A DNA stretch of 64,000 bases. Source: Parapedobacter lycopersici (lineage in GTDB: Bacteria > Bacteroidota > Bacteroidia > Sphingobacteriales > Sphingobacteriaceae). The notes beneath the pieces were generated by a model. That model saw only the letters and a list, made by a program, of their open reading frames with translations. It was not told where the DNA came from and ran no database searches. Positions within the stretch are counted from its first letter, which is position 1. The number at the start of each line of letters is the position of its first letter. Position numbers and translations under genes: made by a program. Below, piece after piece: positions 1-64,000 of this stretch. The stretch spans positions 124,001 to 188,000 of the forward strand of contig NZ_JAMSLW010000006.1 in assembly GCF_024643285.1 (NCBI RefSeq). The letters run 5' to 3'.

Positions 1-1991
1 AGGTCTTCACCGGGATAATGCTGTTTGGCTACCAATGTAACCGATGCGTTGTAGGTTGGTAGCTGTGCCGTTGCCGTGTTGAGCAGGAAGGTGTAAGTAT
101 AATTAACCGCGTGGGTTTCGGCAATGAAACGATTGCCGGCAATCAGCGCATCAAATGGAAGTGCATGCAATATGCCGTCCGGTGATAGAATCAGTCGTTC
201 TTTGGCTTTTTCCGGTATGGGTAACCAGGCATTGGCAAGCTGGGTAGCCCGCTCCCGGTACCGGTCCGGGTTGTTGTCGTAAGCATCCGGCGTAGCCCCG
301 AAGTAGGTGCTGATAAATTCGGGCACCTGCAAGGCCTTGATTGCTGTCGACGACAACTGGTGGGCGGTTGCATGTTCGCTGGCAAGAGAAAGGATATAGC
401 CATTGCCGCTTCCGTCGATAAAATAACTCAAGGTGGTAATCGAATCGGAAATCGATCGCATGCGTTTCATGAAGGAAGTAAAATCCGGTGGCGTGAACTG
501 CTGGGCGAAGTGATTCTCGGAAAGCTGGAATTGAAAAGCCAGCTGCTCGGCGGCTGCGGTAAGCTGCTGTTTCGTGGTCGCATCGGTTTCTGCGGCCAGG
601 GTTTGATACAGGTGCTGCAACTGGTGCCGATGCAGTGATTGGTCGGTGCTGTCCTGGGCCCATTGTGCCGTGCGGTTGATTTCCTGCAGCAGTTGCCGGC
701 CCTTGGAAAGCTCAGTTATCCACAACATCGTTTCGGCAATGGGCTGTCGCCTGGCTGCAGGGGCGCTACTGTACGATTGCCATAAATAGGCCATTGCTTC
801 GCTCAGCAACTGGCGGCTCCAGGCCGAATTTTGATACTGACTCTCGCTGCTGACGATCAACTGCTGTGTATAGTATGCGTTTTCAACGGCCTTGGCATAA
901 TAATAATCGGCCGAATCGCTTTGCTGTACAGTGTGTGTCCGCGCCAGCCCCCACAGTGCCTCGGTAAATGTATAATCCGGGAAATTATGAGCGGATTCCG
1001 TCAAAGGAGCAAAAAGCGATAGCGTTTTCTTGAAGTCCCGCTGTGCTGCCTGTGGTTGCCTGAAGAATAGCTGGAGATTGCCACGGGCATAATAGTATTT
1101 GGCTTTGTCGCGCTGTTTGCTGGTCGGAAAATGCTGTTCAGCCAGGCTAATTGCCTGGTTAATGGAGCGGAGTGCCCTTTCGGGCCATTGCTGCTGCAAC
1201 TCAAGTAAACTCCGCTGGTGCAGCGCTGAGGCATACCAAACCAACGTATCGCCGCGGAGATCCCGTTGTGAAAAAATGTCAATTGCACGACGGTTGTAAT
1301 ATGCAGTACTGTCAATAGCACCTTGTCCGTAATAACACCGGGCCATATTATTATATAGTAATGCGGCCTGCGTACTTTCCGGCGCAAGGTAAGCCAGGCC
1401 CGAACGGCATGCCTGCAATAGGCTGTCCGGTTGGCCAATCTGTTCATATACGATCGCCAGATTGCCATATAAGGCGGGAAGATCAACGGTATTGCTGGTT
1501 TTGTTAATCCGGGATATAGCCTGCTGATGGATATGCAATGCCTTTTGCAGATCGCCGATTTGCGTATATAGGTTACCAAGCGGTTTTGCGATATACAATA
1601 CAAAGTCCGGTTCAGTCAGCTGCTCTGCCTGGCAATAATCCATCGCTTGCTCATAATAACGGGCACTTTCCTGCAGATTGCCGTGTTCGCGTAATGCATA
1701 ACCCACGTTTAGCAATAGCCAGGCATACATTTCTTTTCCTTCCAGTGTGGTAGGCATCGCCGGCAATAGCTGCAAAAATGAATCTGGGCGGTGAATAAAC
1801 TGCTCGGGATGGTCGTAGGCGATGTTGCCCAGTTCTTCCAGTTTCAGTAGAACCAAAGAGGTATCAGTGGTGTCAACCGCAACTTGCAACGCTTCCTCAG
1901 GGATGCTATCCGGTTGCCGGCAGGCAACACAGGACATCAGCATGAAACCGATGAGCAGCAGATAAGTAACCGATGGGAACAGACCAAGCAT
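1..1991 (-). CDS. TPR-CHAT domain lipoprotein (3' end beyond window)
   Basis: Reading the minus strand from the ATG at 1991, the frame is open for 663 codons to the window edge. Residues 1-25 are a lipoprotein-type signal with two candidate lipobox cysteines (LMSC and VAC). Residues about 60-400 are helical tetratricopeptide-like repeats. The visible C-terminal part, with ILSPDGILHALPFDAL and the following ETHAVNYTYT, is the front half of a CHAT (caspase-like) domain. The catalytic His and Cys would lie beyond the edge, so protease activity cannot be judged. The start is 12 bp after the stop of the PKD gene, so the two are probably one operon, divergent from the ECF sigma gene. CHAT proteins are caspase-family proteases or pseudo-proteases; the TPRs would bind a partner. 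An extracytoplasmic location is inferred from the lipobox. Confidence 0.88.
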   Translation of the reverse strand, partial: MLGLFPSVTYLLLIGFMLMSCVACRQPDSIPEEALQVAVDTTDTSLVLLKLEELGNIAYDHPEQFIHRPDSFLQLLPAMPTTLEGKEMYAWLLLNVGYALREHGNLQESARYYEQAMDYCQAEQLTEPDFVLYIAKPLGNLYTQIGDLQKALHIHQQAISRINKTSNTVDLPALYGNLAIVYEQIGQPDSLLQACRSGLAYLAPESTQAALLYNNMARCYYGQGAIDSTAYYNRRAIDIFSQRDLRGDTLVWYASALHQRSLLELQQQWPERALRSINQAISLAEQHFPTSKQRDKAKYYYARGNLQLFFRQPQAAQRDFKKTLSLFAPLTESAHNFPDYTFTEALWGLARTHTVQQSDSADYYYAKAVENAYYTQQLIVSSESQYQNSAWSRQLLSEAMAYLWQSYSSAPAARRQPIAETMLWITELSKGRQLLQEINRTAQWAQDSTDQSLHRHQLQHLYQTLAAETDATTKQQLTAAAEQLAFQFQLSENHFAQQFTPPDFTSFMKRMRSISDSITTLSYFIDGSGNGYILSLASEHATAHQLSSTAIKALQVPEFISTYFGATPDAYDNNPDRYRERATQLANAWLPIPEKAKERLILSPDGILHALPFDALIAGNRFIAETHAVNYTYTFLLNTATAQLPTYNASVTLVAKQHYPGED

Positions 1992-2002
1992 GGGCAAATG
2001 CG

Positions 2003-4006
2003 TTAAAGTCGCCAGGCCGCATACAATTGCCCAAACTGTCCTTGATTGCCCCCATACACGTACCGCAGGCCCAGTACGGGTCCGAGATAAGTCCGACCGA
2101 AATTAAAATCGGCAAAGGGTTGGAGACCTAATCTGCTTGCGGGTAGCCGGTCTACTTTCTGGGGTTGTTGTACCGTTGTTTCTCCGTTTGCTAAGATCAA
2201 GTTGTATGTGCGTTCCTCACGATGCGATGTATTGAACGTTACATTAGCAAGGGCCCCGACGCCGGCCGAGAACCAGCTGTTGAAATTATAGCGTATATGC
2301 AGCGGAACGATGCGCAATTGCAAGTACTTAGCCTGGGTATGGCGATCGTATCGTTCATATTCAACAGTTTGTATGCGATCACTGTCCGGTATCTGGTATT
2401 GAATCGTGCCGTATTCAAAAATGGTGCGCGATTCAGTAAATGAATACGTATTGGCATAAAGTTCTACCTGCCAATACAGCTTGCGATAAGGTGCGATGGG
2501 CGCCAGTCCGATACCCAATAATGCCCCGTTCTTCAGATTTGTCCTTACCGGATTGTCGGCATTTCCGATGTCCTCCCGTTCAGGTGATTGCAGGAAATGG
2601 TGATAGCCTGCGAAGACGATCGGAGAAAAGCCTTTCCGGAACCTCCCGGTGGCGAAATTAGTGATAATCGGTTCATTTTTATCGAAGAAAATATTTGTCT
2701 GCCCCCGGAACGGACGGTTGGGCAGCTTCTTTCGGGGCTGAACAGTAAAGCGTATAAAACCCCGTGTGCTGTCTTTATCGTGCACATCAGGTGCTTTTGA
2801 GCCAGGCAGCGCAATGTTGTTAAATTGAAATACCAGTGTGTCCGCACCTTTAATATGGTACTGATAGCAGCTCAGCCCTTCGGTGGAGCAGGAATCAAGC
2901 ACCGGGTATAGGTTAAGTAATTTGAATGTTGCGGGGTCCAATGCCTCCGGCAGTTCAATTTCCAGTCGGATATTCTTAGCATCACCTTCTCCGTCGTTCT
3001 GGAACTGCACTTTGTAGGTGAGTTCCTTGCGCCGGGATAAGGCACGGTAACTGAGCCGTGATTGCTTTAACGACATCTTGTTGGGGTCATGGGATGTGAC
3101 GATGGGGACATCAAGGCGATGCACGGTAGCTGGCCCCGTTTCAGGGAGGAACACACCCGTGATGGTTACCGTAGCATTGGTGTCGGTCAGCATTTCAGGG
3201 GTGATCGCTAAATTGATCAGTGAAAATTGCGCGTCCGTCGCGGCATCAACATCATAAGCAGTAACGGTATTGTAGCTGCCATACAAATCTGAAAAATAGG
3301 AAATGGCCTCTTTTTCGGTAAATTGAAGTTCTTCCCGGATTCCGTAATCCGGACTTCCGCTTTGGGTCACCATTGCACCGGGTACGGCTGCCCATAATCC
3401 CTGCAGCATTTTGGAATCTTCCAATTGCAGCAACTGTTCTCCGTTGTAAGTCGACTGACCCGTATACACAAAACCCGGCGGACCAAAAATTTTTTCATTG
3501 GTAAGCAGGAAGACTTTTCCTTTTTCTTTCGTTTTTATTCCCGCAACCACGACCATATCTTCGCCAGGCAGTGCATTGGCATTTTTAGTCAGCTGGAAAA
3601 TGCCGTTTGACGAAAAGAAATGCTGTTCCGCGGTTGAAGCCACTTTCTGCGGCCCGGTATTGCCCGGTTCTACCCTGACTTTCCGTGTGGGGCGTTTCGG
3701 ACGTGGGCCGTTGTCATAATTGCTCACCGTATAGAGTGTCACATCGTAATCGCCTGACTTGGTATATACATGCGTTGGCGCTTCCGCTGTGCTGAAATGT
3801 CCGTCGCCAAAATCCCAAAGGTAGGTATAGAATGGCTGCCTGCCCCCGGGAATACCCTGTAAAACCGGTAATTCGGCTGTAAACACGGCTTGTTCACGGA
3901 TGAACTGCACAGCTATCTGCGTTTCAACAGTGTCGGCTTCCCGGCTGTACGCTTGAAAAAAGAGAAGGGAAGGAAAAAAAAAGAACAGGTAGTGTTTTAT
4001 TCCCAT
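2003..4006 (-). CDS. PKD-domain secreted protein with C-terminal barrel-like region
   Basis: 667 residues. An N-terminal signal peptide (residues 1-21, Phe-rich core) is followed by a PKD domain at about residues 45-112, with the diagnostic YLWDFGDGHFS and HVYTKSGDYDVTL motifs. A middle domain near residue 310 has the SHDPNKMSLKQS and LTYKVQFQNDGEGDA pattern seen in Bacteroidota repeat modules of secreted proteins. The last 200 residues are rich in alternating aromatic and polar residues (IRYNFNSWFSAGVGALANV, ending YGGNQGQFGQLYAAWRL) and may form a small outer-membrane barrel. It sits upstream of the TPR-CHAT gene with 12 bp between them and is divergent from the ECF sigma gene over an 80-bp gap. 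Its function is unknown; PKD domains usually mediate protein or carbohydrate contacts outside the cell. Confidence 0.85.
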   Translation of the reverse strand: MGIKHYLFFFFPSLLFFQAYSREADTVETQIAVQFIREQAVFTAELPVLQGIPGGRQPFYTYLWDFGDGHFSTAEAPTHVYTKSGDYDVTLYTVSNYDNGPRPKRPTRKVRVEPGNTGPQKVASTAEQHFFSSNGIFQLTKNANALPGEDMVVVAGIKTKEKGKVFLLTNEKIFGPPGFVYTGQSTYNGEQLLQLEDSKMLQGLWAAVPGAMVTQSGSPDYGIREELQFTEKEAISYFSDLYGSYNTVTAYDVDAATDAQFSLINLAITPEMLTDTNATVTITGVFLPETGPATVHRLDVPIVTSHDPNKMSLKQSRLSYRALSRRKELTYKVQFQNDGEGDAKNIRLEIELPEALDPATFKLLNLYPVLDSCSTEGLSCYQYHIKGADTLVFQFNNIALPGSKAPDVHDKDSTRGFIRFTVQPRKKLPNRPFRGQTNIFFDKNEPIITNFATGRFRKGFSPIVFAGYHHFLQSPEREDIGNADNPVRTNLKNGALLGIGLAPIAPYRKLYWQVELYANTYSFTESRTIFEYGTIQYQIPDSDRIQTVEYERYDRHTQAKYLQLRIVPLHIRYNFNSWFSAGVGALANVTFNTSHREERTYNLILANGETTVQQPQKVDRLPASRLGLQPFADFNFGRTYLGPVLGLRYVYGGNQGQFGQLYAAWRL

Positions 4007-4086
4007 AATTGTCAGGTTGCTTTTAAGGGCTGAAAGTAATAAATTTTTTTATTTTTACGGGCGTTCAATTCATACAAGCCGCACCT

Positions 4087-4656
4087 ATGCATCCGGACCA
4101 ACGATACATCAACTACCTAAAGCAAAACGATCGTAAGGGGATTACGGAAATTTACCAGCGATTTGCCGGTAAGGTTACCCGGATGATTTGCCATAATAAT
4201 GGCGATGAATCGGATGCGGCAGATGTGCTGCAGGAAGCGCTGGTAGCTATTTACCGGTTGAGTGCCGACGGGAAATTTACATTAACCTGTCCGTTCGAAG
4301 CATTTTTGATCACGGTATGTAAGCGGAAATGGCTGAATGCGCTGAAAAAAAAATCAATAAGCCCCGTAACAAAATCACTGGATGACGGATTTACTATTGA
4401 ACAGCATGAGGAGACCGAAGCGCGTCAATATGCCGAACAGATCGAACGCGAATCGACTGTGATGCAGGTACTGGAAACCATGGGTGAAAAATGCCGGGAG
4501 ATCATCAGGGCCTGTATGGGAAAGCAGCATCAGGAACAGGTAGCGGAGCAGTTGGGGTTAACCTATGCGTACTTACGAAAGAAAAAAAGCGAATGCATGG
4601 CCCAATTGGGTAAACTGGTGCGGGCACATCCGTTATTTAAGCAGGAGGAACGTTAA
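4087..4656 (+). CDS. ECF-type RNA polymerase sigma factor
   Basis: 189 residues, the usual size for ECF sigma factors. Region 2 is visible near residues 20-65 (YQRFAGKVTRMI, then DESDAADVLQEALVAIYR, equivalent to the conserved DAEDLxQExF helix). A region-4 helix-turn-helix lies near residues 140-175 (EQVAEQLGLTYAYLRKKKSE). The linker is short and Lys-rich. The next gene starts at the base after the stop codon, so the two are translationally linked, and its product has an anti-sigma layout. The gene is divergent from the PKD/CHAT pair over an AT-rich 80-bp gap and lies immediately upstream of the long surface-protein run, which makes it the natural candidate regulator of the locus. Targets cannot be proved from sequence alone. 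Confidence 0.92.
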   Translation: MHPDQRYINYLKQNDRKGITEIYQRFAGKVTRMICHNNGDESDAADVLQEALVAIYRLSADGKFTLTCPFEAFLITVCKRKWLNALKKKSISPVTKSLDDGFTIEQHEETEARQYAEQIERESTVMQVLETMGEKCREIIRACMGKQHQEQVAEQLGLTYAYLRKKKSECMAQLGKLVRAHPLFKQEER

Positions 4657-5379
4657 ATGGAGCATTATTTTGAACATATTCAGGATTATTTGGACGGACT
4701 GCTAACCCCGGAAGAGCGACGTGTTTTCGAACAGGAGCTACAACGGAATGTGGCACTGCGGGAGGAAACCAATCATCAGCGAGAACTTCACGCAATTATC
4801 GGTAAGCACCAGCGTGCTGCGGAAGGGCTCCCTGCGTTACAGGAAACACTGCGACAGGTGAGCGACAACCATTTTGCCGGCCGGCCTGCGCTAAAGAAAC
4901 GGCGTATGATTACCTGGCTGATTCCGATGGCTGCCGCAGCCTGCCTGCTCGTTGCATTTAACTTTTTCGGATGGTTTACCACAGACTTCAACCAACTGCC
5001 AGAAATGTCGCTGGCGGTAACGCGGGGTAATGCATCGGACACTGATTACGAGGAAGCCGCCCGGGCATTTAATGCGGCGGACTATGATAGCAGTGCCGAG
5101 TTGTTGGCTGCTTTGGTACAGCGCGATACAACCGTTATCCGTTACCGGTTCTTCCTAGGGCTTAGTCATATCGGGCAGCAGGACTATCATCGCGCCGCGG
5201 CACAGCTGCGGCCCATTGCCGATGGTCCGTCGGTATTTGCTGATGACGCCCGTTATTTTACGGCTGTGGCACTGTGGCATATTGGAAACGAACAACAGGC
5301 CGCAAACTACGCTAAACAGGTTACGGTTTCCAGCCCTTATTATGAAAAGGCGGAAAAACTGCTGCGTAAATTGCAATAG
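4657..5379 (+). CDS. Membrane-anchored anti-sigma-like protein with TPR domain
   Basis: 240 residues. The N-terminus (residues 1-60, HIQDYLDGLLTPEERRVFEQ) resembles the N-terminal cytosolic segment of anti-sigma factors, but the HxxxCxxC zinc motif is missing. One transmembrane helix lies at about residues 86-108 (MITWLIPMAAAACLLVAFNF). The periplasmic part (about 130-240) contains TPR-like helices (YEEAARAFNAADYDSSAELL, HRAAAQLRPIADG, QAANYAKQVT). It follows the ECF sigma factor with no gap. I infer that it holds the sigma factor at the membrane and that the TPR part senses an envelope partner, perhaps the TPR-CHAT lipoprotein encoded divergently. The anti-sigma role rests on layout and context rather than a full domain match. 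Confidence 0.8.
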   Translation: MEHYFEHIQDYLDGLLTPEERRVFEQELQRNVALREETNHQRELHAIIGKHQRAAEGLPALQETLRQVSDNHFAGRPALKKRRMITWLIPMAAAACLLVAFNFFGWFTTDFNQLPEMSLAVTRGNASDTDYEEAARAFNAADYDSSAELLAALVQRDTTVIRYRFFLGLSHIGQQDYHRAAAQLRPIADGPSVFADDARYFTAVALWHIGNEQQAANYAKQVTVSSPYYEKAEKLLRKLQ

Positions 5380-5578
5380 CCTGATATACACTGCCGAAAA
5401 CCGGTTGAATCATCCATACTCCTTTCATGAAAGTTGTCCTGCCGGGCAGCCTGTGGTCAATTTTTTAAAATAGCTACGGATAGAGGGTAACAATTATCCT
5501 CCCGTATGGATATACGAATAAATACAACAAATGCCGGGTCAGCCCCCGGCCGAATGGTTTAACTTTAAAACAGCAATC

Positions 5579-6553
5579 ATGAAAAAGTCTTTATTCTTAT
5601 CCACGGGTTTCGCACTATTGATGTTGGCATTCAATGCCTGTCATAAAGAAACGTCCCTTCAACCGCAGCTGATTAATGCCACGGTGTTTGAAAACGAGCA
5701 TGTGGCCCAACTTCAATTGTTTACCGGAAATGCCACAGCCGGATTCTCCATTACGGGTGCCGGTGGCACGGAGATCACGTTCCCCGCAGCAGCCTTTGTA
5801 AATGCAAACGGCGATGTGGTCACCGGTGATGTGGAGATTGGTATCATCGAAATCCTCACGAAAAAGGACCTGTTGCTGGCTGGTGTCCCAACAGAATCAA
5901 ATGGCCAGCTGCTGGAGTCGGGTGGGGAAATATACATCCAGGCAATCCAGCAGGGGGATACGCTGTTGCTGAATCCGGTAAACGGACAATGGAGTACTAA
6001 TCCTGTTCAGGTTAAACTACCGCGTGATCCTGCAATTAATCCCAATGGGATGATCCTATTCAACCAGGGTCCCCGGTTTGACGGCAATGTACTGAGCGAC
6101 GATTCCTTTACCTGGCTGGTCTTTGATGAATCTCCGCAGAGTATGGTCGGTCCGTACGCTTATGACTTCACTATTCCCGCATTTGGTTGGATAAATGTTG
6201 ACAAGTTTCTGAACTATCCGCCAAGCCAGCTGACCTTTGTACATGTTCAGTTAACACCCGGGTCAACAAATGGCCTGCAGGACGTCGCGGTGTTAATGGT
6301 TTTTGAAGACATCAATGCCGTTATCGGGTTAAATTATGATCCGGCAATGAATCGGTTTGGCACCGAAAGCTTTTCCGTAACGCCCAATATTCCGATTGGT
6401 GAACAGATTGCCGTAGTAATGATTGCCAAGGATGCGCAGCATAACCTCTATTTTTCAAAGCAGGAAAACATTACTGTGGTAGCGAATGCCACCTATACAA
6501 TGACCCCGCAACTGGCTACACAACAGGATATAAACTGGTTGAATAACTTGTAA
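5579..6553 (+). CDS. Hypothetical lipoprotein of the surface locus
   Basis: 324 residues from the ATG at 5579, chosen because MKKSLFLSTGFALLMLAF followed by NAC is a clean lipoprotein signal; an in-frame ATG at 5531 would put 16 odd residues before it. The mature protein is beta-rich, with ITGAGGTEITFPAAAFVN near residue 55, a motif-like stretch seen in ZU5-type and related extracellular modules, and DVEIGIIEILTKKDLLLAG after it. I do not recognise a named family. A GC-rich hairpin (arms 5533-5538 and 5545-5550) lies just upstream and a strong terminator closes the gene at 6580-6604. It lies 199 bp after the anti-sigma gene and probably has its own promoter. Confidence 0.85.
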   Translation: MKKSLFLSTGFALLMLAFNACHKETSLQPQLINATVFENEHVAQLQLFTGNATAGFSITGAGGTEITFPAAAFVNANGDVVTGDVEIGIIEILTKKDLLLAGVPTESNGQLLESGGEIYIQAIQQGDTLLLNPVNGQWSTNPVQVKLPRDPAINPNGMILFNQGPRFDGNVLSDDSFTWLVFDESPQSMVGPYAYDFTIPAFGWINVDKFLNYPPSQLTFVHVQLTPGSTNGLQDVAVLMVFEDINAVIGLNYDPAMNRFGTESFSVTPNIPIGEQIAVVMIAKDAQHNLYFSKQENITVVANATYTMTPQLATQQDINWLNNL

Positions 6554-6579
6554 TCCAAGGTAATATTGATGCGTATGAG

Positions 6580-6604
6580 CCCGCCATTTGGCGGGTTTTT
6601 TTTG
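6580..6604 (+). terminator. Rho-independent terminator after the lipoprotein gene
   Basis: Perfect 6-bp GC stem (CCCGCC at 6580-6585, GGCGGG at 6590-6595), loop ATTT, then a run of nine T. It ends transcription of the 5579 gene and separates it from the collagen-like gene, which must then have its own promoter in 6605-6729. Confidence 0.93.
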
Positions 6605-6729
6605 TAACCTGTTTTTTTGCTTACTCAATCATTGATGGATTTTACGCATTTGGATCAGGTGTTCACTCATTTGCTTCAACGGCACGGAAAAGAATAACGT
6701 ATTTCGATCCAGTTGTAAACAGAACCATT

Positions 6730-7455
6730 ATGAAAACACTGCATTTGATTAAAATCAACCTACTGATGTTTAGCATGATTTGTTGTACACTGGGCTGTAC
6801 GAAAGAAGGCGTTATCGGACCCCGAGGTGAACCGGGTGAAATGGGAGTAGATGGTGAAAAAGGAGACAAGGGGGATAAAGGCGATCGGGGTGAAGCGGGT
6901 TCACGGGGCGCCACCGGTGCTCAGGGACCACAGGGTCAAAAGGGAGACCAGGGAGCGACAGGTCCACGGGGTGCTACCGGGGCCCAGGGTACGCGGGGCG
7001 AGGATGGCGATACCGGCCCGATAGGTCCCCGTGGTCCCCAAGGTGAGCAAGGTCCGGCTGGACCCCGGGGCCCGCAGGGTGTTCCTGGATCGGCTAACGT
7101 GGTGTATAGTGATTGGATTAAAGTACCTGAGTCACCGGCAGCCAATGCATTCACGATTTCCGCACCCAAACTAACACAGGAACTATTTGACCGCGGACAG
7201 ATTGCCGTGTACATGAAGTATGACAACCACGGGACGATGGAAATTGTGCAGATTGGAGAAGGGACGCTTTTTACCAACGAATATAAAATCGGTTATCGGG
7301 CAATGGTGGGTTCGATTGTTATTGCTGCTCAGAACACGACAATTAATGGACGTGAATTCCGGTATATATTGATTCCAGGTGGGGTATCTGCACAGATTCA
7401 GATCAACTGGCAGGATTACAATGCGGTAAGATCCTCTTTCAATTTGGCGGATTAG
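6730..7455 (+). CDS. Collagen-like surface lipoprotein
   Basis: 241 residues. The signal ends in a lipobox (TLGC, Cys23). Residues 27-120 are 31 uninterrupted Gly-X-Y triplets, rich in charged and Pro residues (GEKGDKGDKGDRGEAG, GPRGPQGEQGPAGPRGPQG), typical of bacterial collagen-like proteins that form trimeric stalks. Residues 121-241 form a C-terminal domain (YSDWIKVPESPAANAFTI and later VSAQIQINWQDYNAV) resembling the beta-rich heads of other Bacteroidota collagen-like lipoproteins. The gene lies between two other surface-locus genes, with only 17 bp to the barrel gene, so it probably leads a four-gene operon running to 19268. I infer a trimeric rod anchored in the outer membrane with its head outward. 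The ligand is unknown. Confidence 0.92.
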   Translation: MKTLHLIKINLLMFSMICCTLGCTKEGVIGPRGEPGEMGVDGEKGDKGDKGDRGEAGSRGATGAQGPQGQKGDQGATGPRGATGAQGTRGEDGDTGPIGPRGPQGEQGPAGPRGPQGVPGSANVVYSDWIKVPESPAANAFTISAPKLTQELFDRGQIAVYMKYDNHGTMEIVQIGEGTLFTNEYKIGYRAMVGSIVIAAQNTTINGREFRYILIPGGVSAQIQINWQDYNAVRSSFNLAD

Positions 7456-7472
7456 CCGCAAAATAACCGGTT

Positions 7473-9182
7473 ATGACAGCAATCCGTTTTTTATTCCCGC
7501 TCATCCTGTTGATGGTATTCACCGAACGCTTGCTAGCGCAGGATCTTTCAAACTTAAAGAATCAGAAGCCTGTTGGCTTTAATGGCGGACTGGAACTACG
7601 GGGCATTTTTTACAACGCCAATGGCATTGCTAACCGGCGCGACCCATTCACTTACCTGCTTAGTGGAAGTCCGACGATAAGCGTTTACGGATGGCAGATT
7701 CCATTCAGCTTCGTTGTCAGCAAAGACGAACGTAGCTTTCGCCAACCCTTTAACCAGTTTGGCATGAGCCCGACATATAAGTGGATTACCCTCTATGCAG
7801 GCTACCGGAATGTCACGTTCTCACCATATACACTTGCCGGGCATACGATGCTGGGCGGAGGGTTTGAGATTAACCCCGGCAAACTCCGGGCGGGTTTCAT
7901 GTACGGTCGGCTTAACCGGGCTACCGTCATTGATACCACCACACAGTCACTGGTCCCGTATTCTTTCAGTCGCAAGGGAATGGCGGGTAAACTGGGTTTT
8001 GGTACCGCAACCAATTATGTGGACCTGAATTTCCTACACGCCAAAGACGATAGCACATCCAAACCGGATCTGCTATTGCCGGACAGCATGCGGGTATTGG
8101 CTGCCGCCAATACGGTGGTGGGTTACAGCATGAGGCTGTTGCTGTTTAAGAAGCTTTCCATCGAAAGTGATGGTGCCGCCAGCATTTATACCCGCGATCT
8201 AAATTCACCGATTTCACTCGACTCCATTGATGACCCGATATTGAAGCGCCTGCGGGGGCTGATGGAAATCAATGGCTCGACGGAATGGTTTCTGGCATTC
8301 AATGCTGGTATTGGCTATAGGGAAAAAAATTACGGCATTAAAGTGAATTACCGGCGTATTGAACCGGATTTTAAAACAATGGGAGCTTACTTTTTTGCCA
8401 ATGACGTGGAGAACATTACCATTAACCCCAATTTTACGCTGCCTAACGGCAGGCTTAGGGTCAATGCCAGCCTGGGAATACAGCAGGACAACGTAAACCT
8501 GCAAAAGGAGGCCACCAACAAACGCATTATCGGCTCCGGAACGATTGGTGCGGAGTTAACTGATAGGCTGGGAGTTGATATTAACTACAGTAACTTCTCC
8601 AATAACCAACGTCCTAATACCCTGCGGTTTGCTGATTCGCTGAAAATTGTGCAGACTACCCAGACGCTGAATATTATGCCCCGGTATACCATTATTGGTA
8701 ACCAGATTACGCACCTCCTGCTGCTTTCCGTCAATTTCAGCGGTATGAAGGATTATAACAGTTATTTTGAGCAGGATGCAACCAACCGGGACATCCATAC
8801 CAGCCAATACCTGATTAATTATAACATTAGTTTTCCCGCTAGGCTGTTGAGTCTTTTTACCAGCGTCAGCCATACGGCTATGGACGGTGCCGGTACCCAA
8901 ACGAGCTACAGCGGAGTAACACTGGGTGGAAACTATAGTCTTGCCCGCCAGAAATTACAGACTGGCCTCAATGCCAGTCTGATGCAGGGCCGCACACCGT
9001 CGGGTAAAAGCATGATCATAAACGGCGCGCTTAACCTCAACTATCGTATCAACAACTGGCAGGGAATCCGGGCTTCCTTTTTCCTGACCAACAATAACCC
9101 CGGCAGTGCCGTTACGGGCATGAGCCCGGCTTTCACCGAAACGCGGGGCGAGTTGGCTTACCAAATCAATTTCGGATTATGA
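7473..9182 (+). CDS. Predicted outer-membrane beta-barrel protein
   Basis: 569 residues with a signal peptide (residues 1-22, ending LLAQ). The rest is a repeating amphipathic beta pattern with aromatic girdle residues (AGYRNVTFSPYTLAGHTMLG, GIGYREKNYGIKVNYRRIEP), and the last residues (ETRGELAYQINFGL) end in the aromatic/Leu pattern typical of outer-membrane barrels. No TonB box, plug or OmpA domain is visible. Its stop overlaps the start of the 2688-residue gene (ATGA at 9179-9182), so the two products are very probably made together in a fixed ratio. That suggests the barrel anchors or exports the giant protein. The exact family is not recognised. Confidence 0.85.
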   Translation: MTAIRFLFPLILLMVFTERLLAQDLSNLKNQKPVGFNGGLELRGIFYNANGIANRRDPFTYLLSGSPTISVYGWQIPFSFVVSKDERSFRQPFNQFGMSPTYKWITLYAGYRNVTFSPYTLAGHTMLGGGFEINPGKLRAGFMYGRLNRATVIDTTTQSLVPYSFSRKGMAGKLGFGTATNYVDLNFLHAKDDSTSKPDLLLPDSMRVLAAANTVVGYSMRLLLFKKLSIESDGAASIYTRDLNSPISLDSIDDPILKRLRGLMEINGSTEWFLAFNAGIGYREKNYGIKVNYRRIEPDFKTMGAYFFANDVENITINPNFTLPNGRLRVNASLGIQQDNVNLQKEATNKRIIGSGTIGAELTDRLGVDINYSNFSNNQRPNTLRFADSLKIVQTTQTLNIMPRYTIIGNQITHLLLLSVNFSGMKDYNSYFEQDATNRDIHTSQYLINYNISFPARLLSLFTSVSHTAMDGAGTQTSYSGVTLGGNYSLARQKLQTGLNASLMQGRTPSGKSMIINGALNLNYRINNWQGIRASFFLTNNNPGSAVTGMSPAFTETRGELAYQINFGL

Positions 9183-12100
9183 AGAACCCACGGAATATGG
9201 CACGTATATTAATTTTTCTGCTGTGCATGATCGTTCAGGGGGCGATCGCCCAGGTTAATGTAAATGTCCGCATTATGCCTCCTTATCAAAGCCGCGTCAC
9301 GGCGTATGCTTCGCGGCCTGATCTGATGTTGCTTACCTTAACCAACACGTCTGCATCAGCAGTTCAGGTGCAACTAACCGGATCCATCACCGGAGACAAT
9401 GGGATGGGCGCTTGGGTGAAACCCGGTTATCGGAGTCCACAGCCCATCGCGCTTGCTCCGGGCCAGGTGATCAACCTGAATGGCAATGATATCGATTTCC
9501 TGTTTGATTTTAATCAAATTGAATACCAGGGGATTTCCCGTGCCGATTTCATCCGCGGAACAGGGTTGCCGGAAGGCACTTACCAGCTGTGTATCCAGGC
9601 ATTGGATTATACTACACATGAACCATTAAGTCCCGAAGAACCGATCGGGTGCACGCAGTTGATTATCAGCAGTGTGGAACCACCGACCATCCTGACGCCG
9701 TTCAATGAGCAGGAGCTCGTCAATACCGGTGTACAGGCATTTCCCATTACCTGGAGTACCCCACCGGGTGCATCACCGCTGACACAATACCGTGTAAAAA
9801 TAGTGGAGATGATTGTACCGCGCAATCCAAACGATGCAATGCAATCAGCCACCACACCACCATTTTTTGAAGAAACAGTAAGCACCAATACGTTGCTATA
9901 CGGACCGAGCCATCCGCTGCTTACTCCAGGTAGGCAATATGCGTTAATGGTGCAGGCTATTGATCCTTTCGGCACGACCAGTTTCCGTAACCAAGGGATG
10001 AGTGAGGTAGTCAAGTTTGCTTTTGGTAATACGCAAGAGAAATCGCCGGTCCCAGCCGTCGTTTACCAGGGAGACACACTGCAAAAGGATACTACGCGTA
10101 TCCGGGGAAGACTCCGTTACCGATTTGCGGCCGATGCCGAGGGCCGCACATTTCCTGTTGCCAATGAACGGGTATACCTGAAAAAGGTGTTTGCCCGCCA
10201 GGAATTGGATGAGGACGGGGTAGCCCGGCTTGTACCGCTGTCATCCCGTGAATCCTGGGCCATCGATGCCCAGTCAGCTATGCTCGACGGTGTGGCTGTG
10301 GAAACGGATGAGGAGGGTAATTTCACGCTTACCTGCCTGATGTCGAAGCTGGATAGTGCGGGTGTGATTCCCGATGAAAAGCGGGATTGGTTTACCGGCG
10401 GACCATCGGGAAAATCACCGCTACCCAGATTTGAACATTTTGCGCAACTACCGGAAAACCTGGTGTTAATGTATCAGCTCGTGACGACCAATCCGCACTA
10501 TAAACCGTATGAAGAATACTTAGCTATTACTCCCGGTGGTACCCGCGATTTGGCGGACGTTGTGGTAGATGCGAATAGCTTTACACTGAGTGTGAATGTG
10601 CAGGAGGTATTTAATCAGTTACGGGGCGATTATGTAGCGGGTGCGCGGATCCGGATTTATCGGGATGCGGCTGACAAGAACAATGAGCGGCTTGGCATCC
10701 CGAAGTATGAAGGCGACTTGCTGGATGACGCTGGACTGAACATTGCATCCGGTGCGGATAAAGTATTGATTGCTGAACGGATAACACCCTCCCCATCGGG
10801 TTCCACCGACCCGGAGGCGTTCCGGGTCAATTTTGAACGGTTATTCAAGAATTTGGATACCGAGCCATACCGGTACCGGGTCAGCCTGGAAAATGGCAAT
10901 GCGGTCCTGATGGAAACTTCATTGGACCATATACAAATGGCCCTGGGTGGCTCTCCAATAGGTAAGCAAGAAATACCGCAGGGCCAGGCCGGCGGTAAGA
11001 CCATCGATACAAAAGGTATCGCAGCGCTTTTCGCCAATGGCGCATCGCAGGAAAAGCCGGGCGATCCCAAAACAGGGCAGCCCGCAAAACAGGGTGCGGC
11101 CGGCGTACAGCCGGACCGTGGTGCCTTGCCGAAAGGTGCACCTAAACCCAGTTCAAACCGCGACAGCTGGCTGAGTTACCGATACAATGACATGCCGGAT
11201 ACCGCGAGGCTGACACTGGATAAAAACCTGGTAACACCGCCAAGGACCAAGCTAACCGGTAAACTGCAGTATGCCTATAAGACTGATCGCAGTGTGCCCG
11301 CTACCCCTTATGCGAATATGCCCGTTAAGTTGGTGGTCTTCTACCTGATGGATGAAAACGAACCGTCGACGAACAACAATGCAGGCCGCAGCAGTAAAAG
11401 TCAAACATTACAAGGGATTGCCAGCAAAGGGGTTGCCGAAATGACGACATCGTTCTCTACAACGGTCGCTGCGCAATATGCCAATCAGGATTTGATAAGC
11501 CCACAGGTTGGTGCGTCGGGGAGCATAAGCGGTGTCAAGTCATTTATCCCGGGAATCAGCGCCGTAACGGGGTCTGCCGCAATCAGCGGATCTTCCGTTG
11601 TGCAGGGCGTAATGGGGAGCGGCGTGCTGGCAGGAAGCGACAGTGAGTATGAACGGTTGCTCGGCAACGACATCGAAATCGGTGGCAAAACCATTCAAGA
11701 CAATATGCAAGTCTTGCAAACGGTTTATACGGATGCGGAAGGCCGCTTCACCTTTGATTTTCCCAACGGTGAATTCACAGGAGCTGAGCTGGAGGGATCT
11801 GTAGCGGCACCGATACCGGACCAGACCGGGAGACGGGAATATGGAAAAGTAAAACGGGTATATCGCATCGTTCCCGATATACGATACTATTGTGCGCCGG
11901 ATGAGAACATTATTGTGCAGCCTTGGGAGGATGCCGACTGCGGTACGTTGACCTCGTATGTGCAAACGGTCAATATCGATGTGCATGTGCAGAAAGTCAA
12001 TACGCTTGACAAACCCGATGTGTTAGGTGCGTTTGCCAATGTGCCGGTGAACCTGTATAAGCCTGCCTATAGCGCTACACGGAAATATTGGCCAATGGTA

Positions 12101-15100
12101 CAGGGAATCGATATCAACAGGGAAGTAAATCCGTTCAATAGCGGCGCAAATGGGATGTTGGCGGGTACGGCCACGATGGCAAGCGGAGTTTTAACCAATA
12201 CAGGCAATGCAGGTAATCCCGGTGCGTCAAATACCGCATTCCAAACGGTACAGTTTACGCCAAACTACAATGCAACCTATAGTGGAGGAAATCTCGTTGC
12301 GCTTACCAACCGCACATCAAATACCGGAAATACGGTTTCCAATGCGATGCAACTGCAGCCGCGGTATGGCGTATGGCAATCGGCGTCACCTTCAGTGTCT
12401 TCTTATGTGATGACGAACTTCCAAACCTACGTGCTGTATCGGCAGGGGGCAAGCGATGAACAGGGAAACATCCGCTTTGAGAACGTGCCCAAGTCGCTGG
12501 CAGTCACCCAGGATATGATCATGCTGGAGGCCGATGGCCGCGACCGGCTTACCGAAGCCGCGTTAGAAACTGCCTACCTCGAATTTCCGGCCACTAAGAA
12601 CATCCCAACGCGGCAGGAAGTGGAAAATCCCGCAATTGAATCGGAAAATAAGGGGGTTATCCGTATGGATCAGTACAACATTGTTTTCAATAGCGAGTTT
12701 GATCCAAGCGCAACGCAGCCTGTTGCGTTCCGTGTACTTGCCAAACCTACCGAGGTACGCGGACGGATCACGGATGATTTTACCACATTGGGAATCAAGG
12801 GAGTCAAACTCCACGTGAGTATTAGCTTCGGAGTAAACAACAACGTGTACTACCTTTCTGAATTCACGGAAACGAATGCCGATGGCTACTACGATTTTTC
12901 GTCGAAAATCAAGGATTTCCTAATCAACGCGGGCAATGATGGGGAAGAAAAGACCGGCAAAATCGGCTACCTCAACGTGCGCGTCGTTTCGGCGCCGGGG
13001 TACGAGGTACCCGCTGATCCGTTCAGCGTGCAGATCGCTCCGGGAGTTACCGGTCAGCGTGAAGATTATACCACGGCACTAAAGCCGCTTGGCCGGAACG
13101 CTTTTGGCTACGTGGTGGATGCCGAAAATCCCAATACCGGTGTCACTGCCCGGGTGAAGATCAAGGATCGTGGCCGCTGGGTAGATACCTACGCTTATAC
13201 AGGAAAACGGGACGCACCCGCAACCGAAAAGAGCTTTATGGAGTACAATGGGTATTATTCAAGTTCTTTGGCTTCGGCGGTACAGTCAAATATCCAACAG
13301 GCCAGCCAAAACGGTAATCAATCGGCATCGCGGCCGTTAGGTAATGCCGGAACGCTGGTCACCAAGTTCGTAAACAATATCCCCCAGACCACCTTCAATG
13401 CAAATGCTGCTGCCAGTTTTTCGCCCATTATCCAAGCCGCTATGGCTGGGTCGGAAGAGCCGGGAAGCAACATTCAGGTGACGGGCGCCGTAAGGGAAAT
13501 GCAGGTGGATCCTTCGATAGGTATCACGGCGCTCAATCGGGTGACGGACCTGCAGCGGTTTGATATTGACCTGCCGACAAGGCCCGATTCGATTATGATC
13601 TTACCCTATGACCCCGCTTACATCGGCGTTACGGTAGCCGTGAATCCGGAAGGGCCGGGGGCCTACCTTGGTGATTTCAAGTTGCAGCGGAGGAAACACC
13701 GCGTGGAGATTCTGGTGAAAACCACCACCGGAGGTATGGTCACCAATGCAAGTGTGGAGATTGAAGGGGCGGACGATGATAATTTCCGGAAAACGAACAG
13801 CATGGGGGTTGCATCGTTTACCTATGTGAATAATTCCACCGATAACTTTACTGTGCGGGTGAGTAACGGTACGCGGCCACGTTCCCAAGCGGGCAAACCG
13901 AGGGAAGCGACGCCTGATACACCACCGGCAAAAGGTGGACAGTCGCAGCAATCCGGTGGATTGCGTCTGCCGGCCGGTAACACAGGTAATGCTAACGGGA
14001 CAGGCAGTGGACAGCTCGATATCAGTAGCTTAACGCAACAAAACGTGCTTTTCGTGCCCCGTACGCAAAATTTTGAAAGCAATGACGATAACGTGGTACG
14101 CCGGATCACCGTTGTCGTCCAGCCAGCCACCGTAATGACCGGTCGGGTAGTGTTTGCCGCGGATAGCCTGCCGGTAAGGGGTGCCGTGGTCTACGTCGAT
14201 CAGGGGCGGGGCAGCGAGTCCGATATGCGGGCAGAAACCCGCTCGGATGGCACCTACGAACTGATTGTCCCGGCACCGGGTGCTGCTCCGGGCAACGGAT
14301 TATTGCCGAGTGTCAATACAGGGGGTACCCCACAGGCGGTTACGGCAGCTTATTCGGCGCCGGGCAAAACCTATATCGGACAGACGGTGTCGTTGGCCAA
14401 GCGCGGGAAGGAACCTCTATCGGCTCCCACTTCCATTGATTTCGTGATCCGCGAGGCGAATGATATCGATGTCAGTAAGTTGTATGGATTTCCGGTCCGT
14501 TTGAATACCCTGCGGGCGACGGACGGCGGGTACATCGTTAGCGGTGAACTGTACGATGTGGAGGATAATCCGAATTTTGCCTTCCGATCGGCGTCCGGAC
14601 CGAAAGTGCTGGCCTTTGAAAACCTAAAGGTCAGGGCGTCCACCATCAAAAATGCCAACGGAATCCCATTGGCTGTGCCGACGGCCGATGAAATCCAATT
14701 TGAACAAAAGCAATTGCGTATCCGAGTGTTCGAGGTCTTCAACGGACAGCTGGCGGAACAAGGCGGTGGCAACCTGACGATGGCCAAAGGCCAGACCGAT
14801 ACTACGGGGGTACTCAATGGGCAGGTGCGCATCGTCGATAATTCGTTCAACTTCCCCACCAGCTACATGACGATCAGTAGCGAAGACTTTTTCCTGGGTA
14901 ATTATGGTGTTGCCAACGGGCCAGACAAGCTGAATATTCCCGTCTTCCGCACGGGTGCGGCCTATCCGCTGACGAAATTTTCGATTACGGCGGGCCAGGG
15001 TGACCCGATCCGGTTCAAGTATCTCGGCTTCAACGGGCAGACGGAGACAACCGGCGAACGGGAATCGTTCGTCATGGGCGATAGCGTGAACCTGTTCATG

Positions 15101-17245
15101 AACCTCACTGCACGCATACAGGGTGGCATAAACCTCGACCTCAAAGCAGGGAAAGCCGTGGTACGGCACGACCGCATGGAGCCCGTGGTGACCGACAATG
15201 AGGTGCGGTTCAAATTGGAGGAATGGGAGGTGCACAGCTCGTCGTGGACGCTGTCCAATACATCAGGGGGTATTGTGCTGAACAACAATACCCTGTATAC
15301 CGGGAAGGCCGACATTAAGCTGAACAAGATTTCCATTATCCCCGGCGAGCTTATTTTCCATAACGCTACCGGAGCGGAGGCAGCCAACCTCCGCAACAAC
15401 CTGACTGTTGGCGGCAAAGCGAATATCAAATTGCATGTCAATCCACGGGCAGACATCGTGTTTGTCTACGATCCGGATGTGGGCCGCATACCCGGACAGG
15501 GGCATTTCAAATTTACGCTGCGGAGCGATGACGGAAAAGCGGCACACCTGAAAGGGCTTCCCGGGATGACCAATCCGAATGACCGTTTGGAGATCCAGTA
15601 TATGTCGCTGTTGAGCAACAACGAAGAAGTGTTCGGTTTCAGTACGGATGTGGAGGGTATTGCCATTCAAAACCAGCTGTCATTCAAACCGCAAAGCATC
15701 TACAGCGCGTTTGACCGGTTGGTTATTTCAGGCTCGGCCAGTCTGCACATTCCCAATGTGCCAGACAACCTGTCGGCCACCATCTCGTACTATCCGGAAG
15801 GCAAGGGTACGAATCGTTTGGTCGTAAGTCCGCTGGAATTTTCCTTTACGGGCAGCGGTGGCACTACCTTCACGACCCTGAAGCAGGACAACGCGCAGCT
15901 ATTCTACGAAAAGGGTATCGGCATTGCGGGTACGGTAAAATTGCCGGGACAAACCAGCACGCTGAAAGCAAACCTCGTCAGCATGGTTACCGGCGGCCTC
16001 AACGGTGTAGCCGATGAAGCACGGCGGCAGACGGAAATCGTGTTGGGGGCCTATCAGGAAGAGGCGGAGCGCATGGCCGCGAATCTGTTGGATGAAGTAG
16101 CAAATGACCCCGCACTGGCCGAAGCCCGCCGTACGCTCGAAGAAGCTTTGGGCGGCGTAAACGATACTTACAACCAGTTGCTTCAGATGGGCGGATCGGC
16201 TGAGCAGGCCATGCAGGAGCTTGCGGGCAAATGGCGGCTGATCGGCGAGGGGATGGACATCATCAACAACGGTATCGACAACAATCCCATCGGGGCTGCC
16301 ATGCAGATCAATGGCATCATCAAGGGTTTCTCGGGCATTGATATCGCCGATAAAGCCAAACAGACGGCCAAAATGGTGGCTATGGAAGCGCTGAAAGGAA
16401 TACAGGACGAAATACCCGTACAAAAAATCGCGGATGGTGCAGCCGGGGGCAATGGCGGTTTCTCGAATATGAAATTTGATTTTGACTTTGCCAATGGCCG
16501 TGTATTCGGATCGCTCAGCATGCCCAAACTGGAAGCAGGGGCAGTAACGCTGACCAAACTCGGTATTGAAATGCTGTTTGACACCAAAGGCTGGTATTTT
16601 TATACCGGAGCCAATGTCAATGTACGTGGGGTGCCACTGATTTTCCCGCTGGGTGTAGGGATGTGTGTAGGTTCCTATCCCGAAATTTCGCCGGCACTGG
16701 AAGCACGGATTACCGAAGTGTCGTACGTGAAGCGACTGCCGAATACATATAAAACCAATGGTATTCAGGGATTCTTCCTGACTGGGCGGAAAGATCTGAT
16801 TGAGGAAGTGAAATTTGAGGTGCCGGGGATTGGTCTTGAGGTGGGGGCTATGGCAGGCCTGGATGCCCGTATCTATGCTAATTTCGGCGGTAGTGAGCAA
16901 GAGCTGGGCATCGGAGCCATGGCGTTCGGGCGTGCCTACGCGCGGATGTCGCCGGTTTCCCAGTTATTGATGGGGTGTGGGATATCGGGCGAAGTAAAAG
17001 CAGAAGTAGGGGTGAAGGCAGTCTTTACAAACAGTCCGGCGGGGGTTACGTTCAACGCCAAGGCGTGTGGTTCCATCAATATGAATGCGGAGATTTCGTG
17101 CATGCTGGTGGCCAAGAAATCGGTAAGTATCGGATTCCTGGCGCTGCTTGACCTTTGCGTCGGCGCAGAATGCACGAAGACCGTGAACTTCAACGCCCGG
17201 CTCTCCGACGAAAGCTGCAGTGAAAACAATGATTTTGATTATTAA
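9179..17245 (+). CDS. Giant secreted multidomain protein (2688 residues)
   Basis: A signal peptide (residues 1-25, ending IAQ) precedes a domain of about 150 residues (NVRIMPPYQSRVTAYASRPD, then GLPEGTYQLCIQALDY). From memory this resembles the module called TANFOR in public annotation; I could not verify it. An FnIII-like segment follows (residues 165-280). Several carboxypeptidase-regulatory or Cna-B-like modules occur, with RGRLRYRF, RGRITDDFTTLGIKGVKL and GRVVFAADSLPVRGAVVYVD as the clearest. A long beta region follows, then a helical coiled stretch at about residues 2270-2430 (EEAERMAANLLDEVANDPAL), and a glycine-rich C-terminal region with several cysteines. There is no recognisable T9SS sorting tail. 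The ATG overlaps the barrel stop. The long open frame and even composition show it is intact. Its function is unknown; a surface or matrix assembly protein is my inference. Confidence 0.9.
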   Translation: MKNPRNMARILIFLLCMIVQGAIAQVNVNVRIMPPYQSRVTAYASRPDLMLLTLTNTSASAVQVQLTGSITGDNGMGAWVKPGYRSPQPIALAPGQVINLNGNDIDFLFDFNQIEYQGISRADFIRGTGLPEGTYQLCIQALDYTTHEPLSPEEPIGCTQLIISSVEPPTILTPFNEQELVNTGVQAFPITWSTPPGASPLTQYRVKIVEMIVPRNPNDAMQSATTPPFFEETVSTNTLLYGPSHPLLTPGRQYALMVQAIDPFGTTSFRNQGMSEVVKFAFGNTQEKSPVPAVVYQGDTLQKDTTRIRGRLRYRFAADAEGRTFPVANERVYLKKVFARQELDEDGVARLVPLSSRESWAIDAQSAMLDGVAVETDEEGNFTLTCLMSKLDSAGVIPDEKRDWFTGGPSGKSPLPRFEHFAQLPENLVLMYQLVTTNPHYKPYEEYLAITPGGTRDLADVVVDANSFTLSVNVQEVFNQLRGDYVAGARIRIYRDAADKNNERLGIPKYEGDLLDDAGLNIASGADKVLIAERITPSPSGSTDPEAFRVNFERLFKNLDTEPYRYRVSLENGNAVLMETSLDHIQMALGGSPIGKQEIPQGQAGGKTIDTKGIAALFANGASQEKPGDPKTGQPAKQGAAGVQPDRGALPKGAPKPSSNRDSWLSYRYNDMPDTARLTLDKNLVTPPRTKLTGKLQYAYKTDRSVPATPYANMPVKLVVFYLMDENEPSTNNNAGRSSKSQTLQGIASKGVAEMTTSFSTTVAAQYANQDLISPQVGASGSISGVKSFIPGISAVTGSAAISGSSVVQGVMGSGVLAGSDSEYERLLGNDIEIGGKTIQDNMQVLQTVYTDAEGRFTFDFPNGEFTGAELEGSVAAPIPDQTGRREYGKVKRVYRIVPDIRYYCAPDENIIVQPWEDADCGTLTSYVQTVNIDVHVQKVNTLDKPDVLGAFANVPVNLYKPAYSATRKYWPMVQGIDINREVNPFNSGANGMLAGTATMASGVLTNTGNAGNPGASNTAFQTVQFTPNYNATYSGGNLVALTNRTSNTGNTVSNAMQLQPRYGVWQSASPSVSSYVMTNFQTYVLYRQGASDEQGNIRFENVPKSLAVTQDMIMLEADGRDRLTEAALETAYLEFPATKNIPTRQEVENPAIESENKGVIRMDQYNIVFNSEFDPSATQPVAFRVLAKPTEVRGRITDDFTTLGIKGVKLHVSISFGVNNNVYYLSEFTETNADGYYDFSSKIKDFLINAGNDGEEKTGKIGYLNVRVVSAPGYEVPADPFSVQIAPGVTGQREDYTTALKPLGRNAFGYVVDAENPNTGVTARVKIKDRGRWVDTYAYTGKRDAPATEKSFMEYNGYYSSSLASAVQSNIQQASQNGNQSASRPLGNAGTLVTKFVNNIPQTTFNANAAASFSPIIQAAMAGSEEPGSNIQVTGAVREMQVDPSIGITALNRVTDLQRFDIDLPTRPDSIMILPYDPAYIGVTVAVNPEGPGAYLGDFKLQRRKHRVEILVKTTTGGMVTNASVEIEGADDDNFRKTNSMGVASFTYVNNSTDNFTVRVSNGTRPRSQAGKPREATPDTPPAKGGQSQQSGGLRLPAGNTGNANGTGSGQLDISSLTQQNVLFVPRTQNFESNDDNVVRRITVVVQPATVMTGRVVFAADSLPVRGAVVYVDQGRGSESDMRAETRSDGTYELIVPAPGAAPGNGLLPSVNTGGTPQAVTAAYSAPGKTYIGQTVSLAKRGKEPLSAPTSIDFVIREANDIDVSKLYGFPVRLNTLRATDGGYIVSGELYDVEDNPNFAFRSASGPKVLAFENLKVRASTIKNANGIPLAVPTADEIQFEQKQLRIRVFEVFNGQLAEQGGGNLTMAKGQTDTTGVLNGQVRIVDNSFNFPTSYMTISSEDFFLGNYGVANGPDKLNIPVFRTGAAYPLTKFSITAGQGDPIRFKYLGFNGQTETTGERESFVMGDSVNLFMNLTARIQGGINLDLKAGKAVVRHDRMEPVVTDNEVRFKLEEWEVHSSSWTLSNTSGGIVLNNNTLYTGKADIKLNKISIIPGELIFHNATGAEAANLRNNLTVGGKANIKLHVNPRADIVFVYDPDVGRIPGQGHFKFTLRSDDGKAAHLKGLPGMTNPNDRLEIQYMSLLSNNEEVFGFSTDVEGIAIQNQLSFKPQSIYSAFDRLVISGSASLHIPNVPDNLSATISYYPEGKGTNRLVVSPLEFSFTGSGGTTFTTLKQDNAQLFYEKGIGIAGTVKLPGQTSTLKANLVSMVTGGLNGVADEARRQTEIVLGAYQEEAERMAANLLDEVANDPALAEARRTLEEALGGVNDTYNQLLQMGGSAEQAMQELAGKWRLIGEGMDIINNGIDNNPIGAAMQINGIIKGFSGIDIADKAKQTAKMVAMEALKGIQDEIPVQKIADGAAGGNGGFSNMKFDFDFANGRVFGSLSMPKLEAGAVTLTKLGIEMLFDTKGWYFYTGANVNVRGVPLIFPLGVGMCVGSYPEISPALEARITEVSYVKRLPNTYKTNGIQGFFLTGRKDLIEEVKFEVPGIGLEVGAMAGLDARIYANFGGSEQELGIGAMAFGRAYARMSPVSQLLMGCGISGEVKAEVGVKAVFTNSPAGVTFNAKACGSINMNAEISCMLVAKKSVSIGFLALLDLCVGAECTKTVNFNARLSDESCSENNDFDY

Positions 17246-17255
17246 TGCGATAATT

Positions 17256-19268
17256 ATGAAACCTGTTTTAATGAAATGTGTGTGGATGCTTATGGTGACT
17301 GGTCTAGTCGGCATTATGAGCAGTCGGGCTCAACAGCATAAGGCGGACGATCAAGCCTATTTCACCGGAACGGCTCCTGGACTCTATATGGAGTTCAACG
17401 AGGTAGCGGTGGCTCGCGCGGGACTGACTATTATGCGGAAAGGCAAAGCGGATGCCGACTATGTTCCTGTCGGAAAAACGGCCCAGCCGACCAGCAGTGC
17501 TGATTTTCACCGGCGGATGAGCGAGGCAGTTGACTTGTTTCCGGGATACAGTTTACCCGCTATGGAGCTTACAGATTCGTTATGGCAGGTGTGGAATGGT
17601 GAGGATGCCGCTTCTTTGTTGGGTGCCCGTAGTCCGATTATCCATTTGGCATTGGGATTAGGCTTTTTGGATACCGGTGTGGTAACCGGCCAGACGTATG
17701 CTTATCAATTCGTCAACGATACAGATGGCACCCGTTTTGAGTCAGAGCAGGTGATTTATGAACGGACATTGCCTTCATTTTCGCCGATGAAGAATACCGT
17801 TGTCGACCCCGGGGAAAGTCGGCCGCACCTGGAATGGCAGTCTGAACAAGGGAACGGGGCGATGCAATTTGACGTATGGCGGAGGATAAGCGGTTCGTCT
17901 GCCGATTTCGAAAAGCTGTTCACGCCTTCGGGTATAGTAGTTAATGCCAAGGGGGATTCGCTGACGTACCTGATCACCGATACCACGGCACTTTCGGGCG
18001 TGCGGTACGACTATTACCTCTCGGGCCGGGATGTTTTTGGTAATCCCGGTAATCCCTCGGACACCGTTACGCTGCAGGTAGGTGGACGCCGGAATGTCGA
18101 AGCGGCCTTCAATGTCCAAACGCAGGCAGTAGATAATGGGATACGGTTGTATTGGGCGCCACTGGAACAACGCTATGCGTTGCAGAATATCGTTATCCTA
18201 CGGAGTGCAGTGTACGACGGCGGATACGAAACCATCGCGACGGTACCGGTGACGGATACGGCCTACATCGATCCGGATGTGTTAGGGGGAAAGAACTATT
18301 ACTACCAGCTGCTGATACAGGGTGAGGCGAATTTCTCGCAGGCTTCCCCGCGGATTTCCGGAATTTATCAGGGAATCGTAAAACTATTACCCCCCCAAAA
18401 CCTGGAAGGCAAGGATACACCTGAAGGCGGACGGTTGTCGTGGTACTATCCTGATACAACCAACCTGCGGGGATTTTATGTATACCGTACCTGGTCCATT
18501 ACATCACCATTGGAACAGGTGAGCGGACTGTTGCCGCCCGCAACAGGTTTAAATTCTTACGTTGATAGCACACAACAGGGGTCGGGAGGCCATGCATATT
18601 ACATGGTCGCTGCCGTGTCAACCACCCAGTCGCTGAGTCCACCCTCCGGCATCATCGAAGTATTAAGAGCAGGAAGCCGCGAATCGGTACCGGTAGAGGC
18701 ACCCCGGGAACTGCGGCCGTTATGGCTTACCGACACGACGGTTTCGCTCACTTGGCTGGATTTGCATATCCGTTCGGAAAATGTGGTAGCTTATCGGGTG
18801 TACCGAAAGGAAAACGCGGATACCGCATTCGGTGACCAACCGGTACTGGAGACCGTTATGAATGAATTTATAGACACCCTGGGGCATGGACAACAGTACT
18901 GGTATGCCATCCGTGCTGTTGATGCTGCAGGCAACCTTAGTCCGGCAAGCCCGGTAGTGGAGCTTACATCACAATACCAAAAGCCATTACCGCCGGGCAG
19001 TGTACGGCTGGTTCCGGTAGAAGACGGAATGACGGTCGCCTGGGATACGGATGGCGGCTCGGACAAGATTCACGGCTACCGGCTTTACCGGGCATCGGCC
19101 CAGGGTGATGCCGAGCAGATTGCAACGGTGGATTCATCAGGTGAACAGGCCGGTTATGTAGATACGAATGTCGAAAGCGGAACCCGTTATTACTACTATG
19201 TCACTGCGGTTGATCGATATGGTGTCGAAAGTGAGTGGAGTGAAGAAGTATCTGCTACGATACCTTAA
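17256..19268 (+). CDS. Secreted fibronectin type III repeat protein
   Basis: 670 residues from the ATG at 17256, which begins a normal signal peptide (MKPVLMKCVWMLMVTGL, cleavage near SRAQQ). An in-frame ATG at 17220 would overlap the giant gene and add 12 residues. About five FnIII-like modules can be seen from residue 165 onward. Their strand G patterns repeat as YDYYLSGRDVFGNPGNPSD, YYYQLLIQGEANFSQ, YYMVAAVS, YWYAIRAVDAAGNLSP and YYYYVTAVDRYGVESEWSE. The gene starts 11 bp after the giant gene and closes the operon. FnIII modules usually mediate protein-protein or glycan contacts, so this may be a partner or extension of the giant protein. No clear terminator is visible in the 191 bp before the convergent kinase gene. 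Confidence 0.88.
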   Translation: MKPVLMKCVWMLMVTGLVGIMSSRAQQHKADDQAYFTGTAPGLYMEFNEVAVARAGLTIMRKGKADADYVPVGKTAQPTSSADFHRRMSEAVDLFPGYSLPAMELTDSLWQVWNGEDAASLLGARSPIIHLALGLGFLDTGVVTGQTYAYQFVNDTDGTRFESEQVIYERTLPSFSPMKNTVVDPGESRPHLEWQSEQGNGAMQFDVWRRISGSSADFEKLFTPSGIVVNAKGDSLTYLITDTTALSGVRYDYYLSGRDVFGNPGNPSDTVTLQVGGRRNVEAAFNVQTQAVDNGIRLYWAPLEQRYALQNIVILRSAVYDGGYETIATVPVTDTAYIDPDVLGGKNYYYQLLIQGEANFSQASPRISGIYQGIVKLLPPQNLEGKDTPEGGRLSWYYPDTTNLRGFYVYRTWSITSPLEQVSGLLPPATGLNSYVDSTQQGSGGHAYYMVAAVSTTQSLSPPSGIIEVLRAGSRESVPVEAPRELRPLWLTDTTVSLTWLDLHIRSENVVAYRVYRKENADTAFGDQPVLETVMNEFIDTLGHGQQYWYAIRAVDAAGNLSPASPVVELTSQYQKPLPPGSVRLVPVEDGMTVAWDTDGGSDKIHGYRLYRASAQGDAEQIATVDSSGEQAGYVDTNVESGTRYYYYVTAVDRYGVESEWSEEVSATIP

Positions 19269-19459
19269 CGGCTGTATCAGGCAGCTGTTCGCGGGTAATC
19301 AGTGGCAATGTCAAACAGGCTGCTATTCCCTGCCGGCCAATAGCTTCTCGATCAATCAGCATAAGTTGGGCATCGATGTTGGAGCCGTCCTGCAAGTATG
19401 CATCCGAAACGAGGTTAAGGATGTCGGGGTTAATTATGCATAGCCCAGTTGATGCACCA

Positions 19460-21499
19460 TCAGATACCTTCTTTTACCTGAACCTTTTCATCGGGATTCA
19501 TCGATTGAAAGTTAGCATAAACCAATGGAAGTCGCAGGCATACCCGCGTACCCGTTTTCCCGTTTTCATGGATTTCGTCGATCGTTAGGCTGGGACAGCT
19601 TTCAGGATGATGCAGCCGCAGCAAATCCAGTCGTTCGTTGATACCGCGAATGCCGATGGATTTCTCTTTGTAAGGTGCCGTTGCCGCCTTAGCTGCGGTG
19701 GCCAGGCCAATACCGTTATCCACTACCGTAATCAGTATATGTCCGTCGGTTTGCGTCATACGGACCTCCAGTTGGCCGCGGTAATCTGGTATATGACGCA
19801 AACCGTGCAGAATGGCGTTTTCTACCAGTGGCTGGATGAGCATGGGAGGTAATATGACCTTGGTGAGGTCGAGGGAAGGGTCTGCCTCAAACAGATAGTC
19901 AAATGTATGGTCAAACCGCACATCTTCCAATTCGACATACAGTTGCACGGCCAGCCACTCGCGTTCGGCTGTTACCATCGACTGGGTAGAGTTTTCGAGA
20001 ATGATCCGCGTAAGCTGTGCAAACTGTTGAACCAGCTTACTGGCCGACCGTGAATCGTTCTCCAGGATATAACATTCAAGGGAGTTGAGCACATTGAATA
20101 TGAAATGCGGGTTCATCTGCGCACGGATGGCCTTCAGTTCGCTTTCGGAGAGCTGCTGCTGGAAGAGTAATGTTTCGGCCTGCAGCGTGAGCTCTTGTTC
20201 GCGCATCTCGGTGCGCATCCGGATGCCGCGTAAACGCGAACGGTTGAGAAAGTAACCGGTAACGCCGCCGACCAACACAATGGCCAGTGCCCCGTAGAGC
20301 CACAATTGTTTGATTTGCAGTTTGTCTATGGCCTGTTGTTGGATGTATCCCTGTTCCTTAAGGTCGAAGTCATACTGCAACTCCAGTCGGGTGAGCTCTT
20401 TTTGGCTGGACTCGTTGTACAGGCTGTCCTTTAGCAGGGCATGTTGCCTGTTGTAATAGAGTGCGCTGTCGTATCGTCCGATCTGCTCAAAATAGCGGCT
20501 TAAATTTCCGGATGCATCACGTTGTACGTCGATGGCCTGTGCTGATTTTCCGAGTGATAGTCCACGCGACAAGTAGCTATAGGCCAGGGACAGGCTGTCC
20601 AGCATGATGTAGTTTTCCCCTATGCCGGTGCTATTAGCTGCGATGCTTCGTGCGTTGTCGAGCGTATGATTAATGGCCAATGCCTGTTTGTAGTACCCAT
20701 TGGAGCGTCTGTAATCTTTCATCCGCGAGTAGTTGGAACCCAGGTTGCCATAAACTTTAGCGATATTTGCCTGGTCGTTTACCACCTGATTGGCGTATAA
20801 CGCACTATCGAGATACTGACGGCCCTTTTCGTAATCCCCCTCATCCGTATACAGTGTGCCGAGATTGAGCAGGGCATAGGCTTCTATGCGTTTGTCGCCG
20901 GTTTCCCCGTTTTTTTTACGGGCTAAGAAGATGTATTCTTCCGCTTTTCTGAAATTTTTGATTTCCGCGTATATGGCCGACATGTTCAGGTAAATCATCA
21001 CCGCAGTTGGACTGCCCACCTCATTAAATAATTGTGCAGCCTCCTGAAAATAAGCGAGTGCCTGTTGGTAGTTATTCAGTCGGTAATAAATGAGGCCGAG
21101 ATTGCTGATACTCGCCGCTATCCCCTCTTTATGGCCAAGTTCCCGCTGCAACTCAAGCGACCGTGTGCCCCATATTTTAGCCGAATCCAGGTCGGACGTC
21201 ACAATACGCGCAATCGCCTGTTGCGTATAGGCATTTGCCAGGTTTTTCCTGTCTTTCAACTGATTGGCAAATCCAATAACTTCCGTGGCGTACGCGATGG
21301 ACCGCTGCGGGTCAGAAGTATGCAGCAGGTAAGCCAGGCCATTGAGCAATTCGGCGCGCCGGTCATCTTTTTGGGGGTGTGCCTGCAGCTCGGAAAGCAG
21401 GGAGTCCAGCGGCTGTCCCGGTTGGCAGAGGCCTGATAATACATAGCCAAGCACACCTAAAATGACACAAACGGACCTGCTGATTGATGCGTGAGACAT
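19460..21499 (-). CDS. LytS-type sensor histidine kinase with TPR sensor domain
   Basis: 679 residues. A signal peptide (1-25) is followed by extracytoplasmic TPR repeats (about 40-330; ALAYFQEAAQLFNEVGSPTA, YEKGRQYLDSALYANQ). One transmembrane helix lies near residues 395-415 (LYGALAIVLVGGVTGYFLN), then a coiled coil, then a His_kinase domain with the phosphoacceptor His465 in RAQMNPHFIFNVLNSLE. The ATPase part has PPMLIQPLVENAILHGL (N box), VVDNGIGL (G1) and KSIGIRGINERLDLL (G2). It is divergent from a second LytS-type kinase that leads an operon with a LytTR regulator. No regulator lies next to it on its own strand, so it probably uses the same LytTR protein. Confidence 0.92.
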   Translation of the reverse strand: MSHASISRSVCVILGVLGYVLSGLCQPGQPLDSLLSELQAHPQKDDRRAELLNGLAYLLHTSDPQRSIAYATEVIGFANQLKDRKNLANAYTQQAIARIVTSDLDSAKIWGTRSLELQRELGHKEGIAASISNLGLIYYRLNNYQQALAYFQEAAQLFNEVGSPTAVMIYLNMSAIYAEIKNFRKAEEYIFLARKKNGETGDKRIEAYALLNLGTLYTDEGDYEKGRQYLDSALYANQVVNDQANIAKVYGNLGSNYSRMKDYRRSNGYYKQALAINHTLDNARSIAANSTGIGENYIMLDSLSLAYSYLSRGLSLGKSAQAIDVQRDASGNLSRYFEQIGRYDSALYYNRQHALLKDSLYNESSQKELTRLELQYDFDLKEQGYIQQQAIDKLQIKQLWLYGALAIVLVGGVTGYFLNRSRLRGIRMRTEMREQELTLQAETLLFQQQLSESELKAIRAQMNPHFIFNVLNSLECYILENDSRSASKLVQQFAQLTRIILENSTQSMVTAEREWLAVQLYVELEDVRFDHTFDYLFEADPSLDLTKVILPPMLIQPLVENAILHGLRHIPDYRGQLEVRMTQTDGHILITVVDNGIGLATAAKAATAPYKEKSIGIRGINERLDLLRLHHPESCPSLTIDEIHENGKTGTRVCLRLPLVYANFQSMNPDEKVQVKEGI

Positions 21500-21785
21500 G
21501 GTAAATGGATATGGTTGCTAACCAACTAATTGTTAGACTAAAATAGAAAAAAAATAATTCTTGCCAGCAATTGTCACTATTTATTCGCTAAACCATTTCA
21601 GCACTTCGCTCATCCAACATCACGATTTACGCATTAGCCCAGATTCAGCTTAAAAAAAGTGGAAATTTGTTGTCGGCAGGAATATTGCCAATCGCGATCA
21701 ATGCGGATAGGTTTGTGATTATAAAGAAACATCGTGATATTTACAAAGACATAAATAATCTGTTAATTACCTGGTGCCTAATGAA

Positions 21786-24700
21786 ATGAGCTTGCGTCTG
21801 GGGATATTGGTCGTTTGTTTTGCCGTACTCCAGGGGCACGGGCAGACTCATCTTTACCATTTCGAACATTATGCGGCTAAGGGGGTGCTGCCGGCCCTCC
21901 GAGTGAAAAAGATCGTCAGCGACAATCAGGGGATACTCTGGCTGGCTACCGATAAAGGACTTTGTAAATTTGATCAGCACACGGCCACTTTTTTGGTGCA
22001 CGATCCCGAAAATGCCAGGTCCGTTGCCGATAATGACTTATCTGATCTGTATCGCGATAGCAGGGGTTGGCTGTGGATGACGACCTATACAAAAGGGCTT
22101 AGTTGCTACCGTCCCGATCTGCCTGCTGCAGAAGCGTTTACCAATTTTTCCTTTTTTGAGGAGCGTGGAAACGTAATTCCCATACACGCATTGAACAGTG
22201 TTATTGAAGACGATGCCGGCAATATTTGGTTTGGCGGCCAGGAAACAGATTTACTTCGCATGGATGGTAAGACACGCACCATATCACGCGTGAAATTAAC
22301 AGCCGAAAGTCCGGTAACGGTTTTTAATTTCTTTAAAGACGGTGAGGGGATGCTCTGGATCGGAACGAGGCATCACGGTTTTTTCAAATTTGATCCACAA
22401 ACCGGTAAGGCCAGCCAGTTTAACCGGCACCCTGGCACTGCGCCGTGGGAAATCGAGAACGGCGGGCAGGTATACCTGGAAACGGGGGGGATGCACTGGC
22501 TAAATTATTATGACAGCGGATTCAGCCGGTTGGATGTCCGCACCGGTAAATGGAATATGGATTTGCTGGCACTGGGCAGAAATACCCGGTTTTATGATAA
22601 TAATATCCTGTGCGCAGCTATGCGGAAAGACGGCACCATATGGGCGGGTCACGACCGAAACGGCCTATACGTTTACGATACCCATACCGGCAGGCACGAT
22701 CGGATCGGCTGGGCGAGCATCACACCTGCGGACACGACATCCGACGCTATTTCGGCCATTTATGTCGATAGCGTCGACAACGTCTGGATCGGAACAAAGC
22801 GGAAAGGATTGATCCGTTACAGCAACTATCAAAACCGGTTCCATACCCGGTACCCCGTGGAAACCTCCGCTAAAATTCTTCAGCTGATTGCCGCCGACGG
22901 CTATTGGTGGTACCTGACCGAGACCGGGTTGGGTAAATATAATCCCGAACGGGCAGTCACGGAAGCTTTGTTGCCATTGGCCGGTCTCTGGGTTAGCCAG
23001 GTGGCCCGGATCAATGGCCAGAATTACATTTCCACTTATGATCAGGGCGTGTGGACCCTCGGGGAAGGACAACGCCCCATGCCACTGCCGATTTCCGGAT
23101 CTACTTATGGTTTCAGAGAAGCCGATTGCAATGCGGTATTGGCTGATACCATCGGTGGGGTACCACACCTCTGGATCGGCGCATGGAATGCCGGACTGTA
23201 CCTGTATAATCAACTTACGCACCGGTTGGTGCGATACGATACCACGAATGGACTGCCCGACCGGAAAGTGGTCAACCTCGCCAAAGATGGAAAAGGCAAT
23301 ATCTGGATCGGGATGGATGGGTATGGCCTGCTGCGTACGACCGGCAAGGAACCGGTAAGTTTCCAGCAATACACCCATAACCCCAAGGATCCGAATAGTA
23401 TTCCTTCCAACTACATCCGTGCCTTCTCCAAGGCAGCAGATGGGCAGGTCTGGATGCTTTCCGGTTACCAGGGTGTTACGGAAATCCACAATACGGCCGG
23501 TATTGCTTTTGCGAATATGCCTGACCGAAATCCCATGGTGTGGCAGTCCAGGCATCACCTGAAACAGGACGCAAACGGAAATTTTTGGATTTACACAGAC
23601 GACGGCACCGTGTTGTTCGACGTCAAAACAAGGCAACACATTCAGCTGCTGCCTGGTATGGGCATTATGCCTGCCGGGGAACCGGAAGTGACGACCTTTG
23701 CCCCCACCGACGATGGCCGCATTATACTGGCTACCGCAGGTGGATTTATCGTGGGTAACGCCAGCGATGCGATCCGAAGACCAGCATTGCAACCTGCCGT
23801 TATCAGCAAATTGCAGGTCAATGACGAAGACTACAGCCACCTGCTGAAGGCGGGTGACATCAACCTGCGTGACGACCAGAATTTTCTGACCTTTTCATTG
23901 GCAGCCCCGGGTTATGAAAATATCGAACGCGTCCGTTTTTCCTATCAATTGCAGGGCATTGACCCCACCTGGCGAACGACTGCCTATGGCCGCTCGGACG
24001 TGTCTTACACGGATGTCAGGGGTGGCGACTACACACTGGTAGTGCGGGTGGGGGATGAGCTGGGTAACTGGGCGGATAACATCGCCCAACTTCCGTTCCG
24101 TATTCAAACACCCTACTGGCAGAGCCGTTGGTTTTATGCCACCATTGTCGGGGGCATTTTTTTGCTTACGTATGCCTTTTTCCGGTATCGGTTAAACCAA
24201 TCCCGGAAAATCAACGGGATGCAGCTGGCATTCAATAGTAAATTGCAGGAACAGCTGGCCAGGCAGTCGGAAGAAATTCAGCGGCAATTGATTATGCTGG
24301 AGGTCGAACAGAAGGAACGGCTGGAATCCCAATACCGTCGCCGGATTTCAGAAAGTGAGCTTAAGGCCATCCGCGCCCAGATGAACCCACATTTCATCTT
24401 TAACGTGCTCAACTCCATTGAATCATATATTTTGGATCAAAATGCAAAAACGGCCAGCCAGTTAGTTCAGAAGTTTGCCCGGCTGAGCCGCCTGGTACTG
24501 GAAAACTCAACCTATAGTTATGTCAGTGTGGACCGTGAATGGACCGCGCTGAAATTATATGTGGAATTGGAGGCCATCCGGTTCAACCAGGAGTTTGATT
24601 ATGTGTTTTCCACAGGTAATGATTTCGACATGAAAGACATACTTATTCCGCCGATGCTGGTGCAACCCCTGGTTGAAAATGCCATTCATCACGGTATCCG

Positions 24701-25010
24701 GCAAAATCTCGGATACCGGGGTAAACTGGAAGTAATGGTCAGACGCATGGAGAATAGCTACGTCTGTTTTACCATTATCGATAACGGTGTAGGTATAAAA
24801 AATGGCATTGTCCAACGGGATAATCCCTATAAGAAAACATCGGTTGGATTGGCTACGATCAGGGAACGTATTTCCCTGATTAAACAGCACGGGCCGGAAT
24901 CCGTCGCCATGCTGGATCTTCAGGACCTTGGCGAACAGGGGAGAAGAGGTACAAAAGCGACACTTTACATTCCAATTGTCGCATCATCCACTTATCCGAT
25001 AATCACCTAA
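21786..25010 (+). CDS. Beta-propeller/Y_Y_Y LytS-type sensor histidine kinase
   Basis: 1074 residues from the ATG at 21786; a GTG at 21774 is an alternative. After a signal peptide come two-component-regulator propeller repeats over about residues 25-650 (DNQGILWLATDKGLCKF, DAGNIWFGGQETDLLRM, EGMLWIGTRHHGFFKF, VDNVWIGTKRKGLIRY, KGNIWIGMDGYGLLRT). A Y_Y_Y domain follows (about 690-780), then one transmembrane helix near 790-810 (FYATIVGGIFLLTYAFF). A coiled coil leads to a His_kinase domain with His869 in AQMNPHFIFNVLNSIESYI, and an ATPase with PPMLVQPLVENAIHHGI and IIDNGVGI. The layout resembles hybrid-type polysaccharide sensors of Bacteroidota, but the output is a separate LytTR regulator 12 bp downstream rather than a fused domain. 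The ligand is not predictable. Confidence 0.93.
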   Translation: MSLRLGILVVCFAVLQGHGQTHLYHFEHYAAKGVLPALRVKKIVSDNQGILWLATDKGLCKFDQHTATFLVHDPENARSVADNDLSDLYRDSRGWLWMTTYTKGLSCYRPDLPAAEAFTNFSFFEERGNVIPIHALNSVIEDDAGNIWFGGQETDLLRMDGKTRTISRVKLTAESPVTVFNFFKDGEGMLWIGTRHHGFFKFDPQTGKASQFNRHPGTAPWEIENGGQVYLETGGMHWLNYYDSGFSRLDVRTGKWNMDLLALGRNTRFYDNNILCAAMRKDGTIWAGHDRNGLYVYDTHTGRHDRIGWASITPADTTSDAISAIYVDSVDNVWIGTKRKGLIRYSNYQNRFHTRYPVETSAKILQLIAADGYWWYLTETGLGKYNPERAVTEALLPLAGLWVSQVARINGQNYISTYDQGVWTLGEGQRPMPLPISGSTYGFREADCNAVLADTIGGVPHLWIGAWNAGLYLYNQLTHRLVRYDTTNGLPDRKVVNLAKDGKGNIWIGMDGYGLLRTTGKEPVSFQQYTHNPKDPNSIPSNYIRAFSKAADGQVWMLSGYQGVTEIHNTAGIAFANMPDRNPMVWQSRHHLKQDANGNFWIYTDDGTVLFDVKTRQHIQLLPGMGIMPAGEPEVTTFAPTDDGRIILATAGGFIVGNASDAIRRPALQPAVISKLQVNDEDYSHLLKAGDINLRDDQNFLTFSLAAPGYENIERVRFSYQLQGIDPTWRTTAYGRSDVSYTDVRGGDYTLVVRVGDELGNWADNIAQLPFRIQTPYWQSRWFYATIVGGIFLLTYAFFRYRLNQSRKINGMQLAFNSKLQEQLARQSEEIQRQLIMLEVEQKERLESQYRRRISESELKAIRAQMNPHFIFNVLNSIESYILDQNAKTASQLVQKFARLSRLVLENSTYSYVSVDREWTALKLYVELEAIRFNQEFDYVFSTGNDFDMKDILIPPMLVQPLVENAIHHGIRQNLGYRGKLEVMVRRMENSYVCFTIIDNGVGIKNGIVQRDNPYKKTSVGLATIRERISLIKQHGPESVAMLDLQDLGEQGRRGTKATLYIPIVASSTYPIIT

Positions 25011-25022
25011 AACGACCATATC

Positions 25023-25754
25023 ATGCTCAAAGCAATTATCCTAGATGACGAACCGCGGGGCGGCAGACTACTAAGCCATAAATTGCAGCTTTTCGCTGCC
25101 GACATAGAGCTGCTCACTGTTTTTAATGACCCCTTTACCGCATTAAAAGAAATCGGCCGGTATCAACCGGATGTTTTGTTCCTGGATGTCGAAATGCCGG
25201 GCATGAACGGATTCCAGTTTCTGGAACGGCTGGCGGGATTCCAGTTCGAGGTCATTTTCACGACTGCCTATGACGCTTATACGCTCGATGCGCTGCGGCT
25301 TAGTGTGGTGGACTATTTGCTGAAGCCAATCGGGGAAGATGACCTGCGGCAAGCGATCGGTAGGCTGAAAAAAAGAATGGAACGGAAAAATGTACAAGCA
25401 CTGAACACACCCGACCGGTTTTCCCGCAAGCGGCTATCACTGGCTACCGCGGAAGGGATTTACCTCATTGAAAAGACCCACATTATCCGGATTGAGGCCA
25501 TGAGTAATTATTGCACCTTCCACCTCACCGGGAATAAAAAGATTGTGGTTTCCAAGACCCTGAAGGAATACGAGGCACAACTGGCCGGGGATACCTTTAT
25601 CCGTGTCAATCGTTCCTCGATGATCAATATTAATTTCATTACCCGTTACCGTAAAGGGAACGGCGGAACGCTGGAAATGGCCGATGGTATGGAAATCGAG
25701 GTTTCGCCGCAAAAAAAAGACGAGTTGATGGCGTTGCTGTTTGACCCGTCCTGA
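25023..25754 (+). CDS. LytTR-family response regulator
   Basis: 243 residues. The receiver domain (1-120) shows acidic residues D8/D9, phosphoacceptor D55 (VLFLDVEMPGMNG), Thr80/81 and Lys101 in YLLKPI. The C-terminal LytTR DNA-binding domain (about 140-240) has IYLIEKTHIIRIEAMSNYCT and FIRVNRSSMININFITRY. It lies 12 bp after the propeller kinase, so the pair is one operon. It is the only LytTR regulator in the window, and LytS-type kinases normally signal to LytTR partners, so it probably also serves the divergent TPR kinase. The downstream surface-repeat gene is a reasonable target. Confidence 0.95.
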   Translation: MLKAIILDDEPRGGRLLSHKLQLFAADIELLTVFNDPFTALKEIGRYQPDVLFLDVEMPGMNGFQFLERLAGFQFEVIFTTAYDAYTLDALRLSVVDYLLKPIGEDDLRQAIGRLKKRMERKNVQALNTPDRFSRKRLSLATAEGIYLIEKTHIIRIEAMSNYCTFHLTGNKKIVVSKTLKEYEAQLAGDTFIRVNRSSMININFITRYRKGNGGTLEMADGMEIEVSPQKKDELMALLFDPS

Positions 25755-25814
25755 TTTATTTTATGCTGCAGTAAGGGGGTAACGCCACGTCGTTGTCATA
25801 TATGGAAAAAGCAT

Positions 25815-26885
25815 ATGACGACAACTAACATTCTAGGTACAAGCCGAAGCGCATTCTTCATTATTCTATCGGCCATTTTAATCCAGGTAAAACCAATACA
25901 GGCCCAGTCCGCCGATGGGCGGGACACCATCCATCCCGTCCAGATTTCCTTTGTGCCCGGACTCAGTATATTGGGTAACGAAAGCGCGCAGGCCGTGAGC
26001 CGGTTCTCCCTTAATATCATCGGTGGATACACAGGAGGAGTAGCCGGGTTGGAACTTGGCGGCGTATTTAATATTAACCGGTCCGATGTGCGCAACGTCC
26101 AGCTTGCCGGGGTGTTCAACCGGGTTGGAAATACACTTTACGGGGTTCAGGCTGCCGGTGTTATCAATCAGATAGCCAGTTCCATGTCCGGGATCCAGCT
26201 CGCCGGTGCAGCAAACCAGGCCGGGGAGGTGCATGGGGCCCAGTTTGCCGGGGTAGTTAACGTTGCCCGCTCGGTTCAGGGTGCCCAGTTTGCGGGGGTG
26301 GTTAATATCGCACGCGGAGAAACCGGATCACAGATCGCCGGGGTGGTTAATGTCGGGAAAAATGTAAAAGGGGTACAGCTTGCCGGATTGCTGAATATTG
26401 CCGATAGCAGCGATTACCCCATTGGCCTGATTAACCTGGTCCGGAATGGTCAGAAAAGTATGGCAGTTGAAGTCGATGAAACCGGTACCGCCAGCCTGGT
26501 TTTCCGGTCAGGGGGCCGTGTACTGTATGGTGTGCTGGGCATTGGCTATCGTTTCGGAAATGATGGATATAACTATGCGTTGGAGGGTGGACTGGGTGCC
26601 CGTCTGATTCATAAAAACCGGTTTTCGCTAAACGTCGAAGCAGTGCAGCGCACGACTACCGATTTTGATACGTACACCCACATGGCTTCCCTGAAAATAC
26701 TGCCAGCCTTCAGGCTCGGAAACCACGTGGAGATTTTCGGGGGTCCCACAGCCAACGTAAGCTATGCAGACGACGATGTGGTCTCCATGGATGCACCCGG
26801 CTGGGTATGGTACCGGCATCGGGGCGACCACGATGTCCGTTCGATGCATGGGGGGCTTATGGGCGGTATCCGGTACGTCTGGTAG
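25815..26885 (+). CDS. Surface repeat protein, LA_2272-like, with barrel-like C-terminus
   Basis: 356 residues with a signal peptide ending near residue 30 (IQAQS). Residues about 74-196 hold seven imperfect copies of an 18-20 residue repeat of the form GVQLAGVVNVA (VQLAGVFNRV, GVQAAGVINQI, GIQLAGAANQA, GAQFAGVVNVA, GAQFAGVVNIA, SQIAGVVNV, GVQLAGLLNIA). I recall this pattern from LA_2272-family surface-repeat proteins; it probably folds as a short solenoid or strand array. Residues 215-356 look like membrane beta strands (LYGVLGIGYRF, GLGARLIHKNRFSLNVEAV). It starts 60 bp after the LytTR regulator and may be co-transcribed with it or controlled by it. The function is unknown. Confidence 0.85.
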   Translation: MTTTNILGTSRSAFFIILSAILIQVKPIQAQSADGRDTIHPVQISFVPGLSILGNESAQAVSRFSLNIIGGYTGGVAGLELGGVFNINRSDVRNVQLAGVFNRVGNTLYGVQAAGVINQIASSMSGIQLAGAANQAGEVHGAQFAGVVNVARSVQGAQFAGVVNIARGETGSQIAGVVNVGKNVKGVQLAGLLNIADSSDYPIGLINLVRNGQKSMAVEVDETGTASLVFRSGGRVLYGVLGIGYRFGNDGYNYALEGGLGARLIHKNRFSLNVEAVQRTTTDFDTYTHMASLKILPAFRLGNHVEIFGGPTANVSYADDDVVSMDAPGWVWYRHRGDHDVRSMHGGLMGGIRYVW

Positions 26886-26979
26886 CAAGGGCGTAAACGG
26901 CGGTTGTTAAGGCCCCTTTTTACCGGATATCAGGGATATTTCCGGAAGCAGGAAGTGTTTAACTTTGGAGGGTTGGATA

Positions 26980-27078
26980 GCTTAGCACCTGTTCAATAAG
27001 TGCATTGCCTATCGGCGCTGGAAAAAAGGCTAATCCGTCTTTAAAACAGTTGACAAAGTGCTTATTTCGATGCTAAGC
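26980..27078. repeat. Interrupted inverted repeat in the leader of the 27093 gene
   Basis: GCTTAGCA at 26980-26987 matches TGCTAAGC at 27071-27078, and AATAAG at 26995-27000 matches CTTATT at 27061-27066. A -7-like TAACTTTG lies just upstream (26960-26967). The arms could form a long-range stem in the 5' leader, ending 15 bases before the ATG. The role is unknown. Confidence 0.5.
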
Positions 27079-27092
27079 AAAAATAAGGGTGT

Positions 27093-27578
27093 ATGGGCAT
27101 CGTTAATAAATTCATTGTCTTTGTTGTACTTGGTATTCCTGTTTTTAACACGACACATGCACAGGTTGTTAATGTGGGGATAAAATACGAAGAGCGAATC
27201 ATGTTCCAGGCCGGCATCAATGTTCCTTTGATCTTTGATAATACCCGACCTTTTGATATAAGTTATGGTGTGGATTACACCTCACCTAATGCCATGGTGC
27301 CGTCAGGCCTGCAGGCACAGGCAACGGCCCTGTACTTTATCATAGACGATGAAAAGCTGTTTTTACTCGCCCTCGGCCTGAATGCCGGTTACCTGTTTGA
27401 TTTCAATAAACAGTTTAATAACCAGTTCCGGTTTACGCCGCATTTGTATACGGAATTTTTTCTGTTCAATTGTAAAGTGGGATACGACTATATGATGCCG
27501 TTTAATAAAGGCTACCCCGCTGTTTCCATAGGAATCGGTGGCGGATACCTGTTCAGGCATTTTAAGATAGGACTTTGA
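27093..27578 (+). CDS. Small secreted or outer-membrane hypothetical protein
   Basis: 161 residues. A signal peptide (1-23, ending THAQ) is followed by about eight amphipathic beta stretches (VNVGIKYEERIMFQAGINV, FRFTPHLYTEFFLFNCKVGY, AVSIGIGGGYLFRHFKIGL), ending in a typical terminal strand. The size and pattern suit a small eight-stranded outer-membrane barrel, but no family is recognised. A -7 element TAACTTTG at 26960-26967 and a structured leader precede it, and a large hairpin follows the stop at 27611-27680. It stands alone between the LytTR operon and the next lipoprotein. Confidence 0.75.
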   Translation: MGIVNKFIVFVVLGIPVFNTTHAQVVNVGIKYEERIMFQAGINVPLIFDNTRPFDISYGVDYTSPNAMVPSGLQAQATALYFIIDDEKLFLLALGLNAGYLFDFNKQFNNQFRFTPHLYTEFFLFNCKVGYDYMMPFNKGYPAVSIGIGGGYLFRHFKIGL

Positions 27579-27610
27579 TATCAGGGTCCGTAACCGATGA
27601 AACTAGGAGC

Positions 27611-27680
27611 CCCGTAATGGCATCCAGTAGGTTGACTTGTGATCTGCAGTTTGCAGGTTTATACTGGATGCCGTTACGGG
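27611..27680. repeat. Large intergenic hairpin (19-bp stem)
   Basis: Arms 27611-27629 (CCCGTAATGGCATCCAGTA) and 27662-27680 pair over 19 positions with a single G-U wobble. The 32-nt interior contains a second small stem (CTGCA 27644-27648, TGCAG 27652-27656). No T-tract follows, so it is not a standard terminator. It lies between two co-oriented genes. A REP-like element or a structured RNA is possible. Confidence 0.75.
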
Positions 27681-27734
27681 AAACCCCTGTTTTCAGGTAT
27701 TGCATGCACATCGGGCGTATCCTAATTTTACGCC

Positions 27735-28631
27735 ATGAAACTAACTGCTATTTTGCCTCTGGCCGCTACGATGCTTATTATGGCGTCTTGCAGCACGCCT
27801 GAACAGCCGAAAACAACGTTGTCGCTTACGACTAATGGGAACCCTGTAGATACCTTGCGTATCGTTGATGAATTAAAGGGGATGCTCTCGCTCACCGCCG
27901 GGCCGGAATCACCAAATCGGTCATTCACCATTACGGCTACCGGAAATCCGGACACGCTCCGGCTGATCATCCGGCCGGAATTAACCGCTGTCCATAAAAC
28001 CGTCTTCGGTGAACTACTTGATACCCTTATCGGCCACCCATCTACCTGGTCTCCTGCCGCACTCACGCTGTTTTATACCGATAATGACCCGGAGATCGTT
28101 GAATTACTCCAGCTCGACAGTGTAAATGGCTACCCATTGGAAATTGATTACGCTTCTGCCCAATGGACTTACGAAGAAAAGCAGACGTATATGACCGGTC
28201 CACTTGCGAGCGGCGCGGCCATCTCGTACCTGGACTACCGGCTGAAGCAGCCGCTCCCCACTTCTTCCTATTCCCTGGGCCTGGACAACACATCAGGCGA
28301 GATCAGTGAGACAGCTGAGTTGATTTCGTCGATGCTCCAGGCGGCGGGACCGATTTCGTCGTCGTTCACGGTGAACAGTACAGATTCGGTTATCACACCC
28401 CTTTGGGATAGCCTGCGCGTCAACCATCGATTGCAGATCGACAGTACGCGGCTTGCACTAAACTGGGCGTACCTGGAATTCCCTTACCGGGAATTCTCAA
28501 GATATACCGACCAGGATACGATGATCACTTCGAGCATTGATAAACTGCGCAGTGCCCCTTCTTACATCTTCCATGCGCTGGTGGCACCCCGGCTTTCAGG
28601 AGTGATTGCCGGCTACCGGTGGGAACCCTGA
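27735..28631 (+). CDS. Hypothetical lipoprotein
   Basis: 298 residues. MKLTAILPLAATMLIMASC gives a lipobox with Cys19. The mature part is acidic, with no repeats and no recognised domain. The visible features are a beta-rich first half (LRIVDELKGMLSLTAG, RSFTITATGNPDTLRLII) and a mixed second half with several Ser/Thr-Asp segments (STRLALNWAYLEFPYREFSR). No obvious operon partner exists: the big hairpin precedes it and a separate promoter lies before the next gene. The call rests on the lipoprotein signal, the uninterrupted frame and codon use like its neighbours. Confidence 0.75.
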   Translation: MKLTAILPLAATMLIMASCSTPEQPKTTLSLTTNGNPVDTLRIVDELKGMLSLTAGPESPNRSFTITATGNPDTLRLIIRPELTAVHKTVFGELLDTLIGHPSTWSPAALTLFYTDNDPEIVELLQLDSVNGYPLEIDYASAQWTYEEKQTYMTGPLASGAAISYLDYRLKQPLPTSSYSLGLDNTSGEISETAELISSMLQAAGPISSSFTVNSTDSVITPLWDSLRVNHRLQIDSTRLALNWAYLEFPYREFSRYTDQDTMITSSIDKLRSAPSYIFHALVAPRLSGVIAGYRWEP

Positions 28632-28694
28632 TCCCTGATGCTAAAGGGTGTTCTCACGACTATGAAACAGCCAATAAATCACTGGAAACCGCTA

Positions 28695-28725
28695 TTTACC
28701 ACTGTTCATCAGGCCATTACTTTTG
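28695..28725 (+). promoter_or_regulatory. Promoter of the 28781 lipoprotein gene
   Basis: A -33 element TTTA at 28695-28698, a 19-bp spacer, and a -7 element TACTTTTG at 28718-28725 match the Bacteroidota primary sigma consensus (TTTG and TAnnTTTG). The start codon is about 50 bases downstream. Confidence 0.75.
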
Positions 28726-28780
28726 TTTCGGTTTAACAGGGCTGCTTTGGCAGTAATTATTAATTAAAAAGAAAATAGAT

Positions 28781-29254
28781 ATGAAAAAATGGATGAAAAG
28801 TAGTGCAGTGTTGTTTGTGGTGTCAGTAGCTGTAGCCTGCGGTGGTGCCCAGGATCCGGCGGCGTACAACAATGAGTTGATGTTGACCATCAACGAAAAT
28901 GAGAAACACATTACCGACATGAATGCCGCGATGAATGCCGCTGATTACACGAAGGCATCCGAAGTGCGTACAGCGTGGGAAACCAACCTGGAGAAACAAA
29001 TTGAAAAAGTAGGAGAAATAGGTAGTTTCAATGGAGATAATACACTGCAGCAGGCCGTATTGCAAGGATTAAAGGCGTATGAAAAGATTGTCAAGGATGA
29101 TTATCCGAAATTAATCGAGATCCGGAGCACCGGTGCGGACGACCCAGCCGCGGAGACCACCGCGTTAAATAACATCAATGACGCTTTTGAAAAGGCAGCC
29201 AATACGGTGAATGAAGCCGGAGCAGCGTTTGAGAAGCAACAATTGGAAAACTAA
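28781..29254 (+). CDS. LIC11966-like surface lipoprotein
   Basis: 157 residues. The lipobox is VAC (Cys20), followed by an all-helical mature part of about 135 residues (YNNELMLTINENEKHITDMN, EVRTAWETNLEKQIEKVGEI, FEKAANTVNEAGAAFEKQQ). The layout of two or three long helices with conserved NxxL..I spacing resembles the LIC11966-type surface lipoproteins. I infer a helical bundle on the cell surface or facing the periplasm; the function is unknown. A good promoter precedes it and a perfect 15-bp bidirectional terminator follows, so it is a single-gene unit. Confidence 0.82.
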   Translation: MKKWMKSSAVLFVVSVAVACGGAQDPAAYNNELMLTINENEKHITDMNAAMNAADYTKASEVRTAWETNLEKQIEKVGEIGSFNGDNTLQQAVLQGLKAYEKIVKDDYPKLIEIRSTGADDPAAETTALNNINDAFEKAANTVNEAGAAFEKQQLEN

Positions 29255-29271
29255 GCTGATTAACAGCTGCA

Positions 29272-29305
29272 TTACCGTCACCGATAGATATATCGGTGAC
29301 GGTAA
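29272..29305. terminator. Bidirectional terminator, perfect 15-bp stem
   Basis: TTACCGTCACCGATA (29272-29286) and its exact complement (29291-29305) flank the loop GATA. It lies between the convergent lipoprotein gene and the TPR kinase gene and can serve both strands. The T-rich tails are weak. Confidence 0.85.
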
Positions 29306-29329
29306 AATAAACACCCCTTCCATTCGCGG

Positions 29330-31549
29330 CTAACCACCTGTAGCCTCAATACCAACACTTTCCGGATTGTTTGCTACAGGAAAATCAATCTCCACGGTTG
29401 TACCCATACCCGGCTCACTGATGAGATTAAGGTGTCCTTTCAGGTAATCCAGGCGCGATTGCACATTGTGTATACCGGCCGATTTGCGGCCATCCAGCGC
29501 GGCGGTGTCGAACCCCTTGCCATCATCTTCCACCGTAAGGTAAAGCGTATCATCGGTCTGCGCCAATTGAACCAAAATGTATGTGGCCTGCGCATGCTTC
29601 ACGGCGTTATTCACCAGCTCCTGAATAATGCGGTATACGACCACCTGGCGATTGGTGTCGAGGCTGTCAGTATAATTGACGATTTCGGTGGCCACTTCCA
29701 GTCCGCTGTGCGACATCCGGTTGCAGTATTCACGGATGGCTTCGGTCAGTCCATATTTCAGCAGCAATTCAGGCATAAGGTTGTGTGCCACGCGACGGAG
29801 TTCATTGACAGCCGCGTCCAGCTGGTTCAGCGACCGTGTGACCTTTTGCATGGCCACTGGGTCAGCTAAACGTGGAAACACGCCGGAAAGCTCAATCTTG
29901 GTCCCGGAAAGCAGTCCGCCCAGCCCATCGTGCAGGTCCCGTGCCAACCGCGACCGTTCCTGTTCCTGCCCATCGAGCATAGCGGTCAGGTTGGATATTT
30001 CGTTTTGTTGCTGAACCTGTCCCATTTCCAGTCGATGTAAGTCTGTTTGCTGGGCCAATGTCTTCGAGCGTTGCCGGTAAGCATAGAGTAGCAATACCAC
30101 CACGAACAGCGCAACGGCGAAGAGGACGATGTAGATGCGGTTGATACGGGATTTAAGCACCACTTCGCGTTGTGCCGATTCGAGTTCCTGTCCTTTCTGC
30201 TGGTTTTGGAGCCTGGCGAATGCCAGTTGCTGGTGCTGGTTCTCTTCGTTGAGCTTCATGACCTCAAGTGCCTGGCGCTGTTCCGCCGACAATGCGTCCA
30301 TCAGCTTGATTTGTTGTGCTTTTTTTTCCGATTCCAGGCGTAAGTGGGTGAGCAGCTGTTCTTGTTTCTCCTTTTCGTACTGTGCTTCCAAACGGGTCGC
30401 CAGTTCCAGCTTTTCCGAATCGAATACATCGTAGACGGCAGTCACGTATTGCTTGTAATAATGCAGCGCCCCGGCAGGATCTGCCTGTTCTTCGGAAAGC
30501 TCTGCCAAGTTCCTGAAAATATGCGGAAGCGTCTCCATATTCATGGTTTTTTCCGCCGATGCGGCTGCCAATGCACCAAGCAGGTAGTTCTTCGCGTTTT
30601 CAGTATTCCCCCGGTAACGGGCGAGGGTGGACAAAATACCATAGCCCGATGCGATAAATTGGCTATGGTCGTATTGCCTGGCAATATCAATGGCCATCAA
30701 TGCGTATTTTTCTGCCTCTTCCCGGTACAAAGGGTTATCCATGCTGAGGTAGAGATTTGCCAGATTGATGGCGGCATGTGCCAGGTTGGTGGGCGAAGCA
30801 CCCATCTTTGACGGATTGCGCTCAAAGATGGTTATCGCCTTTCGGTAATAATATGTCGCGCTGTCAACAAACGACTGGTTTCCGGCGGCTTGTGCCATAC
30901 GTGTTTCATACAGGTGTCCCATACGCATGTGTGCATCGAACAGGAGCGACGGATTATTCCGTTTGTTGGCCAGGTCCAGGTTAAGGAAAGCATACTTTGC
31001 CTGAAGGTCGGTTGCCCGCCAATTCGCATATATCCCATACAGTTCGCTATAAATCGAGCTTTGATACGTGTAGCCATCGGTATTTTCCAACAGGCGAAGT
31101 CCTTCCACAAACGCATTTACGGCGTCCACCTCGCGACCTTCACGTGCCAGCATCCATCCCTGGCAATAGTAAACATAACCCCTGATTTTCCGATCAGGGG
31201 TCCGGGAAGAGAAAACCAATGCACTGTCGATGTATCTGCCAGCTTGGGCAGAATCACCCAGTATAAAGGTGTTGAGTGCACGGAGTCCATATAGGTAGGC
31301 GGCGTATTTGCCGTCCTGTCTTTTTCTAGCCAGCTGGATGTTTTCTTCCAGTACCGCAATCGCTTCCTGCTGGCGTTCGTTAAAAAACAGTGCGCGGACG
31401 TAGGGGCCGGCCTGGAAAAATTTATCGCCGTTTTCATAACTGGCTTGGTGGTATGCCCCCGCCAGTACGTCCAATGCTTCCTGTGCATGGCCGGTCAACG
31501 TGGCCAGGCAACACGCGAACGAGCAGATCAATATGGCTATTCTATTCAT
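29330..31549 (-). CDS. TPR sensor histidine kinase, HisKA_3 (NarX/DesK) type
   Basis: 739 residues from the ATG at 31549; a 26-residue upstream extension lacks signal character, whereas MNRIAILICSFACCLATLTG is a clean signal. TPR repeats span about 30-390 (YHQASYENGDKFFQAGPYVR, AGRYIDSALVFSS, YYRKAITIFERNP). A long coiled coil leads to one transmembrane helix near 480-500 (IYIVLFAVALFVVVLLLYAY), then a HisKA_3 domain with His540 in RLARDLHDGLGGLLSG. The ATPase has VVYRIIQELVNNAVKHAQA and VEDDGKGFD. Kinases of this type signal to NarL/FixJ regulators; the nearest is at 33218-33847. A decayed gene overlaps the start codon upstream. Confidence 0.93.
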   Translation of the reverse strand: MNRIAILICSFACCLATLTGHAQEALDVLAGAYHQASYENGDKFFQAGPYVRALFFNERQQEAIAVLEENIQLARKRQDGKYAAYLYGLRALNTFILGDSAQAGRYIDSALVFSSRTPDRKIRGYVYYCQGWMLAREGREVDAVNAFVEGLRLLENTDGYTYQSSIYSELYGIYANWRATDLQAKYAFLNLDLANKRNNPSLLFDAHMRMGHLYETRMAQAAGNQSFVDSATYYYRKAITIFERNPSKMGASPTNLAHAAINLANLYLSMDNPLYREEAEKYALMAIDIARQYDHSQFIASGYGILSTLARYRGNTENAKNYLLGALAAASAEKTMNMETLPHIFRNLAELSEEQADPAGALHYYKQYVTAVYDVFDSEKLELATRLEAQYEKEKQEQLLTHLRLESEKKAQQIKLMDALSAEQRQALEVMKLNEENQHQQLAFARLQNQQKGQELESAQREVVLKSRINRIYIVLFAVALFVVVLLLYAYRQRSKTLAQQTDLHRLEMGQVQQQNEISNLTAMLDGQEQERSRLARDLHDGLGGLLSGTKIELSGVFPRLADPVAMQKVTRSLNQLDAAVNELRRVAHNLMPELLLKYGLTEAIREYCNRMSHSGLEVATEIVNYTDSLDTNRQVVVYRIIQELVNNAVKHAQATYILVQLAQTDDTLYLTVEDDGKGFDTAALDGRKSAGIHNVQSRLDYLKGHLNLISEPGMGTTVEIDFPVANNPESVGIEATGG

Positions 31550-31857
31550 TGCTTCCGGTAATCGCCCACATAGGGCCGTTTCTGTGTTTAGTTGCTTTGT
31601 TCCCGGTATTCCTGTTGGGTCTCCCAATCCACATAAAACCGGACATGGTCGAGCGGAATGTGGGTGAGATGACCATATTCAGGTGCTTGTCGACATAACC
31701 ATATCGGCCGTCGGCCGCTAAATAGAGGAAATAGTCCATCGTATCGGCACGTTGTTCGCGGGGGTGACGGTGCAACAGCTGAAATACAGGTGCCGGCCGT
31801 TGTATTAAGTGCAACGGCCAGCACCAGGGTAATCATGTGCACATTACCATTTTGCAT
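31546..31857 (-). pseudogene. Decayed small secreted-protein gene upstream of the TPR kinase
   Basis: On the minus strand one frame gives a signal-like start (MITLVLAVALNTTAGTC). Natural-looking protein then continues in a second frame (PREQRADTMDYFLYLAADG, YGYVDKHLNM), and the first frame resumes with GHLTHIPLDHVRFYVDW and, after a stop, QKRPYVGDYRKQ. The last segment ends in a TGA overlapping the kinase ATG (ATGA), a normal operon junction. I read this as one ancestral ORF of about 100 codons with two frameshifts and an internal stop. Alternatively it is a non-coding leader that by chance holds open frames. No family was recognised. Confidence 0.42.
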
Positions 31858-31861
31858 GGTG

Positions 31862-31869
31862 CAAAGTTA
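31862..31869 (-). promoter_or_regulatory. -7 element for the minus-strand kinase transcript
   Basis: TAACTTTG on the minus strand (31869 to 31862) fits TAnnTTTG. Transcription would begin near 31856, giving the kinase a leader of about 300 nt that contains the decayed gene. No good -33 element is visible. Confidence 0.5.
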
Positions 31870-31958
31870 GCGTGGGCCGGCTGGGGAAAAAATAGTGGAA
31901 ATCAGGGGTATTACCGAAAATCCCTGATTTCCGTGATGACGTAGATTTTTTTTGTCGG

Positions 31959-31966
31959 TACTTTTG
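31959..31966 (+). promoter_or_regulatory. -7 element of the DUF3298-type gene
   Basis: TACTTTTG at 31959-31966 matches TAnnTTTG and lies 17 bp before the ATG at 31984, so the leader is very short. It is about 90 bp from the divergent -7 element at 31862-31869. Confidence 0.6.
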
Positions 31967-31983
31967 TGCTCCAGTGATAACAA

Positions 31984-33213
31984 ATGAAACGATTACCTTT
32001 ATGCTGTCTTTTACTGTGCTTGGCAACAGGGCTCTTTGCACAATCTCCCGGCTATTACCTGCTTGAAGGGAAAATAGGCAGCCGTGCCGCCTGCATGGAA
32101 ATTGCTGTTTATCCGGTACAGCATGACAGGTTGCCCGAGGAGATACCACCGGTATCGGCGTATTATTATTTCCTCGATGAGTATCTGCCGATAGCACTGT
32201 ATCGCAGCACTGACGCGGACGATACAGGTGTGTTTTCCTATAAAAATGCCCGGACAGCATCCCTGGTGCTCAGTACCTGGTCGGACGAGGGCGACAACCA
32301 GGTATTTACCGGTAATTTCGAGGACCGTTCGTATCGCGGTAAGCTGGCCATGGGAAAAGACACCATTGCTTTCGATTTCCTGCTATCGGATAAAGGCGGG
32401 GTTGAGCGATTTACTCCTTTTGAGCGGCATCGCATCGTCACTGTCGGGTCAGACAGCCTGAAGGAACCCCTCGAGGGAACCATGCAGTTCCGTGGATTCC
32501 TGCCCGATGACGGGCGGCTGGCTGAGGCGTTTACATCCTTCATCACAGGCGGTGCCTTTACCGATTTCGGTGTGCTCGCCGAGGAGCAGATCGGACTGTT
32601 CGAGGAGGGGTATCAGGCAGAGATGGCGGAGCTGCTGGAAGAAATTGATGAACAGTTCAGCTATACCCTACACTATGAGTATGCGTATTCAGTTTACCCG
32701 ATGCTCAACACGACCGATTACCTGATTATGGGTTACAATACTTTTAGTTATACTGGCGGTGCGCATGGAATATCTTCACAACGCTTCTACACCTATCGTA
32801 AGGGCGACAAAAGATGGCTTCAATTGGAAGATATACTTGATGTCAGCCAGGAGGCAGTGATTAACGCAGTGCTGGATGCCGAGTTGCGCAAACAGTATGG
32901 CATCGCACCGGACGTGAAGCTCAGCGATGACAAACAGGGGATTTTCATTGCCGATTCGATACACTATTCTTCGAACTTCATTCTTTCTAAACAGGGCATC
33001 ACGTTTCATTATGGGTTATACGAGCTGACACCCTACGCTTACGGATACTTCAGTTTATTTGTGCCGTATGAAAAGCTAAGGGCGGTGCTGCGCGCCGGAT
33101 TCCGTTACGATTCGGTATCCGTCCCGGTGCGAGCCTCCCGAAAACCGGCTGTTTTTCAGTACAATCCGGTTGATCCGGGAAAATACGACAAGTTTTATAC
33201 AGTGAATTTTTGA
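31984..33213 (+). CDS. Secreted DUF3298/RsiV-like protein
   Basis: 409 residues with a signal peptide ending LFAQ (residue 19). The C-terminal half (about 230-385) has the features of DUF3298: NTTDYLIMGYNTFSYTGGAHG, then KRWLQLEDILD, then FHYGLYELTPYAYGYFSLFV. The family includes the extracytoplasmic part of RsiV, which in Bacillus binds lysozyme; Bacteroidota members are usually free secreted or lipid-anchored proteins of unknown ligand. The N-terminal 200 residues are beta-rich and unfamiliar. The NarL-type regulator begins 4 bp after the stop, so the two are co-transcribed. That suggests the protein takes part in sensing for the adjacent two-component system, which is inference. Confidence 0.86.
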   Translation: MKRLPLCCLLLCLATGLFAQSPGYYLLEGKIGSRAACMEIAVYPVQHDRLPEEIPPVSAYYYFLDEYLPIALYRSTDADDTGVFSYKNARTASLVLSTWSDEGDNQVFTGNFEDRSYRGKLAMGKDTIAFDFLLSDKGGVERFTPFERHRIVTVGSDSLKEPLEGTMQFRGFLPDDGRLAEAFTSFITGGAFTDFGVLAEEQIGLFEEGYQAEMAELLEEIDEQFSYTLHYEYAYSVYPMLNTTDYLIMGYNTFSYTGGAHGISSQRFYTYRKGDKRWLQLEDILDVSQEAVINAVLDAELRKQYGIAPDVKLSDDKQGIFIADSIHYSSNFILSKQGITFHYGLYELTPYAYGYFSLFVPYEKLRAVLRAGFRYDSVSVPVRASRKPAVFQYNPVDPGKYDKFYTVNF

Positions 33214-33217
33214 ATTT

Positions 33218-33847
33218 ATGGTATCCATTTTCATTACGGACGATCATCCGATGGTACTGGAAGGATTGAAAAACGTACTCTCCGAGGCTGATAACCTGAC
33301 GGTTGCGGGCTGCTTTGCCAATGCGGCAACAACATTGGAAGCTATTGAATCAACACCCCCTGCGGTGTTGCTGCTCGACATCAACCTGCCGGATATCAAC
33401 GGCATTGACCTGGTTAAAAAAGTGAAAACCCTGTCGCCCGCCACGCGCATTATTGCACTCAGCGTGCACAATGAATATGCGGTGATCAACAGCATGTTCC
33501 AGGAGGGCGCCGATGGCTATATCCAGAAGAATGCGATCGGAGAGGAAATCGTGGAGGGAATCCGTGCCGTTGTCAATGGCCGGCGGTTCCTGTGTTCACA
33601 GTCGGCTGAGATCATGAAGCGGAAGACCACGGAAGGGTTGAAAAGTGTACCCAAGATTACCCGGAGGGAAAAAGAGATCCTCCATCAGGCGGCCAAGGGA
33701 CTTACCACGCAGGAGATTGCCGGAGTGCTATTTATTAGTCCCCATACAGTCGAAAGCCATCGCAAAAACCTGATGGAGAAGTTTGAGGTTAAGAACCTGG
33801 CATCTGCCATTAAGCTTGCGACGGAGTATGGGCTGATACATACGTAA
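33218..33847 (+). CDS. NarL/FixJ-type response regulator
   Basis: 209 residues. The receiver domain has D8/D9, phosphoacceptor D54 (LLLDINLPDINGIDL), conserved Ser (ALSVHNE) and Lys (YIQKNA). The C-terminal LuxR-type helix-turn-helix (about 145-205) has ITRREKEILHQAAKGLTTQEI and FISPHTVESHRKNLMEKF. It begins 4 bp after the DUF3298-type gene. Two HisKA_3 TPR kinases lie on the opposite strand on either side. The 3' end overlaps the 3' end of the second kinase gene by 38 bp. Confidence 0.95.
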   Translation: MVSIFITDDHPMVLEGLKNVLSEADNLTVAGCFANAATTLEAIESTPPAVLLLDINLPDINGIDLVKKVKTLSPATRIIALSVHNEYAVINSMFQEGADGYIQKNAIGEEIVEGIRAVVNGRRFLCSQSAEIMKRKTTEGLKSVPKITRREKEILHQAAKGLTTQEIAGVLFISPHTVESHRKNLMEKFEVKNLASAIKLATEYGLIHT

Positions 33848-35855
33848 CCGATATCGGACATTCGACGGTAAACGTAGTGCCCACACCTTTGTCAGAACGG
33901 ATATCGAATGTACCTTCCAATAGGGTGGCGCGCATCGCTGCATTACGGAGTCCTGCACCCGTTACAGCATATTCGGTATCAAATCCTTTCCCGTTATCTT
34001 CCACCACGAGCGTGACAGTGGTGTCTGTTTGCTGCAGCTGCACCAGTATTTCCGTTGCCTCCGCATATTTAGCACAGTTGTTGATCAGTTCCTGGGCGAC
34101 ACGGTAGAGTGTCATTTCCCGTGATTCCGTCAACGGTTGGCTGTAACGAAAGACCTGATAAAAGACGGGAACACCCGAGCTTTTCAATTTGTCGCAATAT
34201 TCCCGTAATGCCTCCGCTAAGCCATAGTTAACTAACATGGATGGCATCATGCTATGGGCGATGCCGCGGAGCTCTTCCACGGCCCCATCAACATTGCGGG
34301 TCACGGAAGCTAAATGCGGGCGCTGGATATCATCTTTGGGCAAAGCACCGGTAATCCGGGACAGGTCCATCTTAATGCTGGAAAGCAGGCCTCCCAGCCC
34401 GTCGTGCAGGTCGCGCGCCAGCCGCTCGCGCTCCTTTTCCTGACCTTCCAGCAGGGCCGATAGTAACGAGTTTCGGTGCGCCTGTTCCATGTGTTCCACA
34501 TCCATGGTGTGCATGCGCTGCTGCTGGACCAATAGTTTACGTTTATTGCGGTAAAGCATGAAAATCAGGATACAGCTGGCCAACAGGGGGAAGGATATCC
34601 CAAGCAGTAATCCGATATACCAGCGGTTGCGTTCGATGGCAAAATCTTTCCGTTCATTCTCGCGTTGCAGCACGAGCAGGTTCTTTTCCGCTTCGGCCAG
34701 TTTATATTTTTCCTCCATCTCGTGAAGGTTTCTTGTTGTTTCGGCATATTGCAGGCTATCGGCGAGTTCGATGTATTGGTTCAGGAATTGGTACGCCCGC
34801 TCCGGCTGCTGCAGGCGGTGTTCCATGCGCGATAAGGCCCTAAGTGCTTTTAATTGATAAGTGCCCACCTGGTTGGTCTGACTGATCTCCAGCAGTTCAT
34901 CCAGCAAAGGCCGGGTTTTGGCGAACTCATTTTGCCGCTCATACAGCTCCGAAAGATGCAACAGGATGTCGCAGGATGTATACGTGTCGTTGTATCGGCG
35001 GGCGAGGGGTAGTCCCCGCCGGAAGGCTTGTTCCGCAGCCGCCAGTTCACCGGCTGCCAGGTCGAACCGCCCTTTCATGTTGTAGTAGTCTGCCCATTTG
35101 CGATGCGCGGCATCCAGGTGCTTCAGGTGCTGGTAGGCACTGTCCAGGTAGGCGACTCCCCGCGCATCAAACAATGTGTCTGCACGGAAGCCATGTCCTG
35201 CGAGGATAATGTAGGTGTCGGCAATGTCGCCGTGCGGGATTGGTTTTAACTGGTTGTACTGGTCGACTGCGGCCAGAAAATAATGCGCTGATTTAATGTA
35301 TTGCTGCTGGTTGTTGAACAGGATGCCGATGTTGGTGTTTACCAGGGCAAGGGATTCGGTGTCATCAAGCTGGTTAAGCAAAGGGAGTACCTCCAGGTAC
35401 CCGCTCAATGCTTCATCAATATGATTACGTTGCCACGCGATATTGGCGGCGTTGATGCGGCTTTTGGAGAATAGCACGCGTGCATTTCGTGAAGTGTCCT
35501 GTTCGATAAGTTCCTGCACGAGGTGATTATAGCGGTCAGCTTTTTCCGTACGGTAATGATCATAATGCCAGGAACCGATATTGAGGTAGGTCTTTGCCTT
35601 ACTGAGTGGATCCCGGCTCTCGCTGGACAGCTCAAGCACCTGTTTCCACAACGATAACGCGCTGGCCGAATCATTGTGCGGCACGCGGCGGGCCATTTCT
35701 GTCAGGATGGCGATTTTGGCGGAGTCCGTGGTTGCTTTTCTGAATTCCTGCGCGAGGCTGTCTGTTTGGAACAGCGTGGCTTTCGCGGTACCGATTCCAA
35801 GGAGATATACAGCAGACACAATGGCCAGCCAGCAATGAATGCCAAAATTATTCAT
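33810..35855 (-). CDS. TPR sensor histidine kinase, HisKA_3 type
   Basis: 681 residues. A signal-like segment (residues 1-26) leads into TPR repeats (about 35-380; NEVxALSLWKQVLELSS-type helices such as SASALSLWKQVLELSSESRD, EALSGYLEVLPLLNQLDD). A coiled coil and one transmembrane helix near 415-435 (WYIGLLLGISFPLLASCILI) precede a HisKA_3 domain with His484 in RLARDLHDGLGGLLSS, and an ATPase with LYRVAQELINNCAKYAEA and VEDNGKGFD. It is a close relative of the 29330-31549 kinase in layout and in the HisKA_3 motif. Its 3' end runs antisense over the last 38 bp of the NarL-type regulator gene, its likely partner. Confidence 0.93.
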   Translation of the reverse strand: MNNFGIHCWLAIVSAVYLLGIGTAKATLFQTDSLAQEFRKATTDSAKIAILTEMARRVPHNDSASALSLWKQVLELSSESRDPLSKAKTYLNIGSWHYDHYRTEKADRYNHLVQELIEQDTSRNARVLFSKSRINAANIAWQRNHIDEALSGYLEVLPLLNQLDDTESLALVNTNIGILFNNQQQYIKSAHYFLAAVDQYNQLKPIPHGDIADTYIILAGHGFRADTLFDARGVAYLDSAYQHLKHLDAAHRKWADYYNMKGRFDLAAGELAAAEQAFRRGLPLARRYNDTYTSCDILLHLSELYERQNEFAKTRPLLDELLEISQTNQVGTYQLKALRALSRMEHRLQQPERAYQFLNQYIELADSLQYAETTRNLHEMEEKYKLAEAEKNLLVLQRENERKDFAIERNRWYIGLLLGISFPLLASCILIFMLYRNKRKLLVQQQRMHTMDVEHMEQAHRNSLLSALLEGQEKERERLARDLHDGLGGLLSSIKMDLSRITGALPKDDIQRPHLASVTRNVDGAVEELRGIAHSMMPSMLVNYGLAEALREYCDKLKSSGVPVFYQVFRYSQPLTESREMTLYRVAQELINNCAKYAEATEILVQLQQTDTTVTLVVEDNGKGFDTEYAVTGAGLRNAAMRATLLEGTFDIRSDKGVGTTFTVECPISVTYVSAHTPSQA

Positions 35856-35967
35856 GGGCCTTCCCGTTTAATGGGCCGCAAAATAATAAATATAATCAGG
35901 TAATGGTCTTGCTGCCCACTCGCATGGCCTCTAAACCGCGATTTTCGTCAGCAGAAGGATGAACTGG

Positions 35968-38469
35968 TCAAGAACGCATTCTGCGGAATAGTTTATAAAC
36001 CTCAATCCACAGCACGGAAACCACCGCAATGGCAAAGCAAGCCCCCAATTCCGTTGCACGCAGCGGTGTCACGTTAAAGAATCGGGACAGCGGTTCCACA
36101 TATAGGATGGCGAAGAGCATGATCAAAACCAGCGCCGTAATGCCCGTGAGCAAGGGATTACGGCTTCTGAGACGCTCGAAAATACTGTAAAAGAACGAGC
36201 GATTGGCAAAGCTCAGCAGGATGTTCGCAAAAATAAGCGTGGTAAATACCATCGCCCTCGTCTGTTCCTCGCTTCCGCCGTTTTGAACACTTTTTTGGTA
36301 GGCAAACAACACCCCTGCAGTAATCACAAGTCCCTGTACAACACTGATGATCAACTCGTGTCCATTCAAAAACGTGTCGGTCATGGTCCTGGGCGGCCGC
36401 TGCATGGCATTCCTTTCCATCGGTTCGTTCTCATAGACAATGGAACAGGTGGGCCCCATCACCAGTTCCAGAAAGATTACATGGACCGGCGTAAAGATCT
36501 GCGGGAATATCCAGCCCAGAAACAGGGGCAGGGACACCGTCAGGATAATGGGTATGTGGATGGAGATAATGTATTGAACGGCTTTTTTGATGTTGGTATA
36601 TATCCGCCTTCCGGCAGCTATACCGGTGATCAACTTGCCGAGGTCATCGTTGGTAATCACCAGGGCAGCGGCTGATTTGGCAATTTCCGTCCCTTTGTTG
36701 CCCATGGCCACCCCAATGTGGGCCGCTTTCAGAGCCGGGCCATCGTTTACCCCATCGCCCAGCATAGCCACCACTTCGCCCCGTTTTTTCAGTGCATTTA
36801 CTACGGCCAGCTTGGCTTCGGGAAACATTCGTGTAAACAGCGTGGTGCGTGCCGAGAGCTGCATGAGTTCTTCTTCTGAATGATTGATGAGCTCGCCGCC
36901 GTTTACAGGCGGGGTATCGCTAACGATACCCGCTTGAGCGGCAATGGCGTTTGTGGTGTCTGCATTATCACCGGTAATAACCTTGACGGCGATCCCGGCT
37001 TCGTAAATCCGTTGGAACACATCTTTGATGCCTTTCTTGGGTGGATCATAGAAGACCGTCAGTCCCAGAAATTCAAATGGAAAATCCTGCTGTTTTTCGG
37101 GGAATCCGGTTCCTTCAAACAGCGACCTGGCTACACCCAGTATACGGTATCCCTGCGCTGCGAATGCTTTTATCCGGTTTCTCACCCGCTCCTTTTCATC
37201 GGCCGAAAGCCGGGATACGTTAAGTATGGCCTCCGGAGCGCCTTTGGCAGCTATGATCCGGTTTTTGTGGGTGTCCTCGAAGAGATGTGTCATCATCGGT
37301 GGTTTCCCTTCGAGGGGATATTCATGGAACATATGGTAGTCACCCCGCAGGTCGTCGGACTGTGTTTGCTCATATACGCCGTGCAGCGTCTTCTCCATGG
37401 GGTCAAATGGGGCCGGTTCGCTGCTCCACATCGCGTAGCTGATCAGGGTAGACAACGCCGGGTCGTTGAAGGATGAGGTATCGTATGTCTTGTCGGTCTG
37501 GAAAACATACAGGTTGATCAGCTGCATCGAATTTTCGGTAATCGTACCCGTTTTGTCGGTGCAGATAACCGTAGTACTGCCCAGCGTTTCCACGATGCTG
37601 CTTCGCTTGATGATGATGCCCTGCTGCATGAGCTTCCAGGCACCGAGCGCCATGAAGGTGGTGAAAGCGACCGGGATCTCTTCCGGCAGAACAGACATCG
37701 CCAATGTAAGCCCACTGAGTAGGCTGGCAATGAAGTCTCCGGTCTGATGATACCTGAAAAGACAGACCATCAGGAAAATGACAATACCGACAATGGCCAT
37801 CGTTTTTACGAATCTGGTGATCTGGAGCTGTAGGGGAGAAGGCGCTGCTTTTATGGTCAGCAGGGATTCGCCAATCTTGCCGATACGGGTCTCCTTCCCG
37901 ATTTTCGTAACCTCGAAAATGGCCAGTCCTGAAACCGTGAGCGTGCCGCTGTACACTTGATTGTCTTCCGACTGGCTATCCTTGAATACGGAGAAGCTCT
38001 CGCCGGTAAGCGAAGCTTCGTTCACGGAGAAATCGTTGCTGTGTACAATGCGCCCATCGGCGTTGATTATTTTTCCCTCCTCAGTAATGCAGAGATCGCT
38101 CACCGCAATCTCATGGGTGGGGATTTCCACAACGGTTGAATTCCGGATTACCCGACTCAGCGGCTCGTTGAGTTTTTCCAGCGCTTCCAATGCTTTTTTG
38201 CTGCGGTTATCCTGATAAAAGGAAATGGCGGAGATCGCAACGATAGCTACAAACATAAACGCTGCCTCGCCATAGTCGCCAACCACAACGTAGATCAACG
38301 AAATGACGATAAGCAGGATGAGCATCGGTTCTTTCAGGATGTTGATGAGCAGCGACAACCAGGAGCTTTTGCGAACCGCATCTAGCTGATTATAACCATA
38401 TTGCTTTCGGGAAGCAGCTACTTCGTTGTCGGTGAGGCCTTTCAGGTGGCCGGGAATGTGATAGGACAT
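35968..38469 (-). CDS. P-type cation-translocating ATPase (type II-like)
   Basis: 833 residues from the ATG at 38469; the frame extends 72 codons upstream, but MSYHIPGHLKGLTDNEVAAS is the normal N-terminus (cation ATPase N-domain). Motifs: TGES at 155-158 (actuator), DKTGT with phosphorylated Asp305, KGAPE in the nucleotide domain, and GDGVNDGPAL with the C-terminal hinge. Transmembrane pairs lie near 45-85 and 225-280, plus a C-terminal cation ATPase domain of about six helices. The M4 motif reads PEEIP (262-266) where Ca2+ and Na+/K+ pumps have PEGLP, so the ion cannot be assigned. It stands alone, with a gap of 112 bp to the divergent TPR kinase start. Confidence 0.92.
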   Translation of the reverse strand: MSYHIPGHLKGLTDNEVAASRKQYGYNQLDAVRKSSWLSLLINILKEPMLILLIVISLIYVVVGDYGEAAFMFVAIVAISAISFYQDNRSKKALEALEKLNEPLSRVIRNSTVVEIPTHEIAVSDLCITEEGKIINADGRIVHSNDFSVNEASLTGESFSVFKDSQSEDNQVYSGTLTVSGLAIFEVTKIGKETRIGKIGESLLTIKAAPSPLQLQITRFVKTMAIVGIVIFLMVCLFRYHQTGDFIASLLSGLTLAMSVLPEEIPVAFTTFMALGAWKLMQQGIIIKRSSIVETLGSTTVICTDKTGTITENSMQLINLYVFQTDKTYDTSSFNDPALSTLISYAMWSSEPAPFDPMEKTLHGVYEQTQSDDLRGDYHMFHEYPLEGKPPMMTHLFEDTHKNRIIAAKGAPEAILNVSRLSADEKERVRNRIKAFAAQGYRILGVARSLFEGTGFPEKQQDFPFEFLGLTVFYDPPKKGIKDVFQRIYEAGIAVKVITGDNADTTNAIAAQAGIVSDTPPVNGGELINHSEEELMQLSARTTLFTRMFPEAKLAVVNALKKRGEVVAMLGDGVNDGPALKAAHIGVAMGNKGTEIAKSAAALVITNDDLGKLITGIAAGRRIYTNIKKAVQYIISIHIPIILTVSLPLFLGWIFPQIFTPVHVIFLELVMGPTCSIVYENEPMERNAMQRPPRTMTDTFLNGHELIISVVQGLVITAGVLFAYQKSVQNGGSEEQTRAMVFTTLIFANILLSFANRSFFYSIFERLRSRNPLLTGITALVLIMLFAILYVEPLSRFFNVTPLRATELGACFAIAVVSVLWIEVYKLFRRMRS

Positions 38470-38706
38470 AGGCCGGGTGTGTTCTGACAGATTAAAGCTA
38501 CGGATTATTTGTAAGATTAAAGCCGTCAAATGCTTAAGTTTTTGGCGGATGTTGGCGCGATTGTGAACGTCCATCCTTTTTTTGCCAACACATTGTGGGA
38601 TTTCAGCCTGTCTTCTGGATTGGATAAATAGCCAATACCGATTTATCAAGCTTTTCGGCAGGTGACACGGAGACAGAAAAGACATGGGTCAGGTTAAATT
38701 GGTGTC

Positions 38707-38742
38707 AAAAAAGAATGGTTACCTCATTGATAACCATTCTTT
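38707..38742 (-). terminator. Terminator of the beta-helix lipoprotein gene; rest of the 38470-38821 gap
   Basis: A perfect 12-bp stem (38710-38721 with 38731-38742), loop of nine bases, then a run of six T on the minus strand. It lies 80 bp past the stop at 38822. The rest of the gap holds the upstream region of the ATPase, with a -7-like TAGCTTTA on the minus strand, and no other gene. Confidence 0.9.
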
Positions 38743-38821
38743 CGTAGTAGCGGCAAGTTGTTAAGTTTATTGTGTCATTATCCAGAACTAAAATTAAGGG
38801 CGTGAACAAACGCCCAAACTA

Positions 38822-40012
38822 CTACGGGCGATCTGCATACAAGATATTATCGCCTGCTGCCCATACATCATCCCGCCTTCCGGAGGACGCCCGGGTAACA
38901 AAGCCATCCCAATCGCCGATGCTGGGCGAAGTCGCCGTCCCATTGCCGTTACTGTCGCCCCCATGTGCGTCGTCGTGAAAAGAAGTGAGCGTAGCTGTGG
39001 GATGCAGGTTGATGATGCGGATATCATCCCACCCGTTGATACCGGCACTGACACCTGGAAATTTAACGACAACATTGGGTCCGATCGTTATGGTATGCGG
39101 GGTTTTTGCTATATGGGAATTCCCCCCGGTATACACATACGGCACTTCGGTATGCCCCCAGGTTACATCAGCTTCCTGATGCTCCATGCCGAACATATGG
39201 ATGATGTTCCGATCATTCTGCTCTGCCGGATTATCAGGATTATGAAATTTATTGCTTGCATCCACAGGAAAATAGGAATTGATCACCATCGGAACATCGT
39301 TATCGTAGAATATGTTGTTGGTAAATTGGATTGCTTCCGGATTGGGTAGACGTTGTATAAAGACTGCCTCGAAAGTAGCAGAAATACCAGGGCTCCCCGG
39401 ATTCAAATATTTTTTGTCCTCGCCAAGAGTATGCGCAAATACACAATGATCAAAAGTAAAGGCACCGCCCGCGTCATTGTCAAACCAAACCGCCGAAGAA
39501 GTCCCATCACCTGCTCTACCTCCGGCGTATAGAAAATCTGCGTAAGTAAAACTATGGTTGTTTCCACCATCGATCGTAATGCCCCCCCAGTCGCCTCTGG
39601 CCGGCTGGGTGTCAGCTCCCTCTGCCTGCATGTTTCCGCAATGTGTACGATCCGTATACGAAGTAAACACAATACGCTTATTCGCTGTGCCGTTGGCAAT
39701 GATCCGGCCGTTTTTGCCCGGACGAACCACCATCGAAGAACCGCTGTCGAATTTCATAACCGTGCCGGGTTCAATGGTTAGTTCGGATTCGATTTCTACG
39801 CTGGTAATACCTTTAAACAAATATACTCTATCGGCTGTCCAAGTGGTGGGTTCTGTGATTCGGACGGCCGTATTGACAAATTCTTCGACCAGTGCACACC
39901 CTGTATCTTCGTCGACATTGATGCCGTCGTTGATGTCATCGTTCTTGGCGCAGCTTGCCAGGGTAGCTCCCGCCAAAAACATGATTAATGTTTTTCGGAT
40001 TGTTGTTTTCAT
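38822..40012 (-). CDS. Beta-helix-like lipoprotein
   Basis: 396 residues. The lipoprotein signal is MKTTIRKTLIMFLAGATLAS followed by Cys21. The mature protein resembles right-handed parallel beta-helix proteins of Bacteroidota: VYLFKGITSVEIESELTIEP, VMKFDSGSSMVVRPGKNGRI, RIVFTSYTDRTHCGN, RGDWGGITIDGG, then FTFDHCVFAH and IQFTNNIFYDND. Such proteins are often annotated as right-handed parallel beta-helix or T9SS-linked proteins; no catalytic residues can be identified. It has its own promoter (-7 TACTTTTG at 40102-40095) and a strong terminator, so it is a single-gene unit. Confidence 0.85.
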   Translation of the reverse strand: MKTTIRKTLIMFLAGATLASCAKNDDINDGINVDEDTGCALVEEFVNTAVRITEPTTWTADRVYLFKGITSVEIESELTIEPGTVMKFDSGSSMVVRPGKNGRIIANGTANKRIVFTSYTDRTHCGNMQAEGADTQPARGDWGGITIDGGNNHSFTYADFLYAGGRAGDGTSSAVWFDNDAGGAFTFDHCVFAHTLGEDKKYLNPGSPGISATFEAVFIQRLPNPEAIQFTNNIFYDNDVPMVINSYFPVDASNKFHNPDNPAEQNDRNIIHMFGMEHQEADVTWGHTEVPYVYTGGNSHIAKTPHTITIGPNVVVKFPGVSAGINGWDDIRIINLHPTATLTSFHDDAHGGDSNGNGTATSPSIGDWDGFVTRASSGRRDDVWAAGDNILYADRP

Positions 40013-40449
40013 TTCTTTTACTTCTATGGTTTATATTTTTATGGGAATGAAGATTTGCAGAGTGTATTGCCACTGCCTTTTCATTTGGTAAAAGCAAAAG
40101 TATAACAGCGGGGTCCCACCCGCTACCCCCCAAAGGGGGTTTTTGTGGAAGAATAATATGGAACGACCGTGACCAGTAAGGTGTTGCGGAGGGGAAATCA
40201 GGGGAGGCCCTAATAGTTGAATAACCGGTTTTATATTCGAGCTGTTATCAGGTATAAAATCCAGTTGTAATTCCGGAACGGAATCGTTGATAACGTTTTA
40301 TTCCCGATAAAATAGGACAATTAAACTTCGGGAGACTGGGGATTTTCCATATTTTGCGTCGATTTCGATTGCCCGGATGATTGATTATTATTGTCAGAAT
40401 CGGGTCGGAACTACTTTAAGCCAATTTGCGACCTTTTAGAACAACTTCC
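40013..40449. promoter_or_regulatory. Divergent intergenic region with -7 element and hairpins
   Basis: The 437 bp hold no gene. On the minus strand TACTTTTG (40102 to 40095) serves the beta-helix lipoprotein with an 80-nt leader. Next to it are a small stem (AGCGGG/CCCGCT at about 40107-40124) and a terminator-like hairpin in the plus direction (ACCCCC 40125-40130, GGGGGT 40135-40140, then four T). The remaining 300 bp before the kinase gene are AT-rich with no clear signal. Confidence 0.6.
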
Positions 40450-42402
40450 ATGAAAGCCAAATCCCGTCTGCCACAAAGGAGTTTCTATTTCTTTATTGTG
40501 TTCTTTCTACTCCTGGCCATTCAAAACCAGATCGCAGCCGGACAATCTGTAACCCAGGCACAGGAGGAGTTTGAACAACTCGATCAGGCCTACTATGCAG
40601 ATCGTATCTCAGCGGATAAGTATCTGGACAGCGTCAACAGGCTGACCGATCAACACCTGTCGGAAGGAATCCATTTTAAGACCCAGGAATTGGCTGATGT
40701 CCTTAGCCTGTTCAAAGAAATCGCCTGGAGCGAGAAAGCATACGGCCACTACCGGAAAAACTACTATGTCATTTTTCTTAACAATGCCAGTATGTTTGAA
40801 GAAACCGGTGCAGCTATGTATTACGCCGAGAAAGTAAATCAGGAATATAAAAGAAACGGTGAGAAGTCCCCATTGATTGAAGCTTCAACAAAAAGCCAGA
40901 TCTATATGGAAGAAGAATTGTATGATAAAGTAATTGCCCAATATATAAAGGAAAAACCCTACCTGGAAACCCTTCCGAAGTTGCTGCTGAAAAACGAGAT
41001 CGATATTCCAACAGGAACGGAAGCACTTACCATCCTGTCAGCAGGAGTTATTGACTCCTATATCAAGACCGGGGATACGGCGGCTGTCTACCAAACGGCT
41101 CAATTGATCAATGAGATTGGCAATGCGATTAAACTCAAACGTCCTGTCAACAGGCAATACATGCTTTTCAATGACTTTTTTATGCTTGTAACGAAATATT
41201 ATATTGCGCTGTTTGAAGGTGAGCAGGATAAAGTAGGGGGTGTATTGGATAGCCTTGCAGCATTGAAAACGGCTTATCATGACCAGGCAACAGGCTTTAT
41301 CAATCAAAATCTTTTTCCTTGGCGAATAGATCATTACCTGGCTATAAAAAATACAGACAGTGCCGGTGTATACATCAAAAAGTACGAGACATCCCCCCTT
41401 TTTGTTAAAAACCAACAAGCCAAGGTTAATGAGTATAAAGCCATGCTACGGGCCTTGCAAGGTGATCTGCATGGAAGCAACAAATGGCTGTCTCTCGCCC
41501 TGGCAGACGAGCGAAAGGCACAGGCCAAATTGATGGCAGAGATGACCGATTTGCTGTATGCCTATACCGAGGCTGAAAACACGAAAATCGACCTTCAGCA
41601 ATCGGAAGCAGTCAAACGGCAGCGGACCAGTTGGCTGATGGTTATTTCATTTGCTTCGGTGCTAATCGTGCTGGCCATTTATCTCACCATGCTCCATCGC
41701 AGCAGGAAAGCGAAAGCGCAGATAGCGGCCCTGAATGAGGCAGCTAATATCCAGATCATTGCGATGGAAGAAGCCAAGCACCAGGCAGTCAGGGATGAAC
41801 AAAAACGGCTCGGACAGGACCTTCATGACGGCCTTTCTTCGTCTATTGCGGCCATCAGGAATCAGTTGGAGTTACTATCAATGGATACCGAGGACATTGT
41901 TTTGAGAAGCAAATTGGGCAGATTGCAATCAGAAACGGCAAACGTCTATGAAGTTGCCCGGAGAAAAAGCCATAAATGGTTCAACGAGGCTGATGAACAA
42001 GAGGTTTCGTTTGAAAAACAGATCAGGCTACTTACAGACAATGCCTTGCCCGATAACCGATACAATAAAACTATTCACATTGACGACAATTCACTGGCCA
42101 ATGTGAATACAGATACTAAAATTGCCTTATTCCGTATCATCCAAGAGGCAATCACAAATATAATTAAGCATGCCAGGGCGAAGAATATAGACATCCTAGT
42201 GTATCAGGACGAAGCCAGCCTGATATTGACGATCAGTGACGATGGCGTAGGGTTAGACAAAAAGAAATTTGCAGACAAAAAAACAACTATCGGTCTGGCG
42301 TCTATCCGTCGTCGAGTTCAATATTTGAATGGTAAAACTAACATTCATTCAAGTACAGAAGGAACAGAGATCATTGTATCTATCCCATTGATTCCATTGT
42401 AA
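40450..42402 (+). CDS. Orphan sensor histidine kinase, HisKA_3 type
   Basis: 650 residues from the ATG at 40450; a TTG at 40426 is less likely. A signal or first transmembrane segment (FYFFIVFFLLLAIQNQ) precedes a helical extracytoplasmic part (about 35-385) with weak TPR character. One transmembrane helix lies near 400-420 (WLMVISFASVLIVLAIYLTM), followed by a short coiled coil. The HisKA_3 domain has His459 (RLGQDLHDGLSSSIAAI) and the ATPase has LFRIIQEAITNIIKHARA and ISDDGVGLD, ending IVSIPL. No response regulator lies within several kb, so the partner is elsewhere or is the NarL-type protein at 33218. A terminator at 42582-42627 closes it. Confidence 0.9.
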   Translation: MKAKSRLPQRSFYFFIVFFLLLAIQNQIAAGQSVTQAQEEFEQLDQAYYADRISADKYLDSVNRLTDQHLSEGIHFKTQELADVLSLFKEIAWSEKAYGHYRKNYYVIFLNNASMFEETGAAMYYAEKVNQEYKRNGEKSPLIEASTKSQIYMEEELYDKVIAQYIKEKPYLETLPKLLLKNEIDIPTGTEALTILSAGVIDSYIKTGDTAAVYQTAQLINEIGNAIKLKRPVNRQYMLFNDFFMLVTKYYIALFEGEQDKVGGVLDSLAALKTAYHDQATGFINQNLFPWRIDHYLAIKNTDSAGVYIKKYETSPLFVKNQQAKVNEYKAMLRALQGDLHGSNKWLSLALADERKAQAKLMAEMTDLLYAYTEAENTKIDLQQSEAVKRQRTSWLMVISFASVLIVLAIYLTMLHRSRKAKAQIAALNEAANIQIIAMEEAKHQAVRDEQKRLGQDLHDGLSSSIAAIRNQLELLSMDTEDIVLRSKLGRLQSETANVYEVARRKSHKWFNEADEQEVSFEKQIRLLTDNALPDNRYNKTIHIDDNSLANVNTDTKIALFRIIQEAITNIIKHARAKNIDILVYQDEASLILTISDDGVGLDKKKFADKKTTIGLASIRRRVQYLNGKTNIHSSTEGTEIIVSIPLIPL

Positions 42403-42581
42403 TCAATAGTAGTTCCTTTTATCATCTTTTAGGCTGCGTACAATGATTGGTTGATTGTTTAAAAATCAGTTAGGTCATACGCTGCCCCGAATGCGTATCG
42501 GAATCTGAAGTGACCTTATAGTCCCTAGAAAGAAATGCGGCCCAAAGAGACGAAAGTTGAACCCAAAAAATAACAAAAAAG

Positions 42582-42627
42582 AAAAGAGGCATACCAAAAC
42601 TTTGTCTGGATTTTGCCTCTTTTTCCT
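42582..42627. terminator. Terminator after the orphan kinase
   Basis: AAAAGAGGCA (42582-42591) pairs with TGCCTCTTTT (42614-42623) over 10 bp, followed by T on the plus strand. On the minus strand the stem is followed by a T-rich stretch too, so it may act both ways. Confidence 0.8.
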
Positions 42628-42749
42628 CTTTAGTAGGGGCAAGTTTACAAATGTCGAACTTTTTAGCCGACTACGAAGCAGTCCTCTGCGCGAAAAGCCT
42701 AATTAAGTAATCTCATTTCCGGATGATATTGAGGAAGTGTTCGGCGGAT

Positions 42750-42871
42750 TTACCTTCTTCCATAACCCTCTATAACTTCCACGGTAATCGCCTCACCCAT
42801 CTTTAGGGCATATTGGTTGCCTTTACCGTGTTGGGCGGGAAATCCGTTGGTACCAATATTACTTTTTCCAT
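42750..42871 (-). pseudogene. Remnant of a universal stress protein (UspA) gene
   Basis: From the ATG at 42871 the minus strand reads MEKVILVPTDFPPNTVKA, which matches the start of UspA-family proteins (typically KTILVPTDFSxNAxKA). The natural continuation NQYALKMGEAITVEVIEGYG is in another frame, reached after an indel at about 42820. It ends in a TAA at 42752-42750, so only about 40 of the usual 140-280 residues survive. The rest of the gap 42403-43053 contains only the terminator and no other gene. Confidence 0.65.
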
Positions 42872-43053
42872 GCTTAGTGTTTTAATTGAATAAAAATACC
42901 TGCTTTCCCGAAAGTATCGTGTTGGATGTGTATGGTATATTACGTTTTGTTCAGCTTATCGGAAGAGAAAGGGTTTGGTCTTCCATCCATCGGGTTTTTA
43001 CCTTTTGGGAGTTTCGATACACATATTGATACAACAATGGTGGAAACACGCTA

Positions 43054-43398
43054 ATGGATACATTGGAGACGAGAAACAGACGCATGAGCAGGGTAGGTAA
43101 AGTCGAGCTGGCGGGGCGGCTGAACGGTCCGGAGGCGAAGGTGCATGTGGTTGAAACCGAAGGCGTCGTGTGCCGACTTAAAATCCTTTTTGGCGGCGAG
43201 GCATTGTTTTTTTCCATAGATGGGAAGTCGCTTTTTTTTGACGACTTCTCTATGCAGAAAGCTGCGGCCCGATCTGGCAGTATGTGTTGCTGGATAGAAG
43301 GGGAAGGCATTCGCGATAAGCGTGCGGTGCAAACGAAAATCCGTGAAGTTTACTACCGATGCTATAAACGTGTTTTACAAATCCTTGGAATGGGTTAA
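43054..43398 (+). CDS. Small hypothetical protein
   Basis: 114 residues, or 104 from the ATG at 43084 (MSRVGKVELAGRLNG). The composition is protein-like with an evenly mixed sequence (VHVVETEGVVCRLKILFGGE, ALFFSIDGKSLFFDDFSMQK, CCWIEGEGIRDKRAVQTKIR). There is no signal peptide, no transmembrane helix and no recognised domain. It sits between the UspA remnant and the desaturase pseudogene, a region of gene decay, so it may itself be a fragment. Frames on the other strand are shorter and less protein-like. Confidence 0.42.
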   Translation: MDTLETRNRRMSRVGKVELAGRLNGPEAKVHVVETEGVVCRLKILFGGEALFFSIDGKSLFFDDFSMQKAAARSGSMCCWIEGEGIRDKRAVQTKIREVYYRCYKRVLQILGMG

Positions 43399-43564
43399 CG
43401 TATCCACCCAGTAAACTTACTTCTTGGACGGCGCCAACTCGCGCAAAACGTTTTCGGCGTTGTCAGCAGCATAAGCCCTAACTAAAATCGAAATCCTGTC
43501 GATTTAATTTTTGCTAAACAATACTTTTGCAAGTTTGTTTTCTTTAACGGGCAAATAATCCGAT

Positions 43565-44447
43565 CTGCAAATTATAAAGCTACCCATTGTGCGTTTCGCA
43601 CCCAGAGGCGCAGATAGCTTCTATGAAGCTGTGACGGAAAAAGTTTGAGCTTATTTTGAAAAGAATCAGCTTTCACCTTATGCAAATACGACCATGTGGA
43701 TAAAAACATACTTCATGTTACTGCTTTACGTGGTGCCCTATGTCCTGATGGTTACGGGCCAGACAGCTGGTAATTATTGGCTGTATTTCGCGCTTTGGTT
43801 CCTGATGGGGTGGGGAATGGTAGGCATAGGCACGGCAGTCATGCGTGACGCCAATCATGGAACCTACTCGCCCAATAAAAAAGTGAACAGTCTGATCGGA
43901 CGCATCCTGGAGATCGTGGGTAGTTATTCGGCAACATGGAAAATCCAGCACAATCTATTACATCATACCTACACCAACATTGAAGGTTTAGATGATGACA
44001 TCAGTAGCATCAAATTGCTGCGCTTTTCTCCACGGCAGCTTTGGTATTGGTTCCATCGTTACCAATATCTTTTACGCCTGGTTTTTTTATATGAACATGA
44101 CCCTTTTCTGGATGACGGCAAAGGACTACCTGCAGGCATCCGCCTTTGCAGCACCTATCAAATCGGAAGGAAAGATGCACATGGAAGATAGTTGGGTAAT
44201 ACATGAATTAGGCAATACGACTAACTTTGCACCGAAGAACCGAATATTATCCTGGTTTATTGGGGGCCTCAATTTTCAGATCGAACACCACCTTTTTACG
44301 GGAATCTGTCATGTTCATTATCCCAAAATTGCACCGATTGTCAAATCAACAGCATTAGCATTCGGGCTGCCTTATCACGAGCAGGAAACATTTATGAAAG
44401 CCCTGCTTCTGCATGCAAAAATGCTACAGCTCCTTGGAAAGGAATAA
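43565..44447 (+). pseudogene. Fatty-acid (acyl-lipid) desaturase pseudogene
   Basis: The frame around 43565-43693 reads FYEAVTEKV, stop (TGA 43646-43648), AYFEKNQLSPYANTTMWIK, which continues into an ORF at 43694. The protein has MRDANHGTY where the first His box should be HDxNH, an intact second box (HNLLHHTYTNI) and RFSPRQLWYWFHRYQY. A one-base insertion near 44069 then shifts the frame. The sequence resumes FYAWFFYMNMTLFW, but about 70 residues including two membrane helices are missing before SWVIHELGNTTNFAP. The third box (GLNFQIEHHLF) and C-terminus are intact. At least three independent lesions (stop, frameshift, deletion), plus a changed His box, show it is dead. The 5' limit is uncertain; the intact ketoacyl synthase III starts 18 bp downstream. 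Confidence 0.85.
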
Positions 44448-44465
44448 TTCAAATATCACAACGCA

Positions 44466-45554
44466 ATGGATCATCCGACTTATGCCGTTATTGTTGGAAG
44501 CGGCAGTTATATTCCGACCAGAAGAATACGAAACGGAGATTTCCTTGAACATGCCTTTTATGATCAGGATGGTACCAAGCTGAAAAAAATGAATGCGGAG
44601 ATCATCGGGCAATTTGGCCGGATTACCGGTATCCAGGAAAGAAGGTACGTGACCGATGATCTGGTAGCCTCTGACATTGCCGCATTCGCCGGACAGGACG
44701 CGCTGGTGTCCAGCGGGATAGACGGGGAAACGCTGGATTATATCATCGTTGCCCATAACTTTGGCGACATCAGGGCAGATAACCGCAGAAGCGAATTCGT
44801 GCCGGCATTGGCATCCCGGGTTAAGCATCGTTTAACTATCAAAAACCCGTCAACCATCGCCTATGATTTGCCTTTCGGTTGTGCTGGCTGGTTACAAGGT
44901 GTGATCCAAGCAGATACTTACATCCGCAACAGCAGTGCCAAACGGGTATTGGTTATCGGAACGGAAACACTGTCGCGGATCTCCGATCCGCACGACCGGG
45001 ATAGTATGATCTACGCTGATGGAGCCGGGGCTGTCGTCTTGGAAGCCAGGCAGAGTAACACACCGGTGGGCGTTCTGAGCCATGCCACTAAGTCTTACGC
45101 CGACGAACTGGCCTATGTATTACGCATGGGCAAATCTTCCAATCCTGAATACCGCCATGATCACCTGTTTCTCAAAATGAATGGTAGGAAGCTATACGAG
45201 TATGCGTTAAAGGCCGTGCCACAAACCATGAAGGAGTGTCTTGACCAAGCGGGTCTATCAGTCTCAGAAGTCAATAAAGTGCTGATCCATCAGGCAAATG
45301 AAAAAATGGACGAGGCGATCCTGAGGAACCTATTGGAACTATATGGCCTGAATAGCTCGCCAAAAGACATGATGCCCATGACGATTTCATGGCTCGGGAA
45401 CAGTTCTGTGGCAACATTACCCACTTTATACGACTTGATGCATAAAGGGAAATTAATTGATCAAGCCCTGCAGAAAGGAAGCGTGGTTGTATTTGCCTCC
45501 ATGGGCGCCGGCGTGAATATGAATGCCGTGGCGTATAAAATACCTACCGCTTAA
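44466..45554 (+). CDS. 3-oxoacyl-ACP synthase III family protein
   Basis: 362 residues, the usual length. The thiolase-like fold shows catalytic Cys139 (DLPFGCAGWLQG), the His of the triad in VLIHQANEKMDEAIL, and the Asn in ISWLGNSSVATLPTLYD. FabH-type enzymes condense an acyl starter with malonyl-ACP. The C-terminal GxGxG-like segment (FASMGAGVNMNAVAYK) is present, so the enzyme looks intact. It lies directly downstream of the desaturase pseudogene; desaturase plus KAS III pairs are usual in this phylum and suggest a lipid or polyunsaturated product. Whether it is the housekeeping FabH cannot be told from the window; the pairing suggests a specialised paralogue. Confidence 0.9.
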   Translation: MDHPTYAVIVGSGSYIPTRRIRNGDFLEHAFYDQDGTKLKKMNAEIIGQFGRITGIQERRYVTDDLVASDIAAFAGQDALVSSGIDGETLDYIIVAHNFGDIRADNRRSEFVPALASRVKHRLTIKNPSTIAYDLPFGCAGWLQGVIQADTYIRNSSAKRVLVIGTETLSRISDPHDRDSMIYADGAGAVVLEARQSNTPVGVLSHATKSYADELAYVLRMGKSSNPEYRHDHLFLKMNGRKLYEYALKAVPQTMKECLDQAGLSVSEVNKVLIHQANEKMDEAILRNLLELYGLNSSPKDMMPMTISWLGNSSVATLPTLYDLMHKGKLIDQALQKGSVVVFASMGAGVNMNAVAYKIPTA

Positions 45555-45776
45555 CCGCCTGCTCCATTATCAGTGTCGCGCAGGTTTCCGCTTGTGCAAA
45601 AGGTGTTGCATATTTTTACTATATCAAAATATGGTGTCTTGCAGCATCCATCAACTTCCGCGGTATACTTGGGAGCATAGGATCTCGCTCGACCGAAATA
45701 AAAAACGCTGAATTACAATATTTTATTCTTACCTTTAAGCCAATTAATAATTCAATTAATTTTTTATTCAAAAGCC

Positions 45777-45968
45777 ATGCAAGAAGGCGTAGTAAAATTT
45801 TTCAATGAGACTAAGGGTTTCGGTTTCATCACCCCCAAAGACGGTGGACGAGAGATATTTGTTCACTCTTCCGGGTTGAAAGACCAGATCCGCGAAAATG
45901 ATGATGTTTCATTTGAAGTCGAGCAGGGCCAAAAGGGCCTCAACGCAGTAAACGTAAAATTGAATTAA
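45777..45968 (+). CDS. cspA: Cold-shock domain protein
   Basis: 63 residues, a complete single cold-shock domain. The RNP1 motif is KGFGFITP and RNP2 is IFVHSSG; the protein ends with the typical VNVKLN. It binds single-stranded nucleic acid and acts as an RNA chaperone. An AT-rich leader of about 200 nt precedes it, and a strong terminator follows at 45996. The gene symbol is generic: Bacteroidota usually carry several such genes. Confidence 0.95.
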
Positions 45969-45995
45969 TTTCTATTTTTCAGATATTGTATGAAG

Positions 45996-46027
45996 ACCAC
46001 CGGGCATTAACCCTGGTGGTTTTTTTA
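45996..46027 (+). terminator. Terminator of the cold-shock gene; remainder of 45969-46272
   Basis: ACCACCGGG (45996-46004) pairs with CCC and GGTGGT (46011-46020) across one bulged T, followed by seven T. The rest of the gap up to 46272 is the upstream region of the sigma gene; it holds a -7-like TACATTTA and no gene. Confidence 0.85.
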
Positions 46028-46272
46028 TTCCTTCCACACCGCGCTTACAGGACGCAAAGTGTACGAGTTCTTAGTTATTGACTATTTACAGTCATTGAAT
46101 GATGTAACTTGCGATGACTTGTTTATAAGTGTTAGCACACGACAGCACTCACACCTGGTTGAGCACGGGTATTCAGAAGGGATGGCGCAACGGTAGCGTA
46201 TTATCGGGGTTTCTCCAATTTGTCCGACTTAATTGCCTACATTTACAGCATACCTTCACACGAAAGCAGCAC

Positions 46273-47133
46273 ATGAGACAACTGAAAATATCCGAATCGA
46301 TTACCAACCGCGAAAATCGATCCCTGAACAGCTATTTGCATGATATAAGTAAATATGACATGCTTACCGGCGAGGAAGAAGTCGCGCTGGCCGTCCGGAT
46401 ACGTACGGGAGATACTGCTGCGCTGAACCGGTTGGTCAATGGCAACCTTAGGTTTGTGATTTCGGTGGCCAAGCAATTCCAGCATCAAGGCGTGGTGCTT
46501 GAGGATCTGATCAACGAGGGAAACCTTGGGCTGGTCACAGCGGCGAAACGGTTTGACGAGACACGCGGTTTCAAATTTATATCCTATGCCGTCTGGTGGA
46601 TCAGGCAGAGCATTATGTCGGCCATTTCCGTGCAGTCGCGCACGGTCCGTCTGCCATTAAACCAGATTGCTGATTTGGTCAAAGTGAAGCGGTCGCAATC
46701 CGAGCTGGAGCAGCAGTTGGAGCGTGAACCCACCGTGGAGGAGCTGGCCGAGGTGCTTGGCGTTTCGTCTGAGCGGTTGGGCCGCATATTGTTAAACGGC
46801 AACAAGCAGGTTTCGGTAGATGCTCCCTCCCTTCACTCGCACGAAATGAGCTTATTGGATTCGTTGCCGGACGGCGGGGTGCCGACGGACCATCGGGCGA
46901 TGAGCGACTCATTGGAAATTGTTGTCGGAGATGCGATATGCAGGCTTCCCCAACGGGAGCAACTGGTGCTGAAACTATTTTTCGGACTCGGCGGGGCTGA
47001 ACCGAAAAACCTTGGAGAAATCAGCCGTCAATTGGGATTGACTACCGAACGTGTGAGGCAGATCAAAACCAAGGCATTGGCTTGGTTGCAGCATTCTACG
47101 GAAGGGAGAAAGCTGTTCCACTTCAGGAGTTAA
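46273..47133 (+). CDS. RpoD-like (group 2) sigma factor
   Basis: 286 residues from the ATG at 46273, which gives MRQLKISESITNRENRSL, the standard Bacteroidota RpoD start; the frame runs 48 codons further upstream. Region 2 (NLRFVISVAKQFQHQGVVLE, DLINEGNLGLVTAAKRFDE, GFKFISYAVWWIRQSI), region 3 and region 4 (GLTTERVRQIKTKALAWL) are all present. Compared with the main RpoD of the clade as I recall it, the protein carries many substitutions (IMSAISVQSRTVRLP, EQLVLKLFFGLGGAEPKNLG), so it is probably a second, stationary or stress-linked paralogue. The 3' end overlaps the convergent Lys-rich gene by the 4-bp palindrome TTAA. Confidence 0.9.
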   Translation: MRQLKISESITNRENRSLNSYLHDISKYDMLTGEEEVALAVRIRTGDTAALNRLVNGNLRFVISVAKQFQHQGVVLEDLINEGNLGLVTAAKRFDETRGFKFISYAVWWIRQSIMSAISVQSRTVRLPLNQIADLVKVKRSQSELEQQLEREPTVEELAEVLGVSSERLGRILLNGNKQVSVDAPSLHSHEMSLLDSLPDGGVPTDHRAMSDSLEIVVGDAICRLPQREQLVLKLFFGLGGAEPKNLGEISRQLGLTTERVRQIKTKALAWLQHSTEGRKLFHFRS

Positions 47134-47246
47134 TCTTTCCTGCGCTTCTCTGCCTGTTTTTCCTTCTTGTCTGCCCGTTTTTCCTTCAAGCTCTTTACAG
47201 CGGCCTTTTTGCCGCCTTCTTTCTTTGATCCTTTATCTTTTGTCAT
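47130..47246 (-). CDS. Small Lys-rich protein
   Basis: 38 residues from the ATG at 47246 (MTKDKGSKKEGGKKAAV, ending KKEKQAEKRRKD). It is nearly all Lys, Glu, Asp, Ala and Gly, and likely disordered. Similar tiny Lys-rich proteins are common in Sphingobacteria; none is characterised. An in-frame upstream ATG at 47393 would give 87 residues, but the added part lacks a natural pattern. The stop overlaps the sigma-factor stop. Nothing else is visible in the 298-bp gap to 47545 apart from an ATTGCC/GGCAAT stem near 47450-47470. Confidence 0.62.
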   Translation of the reverse strand: MTKDKGSKKEGGKKAAVKSLKEKRADKKEKQAEKRRKD

Positions 47247-47544
47247 GATCGTATAGTTTATTTCTTGTAAGATAAGGTATTTAAATGAAATACCAGATAT
47301 GTAGCCAAAAATGACTACATTTAACAACTTCGTATTGATCGACCGGTTCTTCCCCGCTTCCGTACCAATCCAGTCATCACATCCAGGGAACAATTCATGC
47401 TAGCGTTTTCGACCGTTAAATAATTACACCCAAGAGACGTGTATAAATTGCCATAAATAAAAGGCAATAAATTAAAGCAATCGCTTGAGTGCGGTTGAAA
47501 GCAAACAAACGGTGAAAACCTACACTCATAAATAATTTAATCAG

Positions 47545-49773
47545 ATGAAAATCGCTTTTATAGGCACTTACGCCCCCCGCCAATGCGGTATCGGGTCATT
47601 TACACAGCACCTCTTCCAATCTACCGGCGACGGTTCCGGGACATCAGGCAATTTTGTCGTCGCCATCAATGATCCCGGCAGTACTTATATGTATCCTCCG
47701 GAAGTGAAATTTATCATCGACCAGGACGAACATGGCACGTACCTCAAGGCGGCTGAGTTCATTAACCAAAACCAGGTGGATGTATGTATTGTCCAGCACG
47801 AATTTGGAATTTTCGGCGGGCAGAACGGCATATTCATCCTGACGTTGCTGCATAGTCTGGAGGTTCCTGTGATGGCTACGTTCCACACCGTGCTCAATAA
47901 GCCATCCTACAATCAACTGGCGGTGATGAAAGAAATCACCAGGGTAGCCAGCAAATTAATCGTCATGGCCCACAAGGCAGCGGAGATACTACGGCAAACG
48001 TATGGGGTACCGGCAGAAAAAATCGAACTGGTGCCCCATGGTGTGCCGCCCATCCGGTACGATCGGACGGCAGCCCGGCTGGAGTTGGGGCTGGAGACGA
48101 AAAGGGTATTGCTGACATTTGGTTTTCTTGGCCGAAACAAAGGGATCGAAACCGCTATATGCGCTTTGCCGAGGGTCGTAGCGAAATACCCCGACGTAGT
48201 GTACGTTGTACTTGGAAAAACACATCCCAATGTGGTCAAGCACGCGGGCGAAGAATACCGGTTGTTTTTGCACCGGTTGGTCAAGAAACTGGGCCTCGAA
48301 GACCACGTGGTATTCCTCAACCAGTACGCGTCGGAAGACGATTTGTTCAAATACCTCGCCGCTTCCGACATTTACCTCACACCCTACCTCAATGAGGCGC
48401 AGATTACCAGCGGTACCCTGTCCTATGCAGTCGGTGTCGGTTCAGCCGTCGTATCCACTCCCTATTGGCACGCGGCCGAGCTGTTGGCCGAAGGACGGGG
48501 AGAGTTATTTAACTTTGCTGATGAGGAGCAACTGACCAACCTATTGGTAGATTTACTTGCACATCCTGATAAATTAGAAGCTTTGCGGGATAAGGCGGGA
48601 GAATACGGAAAAACCATCACCTGGCCGAAAACGGGCGCAAGATACCATGAACTTACCAGAGATCTCATGGCCAACGTCCCTAAAGCGATCCTCAAAAAGG
48701 ATCCGGCATTGGACCGCAGCATACTGCCTCCATTGCGCTTCGACCACATCGAACGGCTCACGGATCGTGTGGGCATATTCCAGCATGCCAACTTCGGGAT
48801 TCCGAATTACAACGAAGGGTATTGCCTTGATGACAATGCACGGGCACTGCTCATGATGCTGATGGCTTATAGGAGGACCAACAGCGAGCAGGCGCTCAAA
48901 TATATCGCTGTTTACCTTGGCTACCTGAATTATGCGCAGAACACGGATGGCACCTTCCGGAACTTTATGGGGTTCAATCGGAGTTTCCTCGATGATGTGA
49001 GCTCGGAGGATGCCTTTGGAAGGGCTATCTGGGCGCTCGGCTATGCCATTGCCTATTCGCCGATGGATGCCTATTATCAGGTCGTGCAACGGCTGTTCTC
49101 CAATGCAGCACCCCATTTTGAACACCTGAAGTCCATCCGGAGCATTGCCAATACGCTTATCGGCCTCTATTATTATTTGAAAGACAATCCGTCAAACGAA
49201 GAGATGTCCGAACTAACGCGGAAGCTGGCCCAACGTCTTTATGATGCCTATCAACTACACCGGACAGACACCTGGCATTGGTATGAATCGCTTTTGGCCT
49301 ACGACAATGGGCTGCTGCCCATGGCCATGCTGTGTGCCGCCGAGATGACAAACAATGCATCGTTCAGGGACGTGGCATTTGAAAGTCTGCAATTCCTGGA
49401 ATCGCATACGCTTTCCAAAGGACATCTGAGCCTCATCGGCAATGAGAATTGGTACAGGCAAACCGGCGCTCCCTCACCTTTTGCCCAACAGCCCATTGAT
49501 GCCATGGCTATGGTGCTGCTTTACTTCCAGGCCTACAGCTATGCGGGAGATCCCCGTTACCTCAGCCGGCTGTATACGTCATTCATGTGGTTCTTGGGCG
49601 AGAACGATCTCCGCGTGAGTATGTATGATTTTGACACCCAAGGTTGCTGCGATGGATTGCAACGCGACGGCGTAAATCGTAACCAGGGTGCAGAAAGCAC
49701 GCTGGCGTATCTTATTTCGTATCTGGCGCTGCAACATACCTTTGAAAAGCCCTACGGCAGCATCGTATCATGA
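47545..49773 (+). CDS. GT4-type glycosyltransferase fused to an alpha/alpha-barrel-like domain
   Basis: 742 residues. The N-terminal part (1-380) is a GT-B glycosyltransferase of the GT4 class: FIGTYAPRQCGIGSFTQHL at the start, VPHGVPPIR, a donor-site stretch FGFLGRNKGIETAI, then SDIYLTPYLNEAQITSGTLS. The C-terminal 360 residues (after RSILPPLRFDHIERLTDRVG) look like a helical toroid (YCLDDNARALLMMLMAYRRT, AFGRAIWALGYAIAYSP, WHWYESLLAYDNGLLPMAML). Such fusions are found in Bacteroidota next to mannoside phosphorylase genes, but none is here. The acceptor is not predictable. A role in making a mannose-type glycan or compatible solute is a guess. It has no signal peptide and is probably cytosolic. 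Confidence 0.9.
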   Translation: MKIAFIGTYAPRQCGIGSFTQHLFQSTGDGSGTSGNFVVAINDPGSTYMYPPEVKFIIDQDEHGTYLKAAEFINQNQVDVCIVQHEFGIFGGQNGIFILTLLHSLEVPVMATFHTVLNKPSYNQLAVMKEITRVASKLIVMAHKAAEILRQTYGVPAEKIELVPHGVPPIRYDRTAARLELGLETKRVLLTFGFLGRNKGIETAICALPRVVAKYPDVVYVVLGKTHPNVVKHAGEEYRLFLHRLVKKLGLEDHVVFLNQYASEDDLFKYLAASDIYLTPYLNEAQITSGTLSYAVGVGSAVVSTPYWHAAELLAEGRGELFNFADEEQLTNLLVDLLAHPDKLEALRDKAGEYGKTITWPKTGARYHELTRDLMANVPKAILKKDPALDRSILPPLRFDHIERLTDRVGIFQHANFGIPNYNEGYCLDDNARALLMMLMAYRRTNSEQALKYIAVYLGYLNYAQNTDGTFRNFMGFNRSFLDDVSSEDAFGRAIWALGYAIAYSPMDAYYQVVQRLFSNAAPHFEHLKSIRSIANTLIGLYYYLKDNPSNEEMSELTRKLAQRLYDAYQLHRTDTWHWYESLLAYDNGLLPMAMLCAAEMTNNASFRDVAFESLQFLESHTLSKGHLSLIGNENWYRQTGAPSPFAQQPIDAMAMVLLYFQAYSYAGDPRYLSRLYTSFMWFLGENDLRVSMYDFDTQGCCDGLQRDGVNRNQGAESTLAYLISYLALQHTFEKPYGSIVS

Positions 49774-49840
49774 CTGGGCGCGATCAGAAAATAAATACAG
49801 GCATTAGTTTGGTGTTTTTCCAACTAAATAACCTACCTTT

Positions 49841-50740
49841 ATGATAATTAATAAGATACAGATACACGTCTCCGGGTTACCACTTTCCTCCTACCGCAGC
49901 CAAAGTGGGCTTTACTATTCGATCTCTGCATCCATCGTTTACATTTTAAAGCCCATTATCATGGTCATTTTGTTTTTTTTCATAGGGATATGGTATCTCT
50001 CGTTGTTTTCGCAGACCTTTTTCCAGCATCGGTATGCAGCGCATGGCTCATTTACGATGAGCCGGTTCTGGGAACGTTTTTTCTTCGTGTTTTCATATAT
50101 TACGCAGGGCTCTTCCTACATGAGCCCACGGGCCTACGCCATCATGCACCGCATGCATCACGCGTATACCGATACCGAAAGGGATCCCCATTCGCCTAAC
50201 TTCTCATCAAATATCTTTGCCATGATGTGGCGTACACGGAACATCTACCTCGACATTGACAGGAGGCGTATGCAGGTGGAGGAGCGATTTACAAAAAACC
50301 TACCAAACTGGGAGCGGCTTGACCGGTGGGGCAATACGCCGCTTTCGAGAGTGCTGTGGGCAGCCGCTTATATAGCCTTTTTTCTCGTGTTTGCCAGCAG
50401 CTTCTGGTGGTTCCTGCTGCTTCCCATCGTCGTTACCATGGGTGCCTTTCATGGGGCTGTGATCAATTGGTTTGCGCATAAATACGGTTACATCAATTTC
50501 AGACTTAAAAACACTTCACGAAACCTACTGGTGGTTGACGTACTGATGCTCGGCGAGTCTTATCACAACAACCATCATAAACACCCTTCTTCGGTTAACT
50601 TCGGTAGGCGCTGGCACGAAATCGATCCGGTATACCCTGTTGTCCTCTTATTGAAGTGGCTACGGATTATCAACTTCCCGAAAGCAAGCATGTCGGCCCT
50701 CGAAGTTCGTCAGGAAAAACCATCAAATCACGTTGAATAA
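49841..50740 (+). CDS. Acyl-CoA desaturase (stearoyl-CoA type, membrane di-iron)
   Basis: 299 residues. The three histidine clusters of membrane fatty-acid desaturases are present: HRYAAHGSF, HRMHHAYTDTERDPH and HNNHHKHP. Two pairs of hydrophobic helices (about 30-55 and 175-205) flank them. The family introduces a cis double bond into acyl chains, usually delta-9, using O2 and electrons from a ferredoxin-like donor. It is a different subfamily from the decayed desaturase at 43.6 kb, and may have made that gene dispensable. A short gap of 67 bp separates it from the glycosyltransferase; a -7-like TACCTTTA is visible just before the ATG. Confidence 0.93.
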   Translation: MIINKIQIHVSGLPLSSYRSQSGLYYSISASIVYILKPIIMVILFFFIGIWYLSLFSQTFFQHRYAAHGSFTMSRFWERFFFVFSYITQGSSYMSPRAYAIMHRMHHAYTDTERDPHSPNFSSNIFAMMWRTRNIYLDIDRRRMQVEERFTKNLPNWERLDRWGNTPLSRVLWAAAYIAFFLVFASSFWWFLLLPIVVTMGAFHGAVINWFAHKYGYINFRLKNTSRNLLVVDVLMLGESYHNNHHKHPSSVNFGRRWHEIDPVYPVVLLLKWLRIINFPKASMSALEVRQEKPSNHVE

Positions 50741-51064
50741 TAAAGAAAGGGTACCGTCATCCAGTCCTCGAATGAAATGCGGGATCCCCCTTGCGACCGC
50801 AACCGAGTGGCTCAGCCGATAGAAAAGATAAGCCGGCGTCATCTTGGATTTTCTCTATCTAGTAGCAAAGAATTACGGAAAGAGAGAGGCTGTACAAGAA
50901 ACCTATATCCCAAAGGAGATGTCGAGCTCCCTAAAAACATCATCAGGTCATTGATAATATTATTTTTTAGACTGATAGGGATAAAAGTATAAGAAGCGTT
51001 GTAGTGATTGTCGAACTGGCTTTGGCCGACTTGTAATAGTTTGGGCAACAGGATTTTATTGGCA
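50741..51064. other. Intergenic region without a supported gene
   Basis: The 324 bp between the desaturase stop and the tRNA terminator contain an open frame of 71 codons at 50777-50992 that lacks a plausible start context, domain or protein-like pattern. An imperfect stem exists near 50820-50865 (ATAGAAAAGAT region with its partner TTTTCTCTAT). I see no other signal. Confidence 0.5.
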
Positions 51065-51100
51065 TAAAAAAGGGAAACTACCATGGTATGGTGTTTCCCT
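51065..51100 (-). terminator. Terminator of the initiator tRNA
   Basis: On the minus strand AGGGAAAC (51100-51093) pairs with GTTTCCCT (51078-51071) and is followed by a run of T. It starts 4 bases after the tRNA end. Confidence 0.9.
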
Positions 51101-51103
51101 ATG

Positions 51104-51176
<73 letters not shown>

Positions 51177-51232
51177 ATGTATTTTAAAAATTCCGTCAAT
51201 CGCTGGCGGAATATTGTTAATTCTCTTCCGAA

Positions 51233-51272
51233 TTGGACTGCAAAGATATAATTTGTTTCTTTGCAAAACAAA
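51233..51272. promoter_or_regulatory. Overlapping divergent promoters for tRNA-fMet and era
   Basis: Minus strand: TTTG (51272-51269), 20-bp spacer, TATCTTTG (51248-51241), an exact match to the primary sigma consensus, reading toward the tRNA. Plus strand: TTG (51233-51235), 20-bp spacer, TTTCTTTG (51256-51263), one mismatch, reading toward era. The two promoters are interleaved on opposite strands. Confidence 0.85.
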
Positions 51273-51286
51273 TCAAAAACACAAAA

Positions 51287-52165
51287 ATGTCGCATAACGC
51301 TGGATTCGTGAGTATTATTGGTAAACCAAATGCGGGGAAGTCTACCCTGATGAACGCATTGGTGGGAGAGAAGATGTCAATTGTTACACCCAAGGCCCAA
51401 ACCACCAGGCACCGGATTATCGGAATCGTAAACGAACCGGATTACCAGATCGTATTCTCGGATACGCCGGGTGTCATCAAGCCAAACTATACGCTCCAGG
51501 CCTCCATGATGAATTTCGTACAGGGCTCGCTTATTGACGCGGATATTATTTTGCTGGTAACGGATATTCATGAGAAGTATGATGAATCAGACGTTATTGC
51601 GAAACTGCAGAAAACGGCTTCACCCGTGGCGGTACTTATCAATAAGATCGACCAGTCGGACGAAGCAGAGGTGAAAAATAAAATGCGGTACTGGGAGGAC
51701 ACGATACACCCCCAGGCGATTTTTGCCGTATCGGCATTGCATGGGCACAACATACAGGCCGTCATGCAGTTTATCTTGGATCACCTGCCCGAGCATCCGC
51801 CGTATTATGAAAAGGATGCGTTGACGGATAAATCCGAGCGGTTTTTCGTTTCTGAAATTATCCGTGAGAAAGTATTCAAACTTTATGAAAAGGAAATACC
51901 ATACAGCACCGAAGTGGTGATTACCTCCTTTAAGGAAGAACAGACAATCACCCGCATCAGCGCGGAGATCATCGTGGAGCGGGATTCCCAGAAAAACATC
52001 CTGATCGGAAAGGCGGGCAGCATGATCAAAAAAGTGGGAACCTACGCCCGGCAGGATATTGAGGAATTCCTGCAGCAAAAGGTCTTCCTGGAGCTTTTCG
52101 TAAAAGTCATTCCTGACTGGCGTAAAAAAGATAATTACCTGAAACGCTTTGGTTATGAACATTAA
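51287..52165 (+). CDS. era: GTPase Era
   Basis: 292 residues from the ATG at 51287 (MSHNAGFVSIIGKPNAGKST). The G motifs are G1 GKPNAGKST, G3 DTPG and G4 NKID. The effector-region Thr cluster KAQTTRHRIIGI is characteristic of Era. The C-terminal KH domain follows (about 205-285; EIPYSTEVVITSF, SQKNILIGKAGSMIKKVG). Era binds the 3' end of 16S rRNA and aids 30S assembly. Its length matches the family. The upstream ATG at 51233 would add 18 residues overlapping the promoter and is not favoured. Confidence 0.98.
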   Translation: MSHNAGFVSIIGKPNAGKSTLMNALVGEKMSIVTPKAQTTRHRIIGIVNEPDYQIVFSDTPGVIKPNYTLQASMMNFVQGSLIDADIILLVTDIHEKYDESDVIAKLQKTASPVAVLINKIDQSDEAEVKNKMRYWEDTIHPQAIFAVSALHGHNIQAVMQFILDHLPEHPPYYEKDALTDKSERFFVSEIIREKVFKLYEKEIPYSTEVVITSFKEEQTITRISAEIIVERDSQKNILIGKAGSMIKKVGTYARQDIEEFLQQKVFLELFVKVIPDWRKKDNYLKRFGYEH

Positions 52166-52177
52166 AAAATAAATAAC

Positions 52178-52185
52178 TATCTTTG
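52178..52185 (+). promoter_or_regulatory. -7 element for the rpsP-rimM transcript
   Basis: TATCTTTG at 52178-52185, 12 bases after the era stop, with start of transcription predicted near 52191 and about 55 nt of leader. The -33 element is unclear. Confidence 0.65.
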
Positions 52186-52246
52186 CAGCCCCGCAGCGGA
52201 CGCTACCGGGGCTATGTTGGATACATAATTTATTTAAAACAAAAGA

Positions 52247-52828
52247 ATGGCAACTAAAATCAGATTGCAAAGACACGGTAAAAAAGGCAAGCCTTTTTAC
52301 CACGTAGTAGTAGCAGATTCGCGTGCACCACGTGATGGTAAATTTATTGAGCGCATCGGTTCCTACAATCCCAACACCAACCCCGCCACCATCGACTTGA
52401 ATTTCGATAAGGCGCTTGATTGGTTAAATAAAGGCGCCCAGCCGACAGATACCACACGGGCAATCCTGTCCTATAAAGGGGTGCTGTATAAAAAACACCT
52501 GCAGGGTGGTGTGAAAAAGGGAGCATTCGACGAAGCCGCAGCCGAGGTTAAGTTTGAAGAGTGGCTGAAAGGCAAAGAAGCCCAAATCCAGGGTAAAAAA
52601 GATGGATTGGCACAAACGAAAGAAGAATCGAAAAAAGCAGCATTAGTAGCAGAAGCTAAGAAAAAGGCAGAGATCGCTGCTGCTGTTGAAGCAAAAAATA
52701 CCCCTCCTGCAGAAGAAGTGGCTGAGGAAGAAGCGACTGAAGCCGAAGCACCTGTTGCTGAAGCAACGGATGTCGTAGAAGAAGCATCAGCTGATGCCGC
52801 AGAAGGAGAAGAAAAAACGGAAGAATAA
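52247..52828 (+). CDS. rpsP: 30S ribosomal protein S16, extended C-terminus
   Basis: 193 residues. The first 85 are a normal S16 ([60 protein letters not shown]). A further 110 residues follow, rich in Ala, Glu and Lys (from about 110: [16 protein letters not shown], then [18 protein letters not shown]). This tail is longer than the family's usual 80-90 residues but is seen in many Bacteroidota. It is likely disordered and acidic; its function is unknown. It leads the rpsP-rimM pair. Confidence 0.97.
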
Positions 52829-52918
52829 TTTTTTACATCCCGTAGCAAAAAGCCGATCCGGAGAGCAATCTACCTGGAACGGCTTTTTTGTTTGGGATCC
52901 AGTACACATTACCGCGCC

Positions 52919-53440
52919 ATGGCATTTGAAGGGAATTTTTATATCGGTTACCTCAGCAAAACCCGGGGACTCAAAGGTGAGCTGCAGTTATTTTTCGAAT
53001 TTGACGACTACCGGGCACTGGAGCTGGATGTGCTTTTTCTGGCAATAGACCGAAAGCTGGTGCCTTTTTTCGTTACCCAGTGCAAACTGCAGTCCAACCG
53101 TACCGCTTACGTATTCCTGGAAGACGTTGACCATATTGACCAGGCCCAACCGTTGGTCCATAAGCAGGTATACCTCCCCGAAAGCAAGCGTCCGGAACGG
53201 CACCCCGATGATTTCCGGATCACGGACCTTAAGGGCTTCACTGTGCACGATCAGCTGCATGGCGAACTTGGCGAAATCATCGAGATCCATGAGTATCCCC
53301 AGCAATACATCGCCGTGGTGCCTTACCGGTTCAACGAGCTGATGTTTCCACTCAATGATGAAATTATCCGCGCCATTGACCGGGAAAAACAGCTGCTGGA
53401 AGTGGCCCTGCCCGATGGGCTTATCGATGTATATACCTAA
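52919..53440 (+). CDS. rimM: Ribosome maturation factor RimM
   Basis: 173 residues from the ATG at 52919 (MAFEGNFYIGYLSKTRGLKG); a start nine residues upstream is less typical. The N-terminal beta-barrel domain (residues 5-90) and the C-terminal PRC-barrel domain (about 95-170) with DFRITDLKGFTVHDQLHGEL and IDREKQLLEVALPDGLIDVY are visible. RimM binds S19 in the 30S head during assembly. It lies 90 bp after rpsP. No trmD follows, unlike in Proteobacteria, which is normal for this phylum. Confidence 0.95.
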   Translation: MAFEGNFYIGYLSKTRGLKGELQLFFEFDDYRALELDVLFLAIDRKLVPFFVTQCKLQSNRTAYVFLEDVDHIDQAQPLVHKQVYLPESKRPERHPDDFRITDLKGFTVHDQLHGELGEIIEIHEYPQQYIAVVPYRFNELMFPLNDEIIRAIDREKQLLEVALPDGLIDVYT

Positions 53441-53505
53441 ACCGGACCGACAGACTGCCAATTCAAGTTTGTAATTCAACAAACTTTATCGATATTTGCC
53501 GACTG

Positions 53506-53609
53506 CTTATTGAGAAAGGCCGAGGGATTAGACCCAGCGAAGCCTTAGCAACCTGTGCTAACAAGGTGCTACATTCTACCCGGCGAGCCACGCTTCCGGG
53601 AAAGATAAG
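53506..53609 (+). promoter_or_regulatory. SAM-I (S-box) riboswitch upstream of metF
   Basis: The P1 arms are CTTAT at 53506-53510 and ATAAG at 53605-53609. The core contains GAGGGATTAGACCCAGCGAA, then AGCAACC and AAGGTGCTACATTCTACC, all signatures of the S-box aptamer. It lies 80 bp before the metF start, as expected for control of methionine metabolism by S-adenosylmethionine. A clear expression-platform terminator is not obvious, so control may be at translation initiation. Confidence 0.93.
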
Positions 53610-53689
53610 CCACAGCGGTATTCCCCTGTCCGTTCTCAAGCTAAGCACGCGTATGAAATTACAGGATTGCAATAGGCTTAGGCACTGAT

Positions 53690-54646
53690 ATGAAGATCAC
53701 CGAACACATTAAGAACGCAAAAGGGCAGACCCTTTATTCATTTGAGATACTGCCCCCCGTAAAGGGACAGAGCATCCAGGCTATTTTTGATGCCATTGAT
53801 CCGCTGATGGAGTTCAATCCCCCCTTCATTGATGTTACTTATCTGCGCGAAGATTATATTTACAAACAGCACCCGACTGGGTTGCTGGAAAAAGTAGCTT
53901 ATCGTAAGCGGCCCAGTACTGTGGCTACCTGCGCTGCCATCATCAACAAATACAAAGTGGATGCGGTGCCACACCTCATCTGCGGCGGATTTACCAAAGA
54001 AGAAACGGAAAATGCACTGATCGACCTGCAATTTTTAGGAATCGATAACGTGCTGGTATTGCGCGGTGATGCCCGCAAAAGCGACAATGCATTCATCCCC
54101 ACGCCCGGCGGCCATGCCTATGCCTCCGAATTGCTGCAGCACGTAGTCAATATGAACAGTGGCCGGTACCTGCATGAGGATATGGAGAATTCCGAGAAGA
54201 CGGATTTCTGCATTGGTGTGGCTGCGTATCCGGAAAAACATTTTGAGGCACCCAACCTGGATACTGATTTTAAATACCTGAAGCAGAAAGTGGATCTGGG
54301 AGCCGATTTTATCGTTACCCAGATGTTTTTTGATAACAGTAAATATAAAGCATTTGTCGACCGTTGCCGGGCTAACGATATCCACATCCCTATTATCCCC
54401 GGACTCAAGCCGCTTACCAACAGTAAACAGCTGGTGAGCCTGCCCAAGGTCTTTCACCTGGATATTCCTTTCGAGCTTAGCCAGGCCGTGCAGGCGTGCA
54501 CATCCGAGCAGCAGGTGCGTGAAGTGGGAGTGGAATGGATGATCCAGCAATGCAAGGAACTGAAAGAGATGGGTGCCCCCGTGCTGCATTTTTATACCAT
54601 GGGGAATCCCAAACCCACAAAGCGGATCATCCAGGCTGTATTTTAG
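53690..54646 (+). CDS. metF: Methylenetetrahydrofolate reductase [NAD(P)H]
   Basis: 318 residues, normal for MetF. The N-terminal FEILPPVKGQ segment contains the catalytic Glu of the TIM barrel; FIDVTYLRED and HLICGGFTKEETENALIDL follow, with the FAD-site VLVLRGDARK and FIVTQMFFDN later. It reduces 5,10-methylene-THF to 5-methyl-THF for methionine synthesis, using FAD and NAD(P)H. The SAM-I riboswitch lies immediately upstream, which fits feedback by S-adenosylmethionine. Its stop is 9 bp from the convergent glnS stop. Confidence 0.97.
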   Translation: MKITEHIKNAKGQTLYSFEILPPVKGQSIQAIFDAIDPLMEFNPPFIDVTYLREDYIYKQHPTGLLEKVAYRKRPSTVATCAAIINKYKVDAVPHLICGGFTKEETENALIDLQFLGIDNVLVLRGDARKSDNAFIPTPGGHAYASELLQHVVNMNSGRYLHEDMENSEKTDFCIGVAAYPEKHFEAPNLDTDFKYLKQKVDLGADFIVTQMFFDNSKYKAFVDRCRANDIHIPIIPGLKPLTNSKQLVSLPKVFHLDIPFELSQAVQACTSEQQVREVGVEWMIQQCKELKEMGAPVLHFYTMGNPKPTKRIIQAVF

Positions 54647-54655
54647 CCGTACGGA

Positions 54656-56326
54656 CTATTGCTTCTGTGCTTCTTTCGCCCAGGTGTCGCGCAGCGTAAC
54701 CGTCCGGTTAAATACGGGATTGTCCGGCGTTGAGCCGGTGTCCAGGGTAAAATATCCCTTTCGGATAAACTGATAACCTTTTCCCGGCTCGGCATGAAGC
54801 AGGTCGGGTTCGACATAAGCCTTTTCAATGACCTGTAAGCTGTCGGGATTGATGGATGCTGTAAAATCTTCATCCGCCGCCGGATTTTCTGCGTTGAACA
54901 GTCGGTCGTAGAGCCGTACGGTCACGGTTTTGGCATGGGGGACACTGACCCAGTGGATCGTTCCCTTCACCTTAAGCCCGCTGGTATCTTCGCCGCTTTT
55001 TGATTCCGGGATATACGTACACCGGATTTCCGTCACACGGCCATCCGCATCTTTCACAAAATCCGTGCACTGAACGACATAGGCGTGTTTAAGTCGTACC
55101 ATTAAGCCCGGTGCCAGCCGGAAGAATTTTTTCGGCGCTTCCTCCATGAAATCTTCCCGTTCAATCCAGAGTTCCCGGCTGAAGGGAATCGGGCGCTCGC
55201 CCTCACCGCCTTCCACCTCCGGATTGTTTTCACCGGACAGGTGCTCCGTTTTTCCCTCGGGATAGTTGGTGATCACCAGTTTTACCGGGTCGAGCACCGC
55301 CATACGGCGCCACGCGGTCTTGTTGAGGTCTTCCCGGATACAGAATTCGAGCAGCCCCACGTCAATCACGTTTTCCCGCTTGGCCACCCCGATGCGCTCA
55401 CAGAAATTGCGGATGCTTGTCGCGGTATAGCCCCGCCGGCGCAGTCCACTGATGGTAGGCATCCGCGGGTCATCCCAGCCCGTTACATAATTATTATTAA
55501 CCAGTTGGAGTAGCTTCCGCTTGCTCATCACTGTATAATTGAGGTTAAGGCGGGCAAACTCATATTGTTTGGATGGGTAAATTTCCAATTGCTCAATCAG
55601 CCAGTTGTACAGTGGCCGGTGTGGAACAAATTCCAGGGTACATACCGAATGGGTGATTTCCTCAATGGCATCGCTTTGGCCGTGGGCAAAGTCGTACATC
55701 GGGTAAATGCACCAGCTGTCACCGGTACGGTGGTGGTGTGCATGCTTGATGCGATACAGCAACGGGTCGCGCAGATGCATGTTCGGGTTTGCCAGGTCAA
55801 TCTTTGCCCGCAGCACTTTAGCCCCATCGGGGTATTTACCTTCCCGCATCTCGGCAAACAGACTGAGGTTTTCCTCCACGGACCGATCCCGGAAAGGCGT
55901 TGGTTTTCCCGGTTCTGTAGGGGTGCCCTTTGACGCAGCAATTTCCGCTGCCGTGCTGTCATCTACATAGGCCAATCCGTTTCGGATCAGCTTTGTCGCA
56001 AACTCATACAGCGTTTCAAAATAATCCGAAGTATACAGTTCCTCCGCCCACTCGAATCCCAGCCATTTGATGTCGTTCTTAATGCTTTCCACATAGGCCG
56101 TTTCCTCGGTGGTCGGGTTCGTGTCGTCAAACCGCAGGTTCGTTTTACCATGATAACGCTGGGCCAGTCCGAAGTTGAGCACAATGGATTTCGCATGCCC
56201 AATGTGCAGGTAGCCGTTAGGTTCCGGCGGGAAGCGCGTCAGTACGCGTCCGCCATGTTTGCCCGACCGGATATCCGCTTCGATAATCTCGGCGATAAAA
56301 TTGACTGGTTTTTCTTCGTTTGCCAT
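54656..56326 (-). CDS. glnS: Glutamine-tRNA ligase
   Basis: 556 residues, the usual size. The class I signature is [15 protein letters not shown] (HIGH) and the KMSKS-type loop is [11 protein letters not shown]. The Gln-specific anticodon-binding beta-barrel domains occupy the C-terminal third. The first residues ([20 protein letters not shown]) and [11 protein letters not shown] are typical of GlnRS rather than GluRS. A perfect-looking promoter lies so close to the ATG that the mRNA may be leaderless. It is convergent with metF. Confidence 0.97.
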
Positions 56327-56330
56327 ACCG

Positions 56331-56357
56331 CAAAGGTAATTATTTAACCGGTGTCAA
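56331..56357 (-). promoter_or_regulatory. glnS promoter, possibly giving a leaderless mRNA
   Basis: On the minus strand TTG (56357-56355), 16-bp spacer, TACCTTTG (56338-56331). Transcription normally starts 5-7 bases after the -7 element, which is at the glnS ATG (56326-56324). There is thus little or no room for a ribosome binding site. Confidence 0.7.
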
Positions 56358-56430
56358 TTTCTAAAACCTGACAAAATAAACCATACTGACACAATTATGT
56401 CTAAATTTACGTCCTTTACTAAACAATACC

Positions 56431-57759
56431 ATGAATAGACGACAGCTGTTATTAAACAAACGATATTTATTGTTTCTGGTGTGTTTGCTGCTGCCATTTC
56501 TCGGATGGTCCCAGCGCAGCAAGCGTCCGCAGGTACTCGTGTACGGCAGCGGGGTGGATGCCTATGCCGCGGCCCTGCAGTCAGCCAAGTCCAATCTGAA
56601 TACCATATGGGTGCTGGAAGGCGATCAGGTTGCACCCGGGTTAACGGCACAGCCGGTAACACTGACCTCCGGCATCGACCTGGATGCGGGCCTGTGGGCC
56701 GATTTCCTCGCGGGAACCCTGAAGCACGAGCAACGAAGCGATTCCTTGTCGGCGATTGCCAAAAAGCGGATCAATCCCCAGATTGCCCGGAATGTCATCG
56801 ACAGCGTCCTGGACGCGACCAGCAACCTGACCGTTATCCGTAATACGGATCCGGCTGCAGCCAAAAGAAAAGGGAAATATTGGCAGGTTGCCCTTACCAA
56901 CGGTGAACGTTACCGGATCCCCGCCGTGGTTGACGCGTCGGGTGATGCCCGTCTTTACCGGCTGGCATTCGGGAATACAGATAGCATCCGGACCCGTTCC
57001 ATGGTAGACAGTGGTTACTTTCAACCCGGGCCGTACGATGAACGTTCGCGTACCGGGGTAGCTGTAGGTCACTCCGGCGCGTATCCATTTACATTACCCC
57101 TGGCCGCATTGGTGCCGGCGGACGACAGCAACCTGTTTCTGACGCGGACAGTCCCTGTATTGCAGGCCCTGCTTGCCGGCACTCCGGAGGATATTCCGCT
57201 GCTGATGCATGTTGGGCAGGCGGTGGGTGCCGCAGCGGCGTATACGGCCTTTTTCAAGACAACATCCGATAAGCTGGACGTGCGGGTGATACAGGGGGAG
57301 CTCCTGCAGTACGGCAGCCGTTTAATGCCGTTCACGGACGTACGGATAGCGGATAAGAACTTTGCGGCGATCCAGCGGATCGGCGCGACCGGCCTGCTGA
57401 AGGGTGCTGCGGGTGAGACTTCCGGACAGTTCCTGTTTAATCCAGACGCCCCGGTATCGGCAGCGGAAATAAAACCGGTATTAAACCAGCTTTTTTCGAG
57501 GAGCCAGATCTGGTTTATAGACCACGCCGATATAGATACGATACAGCTGGCTGATCTTTTTTCCCTGGTTAAGTACATCGGCCAGCGCGGAGATGAGCTG
57601 GAAAGACAGGTAACACGGGGATGGTCACGAACCTTTCATTTTGAAGGCGAATACGATGGTACGCTGCCTGTCACACGCAGGTTGTTTGCTGTATTGCTGG
57701 ACGCTTACTGCAAGCCCTTTGACGTAAGCGTGGGACTAAACGGTGTGATCCAGCGGTAA
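56431..57759 (+). CDS. Secreted FAD-dependent oxidoreductase-like protein
   Basis: 442 residues. A signal peptide (residues about 12-30, LLFLVCLLLPFLGWSQ) is followed by a Rossmann-like start VLVYGSGVDAYAAALQSAKS, where the usual GxGxxG reads GSGVDA. VVDASGDARLYRLAF later resembles the second FAD-contact motif (ATGD-type) of the FAD-dependent oxidoreductase family PF12831. The C-terminal part lacks clear catalytic residues. The altered glycine motif and the secretion signal raise the possibility that it binds the cofactor poorly or not at all. It is divergent from glnS over 104 bp and convergent with the Lrp gene. Confidence 0.75.
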   Translation: MNRRQLLLNKRYLLFLVCLLLPFLGWSQRSKRPQVLVYGSGVDAYAAALQSAKSNLNTIWVLEGDQVAPGLTAQPVTLTSGIDLDAGLWADFLAGTLKHEQRSDSLSAIAKKRINPQIARNVIDSVLDATSNLTVIRNTDPAAAKRKGKYWQVALTNGERYRIPAVVDASGDARLYRLAFGNTDSIRTRSMVDSGYFQPGPYDERSRTGVAVGHSGAYPFTLPLAALVPADDSNLFLTRTVPVLQALLAGTPEDIPLLMHVGQAVGAAAAYTAFFKTTSDKLDVRVIQGELLQYGSRLMPFTDVRIADKNFAAIQRIGATGLLKGAAGETSGQFLFNPDAPVSAAEIKPVLNQLFSRSQIWFIDHADIDTIQLADLFSLVKYIGQRGDELERQVTRGWSRTFHFEGEYDGTLPVTRRLFAVLLDAYCKPFDVSVGLNGVIQR

Positions 57760-57768
57760 GTGCCGGGC

Positions 57769-58242
57769 CTATGTAAGCGTAATCTGCCGTTTGATACTCT
57801 CTTCCAGTGAAATAATGGTTTCGGTTCGCTGGATTCCCTTTACGGCCTGGATATCTTCGTTCAAAACCTTGCGCAGATGAGTCGTATCGTGGCAGATAAT
57901 TTTCGCAAACATGCTGTATGAGCCGGTGCAATAGTGTAATTCCACCACTTCCTTTACCTGTTTTAGCTGTTCAACGGCATTATTGTACTGTGATCCTTTC
58001 TCTAAATAGATTCCCAGGAACGCAGTAATATCGAATCCAACCTTTTGGGGGTTAATTATTAGGTTTGATCCCCTTATTATTCCCATTTCTTCCATTTTTT
58101 TCATTCGAACATGAATAGTTCCGCCTGAAACAATTAGTTTTTTTGCTATTTCAGTGTACGGAATGGATGCATCATTCATTAAAATGGATAATATTTGGAT
58201 ATCTAAGTTATCAAGATCTAAATTTTCATATTTTTTTTCCAT
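57769..58242 (-). CDS. Lrp/AsnC family transcriptional regulator
   Basis: 157 residues. The N-terminal winged helix-turn-helix (residues 10-65; LDNLDIQILSILMNDASIPY, then EIAKKLIVSGGTIHVRMKKM) and the C-terminal RAM effector domain (about 75-150; VELHYCTGSYSMFAKIICHD) are complete. The family responds to amino acids and acts as dimers or octamers. It starts 3 bp from the sequence that leads into the 412-bp AT-rich intergenic region containing a 22-bp palindrome, a plausible operator. It is convergent with the FAD-type gene. Confidence 0.93.
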   Translation of the reverse strand: MEKKYENLDLDNLDIQILSILMNDASIPYTEIAKKLIVSGGTIHVRMKKMEEMGIIRGSNLIINPQKVGFDITAFLGIYLEKGSQYNNAVEQLKQVKEVVELHYCTGSYSMFAKIICHDTTHLRKVLNEDIQAVKGIQRTETIISLEESIKRQITLT

Positions 58243-58342
58243 GTAAAATCAAATTTTTTTCAATTTATGTTGAAATTAAATATAAAAAATGAAAAAATTC
58301 ACTTTTTTGTTATAAAAAATTATACTAAATGATTTATTTTAT

Positions 58343-58468
58343 TAAATTTGTATTAACGAAACGCGAAAAAGTATGTAAAATTGATTTTTGTTTTGCCCTC
58401 CCTCAATTTAATATAGGTTTATAATTGGTTTTAGTGTAGAAGCTCCTCTCCCAAAGGAGCTTCTTCCG
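58343..58468 (+). ncRNA. Candidate small RNA between the Lrp gene and the 58655 lipoprotein
   Basis: A -7 element TAAATTTG at 58343-58350 is followed, about 85 bases on, by a perfect 10-bp GC-rich hairpin (AGAAGCTCCT 58438-58447, AGGAGCTTCT 58455-58464) and a moderately T-rich tail. No open frame lies between. The -33 element is weak and the tail is not a full T run, so this could also be a leader of a longer transcript. The rest of 58243-58654 is AT-rich. Confidence 0.42.
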
Positions 58469-58543
58469 TTTAACGTATTTTCTGTTTTAAAATTTTGGTG
58501 ATTAGCTGATGCTTTGTTAAAAATTTTTCAAAAATAGGCACTT

Positions 58544-58565
58544 ATTTTCATTTGCAAATGAAAAT
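58544..58565. promoter_or_regulatory. 22-bp perfect palindrome, candidate operator
   Basis: Each half is 11 bp (left half ATTTTCATTTG at 58544-58554), with no interruption. It lies 90 bp before the 58655 lipoprotein and 300 bp upstream of the divergent Lrp gene, so a homodimeric regulator such as Lrp could bind here. Confidence 0.65.
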
Positions 58566-58654
58566 TTAATAATTTCTATGGAAGACGGCGACAGGAATAG
58601 GTTTGCTTTGGCACAGGCTTTGCCTTTATTACCCTGAAAACAAAATTATCGATC

Positions 58655-59035
58655 ATGAGAAAAAGTAGAATTAATGTATTAGGGGCATTGATGATCGTTT
58701 CATTAATGTTTATGGTTTCCTGCAGTAAGGATACCGATCCTTCGGAGACCGATTTATTTGTGGGTACCTACCGCGGGTCAATTTCGTACACCGACGGTGA
58801 AGAGAATATCAGCGATGCTGATGGCCGGGTTACGGTAGCTAAAGTGGGAGACACGTACACATTTGCCTTTGGTACTGGTATACCGAATATTACCGGTGTC
58901 AAATTCCAGGAAAGTGATGACGGCACCTACATCAGCATAGGCGAAGGCCTGACCGGTATTACGATCAGTGCAAGTAACCTGAATATGCTGGTTACCAATG
59001 ACGAAGGTACATGGACGGCCGACTGCGAACGGTAG
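58655..59035 (+). CDS. Small hypothetical lipoprotein
   Basis: 126 residues. The lipoprotein signal is MRKSRINVLGALMIVSLMF, followed by MVSC (Cys23). The mature 100 residues are beta-rich and acidic (FVGTYRGSISYTDGEENISD, RVTVAKVGDTYTFAFG, ISIGEGLTGITISASNLNM) and suggest a small lipocalin- or calycin-like sandwich. No family is recognised. It is a single-gene unit with a perfect terminator after the stop and a palindrome upstream. Confidence 0.75.
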   Translation: MRKSRINVLGALMIVSLMFMVSCSKDTDPSETDLFVGTYRGSISYTDGEENISDADGRVTVAKVGDTYTFAFGTGIPNITGVKFQESDDGTYISIGEGLTGITISASNLNMLVTNDEGTWTADCER

Positions 59036-59054
59036 TTGGCGGGACTGATGCGAT

Positions 59055-59087
59055 AAAAAGGGAAGTTATGCGATGACTTCCCTTTTT
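59055..59087 (+). terminator. Terminator of the 58655 lipoprotein gene
   Basis: AAAAAGGGAAGT (59055-59066) pairs exactly with ACTTCCCTTTTT (59076-59087), a 12-bp stem with a 9-base loop; the last bases also form the T-tract. Confidence 0.9.
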
Positions 59088-59150
59088 CATTTTCAGGACA
59101 TGCCATTTGGTTTTCTGTACGGAATTGTACTGAATTTAGGTGCTTACATC

Positions 59151-59188
59151 AAAAAAGCCGTTACTACAGCAAGTGTAATAACGGCTTT
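59151..59188 (-). terminator. Terminator of tRNA-Leu
   Basis: On the minus strand AAAGCCGTTA (59188-59179) pairs with TAACGGCTTT (59163-59154), followed by T. It starts 6 bases after the tRNA end. Confidence 0.85.
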
Positions 59189-59194
59189 CTTTCG

Positions 59195-59276
59195 TACCCA
59201 GGGCCGGGATCGAACCGGCATGGGTCGCCCCACTGGTGTTTGAGACCAGCGCGTCTACCAATTCCGCCACCTGGGC
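59195..59276 (-). tRNA. tRNA-Leu (anticodon CAA)
   Basis: An 82-nt class II tRNA with acceptor GCCCAGG/CCTGGGT, anticodon stem CTGGT/ACCAG, loop CTCAAAC, a long variable arm (TGGGGCGACCCA), and T arm GCCGG/CCGGC. CCA is not encoded. It reads UUG codons. Confidence 0.96.
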
Positions 59277-59311
59277 TTGTTATTGTAAAGTACGATTCCC
59301 GCTTGGGGCTG

Positions 59312-59319
59312 CAAATGTA
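59312..59319 (-). promoter_or_regulatory. -7 element of tRNA-Leu
   Basis: TACATTTG on the minus strand (59319 to 59312) fits TAnnTTTG and lies about 36 bases before the tRNA 5' end. Confidence 0.65.
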
Positions 59320-59429
59320 TTTATTAATCCGTTATCCGCAAAATATTTTGATAAATTTCACACCGCTGGTTTCGGGCTACCGGACGGAAACTTGGCGCAG
59401 TTCCCCCTGTATGTTGACCTGTTTTCCCG

Positions 59430-59460
59430 TTGTGGTTCGCGGCGGACTCCGTTACCTTTG
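59430..59460 (+). promoter_or_regulatory. Promoter of the VOC-family gene
   Basis: TTG at 59430-59432, 20-bp spacer, TACCTTTG at 59453-59460; a close match to the primary sigma consensus. The start codon is 70 bases downstream. Confidence 0.8.
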
Positions 59461-59530
59461 TTGAGGTAAATACGGATTCACCCGGTGATACCCGACGTAT
59501 ATGTTTGACAGCAATTAAATACCATAACTC

Positions 59531-59953
59531 ATGACACTCAATCCTTATTTAAACTTTGACGGTAATGCGGAAGAAGCTTTCCGCTTTTACCAGTCCGTAT
59601 TCGGCGGCGAATTATTTGTTCAGAAGATGGGGGAGGCTCCCGGTTCCGAAAACCTTTCCGAAGCCGAAAAGAACCGGGCGATGCACGTAGCCATCCCTAT
59701 TGGCAACGGACAATTCCTGATGGCATCGGACTGTGTGCCGTCCATGGGACAGGTGCTCCAGGTGGGAAATAACAATTACATTTCCATTATGCCCGATAGC
59801 CGCGAGGAAGCCGACCGGCTATTCAACGGCCTCTCTGCCGGGGGCAAGGTCGAAATGCCGATGGCGGATATGTTCTGGGGCGATTATTTCGGATCTTTTC
59901 AGGACCGGTTCGGTGTCTGCTGGATGATCAATTTCAATACCAATACACCGTAA
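59531..59953 (+). CDS. VOC-superfamily (PhnB/glyoxalase-like) protein
   Basis: 140 residues. MTLNPYLNFDGNAEEAFRFY is the normal PhnB-like start, followed by QSVFGGEL and HVAIPIGNGQFLMASDCVPS. The second half of the fold ends with WGDYFGSFQDRFGVCWMINF. The VOC superfamily binds a divalent metal and includes glyoxalases, dioxygenases and fosfomycin-resistance proteins; PhnB-type members are mostly uncharacterised. It is a single-gene unit with a good promoter. Confidence 0.92.
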   Translation: MTLNPYLNFDGNAEEAFRFYQSVFGGELFVQKMGEAPGSENLSEAEKNRAMHVAIPIGNGQFLMASDCVPSMGQVLQVGNNNYISIMPDSREEADRLFNGLSAGGKVEMPMADMFWGDYFGSFQDRFGVCWMINFNTNTP

Positions 59954-59960
59954 AGCCAAA

Positions 59961-59989
59961 TCCAGCCGTTGCAAGTCGTAACGGCTGGA
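59961..59989 (+). terminator. Hairpin after the VOC gene
   Basis: TCCAGCCGTT (59961-59970) and AACGGCTGGA (59980-59989) form a perfect 10-bp stem with a 9-base loop. The T tract is weak, so it may be a processing or partial terminator structure. Confidence 0.65.
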
Positions 59990-60142
59990 CTTCTGCGATC
60001 CTGTCGCCGGGGCTGTGTCACCTTACTTACCTATTCCAGCGGAAATACTGTCCCCCCGGGTGCATTCCACATGCGCCTGATAAATATGGATAAGGCCGAT
60101 TGTTAAAATAAACGGTTGCTGTCCTGTCCCTTTAATTATTTT

Positions 60143-60165
60143 ATTATCTTTGCAAATAAGATAAT
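60143..60165. promoter_or_regulatory. Palindrome over the MarR-operon -7 element (candidate operator)
   Basis: ATTATCTT (60143-60150) and AAGATAAT (60158-60165) are exact complements around TGCAAAT. The -7 element TATCTTTG (60145-60152) lies inside it. A repressor binding here would block the promoter; the ATG of the MarR gene is at 60182. Confidence 0.75.
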
Positions 60166-60181
60166 TAATTGAAAAGATATT

Positions 60182-60658
60182 ATGACGGATAAATCCAAAG
60201 AAGCGGCACCTTCATCTGTGGCTTCACTCACCCGGTTGGGCCGGCAGATTTCTGACGCGACAATTTTCATGCACCAGGCCATTGCCCGCAATGCAGGCTT
60301 AACAGGAACGGACCACAAATACCTGCGTATCGTGCTGGAAAGCGAGCGGATTACCGCAGGTGAACTGGCCAGACAGACAGGGCTGACCACGGGTGCCGTT
60401 ACCGGCCTGATCGACCGGTTGGAGAAGAAGGAGCTGGTGAGGCGTGAGTTGGATCAGCGTGACCGGCGAAAGGTATGGATCTTACCCCTGCGGGAGAACG
60501 CAGACAGACTGTTTGAAAACTCCCACCTAGACCTGCGGGAACAGGTGGCCCGCCTGATCGCTACCTTCAATGCCGAAGAAATCCGGGCAATTGAACGGTA
60601 CCTAACTGCCTCCGTCGGGATCATGAATCAGATTACCCGTAAATTAAATAACCAATAG
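60182..60658 (+). CDS. MarR-family transcriptional regulator
   Basis: 158 residues with the winged-helix layout of the family: helices around TRLGRQISDATIFMHQAIAR, recognition region ITAGELARQTGLTTGAVTGL, and wing-type DRLEKKELVRRELDQRDRRK. MarR proteins bind palindromic operators as dimers and are often released by small phenolic or oxidised ligands. A perfect 8-bp inverted repeat spans its own promoter. The start of the next gene is 1 base after the stop, so the two are translationally coupled; the MarR protein probably controls that gene. Confidence 0.93.
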   Translation: MTDKSKEAAPSSVASLTRLGRQISDATIFMHQAIARNAGLTGTDHKYLRIVLESERITAGELARQTGLTTGAVTGLIDRLEKKELVRRELDQRDRRKVWILPLRENADRLFENSHLDLREQVARLIATFNAEEIRAIERYLTASVGIMNQITRKLNNQ

Positions 60659-60659
60659 T

Positions 60660-61169
60660 ATGAATGACATTTCTGCGAACTACCTCACGCGGGCCGAAAT
60701 CTGGCTTTGCGTCACCACACTGGCTTATTTTTTCATGAATGGAGCCCAATTGTTCGAAACGGCAACGCTTGTTCCCAAATGGTCGGCCGCACCACCCGAA
60801 TCATTGCATTATTTCCGTGGTAAATTTGGCCTCGATCTCAAAACCTTCTGGATCGTCATCCATTCACTGCATGAGATCACGTTTATTATGGCGATCATTT
60901 TCTGCTGGAAACTGGACATCCGGTATCCGTTATTGCTCCTGTTTGCCATTCATATGGCTGTGCGTATATGGACGCTGGCATACTTCGCTCCCAATATCAT
61001 GGCCTTCCGGAAGATAGCGAACCTGGGGACTGTTCCGGATGGGATGGATCTGCTTAGCCGTGCCACATGGTGGCGGAACCTGAACTATATCCGTGTAGCT
61101 ATTTTTGTTGCTGTTTCCCTGGGGTTGGTCCCGTTGTGCATTAAGTTGTTGAATATGCGGACCGGTTAA
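60660..61169 (+). CDS. Small integral membrane protein, MarR operon
   Basis: 169 residues with four predicted transmembrane helices (about 15-35, 70-85, 88-112 and 145-162; for example IWLCVTTLAYFFMNGAQLFE, YPLLLLFAIHMAVRIWTLAY, VAIFVAVSLGLVPLCIKLL). The length and helix number resemble DUF1772-type (anthrone-oxygenase-like) proteins, but this is weak. It follows the MarR gene with one base between. I infer a ligand-related membrane function regulated by MarR; nothing more is visible. Confidence 0.82.
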   Translation: MNDISANYLTRAEIWLCVTTLAYFFMNGAQLFETATLVPKWSAAPPESLHYFRGKFGLDLKTFWIVIHSLHEITFIMAIIFCWKLDIRYPLLLLFAIHMAVRIWTLAYFAPNIMAFRKIANLGTVPDGMDLLSRATWWRNLNYIRVAIFVAVSLGLVPLCIKLLNMRTG

Positions 61170-61281
61170 CGGTATTGAACAGGCGTGATACGACCGGTAA
61201 ACCCGGTTGGCACTGTTGGAGAATCAGGAGGTTGTGCCCCGGAGACCTACTATACGATGCGGCAGGCAGAAACAGCGGGTG

Positions 61282-61860
61282 TCAGTCATCCAACCCTTTC
61301 CCGGCTAAGATTTTCGGCAGGCACTTTTCCACCCTTGACATCCGGGTTTTAGCCTGTTTGGCTTGCGAAAAGTGAAAAATATAAGCGCGTTGCCTACCCG
61401 GGGTCAGGTGCTCAAAGGCTTTTTTCAATGCGGGTATTTCATCCAGTTTTTCCTGAAATTCTTCCGGAATGATGAAATCCGATGTTTTCTTCAACACCAC
61501 TTTCAATCCGGCTTTTTCCACTTCAATCGCTTCATGAATATAAGCCTTCAGCGTGCGTTCCTGCGCAATGATCTCGGCTACACTGGTGAACCGGATCTGG
61601 CGGGCTGCTTGGACATTGGCCGATTGCCGGATGAGTATACCCTGCTCGTCGGTTAACAGGGCACCCTTAAAAAAGAGTAACGCACAATATGCCTTAAATC
61701 CATGAATAAGCACAATGTTGCGGTTTTGGAGGGTGTAGCAAGGCTGCCCCCATTTCAATTCTTCGGACAGGCCGCAATCCAGGACGATCGTTCGCAGCTT
61801 CTGGAAGGCTTCCTGCCATACCGTGTCTTCGTCGAAAAACCAGTTAACCTTTGGGTTCAT
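61282..61860 (-). CDS. YdeI/OmpD-associated (DUF1801) family protein
   Basis: 192 residues. A DUF1801-type N-terminal domain (residues 10-115; WQEAFQKLRTIVLDCGLSEE, LKWGQPCYTLQNRNIVLIHG, ALLFFKGALL) and a C-terminal OmpD-associated-like tail (PEEFQEKLDEIPALKKAFE, LTPGRQRAYIFHFSQAKQ, RMSRVEKCLPKI) match the YdeI layout well. The role of the family is unclear; it has been linked to peptide resistance in Salmonella. It is convergent with the MarR operon. Confidence 0.9.
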   Translation of the reverse strand: MNPKVNWFFDEDTVWQEAFQKLRTIVLDCGLSEELKWGQPCYTLQNRNIVLIHGFKAYCALLFFKGALLTDEQGILIRQSANVQAARQIRFTSVAEIIAQERTLKAYIHEAIEVEKAGLKVVLKKTSDFIIPEEFQEKLDEIPALKKAFEHLTPGRQRAYIFHFSQAKQAKTRMSRVEKCLPKILAGKGLDD

Positions 61861-61918
61861 TTGTTCTGTTATCGATTTATTTCATCTAATATAGCATATT
61901 CTTTTTAATACGGTGCCG

Positions 61919-62136
61919 CTTCGGGCTGGCTTCGGGATTTATCCGGCCCTGCTTCGGGACCGCCTCGGCCATTCTTCGGGGATTGGTTCGAAGGTCTTCG
62001 GAACGCAATGCATTGCACACCGAGCAGCCCCGAAGCGCGGTCGAAGCGGAGTCGAACCCGACTCGAACAAGGGTCGAACAAGTCCCGAAGCGGACTCGAA
62101 CAACACTCGAACAACACTCGAAGAACGCTCGAACAC
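61919..62136. repeat. Inverted array of 11-bp-phased TTCGG and CGAA units
   Basis: On the left, TTCGG-type units (one degenerate, one TTCGA) lie at 61920, 61931, 61942, 61953, 61964, 61975, 61987 and 61997. On the right, CGAA-type units lie at 62031, 62042, 62053, 62064, 62075, 62086, 62097, 62108, 62119 and 62130, exactly 11 bp apart. The right-hand units are the reverse-complement family of the left ones (TTCGRG versus CYCGAA). The centre holds a 12-bp palindrome, GCAATGCATTGC, at 62004-62015. The period equals about one DNA turn. The array occupies the gap 61861-62200 between two convergent-in and downstream genes and encodes no credible protein. Long open frames across it are shadows of the 33-bp translation period. 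A role in DNA bending, protein binding or chromosome organisation is inference. Confidence 0.88.
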
Positions 62137-62200
62137 AGGAAGGGCAGCAGGCCATACATGCCCACTGCCCGGAATCCAAACAAACACAACTAACACTACG

Positions 62201-62902
62201 TTAATGTTCATGCCCGTGCTCGGCATGAATCTCGAATTTCAGTTCCAGCACATTGTTGCCGGCGAATGTTTCAGCGTAATCGCCGCGGTTCCAGTCGGTC
62301 CGTTCGATCGTTCCCTTTACTCCCGGATCCAGCTTGCGCAGCACATACGTCACCGCTTTGGTGCCGCCTTTATTGTCGTGGCCAATGACGAAGTAACTCA
62401 GGATGCCCGTTGTTTCATATTTCCCGTCCACGGCCGTGCCGTTTCCATAGGTCTGTTCACGGGGTTGGAAAATAGCGCCGCTCTCATCATCCGAATCAGG
62501 ATTCAATGTGAAGTCTCCGCCAATGAGGAAGGCTTTATACTGGTCGGCCGTTGCCTTATCGGTTAGAAAATCCGGCTGGACTTCCCGGCCGTCGTAATCC
62601 CAAGCTTTTAGCCCGATCTTGTAAACGGCGTCTGCTTCGAGGTGCAGGTGGCCATTGGAAGTGGCATTTCCCTGTTCGTCGAATGTAATGCGGATGGATT
62701 CACCCTCGGTACCTCCATCCAGGCCATGGAAATGATCGCCATGCGCTTCAACCGCTTCGCCACTCACCTCAGTGAACGTTAATTCCGCCCGTTGGATACC
62801 TTCGGGAATGGGGCTGCCATCGTCATCCTTGTTGCAGGATGCCAACGCAAAAAGCGTGATTGTAAATAAGGAAAGTACCGCAAGTCTGTTTCGTTTTTTC
62901 AT
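62201..62902 (-). CDS. His-rich secreted lipoprotein
   Basis: 233 residues from the ATG at 62902. The lipobox is LASC (Cys23 or so). The mature protein has scattered histidine clusters (EAHGDHFHG near 55, NGHLHLEA near 80, and HAEHGHEH at the C-terminus), suggesting metal (zinc or similar) binding. YFVIGHDNKGGTKAVTYVLR and the surrounding strands imply a beta fold. No family is recognised. A nested palindrome overlaps its promoter region, which would fit control by a metal-responsive repressor. Confidence 0.8.
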   Translation of the reverse strand: MKKRNRLAVLSLFTITLFALASCNKDDDGSPIPEGIQRAELTFTEVSGEAVEAHGDHFHGLDGGTEGESIRITFDEQGNATSNGHLHLEADAVYKIGLKAWDYDGREVQPDFLTDKATADQYKAFLIGGDFTLNPDSDDESGAIFQPREQTYGNGTAVDGKYETTGILSYFVIGHDNKGGTKAVTYVLRKLDPGVKGTIERTDWNRGDYAETFAGNNVLELKFEIHAEHGHEH

Positions 62903-62941
62903 TGTCATTTACATTTAATTTATAGTTTATGGATTTAATAT

Positions 62942-62980
62942 TGCATCTTAGTTGCATTTGATTAATGCCACAAAGATGCA
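62942..62980. promoter_or_regulatory. Nested inverted repeat upstream of the His-rich lipoprotein
   Basis: TGCATCTT (62942-62949) pairs with AAGATGCA (62973-62980), and inside it GCAT (62954-62957) pairs with ATGC (62965-62968). A -7-like CATCTTTG lies on the minus strand at 62978-62971, within the right arm. Candidate operator. Confidence 0.6.
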
Positions 62981-63108
62981 TTTAAGTTTTTATTCCAGCA
63001 ACTTTTTTTCAATGGATTTATTTTTTCTTTTTGGTATGTCGCATCCGTCCATGTCCGGGCAGGCCGGAAGGCCATTTTTTTGTCACCTTATATCCCGTTT
63101 GGTGTTTG

Positions 63109-63142
63109 TTTGTGGAATTACGCGGATAATACCCTAAATTTG
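63109..63142 (+). promoter_or_regulatory. Promoter of the msrAB-like gene
   Basis: TTTG at 63109-63112, 22-bp spacer, TAAATTTG at 63135-63142; the ATG is 80 bases downstream. Nothing else is visible in the plus-strand part of the 320-bp gap 62903-63222. Confidence 0.65.
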
Positions 63143-63222
63143 TATATGAAGCCACCGCTTCCGGGCACCGGCCGGTAGTTGGCTTTGCATGGAGTAAAAC
63201 GAGTTAATTAAACAGCAACACC

Positions 63223-64000
63223 ATGAAAAAAACAGTCAGCACATCGATCTTATTGGTATTGGGCATGGCCGTAATGGGCAGTGTGCTTTATCATACATTA
63301 AACAAAAAAGAGGTTATGGAAACGGAAGCGAATCAACCAATGGGCAACATCGATTTAACCGCCAATAGCAATACGGCCAACCTGCCGCCGATCAGCCGGT
63401 CTTCAGACGTCATCTATTTTGCGGGGGGGTGTTTCTGGGGCACGGAATATTTCTTCCAGCAGGTCCGCGGTGTTTCGGCCACGGAAGTGGGGTATGCTAA
63501 CGGGAATACCAAAAACCCGACCTATGAAGAGGTTGTGCGCCATAACACCGGTTTTGCCGAAACCGTCAAGGTTACATATGATCCCCGGCAGGTGGACCTG
63601 AACCTGCTGCTCGACCTGTATTTTAAGGCGATTGATCCGACGAGCCTGAACCGGCAGGGAAACGATATCGGTACGCAGTACCGCACAGGCGTTTACTATA
63701 CCCACGAAGACCAGCTGCCCTGGATACAGGCTGCCGTCAAAACGGTGTCGGGTTATTACGATAAACCCGTCGTGGTGGAGGTGCTGCCATTGAAGAATTT
63801 CTACACCGCGGAAGAATACCACCAGGATTACCTGGTGAAGAACCCGAACGGATATTGCCACATCAGTCCAGCGCTGTTTGAATTCGCCCGAAAGGCGAAC
63901 GAAGCGAAAAAGCAGGCGGAAACAACAGCCTATGAAAAACCGGATGATGCTACGCTGCGTAAAGTGCTTTCCCGCGAACAATATGCGGTAACACAGCAAA
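63223..64000 (+). CDS. msrAB: Peptide methionine sulfoxide reductase MsrA-MsrB fusion (5' part)
   Basis: From the ATG at 63223 the frame stays open to the window edge (259 codons). An N-terminal membrane anchor or signal (LLVLGMAVMGSVLYHTL) is followed by the MsrA domain with catalytic Cys70 in YFAGGCFWGTEYFF, RGVSATEVGYANG and DPTSLNRQGNDIGTQYRTGV, and the YHQDYL motif. The end of the window, DDATLRKVLSREQYAVTQ, is the start of an MsrB domain. The fusion reduces both the S and R forms of methionine sulfoxide; the N-terminal anchor places it outside the cytoplasm. The 3' end is missing. Confidence 0.94.
   Translation, partial: MKKTVSTSILLVLGMAVMGSVLYHTLNKKEVMETEANQPMGNIDLTANSNTANLPPISRSSDVIYFAGGCFWGTEYFFQQVRGVSATEVGYANGNTKNPTYEEVVRHNTGFAETVKVTYDPRQVDLNLLLDLYFKAIDPTSLNRQGNDIGTQYRTGVYYTHEDQLPWIQAAVKTVSGYYDKPVVVEVLPLKNFYTAEEYHQDYLVKNPNGYCHISPALFEFARKANEAKKQAETTAYEKPDDATLRKVLSREQYAVTQQ

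Follow-up and report, generated by a model that had tools for sequence, protein, structure and literature searches.

What kind of element is formed by some 18 copies of one four-letter word, CGAA, arranged in two mirror-image arms in non-coding DNA? The array that raises this question spans positions 61920 to 62133 of the window, by which we mean the whole stretch of 64,000 nucleotides of the Parapedobacter lycopersici genome that was analysed. It was pointed out in an earlier note, which placed its start at 61919, one base too early, and gave the other coordinates correctly. The array, its parts and its neighbours are as follows:

61282 to 61860, minus strand: gene of a 192-aa DUF1801 + OmdA (YdeI-like) protein, whose start faces the left arm
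61920 to 62000, minus strand: left (weaker) arm, eight TTCGR units (YCGAA on the minus strand), read from the sequence
62005 to 62016, no strand: central palindrome GCAATGCATTGC, 12 bp, of the form GCAA-NNNN-TTGC in sister elements
62020 to 62024, plus strand: degenerate inner unit CCGAG, 10 bp ahead of the first perfect right-hand unit
62030 to 62133, plus strand: right (strong) arm, ten YCGAA units in exact 11-bp steps
62142 to 62170, minus strand: hairpin-forming GGGCAG...CTGCCC in the interval that separates the array from the stop of the upstream gene, putatively terminator-like, read from the sequence
62201 to 62908, minus strand: gene of a lipoprotein-like 235-aa protein, whose stop lies 65 bp from the right arm

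The right arm was described in the earlier note as perfectly regular, and this is indeed the case, with CGAA starting at 62031, 62042, 62053, 62064, 62075, 62086, 62097, 62108, 62119, and 62130. The left arm likewise consists of the eight inverted units with two slips that had been reported: TTCG starts at 61920, 61931, 61942, 61953, 61964, 61975, 61987, and 61997, with one mismatch each at 61942 (TCCG) and 61964 (CTCG). The steps are 11, 11, 11, 11, 11, 12, and 10 bp, and since the slips of +1 and -1 cancel, the outer left units are back in register. A pattern of three such units matched nine times in the window, against 0.01 expected from dinucleotide shuffles, of which none exceeded one match. 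The array sits between two minus-strand genes; we take the open reading frames across it to be spurious, as they are found in several frames of either strand and a repeat step of 11 bp is not divisible by three, so that the stretch is indeed non-coding, as had been supposed. A CRISPR array, which has repeats of approximately 23–50 bp with unique spacers of similar length between them, had been excluded as well, and rightly so, as the period here is 11 bp and the fixed core 4 bp. The product of the 62201–62908 gene gave no Pfam match and is conserved and widespread in the Sphingobacteriaceae; it carries an EAHGDHFHG motif.

The same genome contains many more of these arrays. The three-unit pattern had 194 matches in the whole genome and its reversed control only one, and a strong-arm model, built from sequence only, resolved 22 full elements and approximately four remnants in the 3.6-Mb genome, i.e., about one per 165 kb, counts that rest on these pattern and model searches. 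They occur on contigs C1, C12, C16, C17, C18, and C19 in both orientations, and all those examined are intergenic. The copies have a common unit order and 75–87% identity, which makes it probable that one gave rise to another. The ends of the elements are ragged, and the arm lengths differ by whole units. The GCAA..TTGC of the centre is retained in 11 of 13 aligned elements with four variable inner bases, and the 10-bp step from the degenerate inner unit is also present in most sister elements. The palindromic centre emphasized in the earlier note is typical of the elements of this genome; most other genomes have TTCGR-N7-YCGAA instead. Two directional roles were considered and rejected. For a polar replication signal (KOPS- or Chi-like) the orientation is mixed within contigs and agrees with the sign of the GC skew in 9 cases and disagrees in 13; for a signal of transcription orientation the tandem gene pairs divide 9 to 7 between the two orientations.

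The most striking property of the family is the contrast between its cores and its spacers. In the 13 aligned elements CGAA is unchanged in all 126 units, although these elements were first picked with the exact three-unit pattern, which favours intact cores, whereas the spacer columns diverge by 0.45. The base after CGAA is always G or C and that before it T or C, and 4 of the 11 unit positions are fixed. The core is also present at 82 of 84 phased positions in eight elements that the model recovered afterwards, each run being taken to end at its last match. Two sister species provide an orthologous pair, which differs at 0 of 48 core positions and 14 of 89 spacer positions and has a sole indel of exactly 11 bp; changes in strong-arm length are mostly single 11-bp units. 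The weaker left arm is less strict, with a core divergence of 0.15 vs. 0.54 for the spacers among homologous left arms of the 13 elements. Since copies with spacers that differ by 45% still have perfect cores, selection appears to act on the cores after dispersal.

The phase is also held across the centre. We measured how far apart the innermost runs of the two arms lie, and in all 50 elements tested, from 15 genomes, this distance is 0, 1, or 2 modulo 11, although elements within one genome are kin and the 50 are thus not independent. The distances found are 12, 13, 24, 33, 35, 44, 55, 66, 77, 78, and 79 bp, 13 being the commonest. Fourteen other genomes contribute 29 of these elements, with unrelated centre sequences (e.g., TTCGG-AAAAATG-CCGAA, TTCGA-CTCGTTC-CCGAA, and TTCGA-CTCCGGG-TCGAA). 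Because of its two slips the window copy falls outside the automated run rule; its distance determined by hand is 34 bp (61997 to 62031), i.e., 1 modulo 11. The geometry put forward earlier, with all units on one face of the helix, is thus supported. Such a rule would be expected of a protein complex on one face and would be needless for the loop of a hairpin.

Similar stretches do occur in other Sphingobacteriaceae, as stated in the earlier note. Runs of five units occur in 47 of the 301 genomes of our sample of the order, distributed over 5 of 17 genera, while the control gave zero everywhere; one genome of another family of the same class (G283) has very similar units. From this patchy presence we conclude that the family can do without the element. 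The spacer consensus is species-specific (e.g., G646, G664, and G525) and the positions of the arrays differ between species: the syntenic site behind the gene of the 235-aa protein is without an array in three other Parapedobacter. A unique array with a phase that varies randomly between strains had been named in advance as telling against the proposal; in the part of this that could be compared, i.e., between elements and species, the array is neither unique nor random in phase, given its approximately 22 full elements in this genome. Three genomes (G003, G007, and G057) possess an AT-richer element (e.g., TTCGGAGTTTATTCGGATTTATCCGAATAAATTCCGAA) that keeps the 11-bp phase around a centre of 12, 13, or 33 bp. 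Several contigs of G576 terminate within or next to an array, which suggests that near-identical copies break short-read assembly and that array counts in draft genomes are lower bounds. The plasmid search gave no match to the array. A plasmid or phage origin was rejected, as, in addition, the only phage match covers 35 bases and is chance-like, and the inspected IMG/VR pattern matches are unrelated tandem repeats.

The neighbours of the elements in P. lycopersici, identified by eye from the sequence, are diverse and include rimP-nusA, rpsA, ileS, leuS, rplC, dnaK, a pyrR-pyrB-like pair, and SusC/D operons. Seventeen elements with a gene downstream were examined, and for 9 of them there is a Bacteroidetes -7 box (TANNTTTG); in all nine it separates the array from the gene, and no box precedes the array or falls inside it. 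From this constant order we read the array as a DNA element distal to the promoter and not as a leader RNA, although the pattern could also arise if insertions into the 5' UTR were selected against. Three elements sit between convergent genes, and control of a downstream promoter can, therefore, not be the sole role. An array occurs upstream of the rplC ribosomal operon in two genera, i.e., in P. lycopersici (C18:85586) and in G565, which may be a conserved position or a coincidence.

Two gene contexts recur. Of the 16 genomes searched, 13 have an array approximately 100–600 bp upstream of a DUF6266 gene (14 cases), for which we estimate a random expectation of about 0.1. At several loci the order is HTH_17, array, DUF6266, in some cases with DUF5675 behind, and this module occurs in at least three genera (L116, L117, L107, L315, L318, L350, L404, and L405). 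The single DUF6266 gene of P. lycopersici is without an array, despite the spread to 22 places in its genome. In the second context the array lies 5' of TlpA-SusC operons. Seven such loci in G602 (L390, L392, L394, L396, L398, L400, and L402) have highly similar non-coding DNA upstream, from several hundred bases to ca. 1 kb and including the array, which looks like recent duplication or gene conversion; this DNA also holds a TACGCAAAGGGGATTGTTATGCCC stretch and a GTCCCGCGCCCGCGGGAC hairpin. In G008, TGGCAG...ATTGGCAG / CTGCCAATTACTGCC repeats adjoin the right side of the array at both a DUF6266 locus (L315) and a non-DUF6266 locus (L316), as if array and repeats move together.

We consider it somewhat more probable than not (ca. 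0.55) that the array is a helically phased platform of duplex DNA for cooperative protein binding. The CGAA cores would mark a single face of the helix, one core to each turn, and the two arms of cores would point away from a short centre in near-constant rotational register. A DNA-binding protein would cover each unit and touch its neighbours along the helix, so that a cooperative filament or wrap would take in the centre and both arms. The complex, lying between transcription units, would bend or wrap approximately 200 bp and might act as a silencer, an insulator, or a chromosome-organizing site. Beyond the observed phase, core invariance, intergenic promoter-distal position, multiplicity, phylogenetic spread, and links with DUF6266 and TlpA-SusC, we infer that the arrays are bound by protein, that this binding is cooperative, and that it serves a function. 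The small HTH_17 proteins encoded beside the arrays at DUF6266 loci, which have the same fold class as BldC and the excisionases, are a candidate binder, but this is only a lead. HTH_17 was rejected as a proven binder since gene number does not track array number: G002 has seven HTH_17 genes and no array, whereas P. lycopersici has one such gene and the most arrays in its genus. This lack of correspondence, the patchiness of the arrays, and the DUF6266 gene without an array in P. lycopersici itself all weigh against a platform.

On our analysis the main rival is a gyrase-wrapping site. The phased arms would then be bending signals that wrap the DNA on the C-terminal domains of GyrA, and each element, located between transcription units, would be a strong site for gyrase, comparable to BIME-2 of Escherichia coli. 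It ranks as such because the gyrase motif of E. coli likewise has two arms and a period (10.75 bp); this motif extends over 130 bp, with a 36-bp centre and two flanks in which the GC content follows that period, and the intergenic BIME-2 repeats are preferred gyrase sites (PMC6379681). The elements described here, ca. 200 bp in length, two-armed, phased, intergenic, and situated between transcription units, resemble this motif and the strong gyrase site of Mu in their periodic flanks in helical phase around a centre. However, cores lie close to that centre, which is N7 in most genomes and longer in P. lycopersici: at the commonest one (TTCGR-N7-YCGAA) they are within 7 bp of each other, which leaves no room there for a non-periodic centre of 36 bp. 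Furthermore, the gyrase motif is a degenerate modulation of GC content and CGAA is letter-perfect, and most genomes of the family are without the array even though gyrase is, to our knowledge, universal in bacteria. We regard this explanation as unlikely.

The dispersal of the copies raises the question whether the array is a selfish repeat, MITE- or REP-like, that spreads by transposition or recombination and whose cores are needed by the transposase or recombinase. The common unit order of the copies within the genome, with their identity of 75–87%, would fit this, as would the variation in position between species with the empty syntenic site in Parapedobacter, the species-specific spacers, and the near-identical copies embedded in approximately 1 kb of common upstream DNA at the seven loci of G602. 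Against a mobile element of this kind stand arm lengths that vary by whole units, cores that remain perfect where the spacers differ by 45%, and a DUF6266 link that recurs across genera; sharp ends and target duplications were not seen, nor was a linked transposase beside the elements of P. lycopersici. Selfish spread accounts for the placement of the copies and not for their perfect cores, and as an explanation of the array itself we consider it decidedly improbable.

The stem-forming structure that had been suggested as one use of the pattern did not hold up. If the arms paired, a transcript or extruded DNA would be the active form, as a leader, terminator, or processing signal. The arms are inverted, a turn of A-form RNA likewise takes 11 nt, and the window copy is predicted to fold better as RNA than dinucleotide shuffles do (z = -3.2), but the repeated core explains this low energy. 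When the spacers were permuted within the arms of 20 elements, the energy stayed the same (z from -1.5 to 2.5), and arms of 2 units facing arms of 10–12 are common. A selected hairpin is unlikely because the spacers of the two arms are not complementary beyond permutation and the arms are unequal. The distance between the arms also follows the helical repeat, though the length of a loop could be anything, and the arrays lie upstream of recognizable promoters and in both orientations relative to the genes. The Rfam search gave no match for the array, and with complementary arms not maintained, the earlier remark that this is not a standard terminator stands. A hairpin or RNA function is thus largely refuted, and we judge it very improbable. 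A neutral minisatellite produced by replication slippage would explain the unit-sized indels but is hardly credible, because slippage yields homogeneous units, whereas of the 11 positions in these arrays only 4 are fixed and the others diverge to 45%, the inverted arms stand in a fixed register, related arrays occur across genera, and true 11-bp tandem repeats (G137 and G420) look different.

For a phased binding platform, one of the closest parallels is found in plasmid partition. In parS of pSM19035 (bound by omega) and parC of R1, pSK41, and pB171 (bound by ParR), one dimer of a ribbon-helix-helix (RHH) protein occupies each unit and a helical nucleoprotein superstructure is formed on short phased units, in runs of 7–10 in intergenic or promoter regions (PMC5016525). 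Runs of phased short direct repeats are found here too, but those systems comprise one or a few plasmid loci beside par genes and here there are ca. 22 chromosomal copies; a par operon (RHH and motor protein) was not seen beside the elements of P. lycopersici, with flanking genes judged by eye. The arrays also differ from plasmid iterons in their fixed CGAA core with a variable 7-bp remainder and in their two opposite arms. The winged-helix (wHTH) filaments of BldC, Xis, and RdfS cover direct repeats of variable number cooperatively and head to tail with strong distortion of the DNA, and in their extended form have one protomer per turn (PMC5859096; PMC11963761). The BldC repeat is, however, AT-rich and 9 bp long (AATTNNNNC), in contrast to 11 bp with CGAA here. 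With BIME-2 and REP sequences the arrays share their dispersal between transcription units, but REPs are hairpin palindromes, whereas our arrays are phased units with arm complementarity only in the core; membership of the BIME/REP class was rejected, as the units are not hairpin palindromes and the arms show no excess pairing; a RAYT transposase, such as accompanies REPs, was not noticed among the genes flanking the elements of P. lycopersici. The LexA motif of the Sphingobacteriaceae is CTAA-N5-TTAG (PMC8565304), and an SOS box was rejected since this motif is absent from the array units.

The arrays thus share some, but not all, of the features that define iteron arrays, BIMEs, or gyrase sites, and no description of such repeats in Sphingobacteriaceae was found in the literature searched. 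It is possible, although on present evidence rather doubtful, that they represent an undescribed class of chromosomal iteron-type elements of the Bacteroidota, with a dedicated cooperative binder that forms nucleoprotein bodies of ca. 200 bp between transcription units, an ancestral link with HTH_17-DUF6266 and TlpA-SusC, and a genome-wide amplification in some species to organize or insulate the chromosome. DNA elements that organize or insulate the chromosome are known in few lineages beyond the model proteobacteria and firmicutes. A letter-perfect core that occurs once per turn and is kept across genera makes the proposal unusually easy to test, and the DUF6266 and TlpA-SusC links provide access to two gene groups of the Bacteroidota that are abundant and poorly understood.
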